From Xanthomonas hyacinthi (lineage in GTDB: Bacteria > Pseudomonadota > Gammaproteobacteria > Xanthomonadales > Xanthomonadaceae), in assembly GCF_009769165.1 (NCBI RefSeq), contig NZ_CP043476.1, positions 1,674,001 through 1,738,000 on the forward strand: a stretch of 64,000 nucleotides of DNA. The letters are read 5' to 3'. Below are positions 1 through 64,000 of the stretch, one piece after another; the first letter of the stretch is position 1; every line of letters starts with the position of its first letter. A program made the translations under genes and the position numbers. The notes below the pieces were generated by a model, which saw nothing but the letters and a program-made list of their open reading frames with translations, was not told the origin of the DNA and ran no database searches.

Positions 1-57
1 AACGCCGAAGCAAACAAAAGCAACACCAAAGCAAAGGCTTCCGCCCTGGGGCGGGTC

Positions 58-85
58 ACTTTTCTTTGCTCGCGCAAAGAAAAGT
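58..85. repeat. 11-bp perfect inverted repeat in repeat-rich leader
   Basis: The arms ACTTTTCTTTG and CAAAGAAAAGT flank a 6-base loop and are followed by a motif (AAGTAACCAAAAGAAAG) that I know as a dispersed non-coding element in xanthomonads and other proteobacteria. The long open frames over positions 66-765 show no protein-like composition. I see no gene between 1 and 611; apart from the repeats listed, that stretch is GC-rich and unassigned. Confidence 0.6.
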
Positions 86-360
86 AACCAAAAGAAAGCG
101 CGCCCTGCCTTGCGCCCTCCGCGCTGCGCGCTACGGGTCCGCGGATGCACCGGGGATTCGCGGAAGGGGCTTGTCCGCTACGCGGCCAAGTCCGGGGCAG
201 TCGCCTCGCGGCGCCAGCCCGCCCGCCGGGGCGAAGCAGTGCTTCGCCTTTTTCCGGCGAGCCCTGCCCCTGCCGCGAACGGCGCACATCCCTGTGCGCC
301 GCCCTTCGGGTTTTTCCCCGGTCCATCCGCCGCTGCGGAAGGGAACCCGGTAAGTCAAAA

Positions 361-411
361 ACAACAGCAACAGCAACGGCAACAACGGCGACGGCGACGG
401 CGACGGCGACG
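361..411. repeat. Short-unit tandem repeat (CAACAG / CGACGG-like)
   Basis: A run of imperfect 6-base units, first CAACAG-like and then CGACGG, occupies about 50 bases in non-coding sequence. No spacer structure is present, so it is a microsatellite and not a CRISPR array. Confidence 0.7.
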
Positions 412-458
412 CAGCGGACTCGCGCAATCGCGACTCAGCAAGCCAGCCGCATAGCGAC

Positions 459-559
459 TGTAGGAGCGGCCTCAGCCGCGACGAACGGAACGGGGATTTC
501 CAAAGCTTCCGACGACCTGTCAGGACGCATGGCCCGCGGCCACCGTCGCCCCTCCTACA
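459..559. repeat. Xanthomonas REP-like element
   Basis: The left arm begins TGTAGGAGCGGCCTCAGCC and the far end is GTCGCCCCTCCTACA, so the element has inverted TGTAGGAG/CTCCTACA ends. It belongs to the same family as the perfect palindrome at 38736-38800. It lies just downstream of the glutathione peroxidase gene (which reads leftward and ends at 612), a usual position for REP elements. Confidence 0.65.
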
Positions 560-611
560 CGCATCCGAATAACCAAGGCATCGACTTGCGGCAGCGAACG
601 CCGCAAGCCGA

Positions 612-1154
612 TTACGCCAGCGCCGTCTCGATCGCCGTGCACAGGCGCGGGTCCTCGGCGGTCACGTCCGGGGCGAAGCGGCCCAGCACCTGGCCGTCGC
701 GGCCGACCAGGAACTTCTCGAAGTTCCACAGCACGCCCGGCGCCGGATTGGGTTCGATGCCGTAGCCGACCAGCTTCTCGCGCATCGGGCCGTCGCCCTC
801 GGTCTGCGGCTGCGCGTCGATCAGCGCGCGGTACAGCGGATGCGTCGCCTCGCCGGTGACCGCGATCTTGGCGAACATCGGGAAGGTCACGTCGTAGGTG
901 AGCTGGCAGAACTGCTGGATCTCCGCCTCGCTGCCCGGCTCCTGGCCCTTGAAGTCGTTGGCCGGGAAACCGAGCACGTCCAGCCCGTCGGCGTGCTTTT
1001 CGCGATACAGCGCTTCCAACCCTTCGTACTGCTTGGTCAGGCCGCACTTGGAGGCGACGTTGACGATCAGCAGCGCCTTGCCGCGATGCTCGGCCAGCGA
1101 TGCGGGCTGGCCGTCGATGGTGGTCAACGGAATGTCGTAGATCGATTGGCGCAT
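612..1154 (-). CDS. Glutathione peroxidase family thiol peroxidase
   Basis: A 180-residue single-domain peroxidase of the Cys-type glutathione peroxidase family, which reduces hydrogen peroxide or organic hydroperoxides in the cytoplasm, in bacteria usually with thioredoxin. The catalytic Cys37 sits in NVASKCGLTKQY, followed by Gln71 in FPANDFKGQEPG and the Trp143-Asn144 pair in VLWNFEKFLV, giving the family tetrad. No signal peptide is visible and the length is normal. The start is fixed by AGGAG seven bases upstream; longer in-frame extensions lack family similarity. It lies downstream of rmuC on the same strand, 154 bases away, probably with its own promoter. Confidence 0.93.
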   Translation of the reverse strand: MRQSIYDIPLTTIDGQPASLAEHRGKALLIVNVASKCGLTKQYEGLEALYREKHADGLDVLGFPANDFKGQEPGSEAEIQQFCQLTYDVTFPMFAKIAVTGEATHPLYRALIDAQPQTEGDGPMREKLVGYGIEPNPAPGVLWNFEKFLVGRDGQVLGRFAPDVTAEDPRLCTAIETALA

Positions 1155-1308
1155 GTGCGGCTCCTGCAACAAGAGGGAATGCAAGCATAGGCGCATGGCA
1201 ACCCGGCGGCTATCGCGCACCGCGTCCGGTCGCCACTTGGTCAGGTTGCGTTGCCCGGGATCTCCCTGCGCCTGCCGCAGGGAGATGCAGGGCCGGGCGC
1301 GACGCCGT

Positions 1309-2907
1309 TCATTCCTGCTCGTCGCGCGCGGAATTCTCGTCCGCATCGACATCGGCATCGGCCATGGGCGGTTCGAGATCCAGCAACGGCGTGAGCTGCG
1401 CATCGGCCAGCGTCTCCACCCCGCGCAGGCGGCGCTCGATGGTGCGGGTCTTGCGGCTGGCATCGCCCAGGCTCTTGCCCACGGTGCTGATCTGCTTTTC
1501 GGCCTTTTCCAGGATCCCGGCGAACTTGCCGAACTCGCTCTTGACCGCCGCCAGCACGCCCCACACCTCGCTGGAGCGCTTCTCGATGGCCAGGGTGCGG
1601 AAGCCCATCTGCAGGCTGTTGAGCAGCGCGGTGACGGTGGTGGGGCCGGCGATGACGATGCGGTGCTCGCGCTGCAGCAGGTCGGCCAGGCCGGGCCGGC
1701 GCAGCGTCTCGGCGTACAGGCCTTCGGTGGGCAGGAACATCACCGCGAAATCGGTGGTGTGCGGCGGTGCGATGTACTTGTCGCTGATCGACTTGGCCTG
1801 CACCCGGATCGCGCGCTCCAGCTGCGCGCCCATCGCCAGCACCTGTTCCGCATCGCCTAGTTCCTGCGCATCGAGCAGCCGCTCGTAGTCCTCGCGCGGG
1901 AACTTGGCATCGATCGGCAGCCACACCGGCGTGTCCTCGTGGCCGCGGCCGGGCAGGCGCACCGCGAAGTCCACCACCTCGTTGCGCTCCGGGCGCACCC
2001 GCACGCCGCGCGCGTACTGCTCCTGGGTCAGGGTCTGCTCGAGGATGTTCTCCAGCTGCACTTCGCCCCAGCCGCCGCGGTTCTTGACGTTGCTCAGCAC
2101 GCGCTTGAGATCGCCGACGCCGGTGGCCAGCTGCTGCATCTCGCCGAGGCCGCGCTGGACCTGTTCGAGCCGCTCGGAGACCAGCTTGAACGAGGCGTCC
2201 AGGCGCGTGTTGAGGGTGGTCTGCAGCTTCTCGTCGACGGTGCCGCGCATCTGCTCGAGCCTGGCCGCGTTGTCGGCCTGCAGTTCCTTCAAGCGCTCTT
2301 CCAGGGTGCTGCGCATCTCGCCGATGCGCTGCTCGTTGCGCTGGATCAGTTCGTTGAGCCGCTGGCCGAGCGTGTCGGCGAAGCGCTGCTGCGACTCGGC
2401 GCCTTCCAGGCGGGCCTTGCGCGCGTCTTCGACCAGGGTCTCGCGCAGCGCGGTCAGGTGCGCGTCGATGCGCGCGATCAGCTCGCTCTGCTGCTGGCCG
2501 AAGTGCAGCATGCGCGCGTCCTGCTGCTGGCCGAACGCGTCGAGCTGGCCGCGCATCTCGAGCATGCGCTGGTTCAGCAGTTCGGCCACGCGTTGCTGCG
2601 CCTCGCCGGCCTCGGCCCGGCCGCGCCGCGCGTCCTCGCTCAGCGCCTCGCGCAGCAGATCCAGGCGCTGGTCGGTGCGGGTGGAGAGGTCGCCGAGATT
2701 GCGGGCGAAGCCCTCGCTGCGCGCGTCCTGCTGCCGCGCCAGGCTGTCGAGCTGCTCGCGCAGTTCGCCGCGGCCGCTGCGCTGTTCTTCGCGCAGCACC
2801 TGTTCCAGCGCCGCGTGGTTGGTCCGGCGCAGCAGCACCGCCAGCAGCAGCGCGAGCACGGCGCACAGCAGGCCGGCCAGGATCAGGAAATGGGGATCGG
2901 TTTGCAT
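1309..2907 (-). CDS. rmuC: DNA recombination protein RmuC
   Basis: A 532-residue RmuC homologue, a membrane-anchored predicted nuclease-fold protein linked in E. coli to limiting recombination at inverted repeats. Residues 5-27 form one hydrophobic anchor. A long Gln/Arg/Glu-rich coiled coil follows to about residue 215. The conserved RmuC core starts near KNRGGWGEVQLENIL and includes LPIDAKFPREDY and FLPTEGLYAE. The C-terminal tail is acidic. The start is chosen because the preceding in-frame codons have no family similarity and the anchor then begins near residue 1; the ribosome binding site (GGCGGG) is weak. The gene stands alone between the S-transferase (divergent) and the peroxidase. 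Confidence 0.93.
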   Translation of the reverse strand: MQTDPHFLILAGLLCAVLALLLAVLLRRTNHAALEQVLREEQRSGRGELREQLDSLARQQDARSEGFARNLGDLSTRTDQRLDLLREALSEDARRGRAEAGEAQQRVAELLNQRMLEMRGQLDAFGQQQDARMLHFGQQQSELIARIDAHLTALRETLVEDARKARLEGAESQQRFADTLGQRLNELIQRNEQRIGEMRSTLEERLKELQADNAARLEQMRGTVDEKLQTTLNTRLDASFKLVSERLEQVQRGLGEMQQLATGVGDLKRVLSNVKNRGGWGEVQLENILEQTLTQEQYARGVRVRPERNEVVDFAVRLPGRGHEDTPVWLPIDAKFPREDYERLLDAQELGDAEQVLAMGAQLERAIRVQAKSISDKYIAPPHTTDFAVMFLPTEGLYAETLRRPGLADLLQREHRIVIAGPTTVTALLNSLQMGFRTLAIEKRSSEVWGVLAAVKSEFGKFAGILEKAEKQISTVGKSLGDASRKTRTIERRLRGVETLADAQLTPLLDLEPPMADADVDADENSARDEQE

Positions 2908-3067
2908 CCCGCCAGTGTAGCCGGCCGCGTCGCAAGCGCTGCGCCGCGCAGGCGCGCATCCGGCGCGATGCCCTTGAACGGCGCCGCACCCGCAATGGAC
3001 GGCACCGCCGCATTGCGCCAGGCAATGCGCTGATGCACACTCCGTCGCTCGCATCGGGCCAGATTGC

Positions 3068-3691
3068 ATGCTCACCCTCTACGGCAAGTCGTCCTCGATC
3101 AACGTGCGCAAGGTGCTGTGGCTGTGCGCGGAACTGGAGCTGGCGATCGACCAGCAGCACTATGGCGCCGGCTTCGCCGCAGTGGACACGCCGGCGTTCC
3201 GCGCGTTGAATCCGAACGCGCTGGTGCCGGTGCTGCGCGACGGCGACTTCGTGCTGTGGGAATCCAACAGCATCTGCCGCTACCTGGCGGCACGCCAGCA
3301 GCGCACGGACCTGCTGCCACCCGCGCCGCAGGCGCGGGCGCAGGTCGAGCAATGGATGGACTGGCAGGCCACCGAACTCACCAATGCGTGGCGCTACGCA
3401 TTCATGGCCTTGGTCCGCGACAGCCCCGCGCATCGCGATCCGCAAGCGCTGGCGCAGGGCCTGGCCGACTGGCACCGGCACATGGGCATCCTCGACGCAC
3501 AGCTGCAGCACACCGGCGCCTACGCGGCGGGCGCGAACTTCACCCTGGCCGACATCGTGCTCGGCCTGTCCACCCAGCGTTGGATGGCCACGCCGATGGC
3601 GCGGCCGCTGCTGCCGGCGGTGGAGGACTACTACGAGCGGTTGTCGGCACGCCCGGGCTTTCTTACGCACGGACGCAACGGCATGCCGTAA
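3068..3691 (+). CDS. Glutathione S-transferase family protein
   Basis: A 207-residue cytosolic glutathione S-transferase. The thioredoxin-like N-terminal domain (about 1-78) opens MLTLYGKSSSINVRKVLW, with a serine-rich GSH-binding loop, the cis-Pro region LVPVL and the WESNSICRYLA motif. The all-alpha C-terminal domain carries NFTLADIVLG, the usual folding motif. The substrate cannot be told. The gene is monocistronic, divergent from rmuC across 160 bases, and is followed by a strong hairpin at 3782-3815. Confidence 0.92.
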   Translation: MLTLYGKSSSINVRKVLWLCAELELAIDQQHYGAGFAAVDTPAFRALNPNALVPVLRDGDFVLWESNSICRYLAARQQRTDLLPPAPQARAQVEQWMDWQATELTNAWRYAFMALVRDSPAHRDPQALAQGLADWHRHMGILDAQLQHTGAYAAGANFTLADIVLGLSTQRWMATPMARPLLPAVEDYYERLSARPGFLTHGRNGMP

Positions 3692-3781
3692 CGCGCCTGG
3701 CGCAACGCGCGGCGGCGGCACGGTCGGCGGCGGCGATACTTTGGTATAGGCGCGCGATACGCATGGCCATGAAAAAAAGCC

Positions 3782-3815
3782 GCATGCGCGGTGGCCGACG
3801 TCAGGCCACGTATGC
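3782..3815. terminator. Possible bidirectional hairpin terminator, or leader structure of the mgtC unit
   Basis: GCATGC pairs with GTATGC (one G-U) and GTGGCC with GGCCAC around a GACGTCA loop. Seven A residues lie just upstream and CTTTT just downstream, as in a bidirectional intrinsic terminator. It lies about 90 bases after the S-transferase stop and 200 bases before the leader peptide at 4015. The rest of 3692-4014 holds no gene I can support. Confidence 0.5.
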
Positions 3816-4014
3816 CAAGCTTTTCCGCGTCGCGAAGCTGCAGCCCGGCCACCGCGGCAAGACCCCGTGCGTCCCCCCTTCCGCCCGCGTTGACGGTGTG
3901 CGGATGCCGTGTCTTGTTGCAGCGCCGACGCTGCCGCTGCGTCCACGCTCGCGAGGCCTGCGTCCGTCGCCGACGCCGCAACCGCGCATGTTCCGCCCTC
4001 ATCAGGAGACCGCC

Positions 4015-4125
4015 ATGGACCCCGACCCGCATCTGCGTGGCGCCATCGCCACGCTCTCGCCTGCGCTGTCCTTTTCACGCTTGCCCGGTCCCGCCCCGGA
4101 GACGTCCACCCATCCGCAAGGTTGA
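4015..4125 (+). CDS. Candidate Mg2+-sensing leader peptide (MgtL-like, MDPDP start)
   Basis: A 36-residue reading frame with a good ribosome binding site (AGGAGA, six bases before ATG) that begins MDPDPHLRGA and is otherwise rich in Pro and Ser. Known biology: the E. coli/Salmonella MgtL leader starts MEPDP, and alternating acidic-proline N termini destabilise the translating ribosome when Mg2+ is low, switching on mgtA. Here the peptide ends six bases before a perfect hairpin (4132-4154) whose 3' arm covers the next ribosome binding site, and the operon encodes an MgtC-family protein. A regulatory rather than structural role is inferred from this arrangement. Translation has not been shown. 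Confidence 0.7.
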   Translation: MDPDPHLRGAIATLSPALSFSRLPGPAPETSTHPQG

Positions 4126-4131
4126 GGCGTC

Positions 4132-4154
4132 CCTTCCGGCAGCGCGCCGGAAGG
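4132..4154 (+). promoter_or_regulatory. Hairpin pairing with the ribosome binding site of the next gene
   Basis: CCTTCCGGC (4132-4140) and GCCGGAAGG (4146-4154) form a perfect 9-bp stem with a 5-base loop. The 3' arm overlaps the Shine-Dalgarno run AAGGAGG (4151-4157) of the gene starting at 4163. TTTT at 4158-4161 also gives it an intrinsic-terminator look. A ribosome finishing or failing on the upstream leader could decide whether this stem forms. Confidence 0.7.
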
Positions 4155-4162
4155 AGGTTTTC

Positions 4163-4594
4163 ATGCTGCTGTACACGTCCCGTTTCCAACGCGCCCTGCA
4201 ACGCGCCCTGCGCGCGGCGGTGACCGCGCATCGCGCCGACATCCTGTGCCATCTGCTCGCCGCGCATGGCGTGCGCGCCTGCGCCAAGGCCCTGTCCCAC
4301 TTTCCCGGGCGCGTGCTGGCCGATGCGCTGTCGCTGCTGCCCGGCGAGGACCGCATCCGCGTCCTGCTGCGTTTGTCGCGGTCGGCGCGGCGGCGCCTGC
4401 AACGGCCGGGCACGGGCGCCCCGACGGCGCCGGGCTGGTGGCGCAAGGCGCTGGGCAGGTGGGGCGGATTCGACACGGCGCTGCTGCGACGCGCGCTTGC
4501 CACGCAGCTGCAGCATCATGTTCGCCCGCTACCGCCCGATCCCTCCCCAGGAATTGCGATGCCCCGTCCGCTCCGCCCCCGGTCCCCGCGCTGA
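4163..4594 (+). CDS. Small protein with MgtE N-domain-like helical repeat
   Basis: A 143-residue basic protein with a perfect Shine-Dalgarno (AAGGAGG, five bases upstream) that lies in the hairpin described above. Residues about 20-80 read as short amphipathic helices; FPGRVLADALSLLPGEDRIR (47-66) resembles the superhelical repeat of the cytoplasmic MgtE N domain, which senses Mg2+ in MgtE channels. No membrane segment is visible and the C terminus is Pro/Arg rich. Its stop overlaps the mgtC start by one base (TGATG), implying translational coupling. I do not recognise a named family; a Mg2+-related accessory role is inferred from context. Confidence 0.65.
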   Translation: MLLYTSRFQRALQRALRAAVTAHRADILCHLLAAHGVRACAKALSHFPGRVLADALSLLPGEDRIRVLLRLSRSARRRLQRPGTGAPTAPGWWRKALGRWGGFDTALLRRALATQLQHHVRPLPPDPSPGIAMPRPLRPRSPR

Positions 4595-5322
4595 TGGAAG
4601 CGCTGCGCCTGTTCAATCTTGCCTCGCTGCTCGACACCCTGGTGAGCCTGTCCACCGCCTTCGCCCTGGGCGCGGTCATCGGCTTCGAGCGGCAGGTGCG
4701 GCAGCGCACCGCGGGCCTGCGCACCAACACCCTGGTCGCGGTCGGCGCGGCCATCTTCGTCTCGCTCGGCGACCGCCTGTTCGAGATCCATGGCGGCCCC
4801 CAGGGCGCGGTGCAGGTGGTGGCCTACGTGGTCTCCGGCATCGGCTTCCTCGGTGCCGGCGCGATCATGAAGGAAGGCGCCAACATCACCGGGCTCAACA
4901 CCGCGGCCACGCTGTGGGGGTCGGGCGCGGTCGGCGCCTGCGCCGGCGCCGGGCTGGTCGCCGAGGCGGTGCTGGCGGCGCTGTTCGTGCTGTTGAGCAA
5001 CACCTTGCTGCGCCCGGTGGTGAACCGGATCAACCGCCGGCCGCTGGAGGAATCCTCGATCGAGGCAACCTACGTGTTCTACGTGATCTGCGCCCGCGGC
5101 GTGCACGGCGAGGTGCGCGAACGGCTGATCGAACTGCTGGAAGCCGCCCACTACCCGGCGCGCGAAGTGGACCAGCATCCGTTCGGCCAGCACGATGTGG
5201 AAATCGCCGCCACGCTGTACGCGACCGCGGTGCGCGCCGAAGAGCTGGATACGGTGATCCAGCAGTTGGAAGGCGAGCCCGGTGTACAACAGGCGTTCTG
5301 GAACGCTGGCGCCGAGGGCTGA
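4594..5322 (+). CDS. mgtC: MgtC/SapB family membrane protein
   Basis: A 242-residue MgtC-family protein. The N-terminal part has four to five membrane segments with the hallmarks GAVIGFERQVRQRTAGLRTN, GIGFLGAGAIMKEG and GLNTAATLWGSGAVGA. After NRRPLEES a soluble ACT-like C-terminal domain of about 80 residues follows, as in Salmonella MgtC. The family is induced by low Mg2+ and in pathogens modulates F1Fo ATP synthase and growth in magnesium-poor niches. It is the last gene of the leader/small protein/mgtC unit and starts within the preceding stop codon. The next gene begins 34 bases downstream, so cotranscription with the two-component pair is possible. Confidence 0.92.
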   Translation: MEALRLFNLASLLDTLVSLSTAFALGAVIGFERQVRQRTAGLRTNTLVAVGAAIFVSLGDRLFEIHGGPQGAVQVVAYVVSGIGFLGAGAIMKEGANITGLNTAATLWGSGAVGACAGAGLVAEAVLAALFVLLSNTLLRPVVNRINRRPLEESSIEATYVFYVICARGVHGEVRERLIELLEAAHYPAREVDQHPFGQHDVEIAATLYATAVRAEELDTVIQQLEGEPGVQQAFWNAGAEG

Positions 5323-5356
5323 CGCGCCCGCCGCGCCGCCACGCCCACCCCCTGCC

Positions 5357-6439
5357 ATGACCGCGATGACCCGCTGCTTCAAATCGCCTTCGCCGCATCG
5401 CCGCCTGCTCGCGCTGGCGGCGCTGCTGCTGGCGCTGGGCGCGATCTTCGTCGCCGATACGCTGACCGATTACGCGGTGGCCGCCGCGTTGTTCTACACG
5501 GTGGTGATCCTGTTCGCGGTGCGGCTGCTCACCCGCGCGGGCATGCTGTTGCTCGCCGGCGCCTGCATTGCCCTGATCGTGCTCAGCTTCCAGCTCAGCT
5601 CCGCCGGCGCGTACCGGGTGGGGGTGATCAACTCGGTCATCAGCATCGTGGTGGTGGCGGTGACCACCTCCATCGCGGTGCAGATGGAACATGCCAAGGC
5701 CGCCGCGCACGCGGCGCAGGCGCAGCTGCTGCGGCTGGCGCGCGCGCGCAGCCTGGGCGGCCTGACCGCCTCGATCGCGCACGAGGTCAACCAGCCGCTG
5801 GCCGCCATCGTCACCAGCGGCAACGCCTGCCAGCGCTGGCTCGGCCAGCAGCCGCCGAACCTGGAGCGGGCGCACGCGGCGCTGCAGCGGATCCTCGACG
5901 ACGGCAACCGCGCCAGCGAGGTGATCGCGCGGATCCGCAGCCTCAGCAAGGGCGAGGCGCCGCGCAAGAGCGCGTTCGACCTCAATGCCGCGGTGCTGGA
6001 GGTGCTGGCGCTGGCGCGCAGCGAACTGGAGCACAACGCCATCGCGCTGCGGATGGCGCTGGCCCCGGCATTGCCGCTGGTGCTGGCCGACCGGGTGCAG
6101 GTCCAGCAGGTGCTGGTCAATCTGTTGTTGAACGCGATGGAGGCGATGGCGCGCACGCCCGCGCAGGCGCGCGAGATCCTGATCGGCACCGCGCCGGAGG
6201 ATGCGCGTTCGCTGCGGCTGACCGTGGCCGATTGCGGCGGCGGCCTGTCGGCCGAGGCGCAGGCGCACCTGTTCGACGCGTTCTGGACCACCAAGCCCGA
6301 CGGCATCGGCATCGGCCTGAGCATCAGTCGCAGCATCGTCGAGGCCAGCGGCGGGCGCATCTGGGCAGCGCCGCGCAGCCCCTGCGGCGCGGTGTTCGGC
6401 GTGTGCCTGCCGATCGCAAAGCCAGGCGCGCGCCAATGA
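5357..6439 (+). CDS. Membrane sensor histidine kinase (FixL/NtrB-type core)
   Basis: A 360-residue kinase. Residues 14-107 contain four hydrophobic segments with almost no periplasmic loop, so the signal is probably sensed in or near the membrane. The dimerisation box SLGGLTASIAHEVNQPLAAI carries His142. The ATPase domain has the N box NLLLNAMEAM, the G1 box VADCGGGL and GIGIGLSISRSIVEASGG. The AHEVNQPLAA form of the H box is typical of FixL/DctB-type kinases that pair with FixJ-type regulators, as here. The stop overlaps the start of the response regulator (ATGA). A start at 5282 is possible but adds a low-complexity Pro/Ala stretch. Confidence 0.9.
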   Translation: MTAMTRCFKSPSPHRRLLALAALLLALGAIFVADTLTDYAVAAALFYTVVILFAVRLLTRAGMLLLAGACIALIVLSFQLSSAGAYRVGVINSVISIVVVAVTTSIAVQMEHAKAAAHAAQAQLLRLARARSLGGLTASIAHEVNQPLAAIVTSGNACQRWLGQQPPNLERAHAALQRILDDGNRASEVIARIRSLSKGEAPRKSAFDLNAAVLEVLALARSELEHNAIALRMALAPALPLVLADRVQVQQVLVNLLLNAMEAMARTPAQAREILIGTAPEDARSLRLTVADCGGGLSAEAQAHLFDAFWTTKPDGIGIGLSISRSIVEASGGRIWAAPRSPCGAVFGVCLPIAKPGARQ

Positions 6440-7059
6440 ACCTGCCCGTGTCCGAACGCTGCCCGGTGGTGTACCTGATCGACGACGATCCCTCGATCCG
6501 CGCCGCGCTGGAAGACCTGTTCGCCTCGGTCGACCTGCAGGTGCATGCGTTCGGCTCCAGCGGCGAGTTCCTGCAGCACGCGCTGGCCGACGCGCCCAGC
6601 TGCATGGTGCTGGACATCCGCATGCCCGGGCAGAGCGGCATGGAATTCCACCGGCAGCTGCTGGAGGCCGGGCTGAACCTGCCGACCATCTTCATCACCG
6701 GCCATGGCGACATCGCGATGAGCGTGGAAGCGATGAAGAACGGCGCGATCGAATTCCTGACCAAGCCGTTCCGCGACCAGGACCTGCTCGACGCGATCCA
6801 GCACGGCATCGCCTGCGACCGCGCGCGCCGCCAGCGCGAGGCCGTGCTGGCCGAACTGCGCGGCCGCTGGGCGACGCTGACCGCGGGCGAGCAGGAGGTG
6901 ACCCGGCTGGTGGTGCAGGGGCTGTTGAACAAGCAGGTCGCCGCGCGGCTGCAGCTCAGCGAAATCACGGTGAAGGTGCGGCGCAGCCAGGCGATGCGCA
7001 AGATGCAGGCCGGCTCGCTCGCCGAACTGGTGCGGCTGGCCGCGCGGATCGGACTGTAG
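6436..7059 (+). CDS. FixJ/NarL-type response regulator
   Basis: A 207-residue regulator with an N-terminal receiver domain: acidic pocket IDDDPS, phospho-acceptor Asp60 in VLDIRMPG, switch threonine in FITGHGD and Lys110 in FLTKPF. The C-terminal LuxR-type helix-turn-helix (about 140-205) shows LTAGEQEVTRLVVQGLLNKQ and LSEITVKVRRSQAMRKM. It overlaps the kinase gene by four bases, so the pair is translationally coupled and forms one phosphorelay. Targets are unknown; the neighbours are mgtC upstream and an amino acid permease 149 bases downstream. Confidence 0.92.
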   Translation: MNLPVSERCPVVYLIDDDPSIRAALEDLFASVDLQVHAFGSSGEFLQHALADAPSCMVLDIRMPGQSGMEFHRQLLEAGLNLPTIFITGHGDIAMSVEAMKNGAIEFLTKPFRDQDLLDAIQHGIACDRARRQREAVLAELRGRWATLTAGEQEVTRLVVQGLLNKQVAARLQLSEITVKVRRSQAMRKMQAGSLAELVRLAARIGL

Positions 7060-7208
7060 CGGTCGCGAGGTCGCGTTCGCCGCACGCCGCACGCCGCAAG
7101 GCCCGCAGCGCCTGCTGCCGCACAGCAGGGCGAGGCGGCCAGGCATAGCTTTGCTGCACCGCATTGGGCGACACTCGCCGGCTTGTCCTATCGCTCCCCG
7201 AGGCCCGC

Positions 7209-8633
7209 ATGTCGTTCCTGTTCCGGCGCAAGTCGCTCGATCTGGTCACCGTCCACGAGGCCGGGCGCCGGCTGCTGCCCACGCTGAGCTGGGCGCACCT
7301 GGTGGCGCTGGGCATCGGCGCGATCGTCGGCACCGGCATCTACACCCTGATCGGGGTCGGCGCGGACAAGGCCGGCCCCGCGGTGCTGCTGTCGTTCGCG
7401 GTGGCCGGGGCGATCTGCGCCTGCGCTGCGCTGGCCTACGCGGAGATGGCGACGATGATGCCGGCCGCCGGCAGCGCCTACACCTACAGCTACATCGCGC
7501 TCGGCGAGAGCATCGCCTGGGTGGTCGGCTGGAGCCTGATCCTGGAGTACTCGCTGGTGGTCAGCACGGTGGCGGTGGGCTGGTCGGGCTACTTCGTCGG
7601 CTTTTTGCAGTGGCTGGGCGTGCAGATGCCGCATGCGCTGGTCGCCGGGCCGCATGCCGGCGGCATCGTGAACCTGCCGGCGGTGGCGATCACCTTCCTG
7701 GTCGCGGGCATGCTGATGGCCGGCACCAAGGAGAGCGCCACGCTCAACGCGGTGCTGGTGGTGCTCAAGATCGTGGCGCTGGGCGTGTTCGTCGCCATCG
7801 CGCTGCCGGCCTTCGACAGCGAGAACCTGCAGCCGTTCATGCCGTACGGATTCCCCAAGACGCTGGGCAGCGATGGCGTGGAGCGTGGGGTGATGGCGGC
7901 GGCGGCGATCATCTTCTTCGCCTTCTACGGCTTCGATGCGATCTCCACCGCGGCCGAGGAAACCAAGAATCCCGGGCGCGACCTGTCGATCGGCATCCTC
8001 GGTTCGATGGTCGGCTGCACGCTGATCTACGTGCTGGTGGCGCTGGCTGCGGTGGGCGCGATGCGCTTCACCGTGTTCGGCAATAGTCCCGAGCCGCTGG
8101 CGCTGATCCTGCGCGAACTCGGTCATGGCAAGGCCGCCGCCGCGATCGGCATCGTCGCGGTGATCGCGCTGCCGACGGTGCTGCTGGCGTTCCTGTACGG
8201 GCAGAGCCGCATCTTCTTCGTGATGTCGCGCGACGGGCTGCTGCCGCGCGGCCTGTCCAGGGTCAACGCGCGCACCGGCACGCCGGTGGTCACCACGCTG
8301 TTCACCGCGCTCCTGGTGGCGGCGCTGGCCGGCGTGGCGCGGCTGGACGAGATCGCCGCGCTGGCCAACGCCGGCACCCTGGCCGCGTTCATCGCGGTCG
8401 CCGCGTGCCTGCTGGTGCTGCGCGTGCGCGAACCCGGCCGCGAACGCAAGTTCCGCACGCCGCTGGCCTGGGTGGTCGCGCCGCTGGCGATCGGCGGCTG
8501 CCTGTACCTGTTCTGGAGCCTGCCGCACACCACCCAGAAATGGTTCGCGCTGTGGAACGCGATCGGCGTGGTCGCCTACCTGCTGTATGGTCGCCGCCAC
8601 AGCCTGCTGCGGCGCGAGGAACAGCGGCCGTGA
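7209..8633 (+). CDS. APC-superfamily amino acid permease (YhdG/CAT-like)
   Basis: A 474-residue inner-membrane transporter with 12-13 hydrophobic segments. The N-terminal KSLDLVTVHEAGRRL is the cytoplasmic lead-in of cationic-amino-acid-transporter-like permeases. The first segment has the unwound GIGAIVGTGIY substrate-binding motif, and AAEETKNPGRDLSIGILGSM is the conserved cytoplasmic loop. It should move an amino acid by proton symport or exchange; the substrate cannot be read from the sequence. The start at 7209 is preferred over 7164 because family similarity begins there. It is followed by a 361-base non-coding stretch holding one dispersed repeat (8741-8860) and nothing else recognised. 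Confidence 0.9.
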   Translation: MSFLFRRKSLDLVTVHEAGRRLLPTLSWAHLVALGIGAIVGTGIYTLIGVGADKAGPAVLLSFAVAGAICACAALAYAEMATMMPAAGSAYTYSYIALGESIAWVVGWSLILEYSLVVSTVAVGWSGYFVGFLQWLGVQMPHALVAGPHAGGIVNLPAVAITFLVAGMLMAGTKESATLNAVLVVLKIVALGVFVAIALPAFDSENLQPFMPYGFPKTLGSDGVERGVMAAAAIIFFAFYGFDAISTAAEETKNPGRDLSIGILGSMVGCTLIYVLVALAAVGAMRFTVFGNSPEPLALILRELGHGKAAAAIGIVAVIALPTVLLAFLYGQSRIFFVMSRDGLLPRGLSRVNARTGTPVVTTLFTALLVAALAGVARLDEIAALANAGTLAAFIAVAACLLVLRVREPGRERKFRTPLAWVVAPLAIGGCLYLFWSLPHTTQKWFALWNAIGVVAYLLYGRRHSLLRREEQRP

Positions 8634-8740
8634 CGCCGTCCTTCCAGACCCTGCTGACGCGCCACATCGGCACCGCCTTCGCCCGGCAGCAAGCCGGCGC
8701 CGAAATGGCAGTTCTGGAAAAAGTAACACCCGCCACACAT

Positions 8741-8860
8741 AGCCCCTCTCCCACCGGGAGAGGGGTTGGGGTGAGGGTCCGGCGCGAAGCGTCTCGCTGG
8801 GTTTGGGTGCGCGAGGCTGCGCCAGCACCCTCATCCGGGCCTGCGGGCCGCCTTCCGCTG
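8741..8860 (+). repeat. Dispersed CCCCTCTCCC-type repeat, copy 1
   Basis: It starts with the hairpin CCCCTCTCCC-ACC-GGGAGAGGGG, continues GTTGGGGTGAGGG, then a core with GCGAAGCGTCTCGC and GCGAGGCTGCG, and ends with CACCCTCATCCGG and GCCTGCGGGCC. Near-identical organisation is seen at 41270-41403, with partial copies at 39935, 45343 and 46149. It is non-coding. Confidence 0.75.
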
Positions 8861-8994
8861 AAAAGGGAGCCATGGTCCCGGTGGAGCAGGACAAATTGCG
8901 CGGCGCCGCGGCCTGCCGGTTGCCGTAAACGCATGCCTTGAAACGGATTCGAACTTCACCCGATCCAAGCAGAAGGCAACGCACCGGCACGCGC

Positions 8995-10206
8995 TCAGCG
9001 CGCCGACACCGCCGCGCGCCGGAATTCGCTGAAGTAGAACAGCAGCGCGGCCGCCCCGAAGCCGGCGCCGAGCAGCGACAAGCCCGACCAGCCGGCATAG
9101 GCGAACACCGCCGCGGCCAGCACCGAGCCGGTGGCGCCGCACAGGAACACCGAGGTCATGAACAGGCCGTTGAGGCGGCCGCGCTGCTCCGGCGCCAGCA
9201 TGTAGATGCTGCGCAGGCTCAGCACCTGGCACACCTGTACCGCCGCATCCAGGACCAGCGCGGCGACCACCAGCCACAGCAGTGCATGCGCGCGTGCGGC
9301 GCAGGCGCCGAGGCCGAACGACAGCGCCGCGGCGGCCAGCGCGCAGCCGGTGGCCGGGCGGGTCCAGCCGCGGTCGGCCAAGCGCCCGGCCAGCGGCGCG
9401 ACCAGCGCGCCGCCGGCACCGGCCAGCGCGAACAGCGCGATATGCCGCTGGTCCATGCCGAAGGACTGCGCCAGCAGCAGCGGCGCGCCGGTCCAGAACA
9501 CGTTGAACGCGGCGAACATCATGCCCTGGTAGAACGCGCGCCGGCGCAGCAGCGGGGTGGCGGCATACAGCCGCGGCAGCGAGGCCAGCACCGCGGCATA
9601 GGACGCGCGCTGCGCGGGCCGGCGCTGTGGCAGGCGCCAGCGCAGCACCGCCATCAACAGCAGCATCATGCCGGCGGACAGGAAGAACACCGCGCGCCAG
9701 CCCAGGGTGGCGGCGACGGAACTGGAGAACGGCCGCGCCAGCATGATCCCGGCCAGCAGCCCGCCCATCACCGTGCCGACCACGCGGCCGCGGCTGGCCT
9801 CCGGCGCCAGGTGCGAGGCGAACGGCACCAGGATCTGCGCGGCCACCGCGCACACGCCGACCACGAACGAGCCGATCAGGAAGCCGGCCGCCGAGTGCGA
9901 CAGGCCGATGCCGACCAGGCCCAGCACCACCCCGCCCAGCAGCAGGATCGCCAGGCGCCGGTTCTCGGCCACGTCGGCCAGCGGCACCAGCAACAGCAGG
10001 CCGGCGCCGTAGCCGAGCTGGGTCAGCGCCACGATCAGGCCGGCCAGGCCCGCGTGCAGGCGCAATTCCGGCGCGATGATGCCGATCAGCGGTTGCGAGA
10101 AATAGATATTGGCCACCGCCAGGCCGCAGGCGGCGGCGAACAGCGCGATCAGCCCGGGGGACAGGCCGGCGGGTGCCGCATCGACCTGGGATGCGAGTGG
10201 AGACAT
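8995..10206 (-). CDS. Major facilitator superfamily transporter (AraJ/YfcJ-like)
   Basis: A 403-residue membrane protein with 12 predicted segments in two halves. The N half has the segment-2/3 loop VPLADVAENRRLA and ASRGRVVGTVMGGLLAGIM; the second half begins near residue 205 with the loop LAGRLADRGWTRPA, the other MFS motif-A-like loop. Such proteins are proton-driven drug or sugar exporters; the substrate is unknown. The gene stands alone, convergent with the permease across the repeat-bearing spacer, and has no obvious regulator beside it. Confidence 0.88.
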   Translation of the reverse strand: MSPLASQVDAAPAGLSPGLIALFAAACGLAVANIYFSQPLIGIIAPELRLHAGLAGLIVALTQLGYGAGLLLLVPLADVAENRRLAILLLGGVVLGLVGIGLSHSAAGFLIGSFVVGVCAVAAQILVPFASHLAPEASRGRVVGTVMGGLLAGIMLARPFSSSVAATLGWRAVFFLSAGMMLLLMAVLRWRLPQRRPAQRASYAAVLASLPRLYAATPLLRRRAFYQGMMFAAFNVFWTGAPLLLAQSFGMDQRHIALFALAGAGGALVAPLAGRLADRGWTRPATGCALAAAALSFGLGACAARAHALLWLVVAALVLDAAVQVCQVLSLRSIYMLAPEQRGRLNGLFMTSVFLCGATGSVLAAAVFAYAGWSGLSLLGAGFGAAALLFYFSEFRRAAVSAR

Positions 10207-10354
10207 GGGGGGAGCCTGGCAGCGAAGGCGCCACGGTAGGCGCCGACGCCGGCGGACTCAAGCCGCCCCGCCACGACACAGCGTTGCGTCGCGACCAGGG
10301 CACGTCATCAAGATGAAGCCGGGTCCCGAGTCCCGGGTCCCGGCGACACCCCGG

Positions 10355-10759
10355 TTACCACCAACGCATGCCTTCGAACGGGTTCCAGCTGGTGCTGCCC
10401 TTCTTTCGGTCCAGGTAGAAGGCGTAGTTGGCGATCAGGCCGACCAGCACCGAATAGCCCACGCCCAGGCCATTGACGACCATCCCCGGCAGGAAGAACG
10501 ACAGCACCCCGATCAGCAGCGAGATGCCGATCAGCACGATCGCCTTGCGCCACAGGCCGAGGATGAAGAAGTAGATCCAGCCGAAGAAGAACGCGAAGAA
10601 GTTCATGTTGATCTTCAGGCGATCGCCGAACGAGGGCAATGCCTTGAACGCGGCCTTGAAGTCGGGCGAGGCCGGCCCGCCGTGGCGGTCGAAGAAGTCG
10701 AAGCGGAACTGCCACTTCGGACTGAGCGGCGCGCGCTCGGGGAGGTTCTGGGTGTTCAT
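10355..10759 (-). CDS. DUF2628 family membrane protein
   Basis: A 134-residue small membrane protein. A basic, aromatic cytoplasmic N terminus (LSPKWQFRFDFFDRHGGP) leads into NFFAFFFGWIYFFILGLWRKA, the aromatic signature of DUF2628, followed by two or three membrane segments and a short Lys/Trp-rich tail. No function is established. The start is supported by AAGG 14 bases upstream and by the family start. A LacI-type palindrome lies at 10779-10792, 20 bases upstream. Confidence 0.85.
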   Translation of the reverse strand: MNTQNLPERAPLSPKWQFRFDFFDRHGGPASPDFKAAFKALPSFGDRLKINMNFFAFFFGWIYFFILGLWRKAIVLIGISLLIGVLSFFLPGMVVNGLGVGYSVLVGLIANYAFYLDRKKGSTSWNPFEGMRWW

Positions 10760-10778
10760 GGAGAGGCAATTCCTTTTT

Positions 10779-10792
10779 TGTAATCGTTTACA
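10779..10792. promoter_or_regulatory. LacI-type operator-like palindrome
   Basis: TGTAATCGTTTACA matches its own reverse complement at 12 of 14 positions and has the CG centre and TGTAA/TTACA arms of LacI-family operators. It lies between the glycerate kinase gene and the DUF2628 gene, just upstream of the latter, in a locally AT-rich stretch that could hold the promoter. Confidence 0.45.
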
Positions 10793-10941
10793 TTGTAGCT
10801 GAATGGGAGCGCCCGGCACCATACTTCGCTTGGTTGGCCCCAATATGGTGCGCGCTCCCTGCAGTCGCGCTGCCAGCCGGCGGCGGTCGCACAGCGCCGC
10901 AGGCGCCAGGGCGCCGCGGGGACGCGCGGTCGCGAGGCCGC

Positions 10942-12093
10942 TCAGCGCCCGAGGCCGCGCCCGATCCTGAGCGTCTCGGCCACGTTCCTGGCCGCCATGC
11001 GCAGGTTCGCCGCCGCCTCGGCCAGCGCCTGCTGCAGCGTGCAGGCGCGCTGCACCGCGCCGAACATCGCATCGATGCCGTGCGCGTGCAGCAGCTCGGC
11101 GCCGGCACCCAGCCCGCCGGCGATCGCGACCACCGGCTTGCCGTGGCGTTTGGCGATCCGGGCCACGCCCAGCGGCGTCTTGCCGTGCAGGCTCTGGCGG
11201 TCGAGGCGGCCCTCGCCGGTGACCACCAGGTCGGCAGCGGCCACCAGCGCATCCAGCCCCAGCGCCTCGGCGACGATGTCCGCGCCCGGGCGCAGCTGCG
11301 CGCCCAGAAACGCGACCAACGCCGCGCCCAGGCCACCGCCGGCGCCGCCGCCACGCAACCCGGCGAGCGCGATGCCGAGATCGGTTTCGATCACCGTGGC
11401 GTAGTGGCACAGGTTGGCGTCGAGCTGGGCGACCAGCGCCGGGGTGGCGCCCTTCTGCGGCCCGAACACCGCCGAGGCGCCTGCCGGCCCGGTCAGCGGA
11501 TTGTCGACATCGCAGGCGACCTCGAACGTGCACTCCCGCAGCCGCGGGTCCAGCGCGCTGGCGTCGATCCGCGCCAGCGCCGCCAGCGCGCCGCCGCCCG
11601 CACCGGCGGCGAGCGCATCGCCCTGCGCGTCGAGCAGGCGCACGCCCAGCGCCTGCGCCATGCCGGCACCGCCGTCGTTGCTGGCGCTGCCGCCGACACC
11701 GACGATGAGCTTGCGCGCGCCGGCGTCCAGCGCCGCCAGAATCAGCTCGCCGACGCCATAGCTGGTGGCGGCGAGCGGATCGCGCCGCGCCTGCGGCAGC
11801 AGCGCCAGTCCGCTCGCCGCGGCCATCTCGACGATGCCGGTGCGGCCATCGCCGCTGATGCCGAAGAAGGCCTCGACCGGCGCGCCCAGCGGCCCGGTCA
11901 CCGTGCGGCCGACGATGCGCCCGCCGCTGGCCGCGACCAGCGCCGCGACCGTGCCCTCGCCGCCATCGGCGACCGCCACCTTGCGGTAGCTCCATGCCGG
12001 GAACACGGCGCGAAAGCCCGCCTCGATCTGCGTGGCCACCTCCAGCGCCGACAGGCTTTCCTTGAACGAATCCGGGGCGATGACGATCTTCAT
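10942..12093 (-). CDS. Glycerate kinase (GarK/GlxK type)
   Basis: A 383-residue glycerate kinase of the bacterial class that phosphorylates D-glycerate to 2- or 3-phosphoglycerate, feeding glyoxylate or aldarate breakdown into glycolysis. It starts MKIVIAPDSFKESLSA and shows VAVADGGEGTV, GVGGSASNDGGAGMAQALG (phosphate-binding glycine loop), CDVDNPLTG, FGPQKGA and VTGEGRLDRQSLHGKTPLGV, all family blocks, with normal length. The chosen ATG gives the canonical N terminus. No tartronate semialdehyde reductase gene is next to it. Confidence 0.93.
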   Translation of the reverse strand: MKIVIAPDSFKESLSALEVATQIEAGFRAVFPAWSYRKVAVADGGEGTVAALVAASGGRIVGRTVTGPLGAPVEAFFGISGDGRTGIVEMAAASGLALLPQARRDPLAATSYGVGELILAALDAGARKLIVGVGGSASNDGGAGMAQALGVRLLDAQGDALAAGAGGGALAALARIDASALDPRLRECTFEVACDVDNPLTGPAGASAVFGPQKGATPALVAQLDANLCHYATVIETDLGIALAGLRGGGAGGGLGAALVAFLGAQLRPGADIVAEALGLDALVAAADLVVTGEGRLDRQSLHGKTPLGVARIAKRHGKPVVAIAGGLGAGAELLHAHGIDAMFGAVQRACTLQQALAEAAANLRMAARNVAETLRIGRGLGR

Positions 12094-12262
12094 GGCGGCC
12101 CCGATGCTAGCCGATGCCGCGTCGGTTTGCCGCACGCCGCCCTGCGCCGTTCGATGACGGCCCGGTGTCTGTTCGGCCATCGTCCGGCGTCAGGCCGCGC
12201 GCTGCGCGATCGGCACGATGACGGAGCGCGATGGGCGCAGTGCGCTCCGCGCCGGCGGCGCC

Positions 12263-12376
12263 TCAGGAAGATCCGGCGCGCGCCGCCGCGGCCACCCAGT
12301 CCTGCACCTGCTGCATCGCCCGCAGCGCGTTGCCGCCGCAGATGCCGGCGATCTGCTGCATGCCGCTATGGCGCAG
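12263..12376 (-). pseudogene. Relic C terminus of an M19 dipeptidase
   Basis: The last 37 codons before the stop at 12263 read GMQQIAGICGGNALRAMQQV and so on, which aligns with the C terminus of the intact dipeptidase at 18216-19466 (EQQIAGIWGGNVLRVMQQAQ). Nothing upstream of it belongs to the family: the sequence runs directly into the 3' end of the S9 peptidase, overlapping about 11 bases. This is the tail of a deleted second dipeptidase gene. Confidence 0.75.
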
Positions 12377-14414
12377 GCTTGGCGCCCGCCGGCCCGAGGT
12401 GCGCGTCCAGCCACGCCAGCACGCGCTGCTGCACGTCGCGCCCCTGCGCCTGTTCATGGAACCAGTGTGGCGCGCGCGGGTAGCTGACCATCTCCACCGG
12501 GGTGCCGGTGAACTTCAGCGCGCGGTACAGCATCAGGCCCTGGCCGAGCGGCACGCGCCGGTCCTGTTCGCCGTGCAGGATCAGCACCGGCACCTTGATC
12601 CGTGCGGCATGGCGGATCGGCGAGTGAGCGTCGTATTCGTCGCGGTTGGCCACCGGATCGCCGAAGTAGCCGGGCAGGTAGTCCGGGGTGTCGGTATTCA
12701 GCGCCATCGCGCCGATATCGGTCACGCCGGCGCCGACGATCGCGGTGCGGAAGCGGTGCGACTGTGCCACCGCCCAGGCGGACAGGTAGCCGCCATAGCT
12801 CCAGCCGCCGATCGCCAGCCGCTGCGGGTCGATCACGCCCTCGCCCTGGAGCCGGTCCACGCCGTCGAGCACGTCCTGCAAATCGGCGCCGCCCCAGTCG
12901 TGGCGGGCGCGTTCGGCGAAGGCGCTGCCCTGGCCCTCCGAGCCGCGCGGATTGGGCAGGAACACCGCATAGCCGTGGGTGCTGAGCAGTTGCGCCCAGT
13001 CGTGCCAGGAGCCCAGCCAGCCCGACCACCAGGCCCACGCCGGGCCGCCGTGGATCTGCACCAGGGTCGGCAGCCGGCTGCGGCCGTCCCAGTCCGGCGG
13101 GGTCAGCAGCAGGCCGGTGATCCGGCGGCCGTCGCGGGTGGAAGCCCAGCTCAATTCGCGCAGCCGGCCGTGCGCCCAGCCGGCGACCTGCGGGTTGCTG
13201 TCGCTGCGCGCGCGCAGGCGGCCGTTGTGCAAGGTCCACACCTCGGCCGGCTGGTCGTCGCGGATGCCGATGTAGGCGCTGCGGCCGTTCGCGGCGGTGG
13301 TGAAGCTCTGGTAGGGAATCTGCGGCCGTGCCAGCGTCTTCCATGCGCCGCTGGCCGCGTCCAGGCGCAGGAACTCGCCGCGCACGCCGCGCTGGCCCTG
13401 GCCGATCAGGCGGCGATCGTCCTGCCAGCGCGCCAGCCACAGCGTGCCCGGCCAGTCCGGCGCCAGCGCCACGCGGCTGCCGGCGGCCAGATCGTGCACG
13501 TACAGCGTGGCGGTGATGCCGTGCGCGCCGAGTTCGCCGTACAGCAGGCGGCGCCCGTCCGGCGACCACTGCAGCGGGAACGCCGAACTGCGTGCGCACA
13601 GCGGCGCGCCCACGGTGCCGGCGGCCACGTCCAGCAGCACCACCCGCGAGGCGTACCAGTAGTCGTTGAGGGTGGTGCCGTCGGACACGCGCAGCGCCAG
13701 CCGGGTGCCGTCCGGCGACCAGGCAAGGTCGTGCACCTGCAGCCCCGGCGGGGTCAGCGCGCGGGTCGCGCCGCTGCCCAGCTCGCGCAGCCACACCCGC
13801 GCGAACTGCCGCGGGTGTTCGACCTCGACCGCATCGTCCTTGGCCTGCGCGCGCGCCGTGTCGTCCGGCGACGGCGGATCGGTGGCCAGATAGGCCAGCT
13901 GGCGGCCGTCGGCCGACAGCGCGAACGCGCCGACGGCGCCGGGCGAACGGGTCAGCGGCGTGGCCACGACGCCGTCTGCATCCACCTGCCAGACCTGGCT
14001 GGCGGCCAGGCCGGCGTCCTTGCCGACGCCCGGCAGCGGCCGCTCGGACAGGAAGCCCAGCGTACGGCCGTCGCCGGCCCAGCGCGGATTGCGGTCGCTG
14101 GCCGCGGCCGGCGCGGGCAGGGCGACGGCACCGCCGCGGCGCTGCGCCGGCGCCCGCCAGATCCGCGTCAGCGCCGGCTTGCCGTCGCCCTGCGGGGTCT
14201 CCACGGTGTAGGCGATGCGCGTGCCGTCGCGGCTGATCTGCGGATCGCCGACCTGCGCCAGCTGCATGATCTGCGCCGGGGTCGGCGGCGGCGGCGCGGC
14301 GCGCGCGGCCGCGGCGGCGTGCGCCGGCGCCAGCGCCAGCGCCAATGCGCAGGCGAGTGCGGCGAGGGCGCGGCGCACGGCCGGCGGTCGGATCGGTGGG
14401 AACACGGCGCTCAT
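12366..14414 (-). CDS. S9 family prolyl oligopeptidase-like peptidase
   Basis: A 682-residue secreted serine peptidase. Residues 1-35 form a signal peptide (RRALAALACALALALAPAHAAA). The N-terminal two thirds are WD40/beta-propeller-like repeats (ISRDGTRIAYTVE, LAWSPDGTRLALRV, LQWSPDGRRLLYGE). The C-terminal alpha/beta hydrolase domain has the nucleophile in IGGWSYGGYLSAW, Asp in HGEQDRRVP and His in PRAPHWFHE. The family cleaves small peptides in the periplasm. It begins inside the stop codon of the upstream hydrolase relic (ATGA) and is followed by the dipeptidase relic, so it looks like the last intact member of a peptide-degrading operon. Confidence 0.9.
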   Translation of the reverse strand: MSAVFPPIRPPAVRRALAALACALALALAPAHAAAAARAAPPPPTPAQIMQLAQVGDPQISRDGTRIAYTVETPQGDGKPALTRIWRAPAQRRGGAVALPAPAAASDRNPRWAGDGRTLGFLSERPLPGVGKDAGLAASQVWQVDADGVVATPLTRSPGAVGAFALSADGRQLAYLATDPPSPDDTARAQAKDDAVEVEHPRQFARVWLRELGSGATRALTPPGLQVHDLAWSPDGTRLALRVSDGTTLNDYWYASRVVLLDVAAGTVGAPLCARSSAFPLQWSPDGRRLLYGELGAHGITATLYVHDLAAGSRVALAPDWPGTLWLARWQDDRRLIGQGQRGVRGEFLRLDAASGAWKTLARPQIPYQSFTTAANGRSAYIGIRDDQPAEVWTLHNGRLRARSDSNPQVAGWAHGRLRELSWASTRDGRRITGLLLTPPDWDGRSRLPTLVQIHGGPAWAWWSGWLGSWHDWAQLLSTHGYAVFLPNPRGSEGQGSAFAERARHDWGGADLQDVLDGVDRLQGEGVIDPQRLAIGGWSYGGYLSAWAVAQSHRFRTAIVGAGVTDIGAMALNTDTPDYLPGYFGDPVANRDEYDAHSPIRHAARIKVPVLILHGEQDRRVPLGQGLMLYRALKFTGTPVEMVSYPRAPHWFHEQAQGRDVQQRVLAWLDAHLGPAGAKPAP

Positions 14415-14990
14415 GCCTCATTCTCGCGGGAATCGGCGGCGCGCGCGTCGGCCTGCAGATGCCGGCGCAGCCAGTCGGCGCCGGCGGCGAGCGCATCGCG
14501 CGCCTGCACCGAGACCGGCATCGCCTCCAGCAAGCCGTGCGGGGCGCCCGGGTAGACGCGCGTCTGGACGCCGCCGCCGGACCCGGCCAGGCGCTGCGCC
14601 ATCTGCGCGTTCTGCGCGCCCAGCAGGTCGCGCTCGCCCCACAGCAGCAGCGCCGGCGGCAGGCCGTGCAGCGCGGCGTGCAGCGGGTCGCGGCGGGCTT
14701 GCGCGGCGGCGCCGAGGTCGCAGGACCAGAACTCGTCCATCTCCGCCGCGCTGAGCATCGCGTCGGCGCCGCCCGGCGCCGCGGCCGTGTGTGCGGCGAT
14801 GTGCGGATCGAAGGCGCCGTCGTTCAACAACCGCGCGCGCGCCGCGTAGCGCGTCCTGGTCGCGCAGGCGCAGCGCGGTGGCCAGCGCCAGCTGGGCGCC
14901 GGCCGACTCGCCCCCCAGCCCCAGCCGCTGCGCATCCACGCCCAGCGCGTGCGCATGCTCGCCCCGGATGCCGCGCATGTCCGCCGCCAT
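14411..14990 (-). pseudogene. Truncated, frameshifted alpha/beta hydrolase (HSL-type esterase)
   Basis: One frame carries VDAQRLGLGGESAGAQLALA (GESAG nucleophile). The reading then shifts in a CG-dinucleotide tract (14832-14842) to a second frame with LLNDGAFDPH, LLLWGERDLLGAQN (Asp) and YPGAPHGLLEA (His), ending at 14411. The N-terminal third with the HGGG oxyanion motif is missing: the first possible ATG is six bases after the TonB receptor stop. It is therefore both 5'-deleted and frameshifted. The family would cut short acyl esters. Sequence error could explain the shift but not the missing 5' part. Confidence 0.8.
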
Positions 14991-14995
14991 GCCGC

Positions 14996-17241
14996 TCAAT
15001 ACCGCCAGTGCGCGGTGACGCCGACGGTGCGCGGGCGCACGATGCCTTCGCCCAGGCCGTTGCTCTCCAGCACCGAACGGGTCACGCCGCGTTTGTCGGT
15101 CAGGTTGCTGCCGAACAAGGCGATGTCGGTGCTGCCGAAGGTCATGCGCAGGCGCAGGTCGAACAGGTTGTAGTTGCCCTGCCGGTTCGGCGCCACGCCG
15201 GGCACCGCCGAGTTCAGGTCGCTGATGCCGCCGGACAGGAACTGGTGCGACAGGCTCAGCAGCGGCTGGAAGCGAGTGTCGAAGCGGTAGCTGAGCAGGT
15301 TGTTGATCGACCAGTCGGCCGAGCCCGGCAGCTGCGCGCCCTTCGGCGCGGTGCCGTAGTAGAGGATGAACAGGTCCTCGTCCAGCCGCGCCTGCTGCCA
15401 GGTGATGGTGCTTTGCCAGTCGAAGCTGGACAGCGGCCGCCACGTCGCCGACAGCTCCACGCCGCGGCTGTAGGCCTTGCCGCCGTTGCTGGCGTAGTTG
15501 AACAGGTCCGGGGTCTGCAGGCGCAGCTGGATATCGCTCCAGTCGACGTAGAACAAGGTGGCGTCGAGCAGCAGCTTGCCGTCGGCCCAGCGCGTGCGCG
15601 TGCCCAGCTCGTAGTTGATCAGGCTGTCGCTGTCCGAGCCGGCCGGCACCGGGTAGGCGCTGAGCCCGGCCACGTTCGGGGTGCCGAAGCGGAAACCTTC
15701 GGAGACCAGACCGTAGAACATCAGGTCCTGGTTGGCCGTGTAGCTCAGCGACAGTTTCGGATTGAAGCCGCTTTCCTCGCTGCTGGACGCGGTGACGATG
15801 GGATCGCCGGGATAGGTCGAGAATCCCTCCTGGGTGGAGACGGTGCGCACGCGGGTGCGGAACAGGCGGCCGCCGGCGGTCAGCTTCCACTGCGGGTTCA
15901 GCCACAGCGACGCCTCGCCGAACAGCGCCGCTTCCGCGCCGGAGGTGTCGCTGTAGTAGGCGTTGAAGATGCGCCCGTGCGGCGCGATCGCCGCGCCGCT
16001 GCCGGGGCCGTACAGGGAGGAGTTGTCGAACGCGGCCGCCGCGCCTTCGGCACCGAGCGCCTCGTACAGCGACTTGTCGGTAGTGAAGTACATGCCGCCC
16101 AGCAGCCACTCCACGCGCCCGCCCGACGCCGAGGTCAGCCGCAGCTCGATGCTGCGCCCGGTGCTGCGGCCGCCGGAATCGATGGACAGCGGATTGCTCA
16201 GATCCAGATCGAGGTCGGCGTTGTAGGCCGCGCGCAGCGGCGTGTAGTCGTAGCGCCAGTCCTGCGATTTCTTCTGGTAGGCCAGCAGCGCGGTGAAGTC
16301 GGCCCAGCCCACTGCCTGGTCCAGGCGCAGGCTGTGCACGTCGACCTTGGTGTCGGTGAATTCGGGGATCGCGGTACTGCGTTGCAGATCGCCCAGCGCC
16401 GGCATCCGGTAGGCGTTGTCGTCCGAGTCGGTGTTCTGCAGCAGGCTCAGCCAGGTCAGCGTGGTGCCCTCGGCCGGGGTCAGCACCAGCGAGAAGCGAC
16501 CGCCGGCGACGGTGGTGGTGTTGGCGCCGTCCTTGCCGGTGCCGATGTTGTCCAGATAGCCCGGATCGTCGCGGTACTGCGCCACCGCGCGCAGCGCCAG
16601 CAGGTCCTGCTTGATCGGCAGGTTGACCATCGCCTTGCCGCTGTAGCCGACGGCGGCGTTGCGGGTCTGGCTGACCGTGGTTTCCACGGCAGCATCGAAC
16701 CCGGACGGATCGGCGACATTGGCGATGTAGTCGACCGCCCCGCCCATCGACGCCGAGCCGAACAGCGTGCCCTGCGGTCCGCGCAGCACCTCGACCCGGT
16801 TGAGGTCGAATGCGTCCACGTCCGGCACCACGATGGTCCAGCCCGGCTCGGTCAGCGGGATCTCGTGAGGAAGAAGCCGGTGGTGTCCTGGCCCTGCACG
16901 TTGCCGGCGCTGGTGGCGATGCCGCGCATGACCACATGCGACACGCCGGGCTGGTAGCTGTTGAACACCACGCCGGGCGTGCGCTGGATGTAGTCGGCCA
17001 GGCTCTGCGCGCCGATCGCCCGCAATTGCTCGTCGCTGACCGCCGACACCGAACCGGCGATCTCGCGCACGCTCTGGTTGCGCTTGCCGGCGGTGACCAT
17101 GATCGCGTCCAGGTCGATGGCCTCGGCGGACGCCGGCGCGGCCGCGGACCGCTGCGCCCAGGCCGGTGCGCACGCCAGGGCGGAACCGAGACAGCCCAGA
17201 CCGACGGCGCGGCTGAGCGTGGAAAGGGCGAACGACGGCAT
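14996..17241 (-). pseudogene. TonB-dependent receptor with one-base frameshift
   Basis: The reading frame from ATG 17241 has a signal peptide (LGCLGSALACAPAWAQ), then the plug domain: VTAGKRNQSVREIAGSVSAV, LADYIQRTPGVVFNSYQPG, VMRGIATSAGNVQGQDTTGF. It hits a stop right after FFLTRSR. The frame resumes as HEIPLTEPGWTIVV, RVEVLRGPQGTLFGSASMGG and a full beta-barrel, ending in the aromatic VGVTAHWRY. Restoring one base near 16865 (CTCACGAG to CTCAACGAG) gives an intact protein of about 748 residues reading FFLNEIPLTEP, the common family wording. Either a true disruption or a sequencing error. It precedes the hydrolase relic and S9 peptidase on one strand. Confidence 0.88.
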
Positions 17242-17541
17242 GGCAGCTTTCCCCTGGATGGCGGCGAGATGGCGGAACGAAACACGGCGCAGGACGTGCG
17301 GCTGGCCGTCCCCGGCGGCGCCACGCCCCTGTGCTGGACCACAGTAATAGGCGAGCGCGGGCGACGCGTCCAGCGCTTGCCGCAGATGCCACTGCATCGG
17401 CAAATGACTGAAAATGCTGAAAAATACCGCTGTCATCCCGCAAGGTCGGCGAGCTAGGATGCGAACAACCGCAGGATCTTCGGTCCATGCCGAACGATTC
17501 CGTGGAAATTGCGCCGCCGCCCTTCTTGCGAACCCGCGTGG
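17242..17541. promoter_or_regulatory. Divergent intergenic region, TonB receptor / Lrp regulator
   Basis: Three hundred bases between divergent starts. The part around 17401-17432 is clearly AT-richer (ACTGAAAATGCTGAAAAATA) and is the best promoter zone. The neighbouring Lrp/AsnC protein is the likely regulator. No exact operator could be assigned. Confidence 0.4.
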
Positions 17542-18054
17542 ATGTCCAGCAAAACTCCCGACCGCCTCGACCTGAAGATCCTCGACGTGCTGCAGCAGGA
17601 CGCGCGCATCACCAACCAGGCGCTGGCCGACCGCGTGGCCTTGTCGCCCAGCGCCTGCCTGGCGCGGGTGCGCGCGCTGGAGGCGCGCGGGCTGATCCGC
17701 GGCTATCGCGCGCAGGTGGCGGTGGACCGGATCCGCTCGGCGACCATCGTGCTGGCGCAGGTGGCGTTCAAGCAGCACGCGCTGCGCGAATTCAACGACT
17801 TCGACCGCTGCATCCTGACGATGCCGGAAGTGGTCGAGGCCAGCCGGATCAGCGGCCCGTACGACTATCTGCTGCGGGTGATCGTGCACGACGTGCACCA
17901 TTGGAAGGACATCGCGCGCAATCTGCTCGGCGGCGACTATGGCGTGGAGAAGATCCTCTCGCAGTTCCTGATGGACGAGGTCAAGCCGTTCTCCGGCTAT
18001 CCGCTGGCGCCGGGTCCGTCGCCGCGGCATTGGCGCGACGAGGAGGCGCCGTAG
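17542..18054 (+). CDS. Lrp/AsnC family transcriptional regulator
   Basis: A 170-residue regulator. Residues 6-60 form the AsnC winged helix-turn-helix (LDLKILDVLQQDARITNQAL, VALSPSACLARVRALEARG). Residues 72-155 form the RAM/ACT ligand-binding domain (FNDFDRCILTMPEVVEASRI, GPYDYLLRVIV). The family senses amino acids or related effectors as octamers. The start at 17542 is chosen because the HTH follows at the usual distance; an upstream ATG at 17509 would add a Pro/Arg stretch. It is transcribed divergently from the frameshifted TonB receptor, which it probably regulates. Confidence 0.9.
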   Translation: MSSKTPDRLDLKILDVLQQDARITNQALADRVALSPSACLARVRALEARGLIRGYRAQVAVDRIRSATIVLAQVAFKQHALREFNDFDRCILTMPEVVEASRISGPYDYLLRVIVHDVHHWKDIARNLLGGDYGVEKILSQFLMDEVKPFSGYPLAPGPSPRHWRDEEAP

Positions 18055-18215
18055 CGCAGCCTGGTGGCGCGACGGCGGTCAGAGCGCCTGCGACGACCGC
18101 GCGTGCGCGACGATCGGCCATGAGAGATCGCCGCGGCGACATGCCGGCGTCCACCTGGACCAAGGCATCGACGGCGGCGCCCGGCACGGCCGTCGGTACG
18201 GATCCGGCGCTGGAC

Positions 18216-19466
18216 TCAGGACGCCGCCTTGCCCGCCTGCTTGTTCGCCCAGTCCTGCGCCTGCTGCATCACCCGCAACACGTTGCCGCCCCAGATGCCG
18301 GCGATCTGCTGCTCGCTGTAACCCTTGCGCAGCAGCCAGGCGGTGATCTTGGGCAGGTCGCTCACGTCTTCCATGCCGACCACGCCGCCGCCGCCGTCCC
18401 AGTCCATGCCGATCCCCACGTGCTCGGGGCCGATCAGCGCCAGCACGTGCTGCAGATGCGCGAAGAAGTCGTCCAGCGTCGCCTGGCGCACCGGATAGGT
18501 GGCGTCCAGCGCCTTCATCTCTTCGCCGAGCCTGAGCCCATCGGCCAGTTGCAGATGCTCCCAGCCGCCGTATCTGGCGATCAGCGCCTGCTCGGCCGCC
18601 TTGCGCTCGGGGCTGGCGCCGTTGTCGATCAGGTAGCCGCCGTAGGAATTCATCTGGATCACCCCGCCGTGCGCGGCCAGCACCTTCAGCCGCGCATCGT
18701 CGATGTTGCGCGGATGCGCGTGCACCGCACGCGCGCCGCTGTGCGAGAGCAGGATCGGCACCGGCGACAGCGCGATCAGCTGGTCGAACACCGCATCGGA
18801 GGCATGCGACTGGTCGATGACGATGCCGAGTTTTTGCGCCTGCTGCACCAGTTCCCGGCCGGCCGGACTCAAGCCCTGCCATTCCGGTCCCTTCGGGTCG
18901 GTGGCCGAATCGGCGAACTCGTTGTTGAGGAAATGCGCTGTGCCCATCAGCCGCAGGCCTTGCGCGTAGTAGAAGCGCAGCAGCGTGGGATCGGCGACCA
19001 GCGGGCTGGCGTTCTCCATGCTCAGGTACACCACGCGCTTGCCGGCCGCCTTGAGCCGCGCCGCATCGGCCGGCGTGGTGGCCAGGCCGAACTGCTGCGG
19101 GTGCGCGGCGAGCAGCGCGTGGATCGCCATCAAGCGCTGCAGCCCGGCATCGCGATCGTCCAGGTGCGCCTGCGCGCTGCGGTCGCCCTGGCCGGTGTAG
19201 ATCGCCCAGAAGCCGCCGTCCAGCGCGCCGGCGAGCATGCGCGGATAGTCCACCTGCGCCAGCCGATTGCCGGCATGCGCGGTCATCATGTCGAAATCGC
19301 CGCGCTCGAAATTGGCCGGCGTGTCCAGGTGCGAATCCAGGGTCAGCAGCCGCTGCTGCAGCGCGGTGGCGCGGGCCAGTTCCGCTTTCGTGAATTCGAC
19401 GGCATGCGCCGGCAGCGCCGCGGCCAGCGCCAACGACAGGGAAAGACACAGGGTTTGCAGCTTCAT
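18216..19466 (-). CDS. Secreted M19 membrane-type dipeptidase
   Basis: A 416-residue zinc dipeptidase of family M19, which hydrolyses dipeptides including those with a C-terminal D-residue. The signal peptide is residues 1-22 (LCLSLSLALAAALPAHA). Metal ligands: HLD (His46, Asp48), the bridging Glu in YLSMENASPL, and the His in IDQSHASD and ILLSHSGARA. The C terminus has GIGMDWDGGGGV and QQIAGIWGGNVLRVMQQ. It lies downstream of the SapC/cupin remnants and is the intact counterpart of the dipeptidase tail at 12263-12376. Confidence 0.93.
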   Translation of the reverse strand: MKLQTLCLSLSLALAAALPAHAVEFTKAELARATALQQRLLTLDSHLDTPANFERGDFDMMTAHAGNRLAQVDYPRMLAGALDGGFWAIYTGQGDRSAQAHLDDRDAGLQRLMAIHALLAAHPQQFGLATTPADAARLKAAGKRVVYLSMENASPLVADPTLLRFYYAQGLRLMGTAHFLNNEFADSATDPKGPEWQGLSPAGRELVQQAQKLGIVIDQSHASDAVFDQLIALSPVPILLSHSGARAVHAHPRNIDDARLKVLAAHGGVIQMNSYGGYLIDNGASPERKAAEQALIARYGGWEHLQLADGLRLGEEMKALDATYPVRQATLDDFFAHLQHVLALIGPEHVGIGMDWDGGGGVVGMEDVSDLPKITAWLLRKGYSEQQIAGIWGGNVLRVMQQAQDWANKQAGKAAS

Positions 19467-19505
19467 GCGCGGGAACTCTCGAATAGGGCGGCGCCTGGAT
19501 GATAG

Positions 19506-19912
19506 TCATGCCGCGCCCGCCGCGTCCCGCCACGGCGGGTAGGTGCGCGCATCGGGGCGGCGGCGCTTGCCGTCCGGCTTGATCGGTCCGGGCCACTGCG
19601 GGCGATGGCGTCCAGCAGGCCGTGCAGATCGTCGCGCCGCACCTCGAAGTTCAGCGCGGTGAAGTCGTCGGTGTAGAACGGCCGCCCGGCGATCTCCGGC
19701 GCACCGGAGGAGTACGGCAGCGTGCGGCCGTTGCTGTGCCCGCGCAGCAGCTCCATCGCCGCGCCGGTGCTGTGCAAGCCGGCCTGGACCAGCGCCCAGT
19801 CGCGCGCCAGTCCACGCAACACCACCGGCGCGCCGGCGGCGAGCAGGTCGGCCAACGGCAGCGCGCCGGCTCGGCAGTCGCTGCGCTCGGCAATCGCCGC
19901 CAGCGCCGCCAC
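19506..19912 (-). pseudogene. Collapsed cupin-like (JmjC-type) gene
   Basis: Reading from a GTG near 19912, the first about 100 codons give the N terminus of a cupin_8/JmjC-like protein: LPLADLLAAGAPVVLRGLAR and GRPFYTDDFTALNFEVRRDD. It then jumps in another frame to a native-looking C terminus (RPQWPGPIKPDGKRRRPDAR, then YPPWRDAAGAA and a stop at 19506). The usual length is over 300 residues, so about two thirds, including the metal-binding HxD...H motifs, are gone. SapC-like, cupin-like and flavin halogenase-type genes often sit together next to TonB receptors in xanthomonads and Caulobacter; only the SapC gene remains intact here. Confidence 0.65.
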
Positions 19913-19917
19913 GCCGC

Positions 19918-20679
19918 TCAGGCGGCCTGCCCGGCGGCGACCGCGTCCATGCCGGCGTGCTGCAGGCGGCGCTGCTTCTCGGCCATCAGCCGGCGCATGT
20001 TGTGCAGCGAGGCCAGCAGCAGATAGGCGCCTTCCAGATAGCCGGCGCGGTGCAGCCCATGCAGCGACGGCGCATCCAGCGCCGCCAGGCGCTCGCGGTC
20101 GATGCCGTAGAGTCCGACCAGATGCACGTTGTGCGCCTTGCCGAGCTGCACGTCGATGCGCAGCGGCTGGATCAGGCCCAGCGCGTCGAACGCGGCGAAC
20201 ATGGCGTTGCCGCCCTCCACGCCGTCGCGGATGCCGCGCAGCACGGTGATGACGTGCTCCAGGTACGGGCTGTGCCCGCCCTGCGGCAGGAACACCCGCT
20301 CGCCTTCGCTGAAGCTGAGCCGCGGGTGATCCAGATCGACGTGGATCACCGGTTCGCGGCGCAGCGCGCCGTCCTCGTGCTGCTCCTGGCATCCGATCAG
20401 GAACGGGCCCTTGGCGACGATGCCCGGCAGGTACGCCGCATTCCAGCGCGTGTCCTGCAGGAACAGGTTCTCCTGCTGCTCGAAGCCCAGCAGCGCCACC
20501 GACTGGAAGCCGCCGCCCGGGTCCTTGCGCAGCAGGATCGGATACTCGCGCTGCAGCTCGGCGTATTCGGTCGGGAACGCCTGCACCACACCGTTGGCGT
20601 CGCCGAACTCCGGGCCGAAGCGCAGGATCACGCGCAGGTCCTGGTGGGCCACATTGTTGAGCAATTCGTATCGTGCCAT
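19918..20679 (-). CDS. SapC family protein
   Basis: A 253-residue protein of the SapC family, named after a Campylobacter S-layer transport protein but of unknown function in xanthomonads. Hallmarks are MARYELLNNVAHQDLRV, FPTEYAELQREYPILLRKD, LFLQDTRWNAAYLPGIVAKG, PFLIGCQEQ and the C-terminal LYGIDRERLAALDAPSLHGL with LLLASLHNMRRL. No signal peptide or membrane segment is seen. It is followed six bases later by the collapsed cupin-like gene. The 179 bases upstream of the start hold its probable promoter. Confidence 0.88.
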   Translation of the reverse strand: MARYELLNNVAHQDLRVILRFGPEFGDANGVVQAFPTEYAELQREYPILLRKDPGGGFQSVALLGFEQQENLFLQDTRWNAAYLPGIVAKGPFLIGCQEQHEDGALRREPVIHVDLDHPRLSFSEGERVFLPQGGHSPYLEHVITVLRGIRDGVEGGNAMFAAFDALGLIQPLRIDVQLGKAHNVHLVGLYGIDRERLAALDAPSLHGLHRAGYLEGAYLLLASLHNMRRLMAEKQRRLQHAGMDAVAAGQAA

Positions 20680-20858
20680 CTGGACTCCAGCGGATCGGTG
20701 GCGGAACTGGGCGGGGCGCCACGCGACCATTGCAGCAAAGCGCCGCGCCCGCAAGACGCGCTGCGGCGCGGGTTCGGCGTAGCCGCGCCAGGCACCCGGC
20801 GCGGCGCCGGAGGCGTTGAAATCCTCGAACGGGGCGGTGATGCCGACCCGTTGCGCCG

Positions 20859-21827
20859 TCAGCGATCCGGCAGGCCAGGAGGATTGGTCTGCGAACGCGG
20901 CACCGCCTCTTCGCTCAGGTTCCAGCGCGCCAGCGCCTTGGCGTAGCGGCCGTTCTGGATCTGGGCATTGAGCGCTTGCGTGATCGCGTCGGCCAGGCCG
21001 CTGCCCTTGCGCGTGGTCACCGAGATCGCGGCAGCCTGAGGCCAGCCGCCGGGGAACAGGCCGACCCGCCGCACCTTTCCATCGCGCGCGGCATAGGCAC
21101 CGGTCGCATTGGGTTCGAAGGTGACATCGGCGCGGCCGGTGATCACCGCCAGCCGTCCCACCACCGTATCGTCGAAATACTGGAACTGCACCGGCTCGAG
21201 TCCGGCTGCCACGTTCTGCGCATTCCAGCGACGCAGGATCTGGTCCTGATTGGTGCTGGCGCCCAGCACCACCTTCAGCCCGGCCACGTCCTTGGGTTGC
21301 CTGATCGCCCGGATCGGGCTGTCGCTGCGCGCGTAGATGCCCAGCAGGTCGTAGCGGTAACTGGAGAAATCGAACTTCTTCTTGCGCTCTTCGGTCACCG
21401 TGATGTTGGAGATCACCGCATCGTACTTGCCCGATTCCAGGCCCAGCGGCCAGTCCGGCCAGGCCACCGGCGCCAGGTTCAGGCGCAGGCCGAGTGCGTC
21501 GGCGATCAGCTGCGCGATGTCCGGGTCGATGCCGACCAGGGAGTGGCCATCGGCGCCGTAGTCGCACAGCGGCAGTGCGCCGGGGACGATGGCGACGGTC
21601 AACGCGCCGGGAACGACAAAGCGAAAGCCGGCCGGCAACAGCGCGATCGCCGCCGCATCCTTTTCGGCGTGCAGCGGCGGCAGGTCGCCGGTTTCGGGTT
21701 TGGATGCAGCTACATCAGCGCCGGCGGGAGGCCGGCGCGCATACAGGATGGCGGCCGTACCGGCGGCGAGCGCCAGCACGATGACGATGATGTTGAACAG
21801 GCGGCGACGCGAGAGAACGGCAATCAT
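20859..21827 (-). CDS. Periplasmic amino acid-type solute-binding protein of an ABC importer
   Basis: A 322-residue family 3 (SBP_bac_3) binding protein. An uncleaved or signal-type hydrophobic segment lies at residues 12-29 (NIIVIVLALAAGTAAILYA). The ligand-binding core shows VGIDPDIAQLIADALGL, WPLGLESGKYDAVISNITVT, EERKKKFDFSSYRYDLLGIY and GRADVTFEPNATGAYAAR, the same plan as cystine/glutamine binders. It is the last gene of the operon, 45 bases after the fused ABC permease-ATPase. In the Bacillus 2-succinocysteine operon the equivalents are TcyJ/TcyK. The ligand, an S-modified cysteine or N-acetyl derivative, is inferred from context. Confidence 0.88.
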   Translation of the reverse strand: MIAVLSRRRLFNIIVIVLALAAGTAAILYARRPPAGADVAASKPETGDLPPLHAEKDAAAIALLPAGFRFVVPGALTVAIVPGALPLCDYGADGHSLVGIDPDIAQLIADALGLRLNLAPVAWPDWPLGLESGKYDAVISNITVTEERKKKFDFSSYRYDLLGIYARSDSPIRAIRQPKDVAGLKVVLGASTNQDQILRRWNAQNVAAGLEPVQFQYFDDTVVGRLAVITGRADVTFEPNATGAYAARDGKVRRVGLFPGGWPQAAAISVTTRKGSGLADAITQALNAQIQNGRYAKALARWNLSEEAVPRSQTNPPGLPDR

Positions 21828-21872
21828 ACGGACTGGATTCCTTGGAGCGGCTCGATCGGAGCGCGGTTGCGG

Positions 21873-23627
21873 TTACAGCACCTTGGCAAGGAATTCGGCG
21901 GTGCGCGGGTGGCTGGGGGCGGTGAAGATCCGCTCGGGCGGGCCGACCTCGAGGATTCGTCCCCGTTCCATGAACACGATGCGGTCGGCGATGCGGCGGG
22001 CGAAGCCGGCCTCGTGGGTGACGATGACCAGCGTGGTGCCCGAGCGCGCCAGTTCCTCGATCACCGTCAGCACCTCATTGACCAGTTCCGGGTCGAGCGC
22101 CGAAGTCGGCTCGTCGAACAGCAGCACCTTGGGCCGCAGCGCGAGCGCGCGGGCAATTGCCACACGCTGCTGTTGGCCCCCGGAGAGCTGGCGGGGATAA
22201 GCCTCGGCCTTGTCGGCCAGGCCGACCCGCGCCAACAGCGCCTGCGCCTGCCGTTCGGCATGCGCCCGGGTGCTGCCGCGCACCGCGATCGGGGCCTCGA
22301 TCAGGTTCTCCAGCACGGTCAGATGCGCAAACAGATTGAAGCTCTGGAACACCATGCCGATGTCGGCGCGGCGGCGGCGGATCTCCGCTTCGCGCAGCTC
22401 GTGCAAGACGTCGCCGACGCGGCGGTAGCCGACCAGTTCGCCGTCCACGCTGATCAGTCCTGCGTCCACGCGCTCCAGATGGTTGATCGTGCGCAGCAAG
22501 GTGGACTTGCCGGCTCCGGAGGGTCCGAGAATGGCGGTCACGCTGCCGGCCTGCAGGGACAGGCTGACGTTGTCGAGCACGCGCTGCTCGCCGTAGTGCT
22601 TGGTGACGCCCTGGAGGCACACGCGCGCGCCGGGCGCGGCGGCGGCAAAGTCGAATGCGTCGCCTGCCGACAGTGGCGCTGCCGACGGCGCGGCGGCGCG
22701 CCGATGCCGCCATGCCCGCCGCGGCGCCGGCCGCTCGCGCAACGCCCCGCGCGCGAAGCGGCGCTCGATCTGCACTTGCACCAAGGACAGCAGGGTGAGG
22801 ATCAGCAGGTACCAGACCGTGGCCACCATCAGCAGCGGCACCACCTCCAGGTTGCGCCGGTAGATCACCTGGATGGAGTAGAACAACTCCGGCAGCGCCA
22901 GGATGTAGACCACCGAGGTGCCCTTGGCGAGGTTGATCACGTCGTTGAATGCGCCCGGCAGGATGCTGCGCATCGCCTGCGGCAGGACGATGCGGCGGAT
23001 CTGCCGCGCGCGCGGCAGGCCCAGCGCCGCCGCGGCTTCGAACTGGCCCTGGTCCACCGACAGGATGCCGCCACGGATGATCTCCGCCGAGAACGCGGCC
23101 TGGTTCAACGAAAGTCCCAGCACCGCCGCGGCGAACTGGCCGATCAGCTGCGTGGTCGGATACGAAAACAGGGTGAGGCCGGTGAATGGCACGTCCAGGC
23201 GGACGGTCTCATACAGGTAGCCCAGGTTGTTGAGCAGCAGCAGCAGCACCAGCAGCGGGATCGAACGGAACAGCCACACATAGCTCCACGCCACCCCCGC
23301 CAGCAGCGGCGAGCCGGACACCCGAGCCAGCGCCAACAAGGTGCCCAGCCCGAAGCCGAACAGCGTGCCCAGCGCGGTCAGCAGCAGGGTGCGGCCGAGG
23401 CCGGCCAGCACCGGTTCGGCGAAAAACCACTGTGCGAACACCTCCCAGCCCCAACGCGGGTTGCCGAGCAGCGACTGCAGCGCCGCCAGGATCAGCAGGA
23501 TCGCCAACGCCGTTGCGATCGCCTGCAGGGGATGCCGCGCCGGCACGATGCGCAGCCTGCCGGTCGCCGATGCGGGTGCGGACGCGGGCGTGGCCCGTTC
23601 CAGGTCGGGAAGCGTGCGGCTGCTCAT
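21873..23627 (-). CDS. Fused amino acid ABC transporter permease-ATPase
   Basis: A single 584-residue polypeptide. Residues 35-290 form a HisM/TcyL-type permease: five membrane segments, FRSIPLLVLLL, AAFSAEIIRGGILSVDQGQ and the EAA loop AAALGLPRARQIRRIVLPQA. After a Pro/Ala linker (about 295-335), residues 336-584 form an ATPase with Walker A GPSGAGKS (368-375), Q loop VFQSFN, signature LSGGQQQ, Walker B VLLFDEP and switch His538. Normally these are two proteins; here they are joined in frame with no internal stop. The start overlaps the GNAT stop by four bases. It should drive uptake of the ligand delivered by the downstream binding protein. Confidence 0.92.
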   Translation of the reverse strand: MSSRTLPDLERATPASAPASATGRLRIVPARHPLQAIATALAILLILAALQSLLGNPRWGWEVFAQWFFAEPVLAGLGRTLLLTALGTLFGFGLGTLLALARVSGSPLLAGVAWSYVWLFRSIPLLVLLLLLNNLGYLYETVRLDVPFTGLTLFSYPTTQLIGQFAAAVLGLSLNQAAFSAEIIRGGILSVDQGQFEAAAALGLPRARQIRRIVLPQAMRSILPGAFNDVINLAKGTSVVYILALPELFYSIQVIYRRNLEVVPLLMVATVWYLLILTLLSLVQVQIERRFARGALRERPAPRRAWRHRRAAAPSAAPLSAGDAFDFAAAAPGARVCLQGVTKHYGEQRVLDNVSLSLQAGSVTAILGPSGAGKSTLLRTINHLERVDAGLISVDGELVGYRRVGDVLHELREAEIRRRRADIGMVFQSFNLFAHLTVLENLIEAPIAVRGSTRAHAERQAQALLARVGLADKAEAYPRQLSGGQQQRVAIARALALRPKVLLFDEPTSALDPELVNEVLTVIEELARSGTTLVIVTHEAGFARRIADRIVFMERGRILEVGPPERIFTAPSHPRTAEFLAKVL

Positions 23628-24163
23628 GGGACGGATGCCTGGATGGATGCGGCGGCGCGGCTGTGCACGGGATTGGGCAGCCGCTTCTCGAACGGCAGGT
23701 GGACCACGCTTTCCGGGTCGGCCTGGAGATCGAACAGCGCGGTATAGCCGTGGCGCAGGTACAGGGCCACCGCTTCGGGCTGGCGGAAGCCGGTGGTCAG
23801 GTAGATCCGCGTATAGCCCTGGCGCAGGGCCTGGGCTTCCAGCTCGACAAGCACCCGCCGCGCCAGTCCCTGCCGGCGCAGGTCGCGGCGGGTCCAGACG
23901 CGCTTGACCTCGGCGGTATCCGGATCGCGGTGGCGCATGAAGCCGCCGCCGCCGATCGTCTCGCCATCGCGCAGCAACAGCAGGAAGGCACCGTGCGGCG
24001 GCATGAACGCCTCGGGCGGATAGCGCTGCAGTTCGTCGCGCGCGCTGCCGCCGATACGCGCGATGACATCCTGGTAGCGGCTGCCGTACTCCTGCTCCAG
24101 CGCATCGAACAGCGCGCGCGCGCGCGGATCGAGGACCGAGGTATGGAGGATGCGCTCGCTCAT
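23624..24163 (-). CDS. GNAT family N-acetyltransferase (SnaA-like by context)
   Basis: A 179-residue GCN5-related acetyltransferase. The acetyl-CoA site is motif A, VWTRRDLRRQGLARRVLVEL, preceded by strand FLLLLRDGETIGGGGFMRHR and followed by motif B, GFRQPEAVALYLRHGYTAL. It overlaps the M20 gene upstream and the ABC gene downstream by four bases each, so all three are translated as one block. In the B. subtilis operon the acetyltransferase SnaA (YtmI) N-acetylates S-(2-succino)cysteine before C-S cleavage. That role here is inference from the matching gene set; the protein alone would only be called GNAT. Confidence 0.88.
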   Translation of the reverse strand: MSERILHTSVLDPRARALFDALEQEYGSRYQDVIARIGGSARDELQRYPPEAFMPPHGAFLLLLRDGETIGGGGFMRHRDPDTAEVKRVWTRRDLRRQGLARRVLVELEAQALRQGYTRIYLTTGFRQPEAVALYLRHGYTALFDLQADPESVVHLPFEKRLPNPVHSRAAASIQASVP

Positions 24164-25359
24164 GCCGGCTCGGCCAGGAACGCCTCGGCCAGCCGCGCCC
24201 AGTAGCTGGCGGCCGGCGCGATGATGGCATCGTTGAAGACGTAGCGCGGGCTGTGCAGCGAGGCGCTGTCGCCGTTGCCGACGAACAGGAAGCTGCCCGG
24301 GCGCTGCTGCAACAGGAACGCGAAGTCCTCGCTGGCGGTGCGCGGCGCCAGTCCCGGCACCACCCCAGCCTCGCCGAACAGCTGCAGCGCGACCCCGCGC
24401 GCGAACGCGGTCTCCGCGGCATGGTTGAGCACGCTCGGGAAGCCGAGCGGAAATTCGATGTCCACGCTCGCGCCGAACCCGGCGGCGACCGCCTCGACCA
24501 GCGCCGGAATGCGCCGGCGCAGCGCCTGCCGCACCTCCGGCAGGAAGGCCCGCACGGTCAGCTTCAGTTCCACGCTGTCGGGGATGACGTTGGCGGCCTG
24601 GCCGCCATGGATCGAACCAACCGTGATCACCGCCATCTCGCGCGGATCGACGTTGCGCGCGACCACGCTCTGCAGCGCGGTGACGATGTGCGCGGCGGCC
24701 AGCACCGGATCGACGCCGGTCTGCGGCTCGGCACCATGCCCGCCCTTGCCGAGCACGCGGATCCGCGCCCAATCCACCGAGGCCATCGCCGGCCCCTCGA
24801 CGAAACCGAAGCGCCCGGCCGGCACGCCCGGCCAGTTGTGCAGCCCGAAGATCGCATCGACCGGGAAACGCTCGAACAGGCCGTCGGCGAGCATCCGCGC
24901 GGCACCCTTGCCGACCTCCTCGGCCGGCTGGAACACCAGGTGCACGGTGCCGTCGAAACGTCCGTGCCTGGCCAGGTAATACGCGGCCGCCAGCAGGATC
25001 GTGGTGTGGCCATCGTGACCGCAGGCATGCATCAGCCCCGGCGTCTGGCTGGCGTAGGCCAATCCGGAGTCCTCGCTGATCGGCAGCGCGTCAAAGTCGG
25101 CGCGCAGGCCGAGCCGGCGCGTGCCGCCGCCACGGCGCAGCGTGCCGACCACACCGGTGCCGCCGATGCCGGTGACCACGTCGTACCCCCAGTCCGACAG
25201 CAAGCCGGCGATGCGCGCGCTGGTGCGGTGTTCCTCGAACGCCAGTTCCGGGTGCCGGTGGAAGTCGTGGCGCAGCGCGATCGCCTGGTCCTCGCTGAAC
25301 GCGGCAACCTGCGGGATCACCCCGCTGCCCGGGATCGGCGCCTGCGGCAATGCGCTCAT
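24160..25359 (-). CDS. M20 family amidohydrolase / N-acyl-amino acid deacylase (SndA/HipO-like)
   Basis: A 399-residue M20D metallohydrolase. It shows HRHPELAFEEHRTSARIAGL, the metal-site block MHACGHDGHTTILLAAAYYL, FQPAEEVGKGAARMLADGLF (Glu-Glu), GLHNWPGVPAG and the dimerisation segment VLGKGGHGAEPQTGVDPV, then ASEDFAFLLQ near the end. Such enzymes remove acyl groups from amino acids. In the B. subtilis 2-succinocysteine operon SndA (YtnL) is an M20 deacetylase that releases cysteine from N-acetylcysteine. It lies 13 bases after the FMN monooxygenase and overlaps the GNAT gene by four bases. Confidence 0.92.
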   Translation of the reverse strand: MSALPQAPIPGSGVIPQVAAFSEDQAIALRHDFHRHPELAFEEHRTSARIAGLLSDWGYDVVTGIGGTGVVGTLRRGGGTRRLGLRADFDALPISEDSGLAYASQTPGLMHACGHDGHTTILLAAAYYLARHGRFDGTVHLVFQPAEEVGKGAARMLADGLFERFPVDAIFGLHNWPGVPAGRFGFVEGPAMASVDWARIRVLGKGGHGAEPQTGVDPVLAAAHIVTALQSVVARNVDPREMAVITVGSIHGGQAANVIPDSVELKLTVRAFLPEVRQALRRRIPALVEAVAAGFGASVDIEFPLGFPSVLNHAAETAFARGVALQLFGEAGVVPGLAPRTASEDFAFLLQQRPGSFLFVGNGDSASLHSPRYVFNDAIIAPAASYWARLAEAFLAEPA

Positions 25360-25372
25360 CGCGACCGCTCCC

Positions 25373-26716
25373 TCAGCCGGCCTTGCGCGGCGCGGCGAGC
25401 GCGGCGGCATGGCGGCGTGGCTTGCGCGGCAGGCCGAGGTGGTCGCGCAGGGTGCTGCCGGGCAAGTCGCGGCGGTAGTAGCCGCGCGCTTCCAGCACTG
25501 GCAGCACCAGCGCGACGAAGTCGTCCAGACCCTGCGCCTGCACCGGGAAACCGAGGATGAAGCCATCGCTGGCAGCGGCGTCGAACCAGCGGATCAGCTC
25601 ATCGGCGACCTGCTCACCGGTGCCGATGAACCGGGAGCGCGGGCTGACCGATTCCTGCGCAACCTGGCGCAGGCTCAGCCCGCGCGCGCGCGCGTCGCGC
25701 TTGATCTTGTCGGTGGTGGATTTGAAGCTGTTGGCGCCGATCCCGCCAAGCTCCGGGAACGGCGCGTCCAGCGGGTACTGGCTGAAGTCATGGTGGTCGA
25801 AGAAGCGGCCGAGGTAGGCCAGCGCCTCGTCGATGTCGGCCAGCGCGGCGATCTGCTGGTACTTGGACTCGGCCTCCTCGGCGCTGCGGCCGACCACCGG
25901 ACCGATGCCGGGAAAGATCTTCACCTCGCCCGCGCTACGGCCGTGCGCGATCGCCGCGTTCTTGACCTTGTGGGTGAAGGCGCGTGTTTCCTCGAGCGAC
26001 GGCGCGTGCGTGAACACGGCATCGGCATACTTGCCGGCCAGGCCGATGCCATCCTCGGAGGCGCCGGCCTGGAAGATCACCGGCTGGCCCTGCGCCGAAC
26101 GCTGGATGTTGAGTGGACCCTCGACCTGGAAGAAGCGGCCGTTGTGGTCGAGCCGGGAAAACTTGGCCTTGTCGAAGAACACGCCGGTGGCGCGGTCGCG
26201 CGGGAAGGCATCTTCGTCCCAGGAGTCCCACAAGCCCTGCACCACGTCCAGGTACTCGTCGGCGATCCGGTAGCGCAACGCGTGGTCCGGATGCGGGCGC
26301 CCGTAGTTGCGGCCGGAGCCCTCCAGCGGCGAGGTCACCACGTTCCAGCCGGCACGGCCGCCGCTGATCAGGTCCAGCGAGGCGAACTGGCGCGCGACCG
26401 TGAACGGATCGCTGTAGGAGGTGGAGAGGGTGCCGGCCAGGCCGATCTTCGACGTCGCAGTGGCCAGCGCCGAGAGGATGGTGATCGGCTCGAAGCGGTT
26501 GAGGAAATGCGGAATCGACTTGTCGTTGATGTACAGCCCGTCGGCGACGAACGCGAAGGCGATGCCGTTGGCCTCGGCCTTGCGCGCGATGTCGATGTAG
26601 AACTGCAGGTTGACGCTGGCGTCGGCGGGATTGGACGGATGCTTCCAGGCGTTCATGTGGCCGCCGGGACCGTGCAGCATGATGCCGAACGGAATGGGAC
26701 GGGGTGCGGTGCTCAT
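25373..26716 (-). CDS. NtaA/SnaA/DszA-type FMN-dependent monooxygenase (CmoJ-like by context)
   Basis: A 447-residue flavin monooxygenase of the NtaA/SnaA/SoxA/DszA branch of the luciferase-like superfamily. It shows [78 protein letters not shown] and [14 protein letters not shown]. These enzymes use FMNH2 from a partner reductase to oxidise C-S or C-N linked substrates. CmoJ (YtnJ) of B. subtilis belongs here and cleaves N-acetyl-S-(2-succino)cysteine. It lies between the second monooxygenase and the deacylase. The start has AGGAG upstream. Confidence 0.92.
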
Positions 26717-26822
26717 CGGAAACTCCTCGTGGATGCGTTGCGTTCGAATGGGCCGCCGACGCGGCATCCGCTGACGCCGCGCCGGTGGCGGCGATGCCAG
26801 CGCGCGGGCGCCCGCATCGCGT

Positions 26823-27821
26823 TCACGCCGCCGCCGCCGTGCGCGGCGCGGGCGCGAGCAGTTCCAGCGAGGCCAGCCGCGCCTGGTGCTCGGCCACCGG
26901 CGCATCCAGCACGAACTCCTCCACGCCGAAGCGGCGGTGCAGCAGGTCGAGCTGGCCGCGCACGTAGTCGGCATCGCCGGACAGCACACTGGGGCGGGTT
27001 TCCTCGACGCGGTAGTCGCTCACTCCGGCCTGGCGCGCATAGTCGTCCGCCAGTTCCGGGCTGGGCAGGTTGACGCTCTGGCCCGGTCCCAGGTGCAGCT
27101 TGTAGATGCGCAACGCGCCGACATGGCGCATGGCCTCGTCGGCGCTGCGCGCGGCGAAGGCGACCACCGCCAGCAGCGGGGTCAGCGCGCTGTCGCGCCG
27201 ATACGCGGCGAAGGCGCGCTCGATGTGGGCAGGGTCGCCGTCGAAGTGGCCGGCATAGACGAAGCGCCAGCCCAGGCGCGCGGCCAGCGCGGCACTCTCC
27301 GGACTGGCACCGAGCAGGAAGCGCTGCGCCGCGTGCACCGGCAGCGGCGTGGCGCTGGCGCCGGCGTCGCGATGCCCTTCCGGCAAGCTGGCGGACAGGA
27401 AGCCGTCCAGGTCGGTCAACTGCTCGGTGAAGTCCGGCGTGCGCTCACGGCCATGGGCGAGCGCGCGGGTGGAGGCCAGCAATCCGCCGGGCGCCTTGCC
27501 CACGCCCAGATCGACGCGGCCGGGCGCCAGATTGGCGAGCAGGTTGAACACCTCGGCGACCTTGTACGGCGCGTAGTGGCGCAGCATCACCCCGCCGCTG
27601 CCGACGCGGATGCGCGAGGTCTGCGCCAGCACGAACGCGGCCAGCACCTCGGGCGCGGAACTGGCCAGCGAGGGCGCCGCATGGTGTTCGGCGAACCAGT
27701 AGCGGTGGTAGCCCAGGCGCTCGGCCTGCTGCGCCAGCGCGACGCTGTCGCGCAGCGCCTGCGCGGCGCTGCCGCCCTCGGGGATGTAGCTCTTGTCCAG
27801 GATGCTGAGGTGGTAGGGCAT
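26823..27821 (-). CDS. Luciferase-like monooxygenase (YtmO/CmoO-like)
   Basis: A 332-residue luciferase-like flavin protein of the type with a single (beta/alpha)8 barrel: [80 protein letters not shown] and [17 protein letters not shown], then [19 protein letters not shown]. Its closest textbook relatives are YtmO (CmoO) of B. subtilis and E. coli YhbW. In the B. subtilis sulfur operon it neighbours CmoI and CmoJ, as here. The exact substrate among S-alkyl compounds is unknown. Confidence 0.9.
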
Positions 27822-27864
27822 GATCCGGTCGCGGTTGAGAAGGGGCTTGGCGTGGGCGCCGGCG

Positions 27865-28236
27865 TCAGGGATGCGGCTGCGGAATCCCGTACAGTTCGCC
27901 CAGCGTGGCGAGGATGCGATCGGTACCCGATACGTACTGGCGCGCGCCGTGTTCGCCACTGGCGTGCGCGCTGCGCAATTCCGCCGGCAGGACCAGCTTC
28001 GGCAGCGACTGGTCGCCCTCCCCGATCACGCCGATGACCTCCTGGCGTGGGCGTGGAAAGCGGACGTGACGCACTTCCAGCCGCTCGCGCAGACCGGCAA
28101 CGCTGACCAACGCGCCTTCGAGCAGCAGGCTGTGTGGGCAGAAGAAGCGCTGTCCACGATGCTGGGGATCTTCGAACTCCTGCTCCAGCAGGAAGAGGAT
28201 CGGCTTGGCGCTTGTCTGGTTCTGTATGACAGCCAC
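27865..28236 (-). CDS. DUF3088 thioredoxin-fold-like protein with CPHS motif
   Basis: A 123-residue protein starting at a GTG (VAVIQNQTSAKPILFLLEQE) with AGGGA upstream. Residues 11-85 fit a glutaredoxin-like layout: strand KPILFLL, helix start RFFCPHSLLLEG (Cys33 in a CPxS motif), strand LEVRHVRF, and SLPKLVLP with a probable cis-proline. DUF3088 has no established function. It occupies the operon place of glutaredoxin-like CmoI (YtnI) in B. subtilis, so a thiol role in the pathway is a reasonable inference. It lies 43 bases before the luciferase-like gene. A longer start at 28347 would translate a GGATGG repeat into Ser-Pro units and is not favoured. Confidence 0.75.
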   Translation of the reverse strand: MAVIQNQTSAKPILFLLEQEFEDPQHRGQRFFCPHSLLLEGALVSVAGLRERLEVRHVRFPRPRQEVIGVIGEGDQSLPKLVLPAELRSAHASGEHGARQYVSGTDRILATLGELYGIPQPHP

Positions 28237-28254
28237 GGCATTCCCTGGGGAAAC

Positions 28255-28280
28255 GGATGGGGATGGGGATGGGGATGGGA
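28255..28280. repeat. Hexanucleotide tandem repeat (GGATGG)4
   Basis: Four perfect GGATGG units plus two bases lie 18 bases upstream of the GTG start of the DUF3088 gene. Length variation here would change the spacing between upstream transcription or translation signals and that gene. The surrounding gap (28237-28629) also holds an inverted repeat at 28352-28393 and three GGCGCTGGCC units near 28512-28541, and no gene I can support. Confidence 0.8.
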
Positions 28281-28351
28281 AGATCCTAAGCACTCGGCCG
28301 CGGTCGACCGCGCCGGAACTCGACAATGTCCGGTCACATCCAGCCAAGAAA

Positions 28352-28393
28352 ATGCCGATTGGGCATAAGAAAAATCCGGTTGGTTATCGGCAT
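28352..28393. promoter_or_regulatory. AT-rich segment bounded by 8-bp inverted repeat
   Basis: ATGCCGAT and ATCGGCAT enclose a 26-base AT-richer core (GCATAAGAAAAATCCGGTTG). In this GC-rich genome such a patch inside an operon suggests an internal promoter or regulator site for the genes from DUF3088 onward. The binding protein is unknown; sulfur regulators such as CysB are one candidate. Confidence 0.35.
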
Positions 28394-28629
28394 CGGCGCA
28401 AGGCGCACGCGCATCGCCGGGATGCCTGCGCCGCAGGCGCGTGCGCGTGTCGCCGGCATCGGCGCAAGCCGCCGCCGCGGCAAGCCGGCCCGCCGCCGGC
28501 GCGATGCCCGAGCGCTGGCCGGCGCTGGCCGGCGCTGGCCGCGCGCCGCGGATGACCGCACCGCCGCATCGGCGCGAGCGACCGCGCCCGCAGGGCCGCG
28601 CCTGCAGGCAAGTGTTCGGCCGGCGGCCG

Positions 28630-29196
28630 TCAGGCGATCTGGCGCAGGCCGGGGCCGCGAACACGCCCCAGCACGCCCACCGCACGTTCGACCGCCAGCG
28701 CGATGCGCTCTTGCAGCGGCGCACTGGCGATGAACTCGCCATCGAAGTCCTGCTGCGTGGCATAGACGCCGATCGGCAAGGTCAGCGCCTGCAGGAAGCT
28801 GAACAGCGGACGCAGCTGATGATCGATCACCAGCGCGTGCCGCTCGCTGCCTCCGGTCGCGGCCAGCAGCACTGGCGTCTCCACCAGGCCATCGACGTGG
28901 ACCAGGTCGAACAGATGCTTGAACAGGCCCGGATAGGAGCCGCGGTGCACCGGTGCGGCGGCCACCAGCAGATCGGCCGATTCGATGCGGCGCAGCTGCT
29001 GCTCGATCTCGGCAGGCAGTTCCTCGCGCGCCAGCGCGCCCCCCAGCGGCCGCGCGATCCGTGCCAGCTCCACCACATGGCTGCTGATCGGCAGTTGCTG
29101 CTCCAACCGGGCGAGGAGCGCGCGCACCAGCGCCAGCGTGCGCGAGGCGGTCGAGGTGCTGCCGACGACGGCGACGACATTCAAGGGATACGACAT
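28630..29196 (-). CDS. NADPH-dependent FMN reductase (SsuE/MsuE-like)
   Basis: A 188-residue flavodoxin-fold reductase: VVAVVGSTSTASRTLALVRA is the phosphate-binding loop, then DLLVAAAPVHRGSYPGLFKH, the SsuE-type PVxxGSYPGxxKxxFD motif, and LVETPVLLAATGGSERHALV. Family members reduce FMN for two-component monooxygenases such as SsuD or MsuD. Here it should feed FMNH2 to the two luciferase-like monooxygenases downstream on the same strand. It follows the TonB receptor by 168 bases and precedes the DUF3088 gene by 393 bases. Confidence 0.92.
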   Translation of the reverse strand: MSYPLNVVAVVGSTSTASRTLALVRALLARLEQQLPISSHVVELARIARPLGGALAREELPAEIEQQLRRIESADLLVAAAPVHRGSYPGLFKHLFDLVHVDGLVETPVLLAATGGSERHALVIDHQLRPLFSFLQALTLPIGVYATQQDFDGEFIASAPLQERIALAVERAVGVLGRVRGPGLRQIA

Positions 29197-29364
29197 GCTT
29201 GATCTTCCAGACGCAGGAGGGATGGATGACGCGCGGCGTGGCCTGTTCGAGATGCCCGGCCACACCCGGCCGCCGGCCACCAGTGTGCACTGGTCGGTGG
29301 CCCGCCAGCGGCACCGGCGCTGCGCGCCTGCAAAGCGCCCTGGCGCGCAGCGGACCTTGCACGC

Positions 29365-31941
29365 TCAGAACCGGTAGTTGAGCCGCCCGTACCAATAGCC
29401 GCCGACAGTGCCGAGCACGTCGCCGAACTCGTAGTTGCGCACATAGGTGGCGCGGTCGCTGGCGCTGCTGTAGCGCTCGGGCACCTTGCGGATGCGCTTG
29501 TCGAACAGGTTGTCCACGCCGATGTCCACGCTCCAGCCGCGACCGAACGCGTAGCTGCCGCCGAGGTTGGCGACCAGGACCGGCGCCAGTTGGTACCTGT
29601 AGCCATTGGTCAGGCGCTTGATCGGCCCGTAGTAGGTCAAGCCCAGGTTTGCCGACCAGCCGCCCTGGTTCCAGCCGATGCCGGCGACCTGGGTATAGCG
29701 CGGCGAGCGATAGCGCAGTGCGTACTCGCTCGACTCGGTCAGCAGGTTGATGTTGGGCAGGCTCTGCAGCACGCCCGGCACCTCGCGGACCTTGCGGATG
29801 TCGGTCTTGCCCGCGTTCGCGGCATAGGTGTAGCGCAGCCGGCCCCAACGGGTGTCCTGGGTGGCCTCCGCGGTCAGCTCCACCCCGCGCGTGCGCGTAT
29901 CGCCGATGTTGGTGAAGTAGCTGACGTAGTAGGCATCGCCGGGTGCGATGCGGACGCCCGCGTTGTTCAGCAGCGTGTCGATGGTGGCCTTCTGCGCGGC
30001 GCTCAGCGCGGTGCCGTTGTAGTCGGTGACGTTGTCGGGATCCTGCGCGTTGTAGCCGATCTGGCTGGACTGGCCGAGCTGGTCGCGGATGTCGATCTGG
30101 TAGAGGTCCAGCGCCGCATGGAAGCCGGGCGCGGGATCGAAGGTGATGCCGACGCTGTAGTTGGTCGCCTTCTCCGGCGTCAGTCGCTTGGCCCCGAGCG
30201 CAAGCGCGGTCGGCGAGTTCACCTGGGCCACCAGCGTGGTCCCGCACGGGCAGCTGCCGGTGGCCTGGTAGTACTGCGCGCCCAGGCTCGGTGCATGGAA
30301 GCCGTTGCTGAGCGTGGCGCGCACGCCGAACGCGTCGGTGACATCGAAGCGTGTGGTGAGCCGGCCGGTGGAGACGCCGCCGAAGTCGGAATGGTGCTCG
30401 TAGCGGGCCGCCGCATCCAGGAACCAGCGCCTGGTGATGTTGGCCGATGCGCCGACGTAGACCGCCTTGCTGGCGCGGCTGGCATCGACCGCGTCGGCGG
30501 TCGCGTAGCCGACGAAGGCGGCCGCGCCCCACCCCGTATACGACTCCCACTGGCCCGGGGAGCGCTGGTACTGCTCGTGCTGATAGTCGAGTCCGGCGCT
30601 GAAATCCAGCGGCGAAGCCAGAGGCGCGATCTCGAACGAACGGCGCAGATCGACGTTGCCGATCAGCTGCCGGTAATCGACCTTGCCGTCATAGAAGTCG
30701 GTCGGCGCGCCCGGATAGGCGAGCGAGAAATTGGCCGAGTCGTTGGTGTAGGTGCGGATCGTGTCGCGATTGGCGGTGACGCTGACGTCGTAGTCCCAGC
30801 CTGCGAGCAGGCCCTTGACCCCGGCGCTGCCGGTGTACTGCTGCTCCTTGGTCTCCAGTACCGGAGAAAATCCATCCGGCCACACCGTGAGCACACTGGG
30901 CGCGTTGTAGGTGCCGAAGATCGTGGCCGGCAGGCGGTAGTTCTGGATCGCGCTGGCGGTGCGGTCGCTCACGCTGGCGTTCGCATAGAAGTCGGCGTTC
31001 CCGCCCAGGCCATGGCCGAGGTTGGCGGTCAGCGATTTCAGCGCATAGTCGGTCGAACTCGGGATCCGGTTGGCCTTGGCGTCGCGGCCGGCTTCGGCGG
31101 GATTGGCCGTGGCGCCAGGGGGCAGGCTGTTGTAGGTGCCCAGCGCGACCACGTTGCCGTTGGCATCGACCGCGGGATAGCTCAGATAGCCGTCGCGATA
31201 GGTGCGTGCGCGGATCGCGCTGTGCTGGCGGGTGTTTTCCGCGGCCAGGTCGATGAAGCCGTCCTGGCCCCAGGGCAGGCCGAGGTTGGCGCGGAACGTG
31301 GTCCGCGCGCCATCGCCATCGACGCTCGCGCCGCTCTCGATCGAGGCGCTGCCGCCGGACGCCTGCGACTTGAGGATCACGTTGATCACCCCGGCAATCG
31401 CATCCGAACCGTAGATCGCCGAGGCGCCATCGCGCAACACCTCGACGTGGTCGATCGCGGCAATCGGGATCAGCGCCAGATCGGCCCAGGCGTGGCCGGG
31501 AAAGGCGCCGCCATTGGCGCCGCTGACGTAGGCGCTGGCATTGCGCCGCTTGCCGTTGACCAGTACCAGCGTGTAGCCCGGAGACAGATTGCGCAGCTGG
31601 TAGCCGCGGATCAGGCTCTCCTGGTCGCTCTGATAGCCGCCGATCTGGCTCAGCGAGGGCAAGCTGCGTTGCAGCGCCTCCAGCAGCGTGCCCTGGCCGG
31701 TGCCCGCCAGATCCTGCGCGGAGATCACGTCGATCGGGGTGGAACTGTTCTTGACCGTGCGCGTGCTGGCCCGCGAGCCGGTCACCAGCACCGTGTCCAG
31801 GGTGGATTCGGGCGTCTCGGCAGACTCCGACTCGGCGGCGATCGCGCACGGCGCGGCCAGCAGCACGGCCAACGGCAACAGCGCCAGCCGTGCCGAACGG
31901 CCGGGGAAACGGGAAACGCAAACGGTGTCGGATCGGATCAT
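29365..31941 (-). CDS. TonB-dependent outer membrane receptor of the sulfur operon
   Basis: An 858-residue receptor. A signal peptide (residues 15-34, LARLALLP-type hydrophobic stretch ending CAIAA) leads to a TonB box-like region (LDTVLVTGSRAS) and a plug with VIRGYQL-type block SLIRGYQLRNLSPGYTLVLV, NGKRRNASAYVSG and VEVLRDGASAIYGSDAIAGV. A full 22-strand barrel follows, with NYSVGITFDPAPGF, VGVDNLFDKRIR and the terminal phenylalanine in YGRLNYRF. It is the first gene of the minus-strand operon and presumably brings the S-compound, peptide or conjugate across the outer membrane. It is divergent from the GlxA/AraC regulator. Confidence 0.92.
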   Translation of the reverse strand: MIRSDTVCVSRFPGRSARLALLPLAVLLAAPCAIAAESESAETPESTLDTVLVTGSRASTRTVKNSSTPIDVISAQDLAGTGQGTLLEALQRSLPSLSQIGGYQSDQESLIRGYQLRNLSPGYTLVLVNGKRRNASAYVSGANGGAFPGHAWADLALIPIAAIDHVEVLRDGASAIYGSDAIAGVINVILKSQASGGSASIESGASVDGDGARTTFRANLGLPWGQDGFIDLAAENTRQHSAIRARTYRDGYLSYPAVDANGNVVALGTYNSLPPGATANPAEAGRDAKANRIPSSTDYALKSLTANLGHGLGGNADFYANASVSDRTASAIQNYRLPATIFGTYNAPSVLTVWPDGFSPVLETKEQQYTGSAGVKGLLAGWDYDVSVTANRDTIRTYTNDSANFSLAYPGAPTDFYDGKVDYRQLIGNVDLRRSFEIAPLASPLDFSAGLDYQHEQYQRSPGQWESYTGWGAAAFVGYATADAVDASRASKAVYVGASANITRRWFLDAAARYEHHSDFGGVSTGRLTTRFDVTDAFGVRATLSNGFHAPSLGAQYYQATGSCPCGTTLVAQVNSPTALALGAKRLTPEKATNYSVGITFDPAPGFHAALDLYQIDIRDQLGQSSQIGYNAQDPDNVTDYNGTALSAAQKATIDTLLNNAGVRIAPGDAYYVSYFTNIGDTRTRGVELTAEATQDTRWGRLRYTYAANAGKTDIRKVREVPGVLQSLPNINLLTESSEYALRYRSPRYTQVAGIGWNQGGWSANLGLTYYGPIKRLTNGYRYQLAPVLVANLGGSYAFGRGWSVDIGVDNLFDKRIRKVPERYSSASDRATYVRNYEFGDVLGTVGGYWYGRLNYRF

Positions 31942-32305
31942 CGCGGGTCCATGGCGGCGGCAAGCGAACGGGATGGCGCGCACCTGCATGCGCACCGGCA
32001 GGCACGCCATCGGCCGGTGCAGCGGACAGCGATGGAGGAGGAGAGGCAGGGCGGCATCGGCAAGCGCCAGGCAGGCAGGAAGACAGGCCTGCCATTGCAG
32101 GGCGTTTGCCCAGCAGCGGCCATCGCCGATCGCGACAGCCGCTGGCAAGATCCCGCCACACACATGAATTTTGGCAATGACCAAACAGCCAGCGATGCCG
32201 GCACGCCGCTGAATCGACGGAAACGCAGGTTTCCGGGCGAATTTCCGCTTCCGCGGCACCCCGTGCGCGGTGCCTGGCATGCAGCCGCGGCGCTACTATC
32301 CGCGC
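31942..32305. promoter_or_regulatory. Divergent control region of the sulfur operon and its AraC-type regulator
   Basis: A 364-base gap without genes. It contains TTTGG-N6-CCAAA (32170-32185) and GGAAAC-GCAG-GTTTCC (32219-32234), two inverted repeats in the AT-richest part, placed as expected for operators serving both the TonB receptor operon and the regulator. Assignment to a protein is inference. Confidence 0.45.
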
Positions 32306-33322
32306 ATGAGCGCCGCCACCGACACCGCGTCTTCATCCGCCCCGCTGGTTGCGATCGTCGCCTACCGGCAACTGGGGCTGTTCGAGTTCGGCTGCGCCGT
32401 CGGCTTGTTCGCACCGGTCAGGCCGGAGCTTGAGGTGGCGTGGTACCGCAGCGGCGTGTGCGCCTGCGAACCCGGGCCGTTGCCCGCGCTCGGCGGGCTG
32501 CAGGTGCTGACGCCGCACGGACTGGAGCTGCTCGACGAAGCCGACATCGTGGTGATTCCAGGCTGGCGCAATCCCGAGGAATGCCCTCCGGCGGCGCTGC
32601 TCGACAAGCTGCGCGCGGCGCATGCGCGTGGCGCGCGCCTGGCCTCGATCTGTTCGGGCGCCTTCGCCCTGGCCTGGGCCGGGCTGCTCGACGGCAAGGA
32701 CGCCACCACCCATTGGCGCTTGACCGATCTGATGGCGGCCCGCTTCCCGGCCGTGAACGTGCGCCAAAACGTGCTCTACGTGGACACCGGCCAGGTGATC
32801 ACCTCGGCCGGGTCCGCCACCGGCATGGACATGCTGCTGCACCTGGTGCGCAAGGACTACGGCATCCGCGTCGCCAATCTGGTGGCGCAGCGGCTGGTGC
32901 TGGCGCCGTGGCGCGACGGCGAGCGCAGCCAGGTGCTGAACCGCTCGATTCCGCACGGCGAGCCCAGCCGCCTGGCGGTGCTGACCGAATGGCTCGGCGC
33001 CCACCTTGGCCAGCCGCATACCCTTGCCAGCCTGGCCGAACGCGCCGCGCTGAGCCAGCGCACGCTGCAACGGCAATTCCTCGATGCGACCGGCCTGTCG
33101 CCGATCGACTGGTTGATCCGCGAACGGGTCGCGCTGGCCCGCGAACTGCTCGAGACCACCGACCGACCGCTGCAATGGATCGCCGACCATGCCGGCTTCG
33201 GGTCGCTCGAATCGTTCCGCCGGCATTTCCGCGTGCTGGCCGGCTGCAGCCCCAGCAGCTACCGCCAGCAGTTGCTGATCCGGGATCAGTCCAGCACGCG
33301 GCAGAACACCGCCTTCAGATAG
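32306..33322 (+). CDS. GlxA/FtrA-type AraC family transcriptional regulator
   Basis: A 338-residue regulator with an N-terminal DJ-1/PfpI-like domain (VAIVAYRQLGLFEFGCAVGL, ADIVVIPGWR, ARLASICSGAFALAWAGLLD, the latter carrying the nucleophile-elbow cysteine seen in this class). The C-terminal AraC double helix-turn-helix reads HTLASLAERAALSQRTLQRQ and PLQWIADHAGFGSLESFRRH. Such proteins activate adjacent catabolic operons on binding a small ligand. It is divergent from the TonB receptor operon, which makes it the likely specific activator. Its 3' end overlaps the convergent rlmI-type gene by 37 bases. Confidence 0.92.
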   Translation: MSAATDTASSSAPLVAIVAYRQLGLFEFGCAVGLFAPVRPELEVAWYRSGVCACEPGPLPALGGLQVLTPHGLELLDEADIVVIPGWRNPEECPPAALLDKLRAAHARGARLASICSGAFALAWAGLLDGKDATTHWRLTDLMAARFPAVNVRQNVLYVDTGQVITSAGSATGMDMLLHLVRKDYGIRVANLVAQRLVLAPWRDGERSQVLNRSIPHGEPSRLAVLTEWLGAHLGQPHTLASLAERAALSQRTLQRQFLDATGLSPIDWLIRERVALARELLETTDRPLQWIADHAGFGSLESFRRHFRVLAGCSPSSYRQQLLIRDQSSTRQNTAFR

Positions 33323-34476
33323 CGCGATTCCTGCACATGGGCCATGAACGGGTGGTCGGCGCCGGCGCCGGCCACCTTCAGGATCTGGATGGTGCGGCCG
33401 GAGAAATACGCGGCGCGACGCAGCATGTCCAGGAACTCGTGTTCGGCGACCAGGCCGGTGCAGGAGAACGTGGCGAACAACCCGCCGGGCGCGACCACGC
33501 CCAGCGCCAGCTTGTTCATGTCCAGATATTTCTTCAATGCCGGGATCACCTGGTCGCGGTCGCGGGTCATCTTGGCCGGGTCCAGGATCACCACGTCGTA
33601 GCGGTCGCCGCGCACGGCGGCATCGCGCAGGTACGGGAAGATGTCGGCCTGCACCCACTTGAGCCGCACGTCGTTGAGCTTGGCGTTGCCCTTGGCGATC
33701 TCGATCACGTCCTCGTCGATGTCCACGCCGACCACGTCCTCGGCGCCGCGCACCTTGGCGTAGACGGCGAAGCCGCCGGTGTTGCAGCACAGGTCGAGCA
33801 CGCGCTTGCCGGCCACCTGCTGGCTCAGCCACTGCCGGTTCTCGCGCTGGTCAGCGAAGAAGCCGGTCTTGTGCGCGCCGGCCGGGTCGGCGCGGAAGCG
33901 CACGCCGTATTCGCTGATGATCGCCGGCTCCGGGCGCTCGCCGCTGCTGGACACCGGGCGGTAGTCGAAGCTCTCCTGCTTCTGCACGTGCTCCTCGGCG
34001 AAGCTGTAGAAGCGCGCGCCGGGAAACTGCGCGCGCAGCGCGGCGTAGATCCACTCGCGGTGGCGGAACATGCCGGCGCTGAAGAACTCCACCACCAGCA
34101 GATCGCCGTAGCGGTCCACCACCAGCCCGGACAGGCCGTCGCCCTCGGCATGCACCACGCGCCACGCATCGGAGACCGCGTCCAGCTTGAGCACGTCGCG
34201 GCGCAGCGACGCCGCCTCGGCGATCTTGCGCGCAAACCAGGCTTCGTCGACCGCGACCGCCGGATCGATCTCAAGAATGCGCACGGCGATGCGCGAATGG
34301 CCATTGTAGAACCCGCGGCCGATCCACTCCCCGTCCACGCCGACCACGTCGACGAGGCTGCCCGGCTTGGGCTTGGCGGCGGGTTTTTCGACCAGTTTCT
34401 GGAAGATCCACGGGTGGCTGGAGCGCCAGGCGTTCTTGAGGCGGACTACGGGCAGGGCGGTATTCATGAACGCCAT
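33286..34476 (-). CDS. rlmI: Class I SAM-dependent rRNA methyltransferase, RlmI-type
   Basis: A 396-residue methyltransferase. The N-terminal PUA domain (to about 75) includes RLKNAWRSSHPWIFQKLVEK and SRIAVRILEIDP. A central EEHVQKQESFDYRP segment leads to the Rossmann domain with VLDLCCNTGGFAVYAKVRGA, VVGVDIDEDVIEIAKGNAKL, VVILDPAKMTRDRD and the SCTGLV cysteine region. E. coli RlmI makes m5C1962 in 23S rRNA. Start 34476 (MAFMNTALP) or 34467 are both possible. It converges on the AraC gene and shares 37 bases with it, and is divergent from the riboswitch-controlled terC gene. Confidence 0.9.
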   Translation of the reverse strand: MAFMNTALPVVRLKNAWRSSHPWIFQKLVEKPAAKPKPGSLVDVVGVDGEWIGRGFYNGHSRIAVRILEIDPAVAVDEAWFARKIAEAASLRRDVLKLDAVSDAWRVVHAEGDGLSGLVVDRYGDLLVVEFFSAGMFRHREWIYAALRAQFPGARFYSFAEEHVQKQESFDYRPVSSSGERPEPAIISEYGVRFRADPAGAHKTGFFADQRENRQWLSQQVAGKRVLDLCCNTGGFAVYAKVRGAEDVVGVDIDEDVIEIAKGNAKLNDVRLKWVQADIFPYLRDAAVRGDRYDVVILDPAKMTRDRDQVIPALKKYLDMNKLALGVVAPGGLFATFSCTGLVAEHEFLDMLRRAAYFSGRTIQILKVAGAGADHPFMAHVQESRYLKAVFCRVLD

Positions 34477-34528
34477 TGTATCCGCCCCGGATTGACGCCA
34501 CTGCCGCCAGCCGCAAGAATGGGCGCAG

Positions 34529-34665
34529 AAGGGGAGTAGCTCCCAATGTTGTCGCCGTCAATTCGAGCCCGCGGGCTCCGGTGCAACAGCAGCCGGTACA
34601 TCGGCTGCGAGCGAGACCTTCGCCGCAGTGGCGAAGGCATTCCCCGGAACGAACCCCACCGTTTC
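34529..34665 (+). promoter_or_regulatory. yybP-ykoY Mn2+ riboswitch
   Basis: The 5' block AAGGGGAGTAGCTCCC, the ACATCGG block, the conserved CGAGACC followed by the hairpin CCTTCGCC-GCAGT-GGCGAAGG, and the closing TTCCCC that pairs with GGGGA (34531-34535) reproduce the yybP-ykoY consensus in order. The element lies about 60 bases upstream of a TerC/Alx gene, the classic partner of this riboswitch (E. coli alx). Known yybP-ykoY RNAs bind Mn2+ and turn expression on. Confidence 0.85.
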
Positions 34666-34724
34666 CGTCCAGGACGCCTCGCCGCCACGGCCCGAGGTTC
34701 AACCTTCACTGACGGGAATTCCCC

Positions 34725-35678
34725 ATGCAAACGATAGGCAACGTGTGGTTGTGGAGCGGTTTCGCGATTGTGGTGATCGCGGCGCTGCTGGCGGATCTGG
34801 TGCTGATGCGCCACGGCGGTCCGCACAAGGTCGCCTTCAAGGAAGCGCTGTGGTGGAGCCTGGGCTGGATCGCCCTGGCGCTGGCGTTCAACGCCGGCCT
34901 GTGGTGGTACCTGCGCGAGACCATCGACGTGGCCACCGGCAACCAGTACGGGCTGGAGTTCCTGACCGGCTACCTGGTGGAGAAGTCGCTGGCGGTCGAC
35001 AACATCTTCGTGTTCCTGATGATCATGAGCTACTTCGCGGTGCCGGAGGAGCAGCGTCAGCGCGTGCTGGTGATCGGCGTGCTCGGCGCGATCGTGCTGC
35101 GCGCGATCATGATCTTCGCCGGCTCGGTGCTGCTGACCAAGTTCCACTGGCTGCTGTACGTGTTCGGCGCGTTCCTGCTGCTGACCGGCATCAAGATGTG
35201 GTTCTCGGCGGGCAAGGAGCCGGACCTGGAAGCCAATCCGGTGCTGCGCTTCATGCGCAGGCACCTGCGCCTGACCCCGCAGTACCACGGCAATGCGCTG
35301 AGCGTGACCCAGGAAGGCAAGCGCTGGTACACGCCGCTGTTCGCGGTGCTGATGCTGATCGCCATCACCGACGTGATCTTCGCGGTGGACAGCATCCCGG
35401 CGATCTTCGCGATCACCACCGATCCGTTCCTGGTGCTGACCTCCAACGTGTTCGCGGTGCTGGGCCTGCGCGCGATGTTCTTCCTGCTGGCGGGCATGGC
35501 CGACCGCTTCCACCTGCTGCCGTACGGGCTGGCGATCGTGCTGGTGTTCATCGGCACCAAGATGCTGATCATCGACCTGTACAAGATCCCGGTGCTGGTC
35601 TCGCTGCTGGCGGTGGCGCTGATCATCGGCGCGACGGTGGCGCTGAGCCTGCTGCGCCCGGCCAAGCCGGCGCACTGA
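34725..35678 (+). CDS. alx: TerC/Alx family membrane protein, probable Mn2+ exporter
   Basis: A 317-residue integral membrane protein with nine hydrophobic segments. Family blocks: FLTGYLVEKSLAVDNIFVFL, YFAVPEEQRQRVLVIGVLGA, AITDVIFAVDSIPAIFAITT and FVIGTK-like LVFIGTKMLIIDLYKIP. The acidic residues in EKSLAVDN and FAVDSIPA are the predicted metal path. TerC/Alx proteins are linked to tellurite resistance, alkaline pH and Mn2+ efflux. Control by the yybP-ykoY element just upstream supports the Mn2+ role. The Shine-Dalgarno GGGAA lies inside the palindrome GGGAATTCCC (34711-34720). Confidence 0.93.
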   Translation: MQTIGNVWLWSGFAIVVIAALLADLVLMRHGGPHKVAFKEALWWSLGWIALALAFNAGLWWYLRETIDVATGNQYGLEFLTGYLVEKSLAVDNIFVFLMIMSYFAVPEEQRQRVLVIGVLGAIVLRAIMIFAGSVLLTKFHWLLYVFGAFLLLTGIKMWFSAGKEPDLEANPVLRFMRRHLRLTPQYHGNALSVTQEGKRWYTPLFAVLMLIAITDVIFAVDSIPAIFAITTDPFLVLTSNVFAVLGLRAMFFLLAGMADRFHLLPYGLAIVLVFIGTKMLIIDLYKIPVLVSLLAVALIIGATVALSLLRPAKPAH

Positions 35679-35688
35679 GGCGCGCCGC

Positions 35689-35711
35689 GGCCGCGGGATT
35701 GTCCCGCGGCC
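35689..35711. terminator. Strong hairpin between terC and rhomboid gene
   Basis: GGCCGCGGGA and TCCCGCGGCC form a perfect 10-bp stem with a 3-base loop, 10 bases after the terC stop. There is no T tract, so it may be a transcript-stabilising or Rho-assisted end rather than a classical intrinsic terminator. Confidence 0.5.
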
Positions 35712-35774
35712 GTGGCCAGTCCCTCCCAGCGGCGGCGCCTTGCCCTGGGCGATGGGCGCCGCCATCCAGGGACC

Positions 35775-36560
35775 ATGGACACTTCTTCGCTCTCCCCGTC
35801 CCCGCCTGCCGACGCTGCGCAGGCGCAGGACCGCTTCGACCGGGCACGGATCCTGCGCGCCTTCAACGCCAGCCTCACGCTGATCGCGGTGCTGGTGGCG
35901 GTGTTCGCCAGCCAGGGCCTGTTCGACTGGCGGCCGTGGTCGGTGGGGCCGCAGCAGGCCGGCGGCCTGCTCGGGCTGCTGACCGCGCCCTTGCTGCACG
36001 GTTCGCTGGAACACCTGGCCGCCAACGCCGGCGCGCTGCTGATCCTGGGGACGCTGGCCGGCAGCGTGTATCCGCGCGCCACCCTGGCCGCGCTGCCGGT
36101 GCTGTGGCTGGGCTCGGGCCTGGGCGCGTGGCTGCTGGGCGAGCCCGGCAGCCACCATCTGGGCGCCAGTGGCGTCACCCACGGCTTGCTGTTCCTGGTG
36201 TTCGTGCTCGGACTGCTGCGCCGCGACCGCGCGGCGATCGCCGCCAGCATGATCGCGTTCCTGTTCTATGGCGGCATGCTGGTGTCGGTGCTGCCGCACG
36301 CGGCCGGCGTGTCCTGGCAGTCGCACCTCGGCGGTGCGCTGGGCGGCGCGGTGGCGGCGCTGCTGCTGCGCCATCGCGACCCGCTGCCGCCGCGCAAGCG
36401 CTACAGCTGGGAAGACGAGGACGAGGAGGCCCTGGCGCCGCTGAACGAGGAACTGGAACCGCCGCCACCGGCGCAGGTGCCGGTGCTGTGGCAACCGCCG
36501 CCGATGCCGCGCGGGGTGATCTTGCGCTTCCCGCCGCGGCCGGAGCGCGGCGACGGCTGA
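35775..36560 (+). CDS. Rhomboid family intramembrane serine protease
   Basis: A 261-residue membrane protein with about six membrane segments between residues 30 and 200. The rhomboid signature is complete: the HGSLEHLAAN block, the nucleophile Ser132 in HHLGASGVTHGL and the catalytic His184 in SHLGGALGG. The C terminus (about 205-261) is a cytoplasmic Glu/Pro-rich tail. Rhomboids cut within membrane segments of client proteins; the substrate is unknown. It follows terC by 96 bases across a hairpin and is probably separately transcribed. Confidence 0.92.
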   Translation: MDTSSLSPSPPADAAQAQDRFDRARILRAFNASLTLIAVLVAVFASQGLFDWRPWSVGPQQAGGLLGLLTAPLLHGSLEHLAANAGALLILGTLAGSVYPRATLAALPVLWLGSGLGAWLLGEPGSHHLGASGVTHGLLFLVFVLGLLRRDRAAIAASMIAFLFYGGMLVSVLPHAAGVSWQSHLGGALGGAVAALLLRHRDPLPPRKRYSWEDEDEEALAPLNEELEPPPPAQVPVLWQPPPMPRGVILRFPPRPERGDG

Positions 36561-36690
36561 GCCGGCCTCGACCGCGAGGGCCACCGCCTCTGCGGCCGTC
36601 TTCGTCGAAGCGACCATCGCTTCGGGTCTGCGGGTCTTGGCAAGGGCGCGCGCCATATACTGCCCTTCGCTGCCGCACCATCAAGGCCAC

Positions 36691-37554
36691 ATGTCCATTC
36701 CGCCCGCATACCGTCTCCGCCCAGCTGGCTGCGCCATGCTCGTCATCGCATTCGCCGCCTGCAGCACGCCGGCCGCGCACGCCCCGGTCGCACCGGCACC
36801 GGCACCGGCACCGGCACCGGCCGGGCCAGGCACGGCGATCGGCTACCTCGATGCCGCCGCGGTCCCGGCCAGCCTGCAGTTGCTGCCGCCGCCGCCGGCA
36901 GCGGGCACGCCTGGCGAAGCGCTGGACCTGGCAGTCAACCGCGAAGCGCTGGCGCTGCGCGGCAGCCCGCGCTGGCAACAGGCCGCGCGCGACGCCGCGC
37001 TGAACTTCCCCGCCGGCGCCAACCAGTTCGCCTGCGCGCTGGGCATCGCCGTGGACGCGCGGCGCACTCCGCACCTGTACACGCTGCTGGAACGCAGCCG
37101 CGTCGATGCCAGCGCCACCACCAGGGCGGCCAAGAAGCATTACCAGCGGCCGCGGCCGTTCATGCTCAACCTGCAGCCGACCTGCGCGCCGGGGGACGAG
37201 GACGACCTGCGCCGCAACGGCTCCTATCCTTCCGGCCACAGCACCCTCGGCTGGACCTGGGCGCTGATCCTCAGCGAGGCCACGCCCAACCGCGCCGACG
37301 CTTTGATCGCCCGCGGCCGCAACTACGGCGAAAGCCGCCTGGTGTGCAACGTGCACTGGCAGAGCGACGTGCTGGCCGGCCGCTTCATGGGCGCAGCGCT
37401 CGTGGCGCGCCTGCATGCCAACCCGGCGTTCCAGGCCGATCTGCAGGCCGCGCGCGGTGAGATCGCGCGCGCGCAGGCGCTCGGTGCGGCGCCGCAGGAG
37501 GACTGCGCGACGCAGACGCAGGTACTCAAGACGCGGCCGGCCAGCGCCCTGTAG
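36691..37554 (+). CDS. Class A acid phosphatase (PAP2 family), copy 1, probable lipoprotein
   Basis: A 287-residue secreted non-specific acid phosphatase. An N-terminal signal ends AFAACST, a possible lipobox, followed by an (Ala-Pro)n linker. The bacterial PAP2 signature is complete: KKHYQRPRPF, GSYPSGHSTLGW and GESRLVCNVHWQSDV, giving the Lys/Arg, the active-site His after PSG, and the Arg, His and Asp of the third block. It would release phosphate from organic phosphoesters in the periplasm. The next gene is a paralogue of similar length and identical motif order, so the two look like a tandem duplication. Confidence 0.92.
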   Translation: MSIPPAYRLRPAGCAMLVIAFAACSTPAAHAPVAPAPAPAPAPAGPGTAIGYLDAAAVPASLQLLPPPPAAGTPGEALDLAVNREALALRGSPRWQQAARDAALNFPAGANQFACALGIAVDARRTPHLYTLLERSRVDASATTRAAKKHYQRPRPFMLNLQPTCAPGDEDDLRRNGSYPSGHSTLGWTWALILSEATPNRADALIARGRNYGESRLVCNVHWQSDVLAGRFMGAALVARLHANPAFQADLQAARGEIARAQALGAAPQEDCATQTQVLKTRPASAL

Positions 37555-37791
37555 GCCCGCAACGACCGGGCCGATGCGCTTCGGCACGCGGCATCGCAGG
37601 CACCGCACGCAGTCGCTGCCATCCTTGGCGGCCGCGGCGCGACATCGGCGCGGCCTTCGTCGCCACGCCGCGCGGCTGCCAGCGTTCGCCGGCGCATTGG
37701 TTGACGCCAGCTGTACGGCGATCGCGGCAGCACCCCGCACTGTCACAGTTGTGCCTTCAGATGGCCGGTCTCCCCCGCCGTGGATCCCGTC

Positions 37792-38646
37792 ATGATGCGT
37801 CGCTCCTCCCGTTTGCCCCTGCACGCCGGCCTCGGCCTGGCCCTGTCCGCTGCGATCGCCGCACCGGCCTTGCTGCAGGCCAAGCCGCCTGCCGCGCCGA
37901 TAGCCAGGCCGATGGCCGAAGGCACGGCCGCCGGCTACCTGGCGCCGTCGCAGCTGCCCGACAGCCTGCTGCTGGTGCCGCCGCCGCCGGCCAAGGATTC
38001 GCCCGGCCGCGCCCTGGACGAGGCGGTGAACAAGGAAGCGCTGGCGCTGCGCGGCAGCCCGCGCTTCGCGCTGGCCGCGCAGGACGCCGAATTGCATTTC
38101 CCCGCTGCGGCCAACCACTTCAGCTGCCCGCTCGGCATCCAGGTCAGCGCCCAGCACACCCCGCACCTGTACCGGCTGCTGCAGCGCGTGGCCGAAGACG
38201 CCGGCGACGCCGCGGAAAAGGCCAAGGCCTACTACCACGTGCCGCGCCCGTTCATGGACAACGGCGAAGCCAGCTGCACGCCCGCCGACGAGGCCGAACT
38301 GCGCCCGAACGGCGCCTACCCCTCCGGCCACACCTCCATCGGCTGGGCCTGGGCGCAGGTGCTCAGCGAGGCCGACCCGGCGCGCACCGACGCGCTGATG
38401 GCGCGCGGCCGCAGCTACGGCGAAAGCCGCATCGTCTGCAACGTGCACTGGCAGAGCGACGTGCTGGCCAGCCGCATCGTCGCCGCGGCCACGGTCGCCA
38501 AACTGCAGGACAACCCGCAGTTCCGCGCCGACCTGGAAGGGGCGCGCCAGGAGATCGGCGCCGCGCGCGCGCAAGGCCTGACGCCGGCCAAGGATTGCGC
38601 CGCGGAAACCAAGACCCAGCAGGTGCGCCCGGCGAGCGCGCTGTAA
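37792..38646 (+). CDS. Class A acid phosphatase (PAP2 family), copy 2
   Basis: A 284-residue paralogue of the preceding gene with a cleavable signal peptide (LGLALSAAIAAPALLQAK) instead of a lipobox. It shows KAKAYYHVPRPFMDN, NGAYPSGHTSIGWAWA and GESRIVCNVHWQSDVLASRI, and even ends in the same PASAL. Start choices are ATG 37792, ATG 37795 or GTG 37780; none has a strong ribosome binding site. The 237-base gap to copy 1 carries no gene. Both enzymes should act in the periplasm or be released. Confidence 0.92.
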   Translation: MMRRSSRLPLHAGLGLALSAAIAAPALLQAKPPAAPIARPMAEGTAAGYLAPSQLPDSLLLVPPPPAKDSPGRALDEAVNKEALALRGSPRFALAAQDAELHFPAAANHFSCPLGIQVSAQHTPHLYRLLQRVAEDAGDAAEKAKAYYHVPRPFMDNGEASCTPADEAELRPNGAYPSGHTSIGWAWAQVLSEADPARTDALMARGRSYGESRIVCNVHWQSDVLASRIVAAATVAKLQDNPQFRADLEGARQEIGAARAQGLTPAKDCAAETKTQQVRPASAL

Positions 38647-38735
38647 GCGAAGCGATAGCAGCCGCAACCGTGACGCCGGCGAATCGCTGCCCGCGTGACG
38701 AGACATCGACACCTCGCGCAAGGACGAGCTCAAGA

Positions 38736-38800
38736 TGTGGGAGGGGCTTCAGCCCCGACGCCGGAATGTCCAAGGCGTCGGGGCTGAAGCCCCTCCCACA
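38736..38800. repeat. Perfect 25-bp REP palindrome
   Basis: Arms 38736-38760 and 38776-38800 are perfect reverse complements (left arm begins TGTGGGAGGGGCTTCAGCC) around a 15-base loop. It is the xanthomonad REP family also seen in weaker form at 459-559. It is placed in the gap between the acid phosphatase and the next gene, where it may act as a transcript end or mRNA stabiliser. Confidence 0.85.
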
Positions 38801-38911
38801 CTGCAGTCCCGACTTCACGATGGGCCGCCGCCCCCATGCCTTTGGGCAGATGCGAAACGACTGCGGCGGCGGGCTAGACTCGCCGCAGATTTCCGCCAAG
38901 GACCTGCAGCC

Positions 38912-39922
38912 ATGACCCAGTGGTATTTCCTGACCGGCAGCGAGCAGAGCCGCTCCGGCCCGTTCGACGCCGCCGCCGCCATCGCCTTCGCCCGCAACAA
39001 TCCCACCGCCATGGCCTGGCGCCAGGGCCAGAGCGGCTGGAAGCCGGCCAACCAGATCGACGAACTGCGCGGCGCGAGCGCAGCCAGCCTGCCGCCGGGC
39101 CTGCCGCCCCCGCCCGGCGGCGGCCGCGCCGACGAGATCGACTACCGCATCGTCGGCCACGAGATGCAGTTCGTGGAGATCGAGCTGGACCCGGGCGAGA
39201 GCGCGGTCGCCGAGGCCGGCGCGCTGATGTTCAAGGATTCGGCGGTGCAGATGGACACCGTGTTCGGCGACGGCTCCGGCCAGGGCGGCGGGCTGATGGG
39301 CAAGCTGTTCTCCGCCGGCAAGCGCCTGGTCAGCGGCGAGAGCCTGTTCACCACCGTGTTCACCCACCAGGGCCAGGGCAAGGCCAAGGTCGCCTTCGCC
39401 GCGCCGTATCCCGGCACGGTGCTGGCGATGAAGCTGGACCAGCACGGCGGCCGCCTGATCTGCCAGAAGGACAGCTTCCTGGCCGGCGCGCGCGGGGTGT
39501 CGCTGGGCATCCACTTCCAGCGCAGGATCATGACCGGCCTGTTCGGCGGCGAGGGCTTCATCATGCAGAAGCTGGAAGGCGACGGCTGGGTGTTCGTGCA
39601 TGCCGGCGGCTGCGTGGTCGAGCGCGAGCTGGCCGCCGGCGAACGCCTGGACGTGGATACCGGCTGCGTGGTCGCGTTCCATTCCACGGTGGACATGGAC
39701 GTGCGCGCGGTCAGCGGCATCAAGAGCATGTTTTTCGGCGGCGAAGGCATGTTCCTGGCCACGCTGACCGGCCCGGGCAAGGTGTGGCTGCAGTCGCTGC
39801 CGTTCTCGCGCCTGGCCGGACGCATGTTCGCCGCCGCGCCGCAGGGCGGCGGGCAGAACCGCGGCGAAGGCTCGGTGCTCGGCGGCCTGGGCCGGATCCT
39901 GGACGGCGACAACAACGTCTGA
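38912..39922 (+). CDS. GYF_2 domain / TIGR00266 family protein
   Basis: A 336-residue soluble protein. Residues 3-50 form a GYF_2 domain (QWYFLTGSEQSRSGPFDAAA, AWRQGQSGWKPA). A Pro/Gly linker leads to the TIGR00266/AIM24-like beta domain from about 75: YRIVGHEMQFVEIELDPGES, VAEAGALMFKD, LFGGEGFIMQKLEGDGWVFV and VVAFHSTVDMDV. The biochemical function is unknown. It is monocistronic after the REP palindrome. AAGGACC about 15 bases upstream is a poor ribosome binding site, but similarity starts at this ATG. Confidence 0.88.
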   Translation: MTQWYFLTGSEQSRSGPFDAAAAIAFARNNPTAMAWRQGQSGWKPANQIDELRGASAASLPPGLPPPPGGGRADEIDYRIVGHEMQFVEIELDPGESAVAEAGALMFKDSAVQMDTVFGDGSGQGGGLMGKLFSAGKRLVSGESLFTTVFTHQGQGKAKVAFAAPYPGTVLAMKLDQHGGRLICQKDSFLAGARGVSLGIHFQRRIMTGLFGGEGFIMQKLEGDGWVFVHAGGCVVERELAAGERLDVDTGCVVAFHSTVDMDVRAVSGIKSMFFGGEGMFLATLTGPGKVWLQSLPFSRLAGRMFAAAPQGGGQNRGEGSVLGGLGRILDGDNNV

Positions 39923-39934
39923 GGCGGCCGGCTC

Positions 39935-40020
39935 CAGCCCCTCTCCCCTCGGGAGCGGGGTTTTGGGGTGAGGGTACGGCGCGAAGCCCCTCACAGAATT
40001 GGGGGGCACAAGGCTCCGCG
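39935..40020 (+). repeat. Dispersed CCCCTCTCCC-type repeat, copy 2 (partial)
   Basis: AGCCCCTCTCCCCTCGGGAG and GGTTTTGGGGTGAGGGTACG match the first half of copies 1 and 3; the second half is missing. It lies between the TIGR00266 gene and the patatin gene. Confidence 0.7.
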
Positions 40021-40192
40021 ACATCCAGGGTAGCCATGGCGACATGCGCAGCCGCGTGGATCACCGCACCGGGCGCGTCACCCGCCTCCGGTGACGCACC
40101 GGGCAGCGGCATGACCTCCGGTCGTGGGCGGTGCAGGCCGATCCCGGTATGCTCGCGCCGGCTCCGCCCTGTCCTTCCACGACGCCGCCCCC

Positions 40193-41221
40193 ATGACCGC
40201 CTTCCGTTCCCCGCACCTGCTCCTCTGCGTTTCGCTGTTCGGCCTGCTCGCGGCGTGCGGCGGCGAACCCAGGCCGGCGCCGCCGGCCCCGGTGGTGGTG
40301 GGCCCGGCGCCGACCGCCGCGGCCAAGCCGCTGCGCCTCGGCATCGCCCTGGGCGGCGGCGCGGCCAAGGGCTTCGCCCATATCGGCGTGATCAAGATGC
40401 TGCAGGCCAACGGGCTGGAGCCGGTGGTGGTGTCCGGCACCAGCGCCGGCAGCGTGGTCGGCGCGCTGTACGCCAGCGGCATGGACGCGTTCCAGATGCA
40501 GCAGGCCGCGGTGGCGCTGGACGAGACCAGCATCCGCGACATGCGCCTGTTCTCCGGCGGCCTGGTGCAGGGCCAGGCGCTGCAGGACTACGTCAACACC
40601 CAGCTCAAGAACCGCCCGATCGAGAAGCTCGGCAAGCCCTTCGCCGCGGTGTCCACGCGCCTGGAGGACGGCGAGCGCAGCGTGTTCGTGCGCGGCAACG
40701 CCGGCCAGGCGGTACGCGCCTCGAGCAGCATCCCCGGCGTGTTCGAACCGGTCGCCATCGGCAAATTCCATTATGTGGACGGCGGCGTGGTCAGCCCGGT
40801 GCCGGTGGACGCCGCGCGCCAGCTCGGCGCCGACTTCGTGGTCGCGGTGGACATCTCCAGCAAGGCCAGCGGCAAGAACCCGGACGGCATGCTCGGCATC
40901 GTCAACCAGTCGATCGCGATCATGGGCCAGCGCCTGGGCGAGCAGGAGCTGGCGCGTGCGGACATCGTGATCCGGCCCAAGGTCAACGGCATCGGCGCGG
41001 CCGATTTCGCCCAGCGCAACGCCGCCATCCTGGAAGGCGAGAAGGCCGCGCTGGCGGCGATGCCGCAGATCAAGGCCAAGCTGGCGCAACTGCAGCAACA
41101 GCGCGCGACGGCCGCGGCCGCCGCGGCCAAGGCCGCACAACCGGCGCCACCGCCGTGCGCACCGCGTTCGCGCCTGGGCCGCCTGATCGGCCGCGACGAT
41201 CCGTGCAAGAAACAGGAGTGA
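40193..41221 (+). CDS. Patatin-like phospholipase lipoprotein (RssA/NTE type)
   Basis: A 342-residue lipoprotein: signal VSLFGLLAAC with lipobox Cys, then a Pro-rich linker. The patatin domain has the oxyanion GGGAAKGFAHIGVI, nucleophile Ser in VSGTSAGSVVGALYA and catalytic Asp in YVDGGVVSPVPV. The C-terminal tail is Ala/Gln rich with four late cysteines or lysines (CAPRSRLGR, DPCKKQE). Such proteins hydrolyse phospholipids or acyl esters at the inner face of the outer membrane. It stands alone and is followed by a full copy of the dispersed repeat. Confidence 0.9.
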   Translation: MTAFRSPHLLLCVSLFGLLAACGGEPRPAPPAPVVVGPAPTAAAKPLRLGIALGGGAAKGFAHIGVIKMLQANGLEPVVVSGTSAGSVVGALYASGMDAFQMQQAAVALDETSIRDMRLFSGGLVQGQALQDYVNTQLKNRPIEKLGKPFAAVSTRLEDGERSVFVRGNAGQAVRASSSIPGVFEPVAIGKFHYVDGGVVSPVPVDAARQLGADFVVAVDISSKASGKNPDGMLGIVNQSIAIMGQRLGEQELARADIVIRPKVNGIGAADFAQRNAAILEGEKAALAAMPQIKAKLAQLQQQRATAAAAAAKAAQPAPPPCAPRSRLGRLIGRDDPCKKQE

Positions 41222-41269
41222 GCGGGCGCGGCGCATCAGGCGGGGAGAAGTAACAGCCGCACTGTGCAT

Positions 41270-41403
41270 GGCCCCTCTCCCTTCGGGAAAGGGGTTGGGG
41301 TGAAGGTAGGGCGCGCAGCGTCTCGCGGAGTTTGGGTGCACGAGGCTGCGCCCGTACCCTCATCCGGCCCTGCGGGCCACCTTCTCCCGACGGGAGAAGG
41401 GGA
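41270..41403 (+). repeat. Dispersed CCCCTCTCCC-type repeat, copy 3 (complete)
   Basis: It runs from GCCCCTCTCCCTTCGGGAAA through GTTGGGGTGAAGG, GCGCAGCGTCTCGCGGAG and GAGGCTGCGCCCGTACCCTC to the terminal hairpin CTTCTCCC-GACGGGAGAAG. A further half motif (ACCCCTCTCCCTCG) sits at about 41420. It has the same order as copy 1. The 346-base gap 41222-41567 holds this repeat and no gene. Confidence 0.75.
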
Positions 41404-41567
41404 CAGCCGCGCGTGCAGGACCCCTCTCCCTCGCGCCCGCACGTGGCCCAGTCGCCGGGACAGCGCAGCACCAGGGTGGACGTGGTCGACTGCAGGTCCT
41501 GCCAGCTGCCGCCGACGGCCCGGTCCGGCACGGATCGCCACGGCCAGGACTGGACTGGACCCCCGGC

Positions 41568-42047
41568 TCAGCCGCGCGGCAGCGGCAGCCCGGTGAAATC
41601 CTTGACCGTGCGCAGCACGAAGCTGGAGTTGACGTCGGCCACGCCGGCGGCGTTGAGCAGCTTGTCCAGCAGGAACGCGGAGAAATGGGTCAGGTCGCGC
41701 ACGTACACGTGCAACAGGTAGTCCATGTCGCCGGTCAGCGCATGGCAGGCGACCACCTCGTCCCAGCCCTGCACGCTGTCGGCGAAATGGGCGATGCCGC
41801 TTTGCCCGTGCTTTTCCAGCTGCACGCGCACGAACGCCTGCAGGCCCAGGCCGATCGCGCCAGGCACCAGCCGCGCCACGTAGCCGGCGACCACGCCGTC
41901 GGCCTCCAGCCGCTGCACCCGGCGCAGGCAGGCCGACGGCGACAGGTTCACCTGCGCAGCCAGCTCCGCATTGCTGGCCCGGCCCTGCCGCTGCAGCAAG
42001 GCCAGCAGGCGCAGGTCGGTGCGGTCGAACACGGCCGATTCGGTCAT
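41568..42047 (-). CDS. Lrp/AsnC regulator, divergent to phenylalanine hydroxylase
   Basis: A 159-residue Lrp-type regulator with HTH DRTDLRLLALLQRQGRASNA and VNLSPSACLRRVQRLEADGV, and a RAM domain containing VVACHALTGDMDYLLHVYV and FSAFLLDKLLNAAGVADVNS. It is divergent from phhA with a 129-base spacer containing AATAATCTTGCGC. Lrp regulators beside aromatic amino acid hydroxylase genes usually sense phenylalanine or tyrosine; that role is inferred from position. Confidence 0.92.
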   Translation of the reverse strand: MTESAVFDRTDLRLLALLQRQGRASNAELAAQVNLSPSACLRRVQRLEADGVVAGYVARLVPGAIGLGLQAFVRVQLEKHGQSGIAHFADSVQGWDEVVACHALTGDMDYLLHVYVRDLTHFSAFLLDKLLNAAGVADVNSSFVLRTVKDFTGLPLPRG

Positions 42048-42176
42048 TTATTGCTCCGCAACAGGAATTAGCTGCAATAATCTTGCGCGCAGTGGCTGGA
42101 ATCGCGCAACTTCGCAAGCCCGTTGCGTGGCCTGGCGCCTACCATTGCAGGCATTCCCCCTCCGGAGCCGCCGTCC

Positions 42177-43067
42177 ATGGATAGCGTACCGCGCCGCGTC
42201 GAACACCAGCAGACCGACAAGGGCTACGTGCCGGTCTATACCACCGCCGTGGTCGCGCAGCCGTGGGACGGCTACAGCGCCGACGACCACGCCACCTGGG
42301 GCGCGCTGTACCAGCGCCAGCGCGACTTGCTGGTCGGCCGCGCCTGCGACGCGTTCCTGCAGGCGCAGGACGCGATGGGCATGAGCCCGCAGGCGATCCC
42401 GCGCTTCGAGCAGCTCAACGAGGTGCTGGGCGCAGCCACCGGCTGGACCCTGGTCGGGGTCGAAGGCCTGCTGCCGGAACTGGATTTCTTCGATCACCTG
42501 GCCAACCGCCGCTTCCCGGTGACCTGGTGGATCCGCCGCCCCGAACAGATCGACTACATCGCCGAACCGGACCTGTTCCACGACCTGTTCGGCCACGTGC
42601 CGCTGCTGATGAACCCGCTGTTCGCCGACTACATGCAGGCCTACGGACGCGGTGGGGTGAAGGCGCACGGCATCGGCCCCGAGGCGCTGCAGAACCTCAC
42701 CCGCCTGTACTGGTACACGGTGGAATTCGGCTTGATCGCCGGCGCCGAGGGCCTGCGCATCTTCGGTGCCGGCATCGTCTCGTCCAAGGGCGAATCGCTG
42801 TACGCGCTGGAATCGGCCGCGCCCAACCGCATCGGTTTCGACCTGGCGCGGATCATGCGCACCCGCTACCGCATCGACAGCTACCAGAAGACCTACTTCG
42901 TCATCGACAGCTTCGAACAGCTGATGCAGGCGACGGCGCCGGACTTCACCCCGCTCTACGCGCAACTGAGCGGCCAGGAGCACATCGCCGCCGGCGACGT
43001 GCAGGCCGCGGACCGCGTGTACCAGCGCGGCAGCGGCGAGGGCTGGAGCCGCGACGGCGACGTGTAG
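42177..43067 (+). CDS. phhA: Phenylalanine 4-monooxygenase
   Basis: A 296-residue monomeric bacterial phenylalanine hydroxylase converting phenylalanine to tyrosine with tetrahydrobiopterin, O2 and non-heme iron. The iron ligands are visible: His135 and His140 in DLFHDLFGHVPLL and Glu183 in YWYTVEFGLI. Other blocks are TGWTLVGVEGLLPELDFFDH, RRPEQIDYIAEPD and GIVSSKGESLYALES. The length suits the regulatory-domain-free bacterial form. The downstream 210 bases contain no pterin carbinolamine dehydratase gene, so that enzyme must be elsewhere. Confidence 0.95.
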   Translation: MDSVPRRVEHQQTDKGYVPVYTTAVVAQPWDGYSADDHATWGALYQRQRDLLVGRACDAFLQAQDAMGMSPQAIPRFEQLNEVLGAATGWTLVGVEGLLPELDFFDHLANRRFPVTWWIRRPEQIDYIAEPDLFHDLFGHVPLLMNPLFADYMQAYGRGGVKAHGIGPEALQNLTRLYWYTVEFGLIAGAEGLRIFGAGIVSSKGESLYALESAAPNRIGFDLARIMRTRYRIDSYQKTYFVIDSFEQLMQATAPDFTPLYAQLSGQEHIAAGDVQAADRVYQRGSGEGWSRDGDV

Positions 43068-43277
43068 CCCAGAACCGACCAGACCCGACTCCGCCTCGAC
43101 GAGCGCTCAGCATTCTGGCGCCGGCAAATCGGGCCTCGGCCCGATCGCGCCGCATCGGCCCCAGGGCCACGCTGCATCGCGAGCGGCATCGGTCGACCAC
43201 GGCGCGGTCGCCACGGCATTCCGGTCGCTCCCGACCCGCACCCGCGGGCGGCCCTGCGCGTCGAGAGGACCACCATC

Positions 43278-43661
43278 ATGAAGGCGTGCGGCAAGCGTCT
43301 TGTGGTCAACTCGCACGGCAACGTCAACGTGTTTGCCGGACTCGCCCCCAGCGCGTTCCTGCAGCAATTGCTGGGCAAGGGGCTGGCCAAGGAGTCGTTC
43401 GAGGAGATCGTGCTGATGGCCTGCCAGGTGGGTGCGCAGAGCCAGACCAACTCCATTGCCGGCAACTTCGCCAAGGAGCTGAAGCGGCTGCTGGTGCAGC
43501 AGGGCATCGTCGCCAAGCTGTACGCGCCGCGCGGCACGCTGACCTACGTCGTGCACAAGGAGCAAAAGCTGGGCCAGAGTTTCTACGTGGTGGACAGCAT
43601 GCATATCGCCTGTCCCGAGCGGAACTCTCCGCTGCCGGAAGGCCTGTTGCTGGTGCAGTGA
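43278..43661 (+). CDS. Small protein with clan-CD protease-like His-Gly and Ala-Cys motifs
   Basis: A 127-residue unrecognised protein with ribosome binding site GAGAGG. It shows KRLVVNSHGN (hydrophobic strand ending His13-Gly14), then FEEIVLMACQVG (hydrophobic strand ending Ala48-Cys49), and a helix SIAGNFAKELKRLLVQQGI followed by strand AKLYAPRGTLTYVV. This order and spacing is the pattern of clan CD cysteine peptidases (caspase, C80/MARTX CPD, CHAT). The protein is half the size of those domains, so it may be a minimal or relic form. No signal peptide is seen. GC is lower than in its neighbours, as in other accessory genes here. Confidence 0.6.
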   Translation: MKACGKRLVVNSHGNVNVFAGLAPSAFLQQLLGKGLAKESFEEIVLMACQVGAQSQTNSIAGNFAKELKRLLVQQGIVAKLYAPRGTLTYVVHKEQKLGQSFYVVDSMHIACPERNSPLPEGLLLVQ

Positions 43662-43747
43662 GCGCGCTCGGCGACGGCCCGGCGCCCCCGCGGCCGCCGC
43701 CGGCGACCTGCACGCTACGCGCGCTGCGCTCGGTCCATGGCGTGAGC

Positions 43748-44947
43748 CTAACGGCGCTGCTCCCGCAATGTCAGCGCACGCGCCCATAGCGCCTCGACGA
43801 TCGCCGTCTGCGTGGACATCTGCGCTTCGTCCAGCGAGGTGTTGGTGAACACGATGATGCCGACCCGCTTGTCCAGGTCGCTCAGCATCTCGGTCTTCAC
43901 TCCGGGATCGGATCCGCCGTGGCCGATCCGGGTCGCGTTGAATTTCGTCGCCCAGAAGATGCCGGAGTTCTTCTGGTCCAGTTCCACGTTGTCCGGCTTG
44001 TTCGCCGGGCTGTACTGGAAGCGCAGCATTTCCTCGACCGAACGCCGCTGCAGGATCCGCCCACCCTCGTAGGCGCCGTCGTTGAGCAGGGCCAGGAAGA
44101 ACCGCGACAGATCCGCCACCGAGGTGCGCACGCCGCCGTCGGGATAGGTGGTGCCGCCGTACAGCGGGATCGGAATCGACAGCCCGTTCTGCGCCACATA
44201 CAGCTGCGCGTGGCGCTGCGGCGGCACCTGGGACAGGAACCACGCGGTGCTGCGCATGCGCAGCGGCGCGAAGATCCGGCGCTGGGTGTAGGCGTCGAGT
44301 CGCTCGCCGACCGCACGCTCGACGATGTAACCGGCCAGCGCCGCAGCGATGTTGGAATATTCGCGATGGCTGCCCGGCTTGCTCGGCAGGAAGTTCTCCG
44401 CTGCCTGGTATTTGCCACCGGCACCGAAATAATCCGCCAGGAAGCTCGCCAGCGGTTGCGGCGCATCGCCGCCGTAGTGATAGGTCTGTGCGTACACCGA
44501 CCAGCGGTCCGTGATCGAGGAGGTGTGCGTGGCCAGCTGCCGGAGCGTGATCGGCACATCCGGGAACGCGGGGTTGCTCACCTTGAACGGCAGGTAGGTA
44601 TTGATGTCCGTATCCAGCGACAGCTGGCCCTCCTGCACCGCGCGCATCAGCGCCACGCCGGTGAAAGTCTTGCTGATCGAGCCGATGTTCATCACCGTGT
44701 CCGGCGTGAACGCGATCGCGCGCTCGCGATCGGCGAAGCCGTAGCCCTTGGTCCATACCAGTCGCTTGTCGACAATGATCGCCGCGCCGACGCCGACCAT
44801 GCCGCCCTCGCGCATCCGCTGCTCGATGGCCCGGTCCAGTTCCGCTGCGGCCATCGGCGCCGGCGCCTGCCCGCCGGCTGCGGCCCGGCCGCACAGCAGC
44901 CCAAGCACCATCGCGACCGCTGCCGTTCCCCTTCTCGCCGTGCCCAT
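43748..44947 (-). CDS. Secreted beta-lactamase-related serine hydrolase
   Basis: A 399-residue class C beta-lactamase-family (peptidase S12) protein. A signal peptide lies at 1-25 (VAMVLGLLCGRAAA). The SxxK motif is NIGSISKTFTGVAL (Ser90, Lys93), the YxN motif is HREYSNIAAALAGY, and the HGG variant of the third motif is IGHGGSDPGVK. Family members are D-Ala-D-Ala peptidases, esterases or unknown serine hydrolases; true beta-lactamase activity is not implied. It is monocistronic, with the acetylesterase relic directly upstream. Confidence 0.9.
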   Translation of the reverse strand: MGTARRGTAAVAMVLGLLCGRAAAGGQAPAPMAAAELDRAIEQRMREGGMVGVGAAIIVDKRLVWTKGYGFADRERAIAFTPDTVMNIGSISKTFTGVALMRAVQEGQLSLDTDINTYLPFKVSNPAFPDVPITLRQLATHTSSITDRWSVYAQTYHYGGDAPQPLASFLADYFGAGGKYQAAENFLPSKPGSHREYSNIAAALAGYIVERAVGERLDAYTQRRIFAPLRMRSTAWFLSQVPPQRHAQLYVAQNGLSIPIPLYGGTTYPDGGVRTSVADLSRFFLALLNDGAYEGGRILQRRSVEEMLRFQYSPANKPDNVELDQKNSGIFWATKFNATRIGHGGSDPGVKTEMLSDLDKRVGIIVFTNTSLDEAQMSTQTAIVEALWARALTLREQRR

Positions 44948-44992
44948 CTTCCGGATCCTTCCGCCACGCAGGTGGTGACGCCGGACCCGATG

Positions 44993-45241
44993 TTAGGGGG
45001 CGGCAGCGCCGCCGCGCCACCGCGCTGCGACGAAGCGGGCCGGCCGGCGATCGAGGCGGCGAATGGCGCGACGAAACGGCGCAGCGCCGGCCTGGCCCCA
45101 GCCGGCCCGCGGCGCGCGCTCGGGGCCGTATTCGGCCGCGGTGGAATCGCCGGCGACGACCACGCGCTGCGGTTCGGCGCAGGCGGTGGCGGTGGCGGTG
45201 GCGGCGTAGCGCAACAGCAATGCGGACAAGAGCAGACGCAT
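44993..45241 (-). pseudogene. Relic of a rhamnogalacturonan acetylesterase
   Basis: A signal peptide and the first SGNH block are intact (PQRVVVAGDSTAAEYGPERA then PRAGWGQ), which is the opening of rhamnogalacturonan acetylesterases (GDSL/SGNH, nucleophile Ser in GDSTA). Right after GWGQ the family similarity stops and the frame degenerates to an Arg/Ala-rich tail ending at 44993. About 200 residues, including the catalytic Asp-His pair, are missing. It sits at the edge of the pectin/uronate genes, consistent with loss of one step of pectin deacetylation. Confidence 0.7.
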
Positions 45242-45342
45242 GGTGGACGCCGCTGCGCGGTGTCTGCGCTTGGCCCCTGCCGCTGTCCACAGGGAGCAGG
45301 CCAAGACGATAGGGAAGCGCGGTGCGCGTTGGTCGATCCGTC

Positions 45343-45378
45343 GGCCCTCACCCCAACCCCTCTCCCGCGGGAGAGGGG
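45343..45378 (-). repeat. Dispersed CCCCTCTCCC-type repeat, copy 4 (partial, inverted)
   Basis: CCCTCACCCCAACCCCTCTC followed by CCGCGGGAGAGGGG is the first part of copies 1 and 3 on the other strand. It abuts the 3' end of the RpiB-like gene by about 10 bases and could serve as its terminator hairpin. Confidence 0.7.
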
Positions 45379-45388
45379 CGTCATGCGC

Positions 45389-46045
45389 TCAGGCCGCTGC
45401 GGCTTCCGGCCTGCCCAGCACGCCGGCGACGAAGCGGCGGATTTCCGCATCCTGCGCGTTGTCGAAGAAGCACTGCTGGAAGCGCTCGCCGCCGAGCGCC
45501 TGCGTGACCAGCTCCGGATCCAGCGCGCGCAGGCCGTCCAGGTAGGATTTGGCGGTGGCCTGCTTGACCTGGGCCAGGATGCCGGCGTTGGCCTGCTGCG
45601 ATTCGCGGCGCTCGGCCGGATAGCCCATGCCGCGCTCGCCGCTGAAGGCCTTCTCGAAGATGTAGCGCAGGTTGATCTCCGCGCCCCAGCCGTAGCCCTT
45701 GGCGAAGGCCAGCGCCAGCGCGTTGCCGTTGTTGACCTGGGCGAACAGGTAGGCGTCGGTCGGCTCGATGCAGTAGCCGCAGAACACGCCCGGATGCGCA
45801 TTGAGCGACATCATCGCGCCCTGGCCGGTGCCGCAGCCGGCGACGACGAAATCCACCGCCTTGGCGTTCAGCAGCAGGCTGGCGACGATGCCCAGGTGGA
45901 TGTAGGTCAGGCGATGGTCGTTGTCGCCGTCCATGCCGACGTTGAACACGCTGTGGCCCTGCTCGCCGGCCACGTCGTTGAGCTGCTGCAGGATCGCCGG
46001 GTTCTTGCCGGCCTGGCTGAATTCGTTCATTAGTGCGATTTTCAT
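45389..46045 (-). CDS. RpiB/LacA family sugar isomerase (DhuI-like by context)
   Basis: A 218-residue RpiB-superfamily ketol-isomerase. The active-site loop is VVAGCGTGQGAMMSLNAHPG with Cys71, preceded by FNVGMDGDNDHRLTYIHLG. It is longer than ordinary RpiB (about 150 residues), with a C-terminal extension including YIFEKAFSGERGMGYPAERR. It is adjacent to KduD. Known biology: DhuI of streptococci is an RpiB-like isomerase that does the KduI reaction (4-deoxy-5-hexosulose uronate to the 2,5-diketo form) next to the reductase DhuD. Given the damaged kduI here, that role is the best inference. An alternative is a pentose- or hexose-phosphate isomerase. Confidence 0.82.
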   Translation of the reverse strand: MKIALMNEFSQAGKNPAILQQLNDVAGEQGHSVFNVGMDGDNDHRLTYIHLGIVASLLLNAKAVDFVVAGCGTGQGAMMSLNAHPGVFCGYCIEPTDAYLFAQVNNGNALALAFAKGYGWGAEINLRYIFEKAFSGERGMGYPAERRESQQANAGILAQVKQATAKSYLDGLRALDPELVTQALGGERFQQCFFDNAQDAEIRRFVAGVLGRPEAAAA

Positions 46046-46148
46046 GGGTGTCTCCGATTGCGGGGGGAATGGTGTTGCGGATGGAATCGATGCGGTGCGT
46101 GCGGTGCCGACCCTCATCTGCATCTGGTTTGGTGTGCGTGTGGTGCCG

Positions 46149-46192
46149 ACCCTCATCCGCCCTGCGGGCACCTTCTCCCGAGGGGAGAAGGG
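46149..46192 (+). repeat. Dispersed repeat, copy 5 (terminal half) with adjacent direct repeat
   Basis: ACCCTCATCCGCCCTGCGGG and CACCTTCTCCCGAGGGGAGA match the second half of copies 1 and 3. Just upstream, a segment containing GGTGCCGACCCTCATC occurs twice (about 46096-46119 and 46134-46157), a local duplication. It lies between kduD and the RpiB-like gene. Confidence 0.65.
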
Positions 46193-46225
46193 AAGCGTGG
46201 GCTGCGGGCGGTGCGCTTGCTTGGC

Positions 46226-46981
46226 TCAGCGTGCCAGCCAGCCGCCGTCGACCGGGATGATGGTGCCGTTGACGTAGTCCGAGGCGCTGCTGGCCAGGAA
46301 CACCGCGGTGCCGCCCAGGTCTTCCGGCACGCCCCAGCGCCCGGCCGGGATGCGCTCCAGGATCGACTGGTTGCGCGCCGCGTCGGCACGCAGCTGCGCG
46401 GTGTTGTCGGTGGCCATGTAGCCGGGCGCGATGGCGTTGATGTTCAGGCCCTTGGCGCCCCACTCGTTGGCCAGCAGGCGGGTGATGCCGGCGATGCCGG
46501 ACTTGCTGGCGGTGTACGAGGGCACGCGGATGCCACCCTGGAACGACAGCATCGAGGCGATGTTGATGATCTTGCCGCTGCCCTGGGCGATGAAGTGGCG
46601 GCCGGCCGCCTGCGACATGAAGAACGCGGACTTGATGTTGACGTTCATCACGTCGTCCCAGTCCTGCTCGCTGAAATCCACCGCGTCGGCGCGGCGGATC
46701 AGCCCGGCGTTGTTGACCAGGATGTCGAGGCGGCCGAGCCCGGCCAGGGTCTCGTCGAGCACGCGCTGCACCGGCTCGATGCTGATCAGGTTGGCTCCGA
46801 TGGCGACGAAGCGGCGGCCCAGCGCCTTGACCTTTTCCGCGGTCTCGGTGGGCGCCCGGATGCCGGCGGCGGCGATGTCGGCACCGGCCTGCGCCAGCGC
46901 CAGGGCGATGCCCTGGCCAAGGCCGGTGTTGGCGCCGGTGACCAGGGCGACCTTGCCTTCGAGACTGAACGGGTTCGTCAT
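46226..46981 (-). CDS. kduD: 2-dehydro-3-deoxy-D-gluconate 5-dehydrogenase KduD
   Basis: A 251-residue classical short-chain dehydrogenase: cofactor loop VTGANTGLGQGIA, NNAGL motif in LDILVNNAGLIRRA, catalytic Ser143 in INIASMLSFQGG and Tyr156/Lys160 in SYTASKSG. The start MTNPFSLEGKVALVTGANTG and the AIAPGYMATDNTAQLR block are typical of KduD, which reduces 2,5-diketo-3-deoxygluconate to KDG in breakdown of unsaturated uronates from pectin. It is in one transcription unit with the kduI remnant (65 bases upstream) and the RpiB-like isomerase. Confidence 0.92.
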   Translation of the reverse strand: MTNPFSLEGKVALVTGANTGLGQGIALALAQAGADIAAAGIRAPTETAEKVKALGRRFVAIGANLISIEPVQRVLDETLAGLGRLDILVNNAGLIRRADAVDFSEQDWDDVMNVNIKSAFFMSQAAGRHFIAQGSGKIINIASMLSFQGGIRVPSYTASKSGIAGITRLLANEWGAKGLNINAIAPGYMATDNTAQLRADAARNQSILERIPAGRWGVPEDLGGTAVFLASSASDYVNGTIIPVDGGWLAR

Positions 46982-47046
46982 TACGGATGCTCCCTAGGGT
47001 GATGCGGATACGGCGGAGGGCGGCGGCGCAGGTAGCGCGCGGCGGT

Positions 47047-47388
47047 TTACTTGAGCTGGCAGATGTCCAGCAGGTGCATGTCGGCGTAGTCCAGGTTCTC
47101 GCCGCCCATCGCCCAGATGAAGGCGTGGTCGCTGGCGCCCATGTGGATCGACCACGGCGGCGACACCACCGCCTCGTCGTTGCGGATCACGGTGCCCACC
47201 GGCGCGGCGGCGCCGAGCGCGAAGCGCTCGTCATGGGTGTACTTCAGCGTGACCGCATCGTCCACGAACAGGCCATCGAACAGGTACGGCTCGCGCAGCT
47301 GGCCGTTGCTGGCGCGCTTGATCGCGGCGGGATGGGTGGCGCCGTGGGTCTTGCTGTGCAGGGACTGGGTCTTGCTGTGCAGGGACAT
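47047..47388 (-). pseudogene. kduI: Internally deleted KduI (4-deoxy-5-hexosulose-uronate isomerase)
   Basis: A 113-residue open frame that fuses the two ends of KduI (normally about 278 residues). [20 protein letters not shown] matches the N-terminal region after the HSKT start, and [20 protein letters not shown] then [16 protein letters not shown] matches the C terminus. The join is in frame near [10 protein letters not shown]. About 165 central residues, with the HxH...E part of the zinc site, are lost; only the last His (SIH) remains. A good ribosome binding site (GGAG) and promoter-proximal operator are kept, so it may still be translated. It heads the kduD operon. Confidence 0.85.
47345..47386. 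repeat. Perfect 21-bp tandem duplication at the kduI start
   Basis: Positions 47345-47365 are repeated exactly at 47366-47386. On the coding strand this duplicates seven codons (SLHSKTQ) directly after the start codon. It keeps the frame, and is a second in-frame change in the same damaged gene. Confidence 0.9.
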
Positions 47389-47446
47389 GGCATCTCCGGT
47401 GGGCAAGGCGGCACGCGGCGAACCGCACCGGGTCATTCTAGCCGCG

Positions 47447-47466
47447 ATGGTTAACCGGTGTCATTG
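47447..47466. promoter_or_regulatory. LacI-type operator, site A (uronate regulon)
   Basis: ATGGTTAACCGGTGTCATTG lies 59 bases upstream of the kduI start. It differs at one base of 20 from site B at 55486-55505. The CCGG centre and imperfect dyad (TGACACCGGTTAACCA on the other strand) suit a LacI-family protein; the regulator encoded at 49006-50109 is the candidate. Confidence 0.75.
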
Positions 47467-47571
47467 CGCAGTGCACGAAGCGCCGGATGCAGCGGCCTGG
47501 GGCTGCCGGGCCGGGCCGCCTGTCGCCGCAGCTTGCTTGCCATCGCGGCGCATCCGAAGGCGGCACGGTGC

Positions 47572-48687
47572 TCAGCGCAGCGCCGCCAGCGCACGGGTCG
47601 CGGCGATGATCTGCTGCGCCTGGACCTTGCCCGTGGCGCCGGCGACACCGAACTCCCCGGCGATCCGTTCCGCCCGCGCGAGCAGGTCGGCACTGTCGAC
47701 CGGCCATGCGTCGAGGTGTGCGCGGACGCGACCGGCAAAGGCATCGTTGAGCACATGCTGTTCGGACCAATCGCCGATGCCGGACGGCAGGAGCGAATCG
47801 ATGACCGCGGTAAAGCGTGCGCTGAGGGTCACGCCCTGGTGAATCCGCCGTTCCACTTCGGCCGGCCCCTTGGCCCGCATCTCCAGGATAAGGTCGTTGG
47901 TCGCGATGCGGGCATCGCGTCCACGGGCCGCATCGAGTTGCACCATGCTCCGCAACTGCTCGCGCCTGGCTGCGAACCGCGAATCGGGCGCCAATACGGC
48001 GGGGCCCTTGGCCCACCCGTCCATCACGATGGTGCTTGCGCCGATGCCATCGTCGGCCGGCACGCGCGCCTCTGCCCAGGCATGGTTGCTGCCGGCGACG
48101 CGATGCACCGTTTCCCGGGCATCCAGCTGGCTGCTGTGGTAGACGCTTGTGGTGCTCGCATATTCACCGCAATTGCCCGCACCAAATACGACGGCGGCCG
48201 CAGCCGCATGGGTCATTTGCTCGGGGTAATCAACCACCCGCCCGCCGCCGCGCGCGTACAGCTCGTCCTTGAACTGGCGCGCGGCTTTCGTCCGCCAGCC
48301 GCTTTTGTTGTCGGTTTCGCGCAGATCGGTGTCGACATTCCCGCGCCCGAACTGGAGCAGCTGCCGTGTGTTGCCGATGCTGTCGTTCGCCTTGCGCAGG
48401 CGGCCCACCTCCGATGGGGAAACGCGGCGCCCATCGATGTCGCGCGCCAGCAAATACGCGGCAAGAGCAAGGTCGTTGCTGCATAGCGCCGCGTTGGGCG
48501 CGGCCGCGGCCGACGCGGGGCTGGACCGGCTCGGGCGGGGCCGGCGCAATCCATCAGGCAGGCTCGCAGTGGCGGCATCGACGGGCCGCGCATCGACATC
48601 GCCGCGCTGCGTGGATGCCTGCCGCGAGGGTGCAGGCGCTGTGGTCGGGGCGGCGGACGGCGAACCGCCACTGAGTTTGGGGAACAT
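47572..48687 (-). CDS. Candidate type III effector, XopE/HopX (AvrPphE)-like transglutaminase fold
   Basis: A 371-residue protein with a Ser/Pro/Ala-rich, unstructured first 65 residues, as in type III secretion signals. The Cys-His-Asp triad of the HopX/XopE family is in place: FGAGNCGEYASTTSVYH (Cys173), VAGSNHAWAEARV (His202) and IVMDGWAKGPAVLAPDSRFA (Asp223). The MDxWxxGPAVL wording is characteristic. Unlike XopE1/E2 it lacks an N-terminal Met-Gly myristoylation site. No PIP box was found upstream. Base composition is less GC-biased than in its neighbours. It splits the uronate locus between lacI and kduI, suggesting insertion. An unrelated transglutaminase-like peptidase is the alternative. 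Confidence 0.7.
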   Translation of the reverse strand: MFPKLSGGSPSAAPTTAPAPSRQASTQRGDVDARPVDAATASLPDGLRRPRPSRSSPASAAAAPNAALCSNDLALAAYLLARDIDGRRVSPSEVGRLRKANDSIGNTRQLLQFGRGNVDTDLRETDNKSGWRTKAARQFKDELYARGGGRVVDYPEQMTHAAAAAVVFGAGNCGEYASTTSVYHSSQLDARETVHRVAGSNHAWAEARVPADDGIGASTIVMDGWAKGPAVLAPDSRFAARREQLRSMVQLDAARGRDARIATNDLILEMRAKGPAEVERRIHQGVTLSARFTAVIDSLLPSGIGDWSEQHVLNDAFAGRVRAHLDAWPVDSADLLARAERIAGEFGVAGATGKVQAQQIIAATRALAALR

Positions 48688-49005
48688 GCGGAACTCCAAT
48701 TCGAACATTCGCTGCGCTTTCGCGCATAAAGTCGCGACGCCGGATTTCAGCGATCGGTGCTCGGGTGCATCTGTGCCCGCCAAGGGGACGTCCGGATGCG
48801 GTCGGTAACGGCGTTTGCCTGGTCCGTGCGGCCACTGTCGATGGCCATTGTCGGCCGCCGTCTTCCCGGCTGCCGCCGCAGCGCGAACATCATGCACGCG
48901 TTTGCGAAGCCGGCCGCCGGCGCGCGTAAAGCGGGCCATTGCACGATCCGCCAATGGCAACCGGCGGCCGGCCCGCAGGCCCGGGCGCCTTACATCCGCC
49001 GCGGA
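48688..49005. other. Intergenic region upstream of the effector-like gene
   Basis: About 318 bases with locally lower GC next to the effector start (CATAAAGTCGCGACGCC region). I searched both strands for TTCGB-N15-TTCGB and found none. No gene, insertion sequence end or attachment site could be supported. Confidence 0.5.
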
Positions 49006-50109
49006 TCAGTCTTCCGGCGGCTGGCACGAATCGCGCACGATCAGGTGCGGGCGCACGCTGGCGATCGCCAGCGCCGGGGTGCCTTCGGGCTGGATCAGCA
49101 TCGCCGCGGCGGTGCGGCCGGTGTCGCGGGTGTGGCGGCGCACCGAGGTCAGCGACGGCCACAGGCGCGAGGCCAGCGGGCTGTCGTCGTAGCCGATGAT
49201 CGACAGCTGGCGTGGGAGGTTGATGCCGGCGCGCAGCGCGACCTTGTACACGCCGGCGGCCATCTCGTCGTTGCCGGTGAAGATCGCGCTCGGGCGCTGC
49301 TTGCCGAGCAGCAGTTTCTCGGCCGCGGCGACGCCGGATTCGAAGGTGTAGCCGGCCTCGACGATGCGCTGCGGCGGCAGCTCGATGCCGCGCCGGGTCA
49401 GCGCGTCGATGAAGCCGGCGGTGCGCTCGTGCGCGGAGCGGTAGGCGCTGGGACCGGTGATCAGCGCGATCTCGCGGTGGCCCAGCGACAGCAGGTAGTC
49501 GGCGGCCTCGGCGGCGCCGTCGCGGTCGTGGGTGACCACCATCTGCGAGGTGGCGTCCAGCGGCAGCGAGGCGATGCGGGTGTAGCGCACGCCGATGCCG
49601 GCGAGCATGTCCGCCAGCGCCTGGTCTTCGGAGGCGCGCGGCACCAGGATCACCCCGTGCAATTTTTGCTGCTGCACGAAGCGGCGCACGCCCTCGATGT
49701 AGCCGGGGCTGCGGCTGTCGCAGGGGTGCACCACCAGCTCGAAGCTGGAGCCGCGCAGCGCGTCCAGCGCGCCGTACTGCATGTCCACGATGTACTGCGC
49801 GGTCGGGTTGTCGTAGACCATGCCGATCAGGAACGAACGCCGGAACGCCAGTCCGCGCGCCAGCGGATCCGGCGCGTAGCCGACTTCGCGCATCAGCGCT
49901 TCGACCTTTTCGCGCGTGTCTTTGCGCACCAGCGGCGAGTTGTTGATGATCCGCGACACCGTCTTCTTCGACACCCCGGACAGGCGCGCGATGTCGTTGA
50001 TCGTCGCCGCCTTGCCGTGGACGGAGGCGTGGACATCGGCGGAAGGGGGTTTGCTCGGCGCCATGGACGGAAAACCGGACGGAAGGGTAAGGATTCTACC
50101 GGTAGTCAT
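49006..50109 (-). CDS. LacI family transcriptional repressor of the uronate regulon
   Basis: A 367-residue LacI/PurR-type regulator. HTH and hinge: AATINDIARLSGVSKKTVSR then IINNSPLVRKDTREKVEALM. The periplasmic-binding-like effector domain shows LIGMVYDNPTAQYIVDMQYG, HGVILVPRASED and PSAIFTGNDEMAAGVYKVAL. Start 50109 is preferred (GGAG seven bases upstream, two bases after the GH43 stop, so coupled); 50064 is an alternative. It ends the TRAP/GH43 operon and so would be autoregulated through site B. Expected ligand: a uronate breakdown intermediate such as KDG. Confidence 0.92.
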   Translation of the reverse strand: MTTGRILTLPSGFPSMAPSKPPSADVHASVHGKAATINDIARLSGVSKKTVSRIINNSPLVRKDTREKVEALMREVGYAPDPLARGLAFRRSFLIGMVYDNPTAQYIVDMQYGALDALRGSSFELVVHPCDSRSPGYIEGVRRFVQQQKLHGVILVPRASEDQALADMLAGIGVRYTRIASLPLDATSQMVVTHDRDGAAEAADYLLSLGHREIALITGPSAYRSAHERTAGFIDALTRRGIELPPQRIVEAGYTFESGVAAAEKLLLGKQRPSAIFTGNDEMAAGVYKVALRAGINLPRQLSIIGYDDSPLASRLWPSLTSVRRHTRDTGRTAAAMLIQPEGTPALAIASVRPHLIVRDSCQPPED

Positions 50110-50111
50110 GT

Positions 50112-51695
50112 TCACTCCAGCGCGCGGTAGCGGAATTGGCGGAAATGCACCTTTCCATCGCCGGCCGCGTACAGCGCCGGTTTCAATGCAAGGAACTTGC
50201 CGGCGACGTTGTGGTGGTAGCCGGACACTTCCATCTGCACCGGGTACTTGGTCCAGGTGCTGCCGTCGCGGCTGCTGTGGAGGGTGACGATATGGCGGTC
50301 GTTGCGCACCCGCAACCACAGCCGCCCGCCCTTGGCGCTGGGCGCCAGCTGCGCCGGGCGCTCCTCGCCGTAGCGGTGCATGACCAAGGCCTCGCCGTTG
50401 CTGCCCACCCCGGCGTACAGGCGCTCGCTGTAGAACAGCAGCGCGCCGCCCTGCGCGCCAGGCTCGATCTCCATTTCCACTTCGAATTGGTAGGCGGGGT
50501 CGGGGGCGATCACGGTCAGCGGCGAGCTGTCGCGCGGCGCGCGGCCCTTGCCCTGCACGCTGAGCGTGCCGTCGCCGAAGGACAGCCGCCGCGCCTCGTC
50601 GCGGCCCGGGTTGAAGAACGCCCACTGCGGGCCGAGCCGGCCGCCGCGGAAATCGTCCGACAGCGCCAGGCCATGCGCCAGCGCCTGCCCGCTGGGCTTT
50701 TTCAGCGGCGTGCCGAGATCGCCGCCCTTGGCCACGAACCAGCCGTCGGCGGTCCACTCGATCGGGTCCAGCAACGCCTGCCGGCCCAGCGTCCAGTAGC
50801 CGTTCTCGTAGCCGTGGTAGAGCATCCACCAGCGCCCGTCGCTGCCTTCGACCAGGGTCGCATGGCCGCGCGACCACCACGGCTCGGCCGCGCTTTGAGT
50901 GCGGGTGATCGGGTTGTTCGGCGCGTTGCGCCACGGCCCGTGGATCGAACGCGAACGCGCGGTGATGACCATGTGCCCGGTCGGCGGACCGGCGGTGCCG
51001 CCGACCGCGGTGGTCATGTAGTACCAGCCGTTGTGGCGGGTGATCTTCGGCCCTTCCTGCGCATACGCCTCCACATCCCAGCTTTCCGGATATTTCCAGC
51101 CGTCGTAGACGTGCCTGGGCGTGCCCAGCACCTGCAAGCCGTCGTCGGACAGCTGCACGTAGTCGCCGCCGCTCAGGAACAGGTAGCGCTTGCCGTCTTC
51201 GCCGACCGCGTGGCCGGGGTCAATGTACTTGCCCAGGCCGATGTCGATCGGCGCGCTCCACGGGCCGGTGATGGCGTCGGCCCAGACCACGAAGTTGCTG
51301 CGCTGGCCCTGCTCGCCACGCCGCGCCGGGAAATAGATGTAGTAGCGCCCGTCGTGCTTGACCAGGTCCGGCGCCCAGATCGCGCCGACGTTCTCGTTGA
51401 TGGCGTGGCCCAGCGGCTGCCAGTTGACCAGGTCGCGCGAATGCCAGATCGGCAGGCCCGGGTAGGCATCGAACGAGGACAGGGTGAGGTAGTAGTCGTC
51501 GCCGTCCTTGAGCACCGACGGATCGGGGTGGTCGCCGGCCAGCACCGGATTGAGGAAGCTGCCGTCGCCCTGGTCGGCGATGCGTTGCTGCTCGATGCCG
51601 CGCTTCCAGTCGGCCGCCGCGGCCAGCGTGCTGGCGGCGAGCAGGCCGGCCAGCAGCAGCCAGCGCAGATGGGACGAGATGGTAGGCGAGGTCAT
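50112..51695 (-). CDS. Secreted glycoside hydrolase family 43 protein
   Basis: A 527-residue GH43 enzyme with a signal peptide (LLLAGLLAASTLAAAADW). The five-bladed propeller carries Asp58 (GDHPDPSVL), Asp159 (GKYIDPGHA) and Glu214 (YAQEGPKITRHNGWYYM) as the inverting triad, plus APDLVKHDGRYYIYF. After about residue 330 a C-terminal beta-sandwich (DUF1349/GH43_C-like, SDDFRGGRLGPQWAFF) follows. GH43 members are xylosidases, arabinofuranosidases or galactosidases. Its place in a uronate operon suggests trimming of pectin or glucuronoxylan side chains. It lies 50 bases after dctM and has a strong AAGGAG. Confidence 0.9.
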   Translation of the reverse strand: MTSPTISSHLRWLLLAGLLAASTLAAAADWKRGIEQQRIADQGDGSFLNPVLAGDHPDPSVLKDGDDYYLTLSSFDAYPGLPIWHSRDLVNWQPLGHAINENVGAIWAPDLVKHDGRYYIYFPARRGEQGQRSNFVVWADAITGPWSAPIDIGLGKYIDPGHAVGEDGKRYLFLSGGDYVQLSDDGLQVLGTPRHVYDGWKYPESWDVEAYAQEGPKITRHNGWYYMTTAVGGTAGPPTGHMVITARSRSIHGPWRNAPNNPITRTQSAAEPWWSRGHATLVEGSDGRWWMLYHGYENGYWTLGRQALLDPIEWTADGWFVAKGGDLGTPLKKPSGQALAHGLALSDDFRGGRLGPQWAFFNPGRDEARRLSFGDGTLSVQGKGRAPRDSSPLTVIAPDPAYQFEVEMEIEPGAQGGALLFYSERLYAGVGSNGEALVMHRYGEERPAQLAPSAKGGRLWLRVRNDRHIVTLHSSRDGSTWTKYPVQMEVSGYHHNVAGKFLALKPALYAAGDGKVHFRQFRYRALE

Positions 51696-51745
51696 GCTGT
51701 GCACTCCTTGGTTCGCGCCGCAGCGGCTGCGTGCGGCGCGGCGCA

Positions 51746-53029
51746 TCAGGCGCGCAGCGCGCGCGGCAACCACAGCGACAGTTCCGGGAAGAACGCCACG
51801 ATCAGCAGCACGCACAGCGCCGCCAGCCAGAACGGCCAGATCGTGCGCATGCTCTGGGCCACGGTGATCTGGCCGATCGAGGTGCCGATGAACAGCACCG
51901 AGCCGATCGGCGGGGTGATCAGGCCGATGCCGCCGGCCAGCACCATCACCAGTCCGAAATGGATCGGGTCGATGCCGTAGGCCTTCACCACCGGCAGGAA
52001 GATCGGCGTGCAGATCAGGATCTTCGGCGCCAGGTCCATGAACATGCCCAGCAGCAGCAGCATCACCACGATCAGCAGCAGCACGGTGTTCCTGCCGTCG
52101 GCGATCGACTGCAGGAACTTCACCGCCGCCGCCGGCACCTGCAGGTAGGCCAGCAGCCAGCCGAACACCGCCGCAGTGGCGATCACGAACAGGATCACGC
52201 CGGTGGTGCGCGAGGCATGCGTGACCGCGGCGAAGAACTCGGCCCAGCGCAATTGCCGGTACAGCAGCGCGGTGACCAGCAGCGCGTACACCACCGCGAT
52301 CGCCGCGCTTTCCACCGCGGTGAAGATGCCGGCGCGGATGCCGACGAAGATCAGCGCGACCAGGCCCAGCCCGGGCAGCGCGCCGATCAGGCGCAGCGCC
52401 ACCGCGCGCCAGCCCGGGAACGGCTCGGTGCCGTAGCCGCGATGGCGCGCCACCGCGTAACCGGTGATCATCATCGCCACGGTCATCAGCAGCGCCGGGA
52501 AGATGCCGGCCGCGAACAGATCGGCGATCGACAACCCGCCGCCGGCCGCGGCCGAGAACAGGATCAGGTTGTGCGAGGGCGGCACCAGCAGCGCGACCAG
52601 CGCCGCGGTCATGCTCACGTTGACCGCGTAGTCGCGGTCGTAGCCGCGGTTGATCATCTGCGGAATCATCGTGCCGCCGACCGCCGACACATCGGCGATG
52701 GCCGAGCCGGACACGCCGCCGAAGAACAGCGAGGACAGCACGCTGACCTGGCCCAGGCCGCCGCGCATGCGCCCCACCAGCGACGAGGCCAGCGCGATCA
52801 GGCGATCGGAGATGCCGCCGCGCAGCATCAGCTCGCCGGCGAAGATGAACAACGGAATCGCGATCAGCGAGGCCGAGCCGCTGCCGGCGGAGATCTGCTG
52901 CACCAGCACCACCGCCGGCAGATCCAGGTACAACAGCGTCGCCAGCGCCGCGGCGCCCAGCGCATAGGCCACCGGCACGCCGATCAACAGCAACAGCACG
53001 AACAGCCCGAGCAGGATTGCAATGGCCAT
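51746..53029 (-). CDS. dctM: TRAP transporter large permease subunit DctM
   Basis: A 427-residue membrane protein with about 12 segments, the Na+-coupled translocation subunit of a TRAP transporter. It shows PVAYALGAAALATLLYLDLP, IPLFIFAGELMLRGGISDRL, GGVSGSAIADVSAVGGTMIP, PPSHNLILFS and GLITPPIGSVLFIGTSIG, all DctM/UxuM blocks. It starts three bases after the dctQ stop. With DctP and DctQ it would import a sugar acid such as galacturonate, glucuronate or an unsaturated uronate. Confidence 0.94.
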   Translation of the reverse strand: MAIAILLGLFVLLLLIGVPVAYALGAAALATLLYLDLPAVVLVQQISAGSGSASLIAIPLFIFAGELMLRGGISDRLIALASSLVGRMRGGLGQVSVLSSLFFGGVSGSAIADVSAVGGTMIPQMINRGYDRDYAVNVSMTAALVALLVPPSHNLILFSAAAGGGLSIADLFAAGIFPALLMTVAMMITGYAVARHRGYGTEPFPGWRAVALRLIGALPGLGLVALIFVGIRAGIFTAVESAAIAVVYALLVTALLYRQLRWAEFFAAVTHASRTTGVILFVIATAAVFGWLLAYLQVPAAAVKFLQSIADGRNTVLLLIVVMLLLLGMFMDLAPKILICTPIFLPVVKAYGIDPIHFGLVMVLAGGIGLITPPIGSVLFIGTSIGQITVAQSMRTIWPFWLAALCVLLIVAFFPELSLWLPRALRA

Positions 53030-53032
53030 GGC

Positions 53033-53557
53033 TCAGTTCACTCCTTCAGCGGTGGCCGGACGCAGCACCTGCCACGCCTGGTACAGCGCGAATACGCTCA
53101 TCAGCGCACCGCCGATCGACAGCGGCAGGTAGTTGATGCTCTGCGGCAGCGTGGCGCCGGCCATCTTGATGTCCAGTCCGTCCAGCAACAGCACCCCGCC
53201 CCACCAGGCGATCACCGCGCCGATGGCGGCGATCATCAGCGGACGGATCAGGTCGATCGCCCGGCGCACGTGCGCATGCAGCTTCTCGGCCAGCAGGAAG
53301 AAACCGAAATGGCGCCGCGTATGCACGCCCGCGGCCGCGGCCAGGCTCATCGCGGTGCTCAGCAGCAGCAGCGTCACCGGCTCGGTCCAGCTCGGCGAAT
53401 CGTTGAGCACGTAGCGGGTGAACACCTGCCAGCCCTGCACCACCACCAGCCCGAGCAGGGCGGCGGCGGCGATGCCGATGGCGAGGTTGGAGATCCGGTC
53501 CAGCAGCCGCTGCAGCGGCACCGCCGGGACGGCAATGGCGGGGTCGGTCATCGGCAT
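53033..53557 (-). CDS. dctQ: TRAP transporter small permease subunit DctQ
   Basis: A 174-residue membrane protein with four segments (LAIGIAAAALLGLVVVQGWQ; TLLLLSTAMSLAAAAG; LMIAAIGAVIAWWGGVLLLD; INYLPLSIGGALMSVFALYQ). It has the family core VFTRYVLNDSPSWTEPVT, which matches the YVxNxxxxWxEE motif of DctQ. It sits four bases after dctP and three before dctM. Confidence 0.92.
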   Translation of the reverse strand: MPMTDPAIAVPAVPLQRLLDRISNLAIGIAAAALLGLVVVQGWQVFTRYVLNDSPSWTEPVTLLLLSTAMSLAAAAGVHTRRHFGFFLLAEKLHAHVRRAIDLIRPLMIAAIGAVIAWWGGVLLLDGLDIKMAGATLPQSINYLPLSIGGALMSVFALYQAWQVLRPATAEGVN

Positions 53558-53561
53558 GGCC

Positions 53562-54554
53562 TCAGGCGAAATCGCGGATGCGGCGGTACAGGGTTTCGAT
53601 CTCCGGCTGCTGCCGGTAGTCGGCCAGCAGCGGCGTGGCGGCCTTGCGGAAGGCAGGCATGTCGACCTCGTTGACCTCCACGCCGTAGTCGAGCACTTCC
53701 TGGCGCGCCTGCGCCTCGGACGCGTCCCACAGCGTGCGCATCACCGCCACCGATTGCCGCGCGGTCTCCACCACCAGCGCGCGGTCGCCGGGCGACAGCA
53801 CCTGGAAGCTGCGCCGCGACATCACCAGCACGTCCGGCGCGTAGGAATGCTCGCTCCGCGACCAGTAGCGCGCGGCCTCGAAATGGCGGCTGGACTGGAA
53901 ACTGCGCATGTTGTTCTCGGCGCCGTCGATCATGTGCGTCTCCATCGCCGAGAAGGTCTCGCCCAGCGACATCGGCGTCGGATTGGCGCCGAGCATGCGC
54001 ATCAGCTTGAGGAAGATGTCCGACGAGGCCACGCGCAACTTGAGACCATGCAGGTCTTCGGGCCGCTGCAGCGGGTGCTTGGTGTTGTAGAAGCAGCGCG
54101 CGCCGCAGTCGTAGATGGCCAGGCCGACCAGGCCGCGCTGCTCGAAGCTGGCCAGGATGCTGTGGCCGACATGGCCGTCGATCGCGCGGCGCAGGTGCGG
54201 CACCGAGTCGAACACGTACGGCAGGCACAGCGCCTGGGTCAGCGGGAAGGCGTTGTTGAGCGCACCGGAATAGACCCGGGTGATGTCGATGGCGCCGAAG
54301 CGGGCCATGTCGATCGCCTCGGCTTCGCGGCCGAGCTGGCCGGAGTGGTACTGGCGCAGCTTCAGCCGCCCGCCGGTCTGCCGTTCCAGGGTCTGCCCGA
54401 ACCAGCGCACCGCCTCCACGGTGGGATAGTCGGCCACGTGCACGTCGCTGGCGGTGAGCAGCTGGCTGCCGCGGCCGGCCTGGGCCAGCGTGCCCAGCGG
54501 GGCGGCCGCGGCCGCGGCCAGTCCGGCACCGAGGAAACCTCTACGAGTGATCAT
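53562..54554 (-). CDS. dctP: TRAP transporter substrate-binding protein DctP, Tat-type signal
   Basis: A 330-residue periplasmic binding protein with a twin-arginine-like signal (MITRRGFLGAGLAAAAAAPL). The DctP core includes VEAVRWFGQTLERQTGGRLK, YHSGQLGREAEAIDMARFGA, KLRVASSDIFLKLMRMLGAN (with the carboxylate-binding Arg), PTPMSLGETFSAMETHMIDG and AENNMRSF. The conserved Arg indicates a carboxylate ligand, fitting a uronate. It is the second gene of the operon, 36 bases after the hydratase. Confidence 0.93.
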   Translation of the reverse strand: MITRRGFLGAGLAAAAAAPLGTLAQAGRGSQLLTASDVHVADYPTVEAVRWFGQTLERQTGGRLKLRQYHSGQLGREAEAIDMARFGAIDITRVYSGALNNAFPLTQALCLPYVFDSVPHLRRAIDGHVGHSILASFEQRGLVGLAIYDCGARCFYNTKHPLQRPEDLHGLKLRVASSDIFLKLMRMLGANPTPMSLGETFSAMETHMIDGAENNMRSFQSSRHFEAARYWSRSEHSYAPDVLVMSRRSFQVLSPGDRALVVETARQSVAVMRTLWDASEAQARQEVLDYGVEVNEVDMPAFRKAATPLLADYRQQPEIETLYRRIRDFA

Positions 54555-54590
54555 GCTGCGCCCTCCCGCGCGTCGTCGGCATGTCGCGGC

Positions 54591-55415
54591 TCAGGCCGCG
54601 ACCGCCCTGCAATGAAGTTCGCCATAGCCGTCGAAACGGATCGTCGCGTGCTGGCCGATGGCGATGTCGTGGATGCCGGTGGCATTGCCGGTGGCGATCA
54701 GCTCGCCGCGCTTGAGCGGCCGGCCGCGCCGCGCCGAGCGTGCCAGCGCGAACGCGAACGCGGTGCGCAGCCCGCCCGGCAACAGGGTGGCACCGCCGCT
54801 GCCGACGCGTTGGCCCTCGATCAAGGTTTCCGCCAGTAGCGCGGATTCGTCCAGCGTGGCCCAGTCGGCGACCTGCGGCCCCAGGAGCAGGCCGTTGTTG
54901 TTGCCGAAGTCGGAGATCACCACGCGCGGTCCGAGCTGGTTGATCGTGGCCAGCGGGCTGCTGGCCACTTCCACGCCGATGAACAGCGTGGACGGCACCT
55001 GCGCGGCCTGCTCCGCGGTCCAGTGCAACTGGTCGGCCGGCACGTCCGCATCCAGCCGCAGCACGTACTCGGCCTCGACCGCACCGAAGCCGCCGGCGAA
55101 CACCGGGATGTCGGTTGTTCCACCGGTAGCATTCCATAGCGCCGCGGCGAAGATCGGGCCGAGCAGGCGCTCGTCGCCGGAGTGGTCGCGGCGCTCGGCG
55201 GCGATGTAGCCGACCTTCCAGCCGACCACCTGGTCCGGCCACTGCGCGATCGCCAGGTCCTGCACGCGGTAGGCGGTTTCCAGGTCGTCGGGAATGGTGC
55301 CGGGGAAATCGGGCAGCGAGCGGCCCTGCTGGCGGGCCTGCACGAAGCGGGCCGCGATGGCGGCCAGCGCGGGCGGTGGCGTGTCCGACGGGCCGGAATG
55401 AGTGCTCAAGGGCAT
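54591..55415 (-). CDS. Fumarylacetoacetate hydrolase-fold hydratase (MhpD-like)
   Basis: A 274-residue protein related to 2-keto-4-pentenoate hydratase: VQARQQGRSLPDFPGTIPDD, AYRVQDLAIAQWPDQVVGWK, FGAVEAEYVLRLDADVP (metal-binding ExE), GVEVASSPLATINQLGPRVV, SDFGNNNGLLLGP and LKRGELIATGNATGIHDI. In a uronate operon such a protein could dehydrate or hydrate a 2-keto-3-deoxy sugar acid, but the reaction is not fixed by sequence. The start is uncertain: 55415 (GGAG abuts the ATG) or 55461. It is the first gene of the operon, about 70 bases from operator site B. Confidence 0.85.
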   Translation of the reverse strand: MPLSTHSGPSDTPPPALAAIAARFVQARQQGRSLPDFPGTIPDDLETAYRVQDLAIAQWPDQVVGWKVGYIAAERRDHSGDERLLGPIFAAALWNATGGTTDIPVFAGGFGAVEAEYVLRLDADVPADQLHWTAEQAAQVPSTLFIGVEVASSPLATINQLGPRVVISDFGNNNGLLLGPQVADWATLDESALLAETLIEGQRVGSGGATLLPGGLRTAFAFALARSARRGRPLKRGELIATGNATGIHDIAIGQHATIRFDGYGELHCRAVAA

Positions 55416-55485
55416 CTCCGCAAGAATGTGGGGATCGGAAAGAAGTGCTGCGCCGGGCATCGACAGCGCGTTGCGCAGTTGTATA

Positions 55486-55505
55486 TGGTAAACCGGTGTC
55501 ATTGG
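55486..55505. promoter_or_regulatory. LacI-type operator, site B (uronate regulon)
   Basis: ATGGTAAACCGGTGTCATTG matches site A at 19 of 20 positions. It lies between the divergent hydratase operon and the esterase gene and may control both. On the minus strand a TATACA-like box follows it toward the hydratase start. The AATGACACCGGT half recalls the LacI-type boxes described for xanthomonad sugar regulons. Confidence 0.75.
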
Positions 55506-55656
55506 CAATGTGCGGTGCGGCAAAAAGCCGGGATTGGGGATTTGGGAGTGGGGATTCGCTGCAGCGCTGCGACCGAATCCCTTCTGCAAGACCCGTCGCT
55601 TGCGCGGCGCCATGCGAGCGGATTAGCTGCACATCCTTGACCTGGGAGGGCGACGG

Positions 55657-56835
55657 ATGCGGAACACGACGACAACGGGACGCGCCGGCGTGGCGCATGC
55701 GGATGCGGCCGACGGCTGCGTCGACGACGACGGCCGGCAGGGCCGGGCCTCGCGCACGCTCCTGCGGCACGCGGCCGGTGGGCTGGCGCTGGCGTGGCGC
55801 AATCGCCGGCATGGCGCGCTGAGCGTCTTGCTGGCACTGGCGCTCGGCGGCCCCGCGGTCGCGGCCGAACATCCAGGCAACGAGACCGCGGCCGAGCAAG
55901 CGGCGCGCATCCCGCTGTGGCCGGATCCGGCGCCAGGCTCCGTGCCCGGCCCCGACCAGGCGCGCATCGTCGAGCGCAGCGACGACCCGGCGCTGCCCGA
56001 CCGTGCCATCAGCGGCCGCTACCAGCCCTACCTGGTGGTGTACCGGCCGCAGACGCCGAACGGCAGCGCCCTGCTGGTCGCGCCCGGCGGCGGCTATGCG
56101 CGCATCGTACTGGACAAGGAAGGCACGGCCTTGCTGCCGATCTTCGCCGAACAGGCAGGCATCACCCTGTTCGTGCTGCGTTATCGGCTGCCCGATGCGG
56201 AAGCGGCGGGCGCCAACGCGGCGGCGCAGCGCGACCTGCCGCTGGCCGATGCGCAGCGCGCGCTGCGCCTGATCCGCGCGCGCGCCGCCGACTATGGCGT
56301 GGACCCGCAGCGGGTCGGCGCGATCGGCTTCTCCGCTGGCGGCCATGTCGCCGCCAGCCTCGGCACCCGCTACGACGAGCGCATCTACCCGGCGCGCGAT
56401 GCGATCGACCGGCTCAGCGCGCGGCCGGACTTCCTGCTGCTGCTATACCCGGTCATCGACATGGGTAGCGGCACCGCGGCGCATACCGGTTCGCGCCTGC
56501 GGCTGCTCGGTCGCCACCCCGATGCCGCCACGATGAGCGCCTATTCGCTGCAGAATCGCGTGATCCCGGCGATGCCGCCGACCTTCCTGGTGCACGCGCA
56601 GGACGACCGGGTGGTGCCGGTGGAGAACAGCTTGCTGTTCTACCAGGCGCTGCGCCAGGCCGGGGTGCCGGCGGAACTGCACCTGTTCGCGCACGGCGGC
56701 CATGGCTTCGGCACCCGCGGCATCGCCGGCCTGCCGCTGGCGGCATGGCCGGCGCTGGCGCTGGAATGGATGCGCAGCGTGCAGGGCGATGCGGCCGCGC
56801 TGGCGCCGATTCCGCCTGCCGCGCCGAAGCAGTAG
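55657..56835 (+). CDS. Secreted alpha/beta hydrolase, acetyl-xylan esterase-like
   Basis: An alpha/beta hydrolase of up to 392 residues. A hydrophobic stretch around 53-70 (ALSVLLALALGGPAVAAEHP) is a signal peptide, so the true start may be internal; the 50 preceding codons look atypical. Catalytic parts: LLVAPGGGYARIV (oxyanion), IGFSAGGHVAASLG (Ser), VHAQDDRVVPVENS (Asp) and FAHGGHGFGT (His). Close families are acetyl-xylan and pectin acetylesterases (BD-FAE type). Divergence from the uronate operon across operator B supports a role in polysaccharide deacetylation. Confidence 0.88.
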   Translation: MRNTTTTGRAGVAHADAADGCVDDDGRQGRASRTLLRHAAGGLALAWRNRRHGALSVLLALALGGPAVAAEHPGNETAAEQAARIPLWPDPAPGSVPGPDQARIVERSDDPALPDRAISGRYQPYLVVYRPQTPNGSALLVAPGGGYARIVLDKEGTALLPIFAEQAGITLFVLRYRLPDAEAAGANAAAQRDLPLADAQRALRLIRARAADYGVDPQRVGAIGFSAGGHVAASLGTRYDERIYPARDAIDRLSARPDFLLLLYPVIDMGSGTAAHTGSRLRLLGRHPDAATMSAYSLQNRVIPAMPPTFLVHAQDDRVVPVENSLLFYQALRQAGVPAELHLFAHGGHGFGTRGIAGLPLAAWPALALEWMRSVQGDAAALAPIPPAAPKQ

Positions 56836-57021
56836 CGGGCGTCGCCGCGATGCCATGCACACCGCCATGACCGAGCGCCCGAACGCCGCCCGCATCGGGC
56901 CGCCCTGCGCGGCGCTCGCCACAGGCATGCCGAACTGCACCCAGCCGACCCTTTCCGCTGCCGGCCCGGGCCCGGGCCCTTGCCCGTGGCCGGCGGCGCT
57001 TGCCCACGGACGCCGCCACGC

Positions 57022-58677
57022 ATGACCACGCCCGCCGCCATCCCACCTGCCGACCTTGCCGCCACCGCACCCGACGACCACGGCCGGCGCCGCTTCCTGC
57101 ACGGCAGCGCGCTCGGCGCACTGGCATTGAGCGGCGCCTTGCCTGGCGGCAGCGCCGCCGCCGCGCCCGCGCCCGCCGACTTGCAAGCACCGCTGGCGCG
57201 GACCCGCAGCGGCCGCATCCGCGGCTACCGCGAGCAGGGCGTGCAGGTGTTCAAGGGCATTCCCTATGGCGCCGACACCGCACAGCGCCGTTTCCAGCCG
57301 GCGCTGCAGGAGCAGCCCTGGCGCGGCGTGCGCGATTGCAGCGGCTACGCCTCTTCCGCGCCGCAGCTCAAGCTCGACCCGGTCAGCGAGGACTGCCTGT
57401 TCCTCAACGTGTGGACGCCCGCCCTGCGCGACGGCGCAAAGCGCCCGATCCTGTTCTACATCCACGGCGGCGCCTACAACAACGGCTCCGGCAGCGATCC
57501 GCTGTACGACGGCGCGCGCCTGTGCCGGCGCGGCGACGTGGTGGCGATCAGCGTCAACCACCGCCTCAACGCCTTCGGCTACCTGTACCTGGCGCAGCTC
57601 GGCGGCGCCGAGTTCGCCACGTCCAGCAACGTCGGCCAGCTCGACCTGGTGCAGGCGCTGCAGTGGGTGCGCGCACACGCGGCCGAGTTCGGCGGCGACG
57701 CCGGCAACGTCACCGTGTTCGGCCAGTCCGGCGGCGGCGCCAAGATCGCCACGCTGATGGCGATGCCGGCCGCGCAGGGGCTGTTCCACCGCGCCTGGAC
57801 CATGAGCGGCCAGCAGGTCACCGCCACCGGGCCGCGCGCGGCCACGCAGCGCGCGCAGCTGCTGCTGCAGGCGCTGCAGCTGGATGCGACGCAACTGGCG
57901 GCGCTGCGCACGCTGCCGCTGCAACGCCTGCTCGAAGCCACGCGCACGCGCGATCCGTCGCGGGTGGAGAACACGTCCCTGTACCTGGGACCAGTGCTGG
58001 ACGCGCAGGTGCTGCACCGGCATCCGTTCTGGCCGGATGCGCCGCCGCAATCGGCGCGGATCCCGATGGTGATCGGCAACACCCACGACGAGACCCGCGC
58101 CTTCCTCGGCAACGATCCGGCCAACTTCGCCCTGACCTGGGACACGCTGCCGGGCAAGCTGGAGCAGGAACAGTACGTGGACCTGCCGCCGCAGATGGTG
58201 ATCGCCGAATACCGGCGGCTGTATCCGCACTACACGCCGAGCGAGGTGTTCTTCGCCGCGACCACCGCCGGGCGCTCGTGGCGCGGCGCGATCGAGGCGG
58301 CCGAGGCGCGTGCGCGGCAGGGCGCGCCGACCTGGACCTATCAACTCGATTGGGGGTCGCCGCTGGACGGCGGCAAATTCGGCGCGTTCCACACCCTGGA
58401 CATCCCGTTGGTGTTCGACAACATCCGCCAACCGGGTTCGCGCACCGGCGAGGGCGCCGACGCGCAGCGCGTGGCCGATGCGATGAGCCAGGCGCTGCTC
58501 GCCTTCGCCCGCCATGGCGATCCCAACCACGCCGGGCTGCCGCGCTGGCAACCGTATTCGCTGGCGCGGCGCGAGACCATGCTGTTCGACGCCGACAGCC
58601 GCCTGGCGCACGACCCGCGCGGCGGCGAACGGCGCCTCTACCAGCAGGTGCCGTTCGTGCAGCGCGGGACGTTCTGA
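57022..58677 (+). CDS. Type B carboxylesterase (para-nitrobenzyl esterase family), Tat signal
   Basis: A 551-residue carboxylesterase with a Tat-type signal (GRRRFLHGSALGALALSGAL). The core shows GVQVFKGIPYGADTAQRRF, SEDCLFLNVWTP, FYIHGGAYNNGSGS (oxyanion), VTVFGQSGGGAKIATLMAMP (Ser236), GNTHDETRAF (acid) and GAFHTLDIPLVF (His). It hydrolyses carboxylic esters in the periplasm, perhaps plant aryl or feruloyl esters, which cannot be decided here. A 186-base spacer separates it from the preceding esterase; it may share that transcript. Confidence 0.93.
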   Translation: MTTPAAIPPADLAATAPDDHGRRRFLHGSALGALALSGALPGGSAAAAPAPADLQAPLARTRSGRIRGYREQGVQVFKGIPYGADTAQRRFQPALQEQPWRGVRDCSGYASSAPQLKLDPVSEDCLFLNVWTPALRDGAKRPILFYIHGGAYNNGSGSDPLYDGARLCRRGDVVAISVNHRLNAFGYLYLAQLGGAEFATSSNVGQLDLVQALQWVRAHAAEFGGDAGNVTVFGQSGGGAKIATLMAMPAAQGLFHRAWTMSGQQVTATGPRAATQRAQLLLQALQLDATQLAALRTLPLQRLLEATRTRDPSRVENTSLYLGPVLDAQVLHRHPFWPDAPPQSARIPMVIGNTHDETRAFLGNDPANFALTWDTLPGKLEQEQYVDLPPQMVIAEYRRLYPHYTPSEVFFAATTAGRSWRGAIEAAEARARQGAPTWTYQLDWGSPLDGGKFGAFHTLDIPLVFDNIRQPGSRTGEGADAQRVADAMSQALLAFARHGDPNHAGLPRWQPYSLARRETMLFDADSRLAHDPRGGERRLYQQVPFVQRGTF

Positions 58678-58942
58678 GGCGGCCGCTGCCGGGCAGCCGG
58701 TGGATCGCTTGCTTCGTTGTCGGCAGGCCGTGGCAGCGGCTTCATCCGGATCGCATGCGCCAGCGCACCCTCGATCTAGACGGCCTGCGGATAGCGCATC
58801 GGCGAGGACCCGTCGCAACAGCCGCCGGACTGATGGAACAGCAACGGCCCATGCCGCGCGCGCCGCGTGTCGATCCGCTGCAGCGCCGGCAGCCTCGCCA
58901 GCACCTGCAGCGGGACGCCGGCAGCGGGCGCGGCGCGGCGCA

Positions 58943-59971
58943 TCAGGCCGCCATGTCCAGCACGATGCGGCCTTCGATCTGGCCGGCGCGCATGCGCGCG
59001 AACACCTCGTTGATGTTCTCCAGCGTGTCGGTGGCCACGGTCGCGGCGACCTTGCCCTGCTCGGCGAAGTCCAGCGATTCCTGCAGGTCCAGGCGGGTGC
59101 CGACGATGGAGCCGCGCACGGTCACCCCGTTGAGCACCATGCCGAAGATGTCCAGCGGGAACTGGCCCGGCGGCAGCCCGTTCAGCGACACCGTGCCGCC
59201 GCGGCGGACCATGCCGATCGCCTGCTCGAACGCCTTCGGCGACACCGCGGTGACCAGCGCGCCGTGCGCGCCGCCGATCTCCTTCTTCAGGTAGGCCACC
59301 GGATCGGTGGTCAGCGCGTTGACCGTCACCGTGGCGCCCAGGCGCCGGGCCAGCGCCAGCTTGGCATCGTCCACATCCACCGCGGCCACGTTCAGGCCCA
59401 TCGCCTTGGCGTACTGCACCGCCATGTGGCCGAGCCCGCCGATACCGGAGATCACCACCCAGTTGCCGGGCTTGGTGTCGGTGACCTTCAGGCCCTTGTA
59501 CACGGTGACGCCGGCGCACAGGATCGGCGCGACCTCGACGAAACCGATGTTGTCCGGCAGGTGGCCGACGTAATCGGCGTTGGCCAGCGCGTATTCGGCG
59601 AAACCGCCGTTGACCGAGTAGCCGGAGTTCTGCTGCGCCTCGCACAGCGTCTCCCAGCCGCCCAGGCAGTGTTCGCAATGCCCGCAGGCCGAGTACAGCC
59701 ACGGGATGCCGACCCGGTCGCCTTCCTTGACGTGGCCCACGCCGGCGCCGACCGCGACCACGTGGCCCACGCCCTCGTGGCCGGGGATGAATGGCGGGTT
59801 CGGCTTGACCGGCCAGTCGCCCTCGGCCGCGTGCAGGTCGGTATGGCACACGCCGCAGGCCTCGATCTTGACCAGGATGTCGCCGGCCTGCGGCCGCGGC
59901 ACCTCCACTTCCTCGATCGTCAACGGCTGGCCGAATGCGCGGACCACGGCGGCCTTCATTGTCTTGTCCAT
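58943..59971 (-). CDS. adhP: Zinc-dependent alcohol dehydrogenase AdhP-type
   Basis: A 342-residue medium-chain dehydrogenase. Catalytic zinc: Cys and Thr in [18 protein letters not shown], His in [11 protein letters not shown]. The structural zinc loop is [20 protein letters not shown]. The Rossmann loop [20 protein letters not shown] binds NAD(H). Sequence order is that of ethanol-active AdhP. The start with AGGAG seven bases upstream gives [11 protein letters not shown] relic sigma-54 activator lies directly upstream, on the opposite strand, and would have been its natural regulator. Confidence 0.94.
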
Positions 59972-60045
59972 CGAAACGCTCCTGTAGCAACGGTGACGCC
60001 AGCATCGCGCGTCCGGCGACGGGCTGCCTTGATCCAAATCAGTAA

Positions 60046-60335
60046 TCGCTGGCCGGCGAAGCGGCGGCCGCGCGCGCCGCCAAGCCGTTCGTCGCGGTCG
60101 ACTGCGCGGCGCTGCCGGAAGGCCTGATCGAGGCCGCACTGTTCGGCGACGAGGACGGTGCCTTCACCGGCGCGCGCAGCGCAACGGCGGCGGACATGTC
60201 GCTGCGCACGACCGCTCTGCACAGCCTCGCCCTGGCGGCAACCTCGCCCGCACCGCACGCCAGCTCGGGCTCAGCCGCAGCACGCTGTAGCGCCGGCTCG
60301 GCCGCGGCGTACGCTGCGCGATCGCACCGCCGCGC
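60046..60335 (+). pseudogene. Relic sigma-54-dependent activator (NtrC/AcoR family)
   Basis: One frame reads [20 protein letters not shown] then [13 protein letters not shown], the AAA+ core block with the GAFTGA sigma-54 contact loop. About 100 bases later another frame gives [17 protein letters not shown], a TAG stop, and RRLGRG: the Fis-type DNA-binding helix-turn-helix with TAG where Tyr (TAC/TAT) is expected. Walker A and everything between GAFTGA and the HTH are gone. It is a doubly damaged remnant beside adhP; AcoR-like activators commonly accompany such dehydrogenases. Confidence 0.75.
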
Positions 60336-60470
60336 CGGTGCCGCACGGGGAGATCGAGGCCGCCATGGCCGGCTTCTTCGCTGCGCTCACTGGCCGCGCC
60401 GGATCGCGCGCCGTCCTCGAAACAGGCACGAACCCGGAGGCCTCGCTCCGACCCGGTCTTGTGCGGCGGT

Positions 60471-61742
60471 TCACGACGCAGCAGAAACCGGATTGAACGG
60501 TTTCCATCGGGAAACACGCGAGCCCTCGGCTGACGCTGGCGGCACCTGCACGGGCGCGAAGATGCGTTGCAGCTCCGCTTGTTCGATCGTGGAAAGGAAA
60601 TAATCGCGCCACGGCAGCAACTCGTGATTTTCCGCCGGATTGACGCTGCTCGCCGGCGAGTCGATGCAGGTGACAAACTGCGCAAAACGATCTCCGCTGA
60701 CGCTGCCGGCGCGATCGGAATCGGCACCTGCGTCGTGGTGCCAGTGCGGGTGATGCATGAACAATGGCGTGGACTGGACCGGATCCAGCGCGCGGGCGAA
60801 CTGGCGCAGCGTGAATCGCAATGAACTTTTCTCCGACCTCAGGGTGTCCACGTAGAGCGTCTCGATGCCCGCCTGCCCCAGGCGTGGCGGGTTGAAGGCA
60901 TAGACGCTGACCTTGCCGCTTGCCCCGGCCGCACGCAGGAAGTGCGCGATATCGAAGCCGGCGATCGTGGCCGCTGCCGCGCCCAGGCTATGTCCCGACA
61001 ATGAAATCGACAGCGCCTTGCCGCTGTCCCGTGCGAGTTCCGAGTAGCGCGTCAGCACCTGCTTCATGACGGCCCCATCCCTGCGCGGCTGTCGCGCTTC
61101 GGACTGCCACCATTCCTGCCAGCCCGCCCCCACCTTCCCCAGCGTTGGCAGGCGCGCATCGAACGTATTGACGTGCGGCTGGGCGATTTGGCTCCTCACG
61201 TCGCACAACAGATCGTTGGCATCATCCAATCGCGTCCCCGAAAAACCCAGCGCAACGACGACCGTGTCGTCAGTCGAGCCTTCCCACAGTTTCAACCGAT
61301 GCGTGGACATCGGCGCGTCGAAACGGAGCCGGCCGATATCGGGTACCGCCGCCAGATCGACCGTATAGGCTTCGCCGGCGCATGCGCGCATGCATTCGAG
61401 CACCACGCGGCAGCGCAGCTCCAGTTGCGGATCCTGCCCGGGCGACTGCGCCGATTCGCCATCCACCTGGGCAATCGCACTGGCGAGATCGGCGCTTGGC
61501 GCATCGATGTGCAGCCGCCTCACCGCAGATGATTGCGCCACGCATGCCTTGACCGAACGCGGCGCAGCGCGAACTCGCCTGATAGGCGCAGGGACGAGGC
61601 TGGCGACCGCACCTGCACATTCGAGCGCGTGGCGTGTGGAGACGGCAGCGCACGCATGCGCACGCGCCGCAGGCGCGCCGGATTCGACGGACGCCGCCGC
61701 CGCTGGCAGCAGACGTGGCAAAGACATCAACGCGGTTCGCAT
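60471..61742 (-). CDS. Class 3 lipase, candidate XopAP/RipAL-like effector
   Basis: A 423-residue protein. The first 75 residues are Ala/Ser/Arg rich without a clear cleavable signal. The class 3 lipase domain follows: [20 protein letters not shown], the nucleophile elbow [20 protein letters not shown] (Ser252), [12 protein letters not shown] and, near the end, [11 protein letters not shown] and NHELLPW, which could supply Asp and His. Xanthomonas XopAP and Ralstonia RipAL are type III effectors of this lipase class. Base composition is less GC-biased than in the flanks. No PIP box was found. A plain secreted or intracellular lipase is the alternative. Confidence 0.75.
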
Positions 61743-61874
61743 TCGACACCTTTCGAAGGTTTCCCTCTGGATCTTAGCCACGCCCCTGCTTTGCGAGCGG
61801 TCCGGAGCGAAATCCCGTATGAAAATCGGTAGCTGGCCAGGCAAGGGCGGTCGCGCGTCCCCGGCCAGCTGCGC

Positions 61875-63995
61875 TCAGTGCGCGAAATCCCATTGCAGTC
61901 CGACCGTATAGCCGCGATCCGGCCCCGGCTCGTAGTAGCGGCCATTGCTGTCGTTGACGATGACCGAGCCGATGTAGGCGTGGTCGAGCGCGTTGTCGAT
62001 GCGCGCGAAGGTGCGCAACGCGCCATGCGTCGTGCTCCAGCGGCGCGAGGCCTCCAGGTTCAGCAGCGCGTAGCCGGGGGCGGTCTCGGTGGCCAGGTCG
62101 TTGGCCACGGTGTCGCCAGCGGCCACGGCTTCGACCGCGAACTGCCACGCGCGCGGCTGCCACTGCCAGCGCGCGAAGAACTGCTGGCGCGGCACCCCGG
62201 GCAGGCGCGCACCGGCCGCCACCCGCGCGGTGGGCGTGGCGCAGCCGCTGCTGGCGCAGGTCAGGTAGGCCTGGCGCACGGTCGCCTGCAGCCAGGTGTA
62301 GGACAGCTGCAGCTGCGCGGTCTGCCCCAGCGGCAGCAGGTAGCTGGCCTCGGCGCCCTGGCGGCGGGTGCGGCCGATGTTGCGGTAGGTGCTGCGGCCG
62401 TTGGTGTTGCTGGCCACCGCCAGCTCGTCGTCGGTGTTGGCGCGGAACAGCGCCGCTTCCCAGGCCGCGCCGGCCTGGTCGCGCCATTTCGCGCCGAGTT
62501 CCAGGTTCTCGCTCCTGGCCGCGGACAGGTCCAGCGCCAGGCCGGCACCGCCGTCGTTGCGGTAGCCCAGTTCGTTGAAGGTCGGGGTCTCGAAGCCGCG
62601 CCCGGCCGAGGCGTAGAAGCGCAGGTCGTCGCTGGCGCGGAACACCACCCCGGCCACCGGCGTGGTCGCCGAATAATCGGTGCGGCCGCTGTCGTCCGGA
62701 TTGCGGCCGACGATGTAGGCGTCGTCGGAGCGGAACCGCACCTGGCTGTGGCGTAGGCCGGCCAGCAGCGACCAGCGCTCGCTGAACTGCCACCAGGCCT
62801 GGGCGAACTGATCCACGTTCTGCACCTGGTCCTCCTGGTCGCGGCGCAGCCGTCCCTTCACCCCCAGCGTGCTGCCGACGAAGTTCTCGTAGCCGGTGCG
62901 GTGCTGCTTCTGGCGGTCGGCATTGGCGCCGACGGTGAACTGGAACGGGCGCCCGCCGAGCTCGCCCTGCCAGGCCCAGCGCGCATCCACGCCGCCGTAG
63001 TCGCCGTCCAGGTCGATCAGCCCGCCGGCATGCAGCGGATTGGCCTGCACCGCCACCGGCACCGCCAGGTACTGCTGCACGTCGCGGCGCCCGGCGTAGC
63101 CCATCAGCCGCCAGGTCTGCTGGTCCACTTGCTGGGTGAAGATCGCCCCGGCCTGCGCCTGGCGCGTGGACTTGCGCGTGTCGAACTGGGTCGCCACGGC
63201 GGTGGCCTGCTGCGGATCGGCATGGAACTGGGCGCGGGTCAGGCCCAGCGGATCCTGCGCCCACGGCGCGTCCAGGTAGTTCAGCACCAGGTCCAGGCGC
63301 CGGCCGGGGGCCAGGTCGAAACCGAACTTGGCGTTGACCGATTCGCGCCGCGCGTGGCTGTGGTCGCGGTCGCCGTCGGTGCGGAAATGGGTGGCGGCGA
63401 CGTTGTAGTGCACGTCGCCTTGCTGGCCCTGCAGCTGCGCCCCGGCGCTATACGTGCCATTGCTGCCGGCGGTGGTGCGCAGCCGCCACGGGTCGTCGGG
63501 CGCGCCGTCGCCGCTCCACAACTGCACCACGCCGCCGGAGGAGTTGCCGTACAGCGCCGAGAACGGACCGCGCAGCACCTCGATGCGCGCGGCGCCCAGC
63601 AGGTTGAAGTGCGACAGCTGGCCCTGGCCGTCCGGCATCGTCGCCGGGATGCCGTCCAGCAGCAGGCGCACGCCGCGCACGCCGAACGCCGAGCGCGCGC
63701 CGAAGCCGCGGATCGACAGCTGGGTGTCCTGCGCGTAGTTCTGGCGATCGCGGGCCAGCAGCCCAGGCACGCCGGACAAGGCCTCGGCGACCTGCACGCC
63801 GGTGCGGCTGCTGTCGCCCAGGCTGATCGCGGTCAGCGAGGCCGGCAGGTCGAAATCGTCCACGCCGGCGACCCGTGCGGCCTGCACCTGCACGACCGGC
63901 AGGGTGGTGGGATCGGCATCGGCGGCGCAGACGGCGGGCGACAGCCCCGCGGCACAGAGGCCGCAGAGCAGGGCGAGGAGAGGGCGATCGGGCAT
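61875..63995 (-). CDS. TonB-dependent outer membrane receptor (siderophore/metal type)
   Basis: A 706-residue receptor with signal peptide (LLALLCGLCAAGLSPAVCAA), TonB-box-like PVVQVQAARV, plug blocks QDTQLSIRGFGARSAFGVRG, VRLLLDGIPATMPDGQGQ and RIEVLRGPFSALYGNSSGG, and a complete barrel with GRGFETPTFNELGYR and the terminal VGLQWDFAH. The layout resembles FecA/PfeA-type iron-complex receptors rather than the large carbohydrate TonB receptors. It begins five bases from the window edge, so its promoter and upstream partners are outside view. Confidence 0.9.
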   Translation of the reverse strand: MPDRPLLALLCGLCAAGLSPAVCAADADPTTLPVVQVQAARVAGVDDFDLPASLTAISLGDSSRTGVQVAEALSGVPGLLARDRQNYAQDTQLSIRGFGARSAFGVRGVRLLLDGIPATMPDGQGQLSHFNLLGAARIEVLRGPFSALYGNSSGGVVQLWSGDGAPDDPWRLRTTAGSNGTYSAGAQLQGQQGDVHYNVAATHFRTDGDRDHSHARRESVNAKFGFDLAPGRRLDLVLNYLDAPWAQDPLGLTRAQFHADPQQATAVATQFDTRKSTRQAQAGAIFTQQVDQQTWRLMGYAGRRDVQQYLAVPVAVQANPLHAGGLIDLDGDYGGVDARWAWQGELGGRPFQFTVGANADRQKQHRTGYENFVGSTLGVKGRLRRDQEDQVQNVDQFAQAWWQFSERWSLLAGLRHSQVRFRSDDAYIVGRNPDDSGRTDYSATTPVAGVVFRASDDLRFYASAGRGFETPTFNELGYRNDGGAGLALDLSAARSENLELGAKWRDQAGAAWEAALFRANTDDELAVASNTNGRSTYRNIGRTRRQGAEASYLLPLGQTAQLQLSYTWLQATVRQAYLTCASSGCATPTARVAAGARLPGVPRQQFFARWQWQPRAWQFAVEAVAAGDTVANDLATETAPGYALLNLEASRRWSTTHGALRTFARIDNALDHAYIGSVIVNDSNGRYYEPGPDRGYTVGLQWDFAH

Positions 63996-64000
63996 CCGCG

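What the first reader, a model, noticed from the sequence alone, without database searches (positions are those of the whole stretch)
4015..5322. MDPDP leader peptide and RBS-pairing hairpin ahead of an mgtC unit
Seen: a 36-codon frame with a good ribosome binding site begins MDPDP. Its stop is six bases before a perfect 9-bp hairpin whose 3' arm overlaps AAGGAGG of the next gene. That gene and mgtC overlap by one base. Known: MgtL (MEPDP...) senses low Mg2+ through ribosome destabilisation at acidic-proline N termini. Inference: this is a xanthomonad version in which premature drop-off at MDPDP, or ribosome arrival at the leader stop, decides whether the hairpin hides the Shine-Dalgarno or acts as a terminator. 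The regulated genes would be mgtC and a small MgtE-N-like protein instead of mgtA.
Basis: partly seen in the sequence, partly recalled or inferred. Interest (0 to 1): 0.85.

Follow-up and report, generated by a model that had tools for sequence, protein, structure and literature searches.

The report
MDPDP leader peptides before magnesium transporters
A tiny reading frame that begins Met-Asp-Pro-Asp-Pro, followed by a hairpin that can hide the next gene's start signal, sits in front of several kinds of magnesium-transport genes in Xanthomonas relatives and in Comamonas-type bacteria, and probably lets the ribosome itself act as the magnesium gauge that switches those genes.

Summary
Observation confirmed: 36-codon MDPDP leader (4015-4125), stop six bases before a perfect 9-bp stem overlapping AAGGAGG, then a 143-aa gene (orfX) overlapping mgtC by one base. 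Not chance: 14 of 14 stand-alone orfX genes found in 196 Xanthomonadaceae genomes have an M[DN]PDP frame just upstream, as do 12 of 17 found in 299 genomes of a Comamonas-containing family (MDPxP-like). A context-blind SD+MDPDP search gave 32 short frames in those two families: 25 precede mgtA/mgtC/mgtE operons, 2 Nramp genes, 3 RND adaptors, 2 nothing relevant. Beyond MDPxP the peptide is hardly conserved. SD-hiding stems after the stop are stronger than shuffles (23 groups, Fisher p 5e-8). Late-leader sequence can pair with the stem's 5' arm (an mgtQ-like 2:3 versus 3:4 switch): significant over groups (p 5e-5), not in the window's own clade. Best reading: an MgtL/mgtQ-type ribosome-destabilisation leader acting on translation, used as a portable module. 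Mg2+ response and its sign are inferred. The terminator alternative is disfavoured. orfX resembles the MgtE N domain. A second small frame, orfW, precedes many leaders. Nine literature searches found no account of this family.

The parts
4004..4008 (+). Shine-Dalgarno AGGAG of the leader frame
   Evidence: sequence; GGAG kept in most relatives
4015..4125 (+). 36-codon leader frame, MDPDPHLRGAIATLSPALSFSRLPGPAPETSTHPQG, stop 4123-4125
   Evidence: relatives
4015..4029 (+). MDPDP codons, the conserved part of the peptide and proposed site of ribosome drop-off or pausing
   Evidence: function inferred from MgtL/mgtQ (PMC11282234, PMC8092293)
4096..4107 (+). candidate anti-sequestor (region 2), CCGGAGACGTCC, able to pair with 4126-4139
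   Evidence: NOT better than shuffles or swapped leaders in this clade
4132..4140 (+). 5' arm of the SD-hiding stem (region 3)
4146..4154 (+). 3' arm of the stem (region 4), overlapping the SD
4151..4157 (+). Shine-Dalgarno AAGGAGG of orfX
   Evidence: sequence
4163..4594 (+). orfX, 143 aa, small helical protein like the MgtE N domain / FliG middle domain
4594..5322 (+). mgtC, 242 aa, Pfam MgtC and MgtC_SapB_C

Best explanation
The frame at 4015-4125 is a cis-acting leader peptide of the MgtL/mgtQ kind that controls translation of orfX, and through the one-base overlap mgtC. Shown: frame, stem, their conservation and their magnesium-transport context. Inferred: when Mg2+ is plentiful, ribosomes get through MDPDP and run to the stop; there they cover or insulate the late-leader sequence (region 2), so the 5' arm (3) pairs with the SD (4) and the operon is quiet. 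When Mg2+ is scarce, the acidic-proline start makes ribosomes pause and drop off; region 2 stays bare and can pair with 3 as the RNA emerges, leaving the SD free, so orfX and mgtC are made. The same module has been placed in front of mgtA, mgtE, Nramp and RND-adaptor genes. In the window's own clade the last switching step is the least certain: the 2:3 pairing exists but is no better than chance there.
For: Leader kept with orfX in 14 of 14 Xanthomonadaceae loci and 12 of 17 loci of the Comamonas-containing family. Context-blind pattern search: 30 of 32 short frames precede cation-transport or RND-adaptor genes (families checked by profile for representatives). Synonymous third positions vary while MDPxP stays, and GTG start, MDPEP, MDSDP and MNPDP occur, so the peptide is selected. 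SD-hiding stems stronger than shuffles over 23 groups (Fisher p 5e-8 for SD pairing, 2e-10 for energy), with unrelated stem sequences in different genera. Late leader pairs with the 5' arm better than swapped leaders over 23 groups (KS p 5e-5) and better than shuffles in 14 of 48 loci; in 13 of those 14 the segment ends 5-19 nt before the end of the stop codon, where a finishing ribosome would sit. In truncated transcripts a ribosome at the stop lowers upstream pairing of the 5' arm from 0.68 to 0.18 in the window's clade and 0.56 to 0.23 in Comamonas. Freeing the SD costs 6.1 kcal/mol in the window, 2.9-4.3 in L133, L161, L164. mgtQ (PMC8092293) and MgtL (PMC11282234) show both halves of the logic by experiment.
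Against: No expression or Mg2+ data. In the window's clade the 2:3 pairing is not better than shuffled (p 0.48) or swapped leaders (0.42-0.77 of other leaders as good). In 6 of 23 groups a ribosome at the stop raises instead of lowers upstream pairing of the 5' arm; the mean over 48 loci falls only from 0.75 to 0.60. In the full-length fold the SD stays hidden in every masked state on average (0.20-0.21). MDPVP and MDPYP leaders lack the second acidic residue. Five of 17 orfX loci in the Comamonas-containing family show no MDPxP frame. The mgtC of X. albilineans and GPE39 has neither leader nor orfX beside it.
Confidence: 0.55

Rival explanations
1. Translational coupling with the opposite sign: ribosomes finishing the leader stand beside the stem and help ribosomes onto the hidden SD, so complete translation of the leader turns orfX-mgtC on and drop-off at MDPDP turns it down.
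For: The SD is hidden in the unoccupied RNA (mean chance unpaired 0.21 over 49 loci). Stop-to-start distance is short and narrow, 37-70 nt in 49 loci. In the window a ribosome at the stop raises SD access a little, 0.18 to 0.34.
Against: Would lower Mg2+ importers when Mg2+ is scarce. Does not explain late-leader complementarity to the 5' arm in many groups. Stems mostly start 6-20 nt beyond the stop, at or beyond the edge of a terminating ribosome (footprint size is recalled).
Confidence: 0.2
2. The leader senses something other than Mg2+ through Asp-Pro or Pro codons: charged tRNA-Pro, EF-P, or general translation stress, as mgtP does in Salmonella.
For: P3 and P5 are the most constant residues besides D2 (22 and 23 of 23 groups), MDPVPP... 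leaders are proline-rich, and PMC8092293 (Discussion) says mgtP answers to charged tRNA-Pro.
Against: Later prolines are not conserved; downstream genes share Mg2+ transport, not proline metabolism.
Confidence: 0.15
3. The frame and stem are real but act at transcription (Rho or terminator), with the SD overlap secondary, as in the E. coli mgtA leader.
For: MgtL acts through Rho (passages of PMC11282234). Rho sites cannot be seen by these tools.
Against: No run of T after the stem in relatives; the stem tracks the SD in unrelated sequences.
Confidence: 0.15
4. Chance frame and chance stem in GC-rich DNA.
For: GC-rich DNA forms stems easily; whole-region fold z -0.13; the reversed control pattern has 14 hits against 17 in the Comamonas-containing family (my count of its table).
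Against: Context and conservation: 30 of 32 short frames, 14 of 14 orfX loci.
Confidence: 0.02

Closest known systems
mgtQ, Salmonella mgtC-mgtB intergenic uORF (PMC8092293)
   Same: Short frame with acidic residues at the start, SD-hiding stem on the next gene, alternative pairing that frees it, control at translation, Mg2+ transport operon.
   Different: mgtQ has 8 codons (Asp2, Glu5, Pro4), lies between mgtC and mgtB; here 16-57 codons, MDPxP, at the head of the operon and before several transporter families; segment 2 lies late in the leader.
MgtL, E. coli/Salmonella mgtA leader (PMC11282234 passages; Chadani 2017 recalled, not held)
   Same: EPDP versus DPDP at codons 2-5; proposed drop-off at low Mg2+; Mg2+ importer downstream.
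   Different: MgtL works through Rho-dependent termination; here the obvious target is the SD. No sequence relation beyond the motif.
mgtM/mgtP tandem leaders of Salmonella mgtCBR (PMC3641672, listing only; function from PMC8092293 Discussion)
   Same: Tandem short frames before an mgtC operon; in the Comamonas-containing family orfW plus MDPDP also stand in tandem.
   Different: mgtM and mgtP sense ATP and charged tRNA-Pro and act on transcription; peptides unrelated.
M-box with uORF in M. tuberculosis (PMC12810186, outline and abstract)
   Same: RNA-level Mg2+ control of a translational platform upstream of a Mg2+-stress operon.
   Different: Uses a metal-binding riboswitch; no Rfam match here.
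MgtE N domain (Pfam MgtE_N) for orfX
   Same: MgtE_N hits in 14 of 23 family members, best E 1.9e-5; profile hit to MgtE 2yvx E 0.0032.
   Different: Stand-alone, no CBS or membrane domain; window protein itself below Pfam's cut-off.

Membership tests
Ribosome-destabilisation leader (MgtL/mgtQ kind) | Short translated-looking frame with SD and acidic/proline residues at its start | tested here: met
Ribosome-destabilisation leader (MgtL/mgtQ kind) | Mg2+ transport gene downstream | tested here: met
   mgtC in the window; mgtA, mgtE, mgtC, Nramp in relatives
Ribosome-destabilisation leader (MgtL/mgtQ kind) | Two mutually exclusive RNA structures, one hiding the SD | tested here: inconclusive
   SD stem met; alternative 2:3 significant over groups but not in the window's clade
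Ribosome-destabilisation leader (MgtL/mgtQ kind) | Drop-off at low Mg2+, countered by L31 or EttA | not testable with these tools
   needs reporters or cell-free translation
MgtL itself (orthologue) | Control by Rho-dependent termination of mgtA | not testable with these tools
   none
M-box or other Rfam Mg2+ riboswitch | Match to the family's covariance model | tested here: not met
   4 matches with E up to 5, none reaching its gathering score, none a Mg2+ element
Intrinsic terminator | Stem followed by a run of T, conserved | tested here: not met
   TTTT in the window only, not kept in relatives
MgtE_N domain (orfX) | Sequence match to the domain above Pfam's cut-off | tested here: not met
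   window protein 12.2 bits against 25.9; relatives reach E 1.9e-5
MgtE_N domain (orfX) | Same fold | tested here: inconclusive

The most novel reading that the evidence does not exclude
MDPxP leaders are a portable magnesium gauge of Xanthomonadaceae and the Comamonas-containing family: a peptide-plus-stem cassette in which the ribosome's own stability at low Mg2+ is the sensor, placed independently before Mg P-type ATPases, MgtE, MgtC, magnesium-type Nramps and metal-type RND adaptors, usually working on translation, and often travelling with a stand-alone MgtE-N-like protein and, in many cases, a second leader (orfW).
Probability: 0.45. Interest if true: 0.85.

Novelty: new variant of a known kind. 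Interest (0 to 1): 0.72.

Why it matters
Ribosome-destabilisation sensing is known from enterobacterial examples (MgtL, mgtQ). A second, apparently separate family that fronts at least four kinds of transporter genes would make it a general regulatory principle and gives dozens of natural variants (MDPDP, MDPEP, MDPVP, MDPYP, MDSDP, MNPDP) to test which residues matter. It also predicts magnesium-linked function for orfX, orfW, a periplasmic-looking protein and RND adaptors of unknown role.

Tried and rejected
Terminator: rejected, no conserved T run. Rfam riboswitch: none. Thermodynamic switch in the full-length RNA by masking ribosome positions: no effect on average. Whole-leader stability: ordinary. 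Anti-sequestor in the window's clade: present but not significant. Class-wide pattern with Asp or Glu: 11 hits in 369 genomes, of which only the window's and L147's are of this kind; of the other nine, eight were looked at (three long frames, five short ones without a recognisable transport gene next to them) and L182 was not classified. Foldseek gave no strong fold match for orfX. A formal covariation count was not made: MAFFT misplaces the one-base bulge between the two Xanthomonas clades; by eye, pair 5 of the stem is C-G in one clade and G-C in the other. In L010 the stem is partly lost and in L006 its outer pairs are broken. One search aligned a wrong frame and was not used. Rows dropped before counts: folding set of 49 loci leaves out L158/L159 (no transport gene), L175 (gene 184 nt away), long-frame hits L142, L143, L167, and near duplicates (L116, L117, L126, L127, L035-L037, L067, L069, L073, L083); L169 had no arm and is missing from the 48-locus tests. 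Grouping into 23 sets was mine, by genus handle and similarity.

Full report
1. Observation. The stop-to-start stretch is more stable than shuffles, the whole leader region is not.

2. Conservation of the leader near mgtC and orfX. In the genus sample 14 of 20 genomes (own genome included) have this mgtC at E <= 1e-50; 12 of these 14 have the leader 576-608 bases upstream, eleven MDPDP and one MNPDP. The two without it (L014, L016, of which the genomes' named counterparts are GPE 39 and X. albilineans) also lack orfX there. GPE 39's genome has MDPDP-orfX elsewhere, before an RND adaptor (L157). Among 80 mgtC loci from named genomes (best 80 of 89 matches) 12 carry such a frame with an SD, including Delftia, Comamonas, Paracidovorax (MDPYP) and Lampropedia (four of the 80 hold less than 2.5 kb upstream).

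3. orfX as anchor. With an orfX profile (A3), 196 Xanthomonadaceae genomes gave 14 stand-alone orfX genes (E <= 6.4e-22); the weaker hits lie in frames of about 334-354 aa (FliG-sized) or 473-498 aa (MgtE-sized). All 14 have the leader: 13 as exact pattern hits, one MNPDP. In 299 genomes of the Comamonas-containing family 17 have orfX at E <= 1e-8; 12 have an MDPxP, VDPDP or MDSDP frame next to it; L128, L129, L131, L137 and L138 do not. Downstream of orfX stand mgtC, mgtA, mgtE, RND adaptors, or in L140 no transport gene.

4. Context-blind test. GGAG-N3-9-ATGGAYCCNGAYCCN occurs 18 times in 198 Xanthomonadaceae genomes (reversed control 3 by my count of the table) and 17 times in 250 genomes of the other family (reversed control 14), so in the latter the count alone is not above control. 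Context is what separates: three hits start long proteins (L142, L143, L167); of 32 short frames, 25 precede mgtA, mgtC or mgtE operons, 2 an Nramp, 3 an RND adaptor, 2 nothing relevant (L158, L159). Profile checks: Mg P-type ATPase TIGR01524 is the best family for four N-terminal pieces (L147, L163, L165, L168; scores below the full-length cut-off because the loci end inside the gene), TIGR00400 mgtE above cut-off for L170-L172, MgtC family for L169, RND_mfp above cut-off for L175 and L157; cation ATPase N-terminus for eight pieces and MgtE_N plus CBS for L146 and L160; Nramp for L164, HlyD_D23 for L162; the L166 Nramp is nearest the magnesium transporter EleNRMT 7qia (E 1.8e-48; next 8.5e-16; PMC8806188 passages). 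The remaining loci were assigned by likeness to these.

5. The peptide. Over one member of each of 23 groups D2 is kept 23 times, P3 22, P5 23, position 4 is D 20 times (E, V, Y once each); S6 (11) and R8 (12) are preferences; later positions scatter and lengths run 16-57. Part of this set was chosen by the pattern itself; the variants come from the orfX and mgtC anchors. Third codon positions vary freely. Selection is on the N-terminal peptide, as expected of a leader.

6. The RNA. After the stop come 37-70 nt to the next start (49 loci). Stems over the SD have unrelated sequences, e.g. GGGTTTCTC/GAGAAACCC, CGGGCTTCTTTC/GAAAGAAGCCCG, GGGCTCCGG/CCGGAGCCC. Against SD-keeping shuffles 10 of 23 groups reach p <= 0.05 for SD pairing and 11 of 23 for energy (Fisher 5e-8 and 2e-10); L168, L172, L146, L136, L132 and L010 are weak. 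Late leader against the 5' arm: 14 of 48 loci p < 0.05, 8 p < 0.01; against leaders of other groups, median rank 0.13, 8 of 23 groups <= 0.05, KS p 5e-5. In 13 of the 14 significant loci (8 of 9 groups) the segment ends 5-19 nt before the end of the stop codon. The window's clade is negative in both tests. Between the two Xanthomonas clades the CCGGA(A)GACG element and the 5' arm persist although the leader stop lies after the element in one and directly before it in the other, which argues that the element is kept as RNA. In transcripts cut before the SD, the 5' arm pairs upstream with mean 0.75 when only the start is occupied and 0.60 with a ribosome at the stop; strong falls in the window's clade (0.68 to 0.18) and Comamonas (0.56 to 0.23), rises in 6 of 23 groups. 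Keeping the SD free costs a median 6.0 kcal/mol, 6.1 in the window, and in those folds 76% of the 5' arm is paired upstream on average. So both states are plausible, with the hidden state favoured at equilibrium and the open one likely only if formed during transcription.

7. Mechanism. See Best explanation. Experiments on mgtQ (Results parts 1-2 and Discussion of PMC8092293 read) show that acidic residues lower uORF translation and free the next gene's SD through a 2:3 pairing; passages of PMC11282234 describe MgtL drop-off at EPDP when Mg2+ is limiting and pausing with Pro3 in the P site. These are precedents, not proof for this system.

8. orfX. Helical, MgtE_N in 14 of 23 members (best 1.9e-5), FliG_M in 9, MgtE 2yvx E 0.0032, model pLDDT 79.3, MgtE chains at the top of the structural list but not clearly above unrelated helical chains. 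Its frequent neighbourhood with Mg2+ transporters suggests a role in their control or stability (inferred).

9. Literature. Searches (and 75 for Nramp) over open PubMed Central papers found no description of MDPDP leaders in these families; subscription papers and preprints are mostly not covered.

Noticed in passing
L091:2034-2225 and upstream of leaders in L049, L084, L094, L130, L133, L141, L161, L163-L166, L168, L169, L173, L174, L176: A second small frame, orfW (64 aa in L091, good SD), with a conserved W-[PST]-T-[HR]-R-[ILV]-R near its C-terminus, lies 83-130 nt upstream of 17 of 49 MDPxP leaders, whatever gene follows; known only as hypothetical protein, 14 relatives found. Possibly a second leader or small regulator.
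   Followed up: partly
119-204 nt upstream of leaders in L144, L145, L147-L151, L162, L132, L135; imperfect copy in the window about 3736-3748: Inverted repeat TATACCnnGGTATA or close variants in 10 of 49 loci, never together with orfW; looks like an operator. The window copy was seen by eye only.
   Followed up: partly
L146, L160, L165, L168, L173, L174 (gene after the leader): A secreted-looking protein of about 230-260 aa with DDAA(I/V)LE/DPGQCQ-like start lies between leader and mgtA or mgtE; no Pfam family above cut-off for the two tested (L173, L146).
   Followed up: partly
L164, L166: A 44-45 codon frame follows the leader and its stem before the Nramp gene.
   Followed up: no
window about 5357-7059: A histidine kinase and a LuxR-type response regulator follow mgtC.
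   Followed up: no
L138: orfX copy interrupted by TAG; no leader found beside it.
   Followed up: no
L154-L156, L008-L013, L015, L040 versus L152, L153, L005-L007: Between two Xanthomonas clades the leader stop moved from before to after the CCGGA(A)GACG element while the element and stem stayed.
   Followed up: partly
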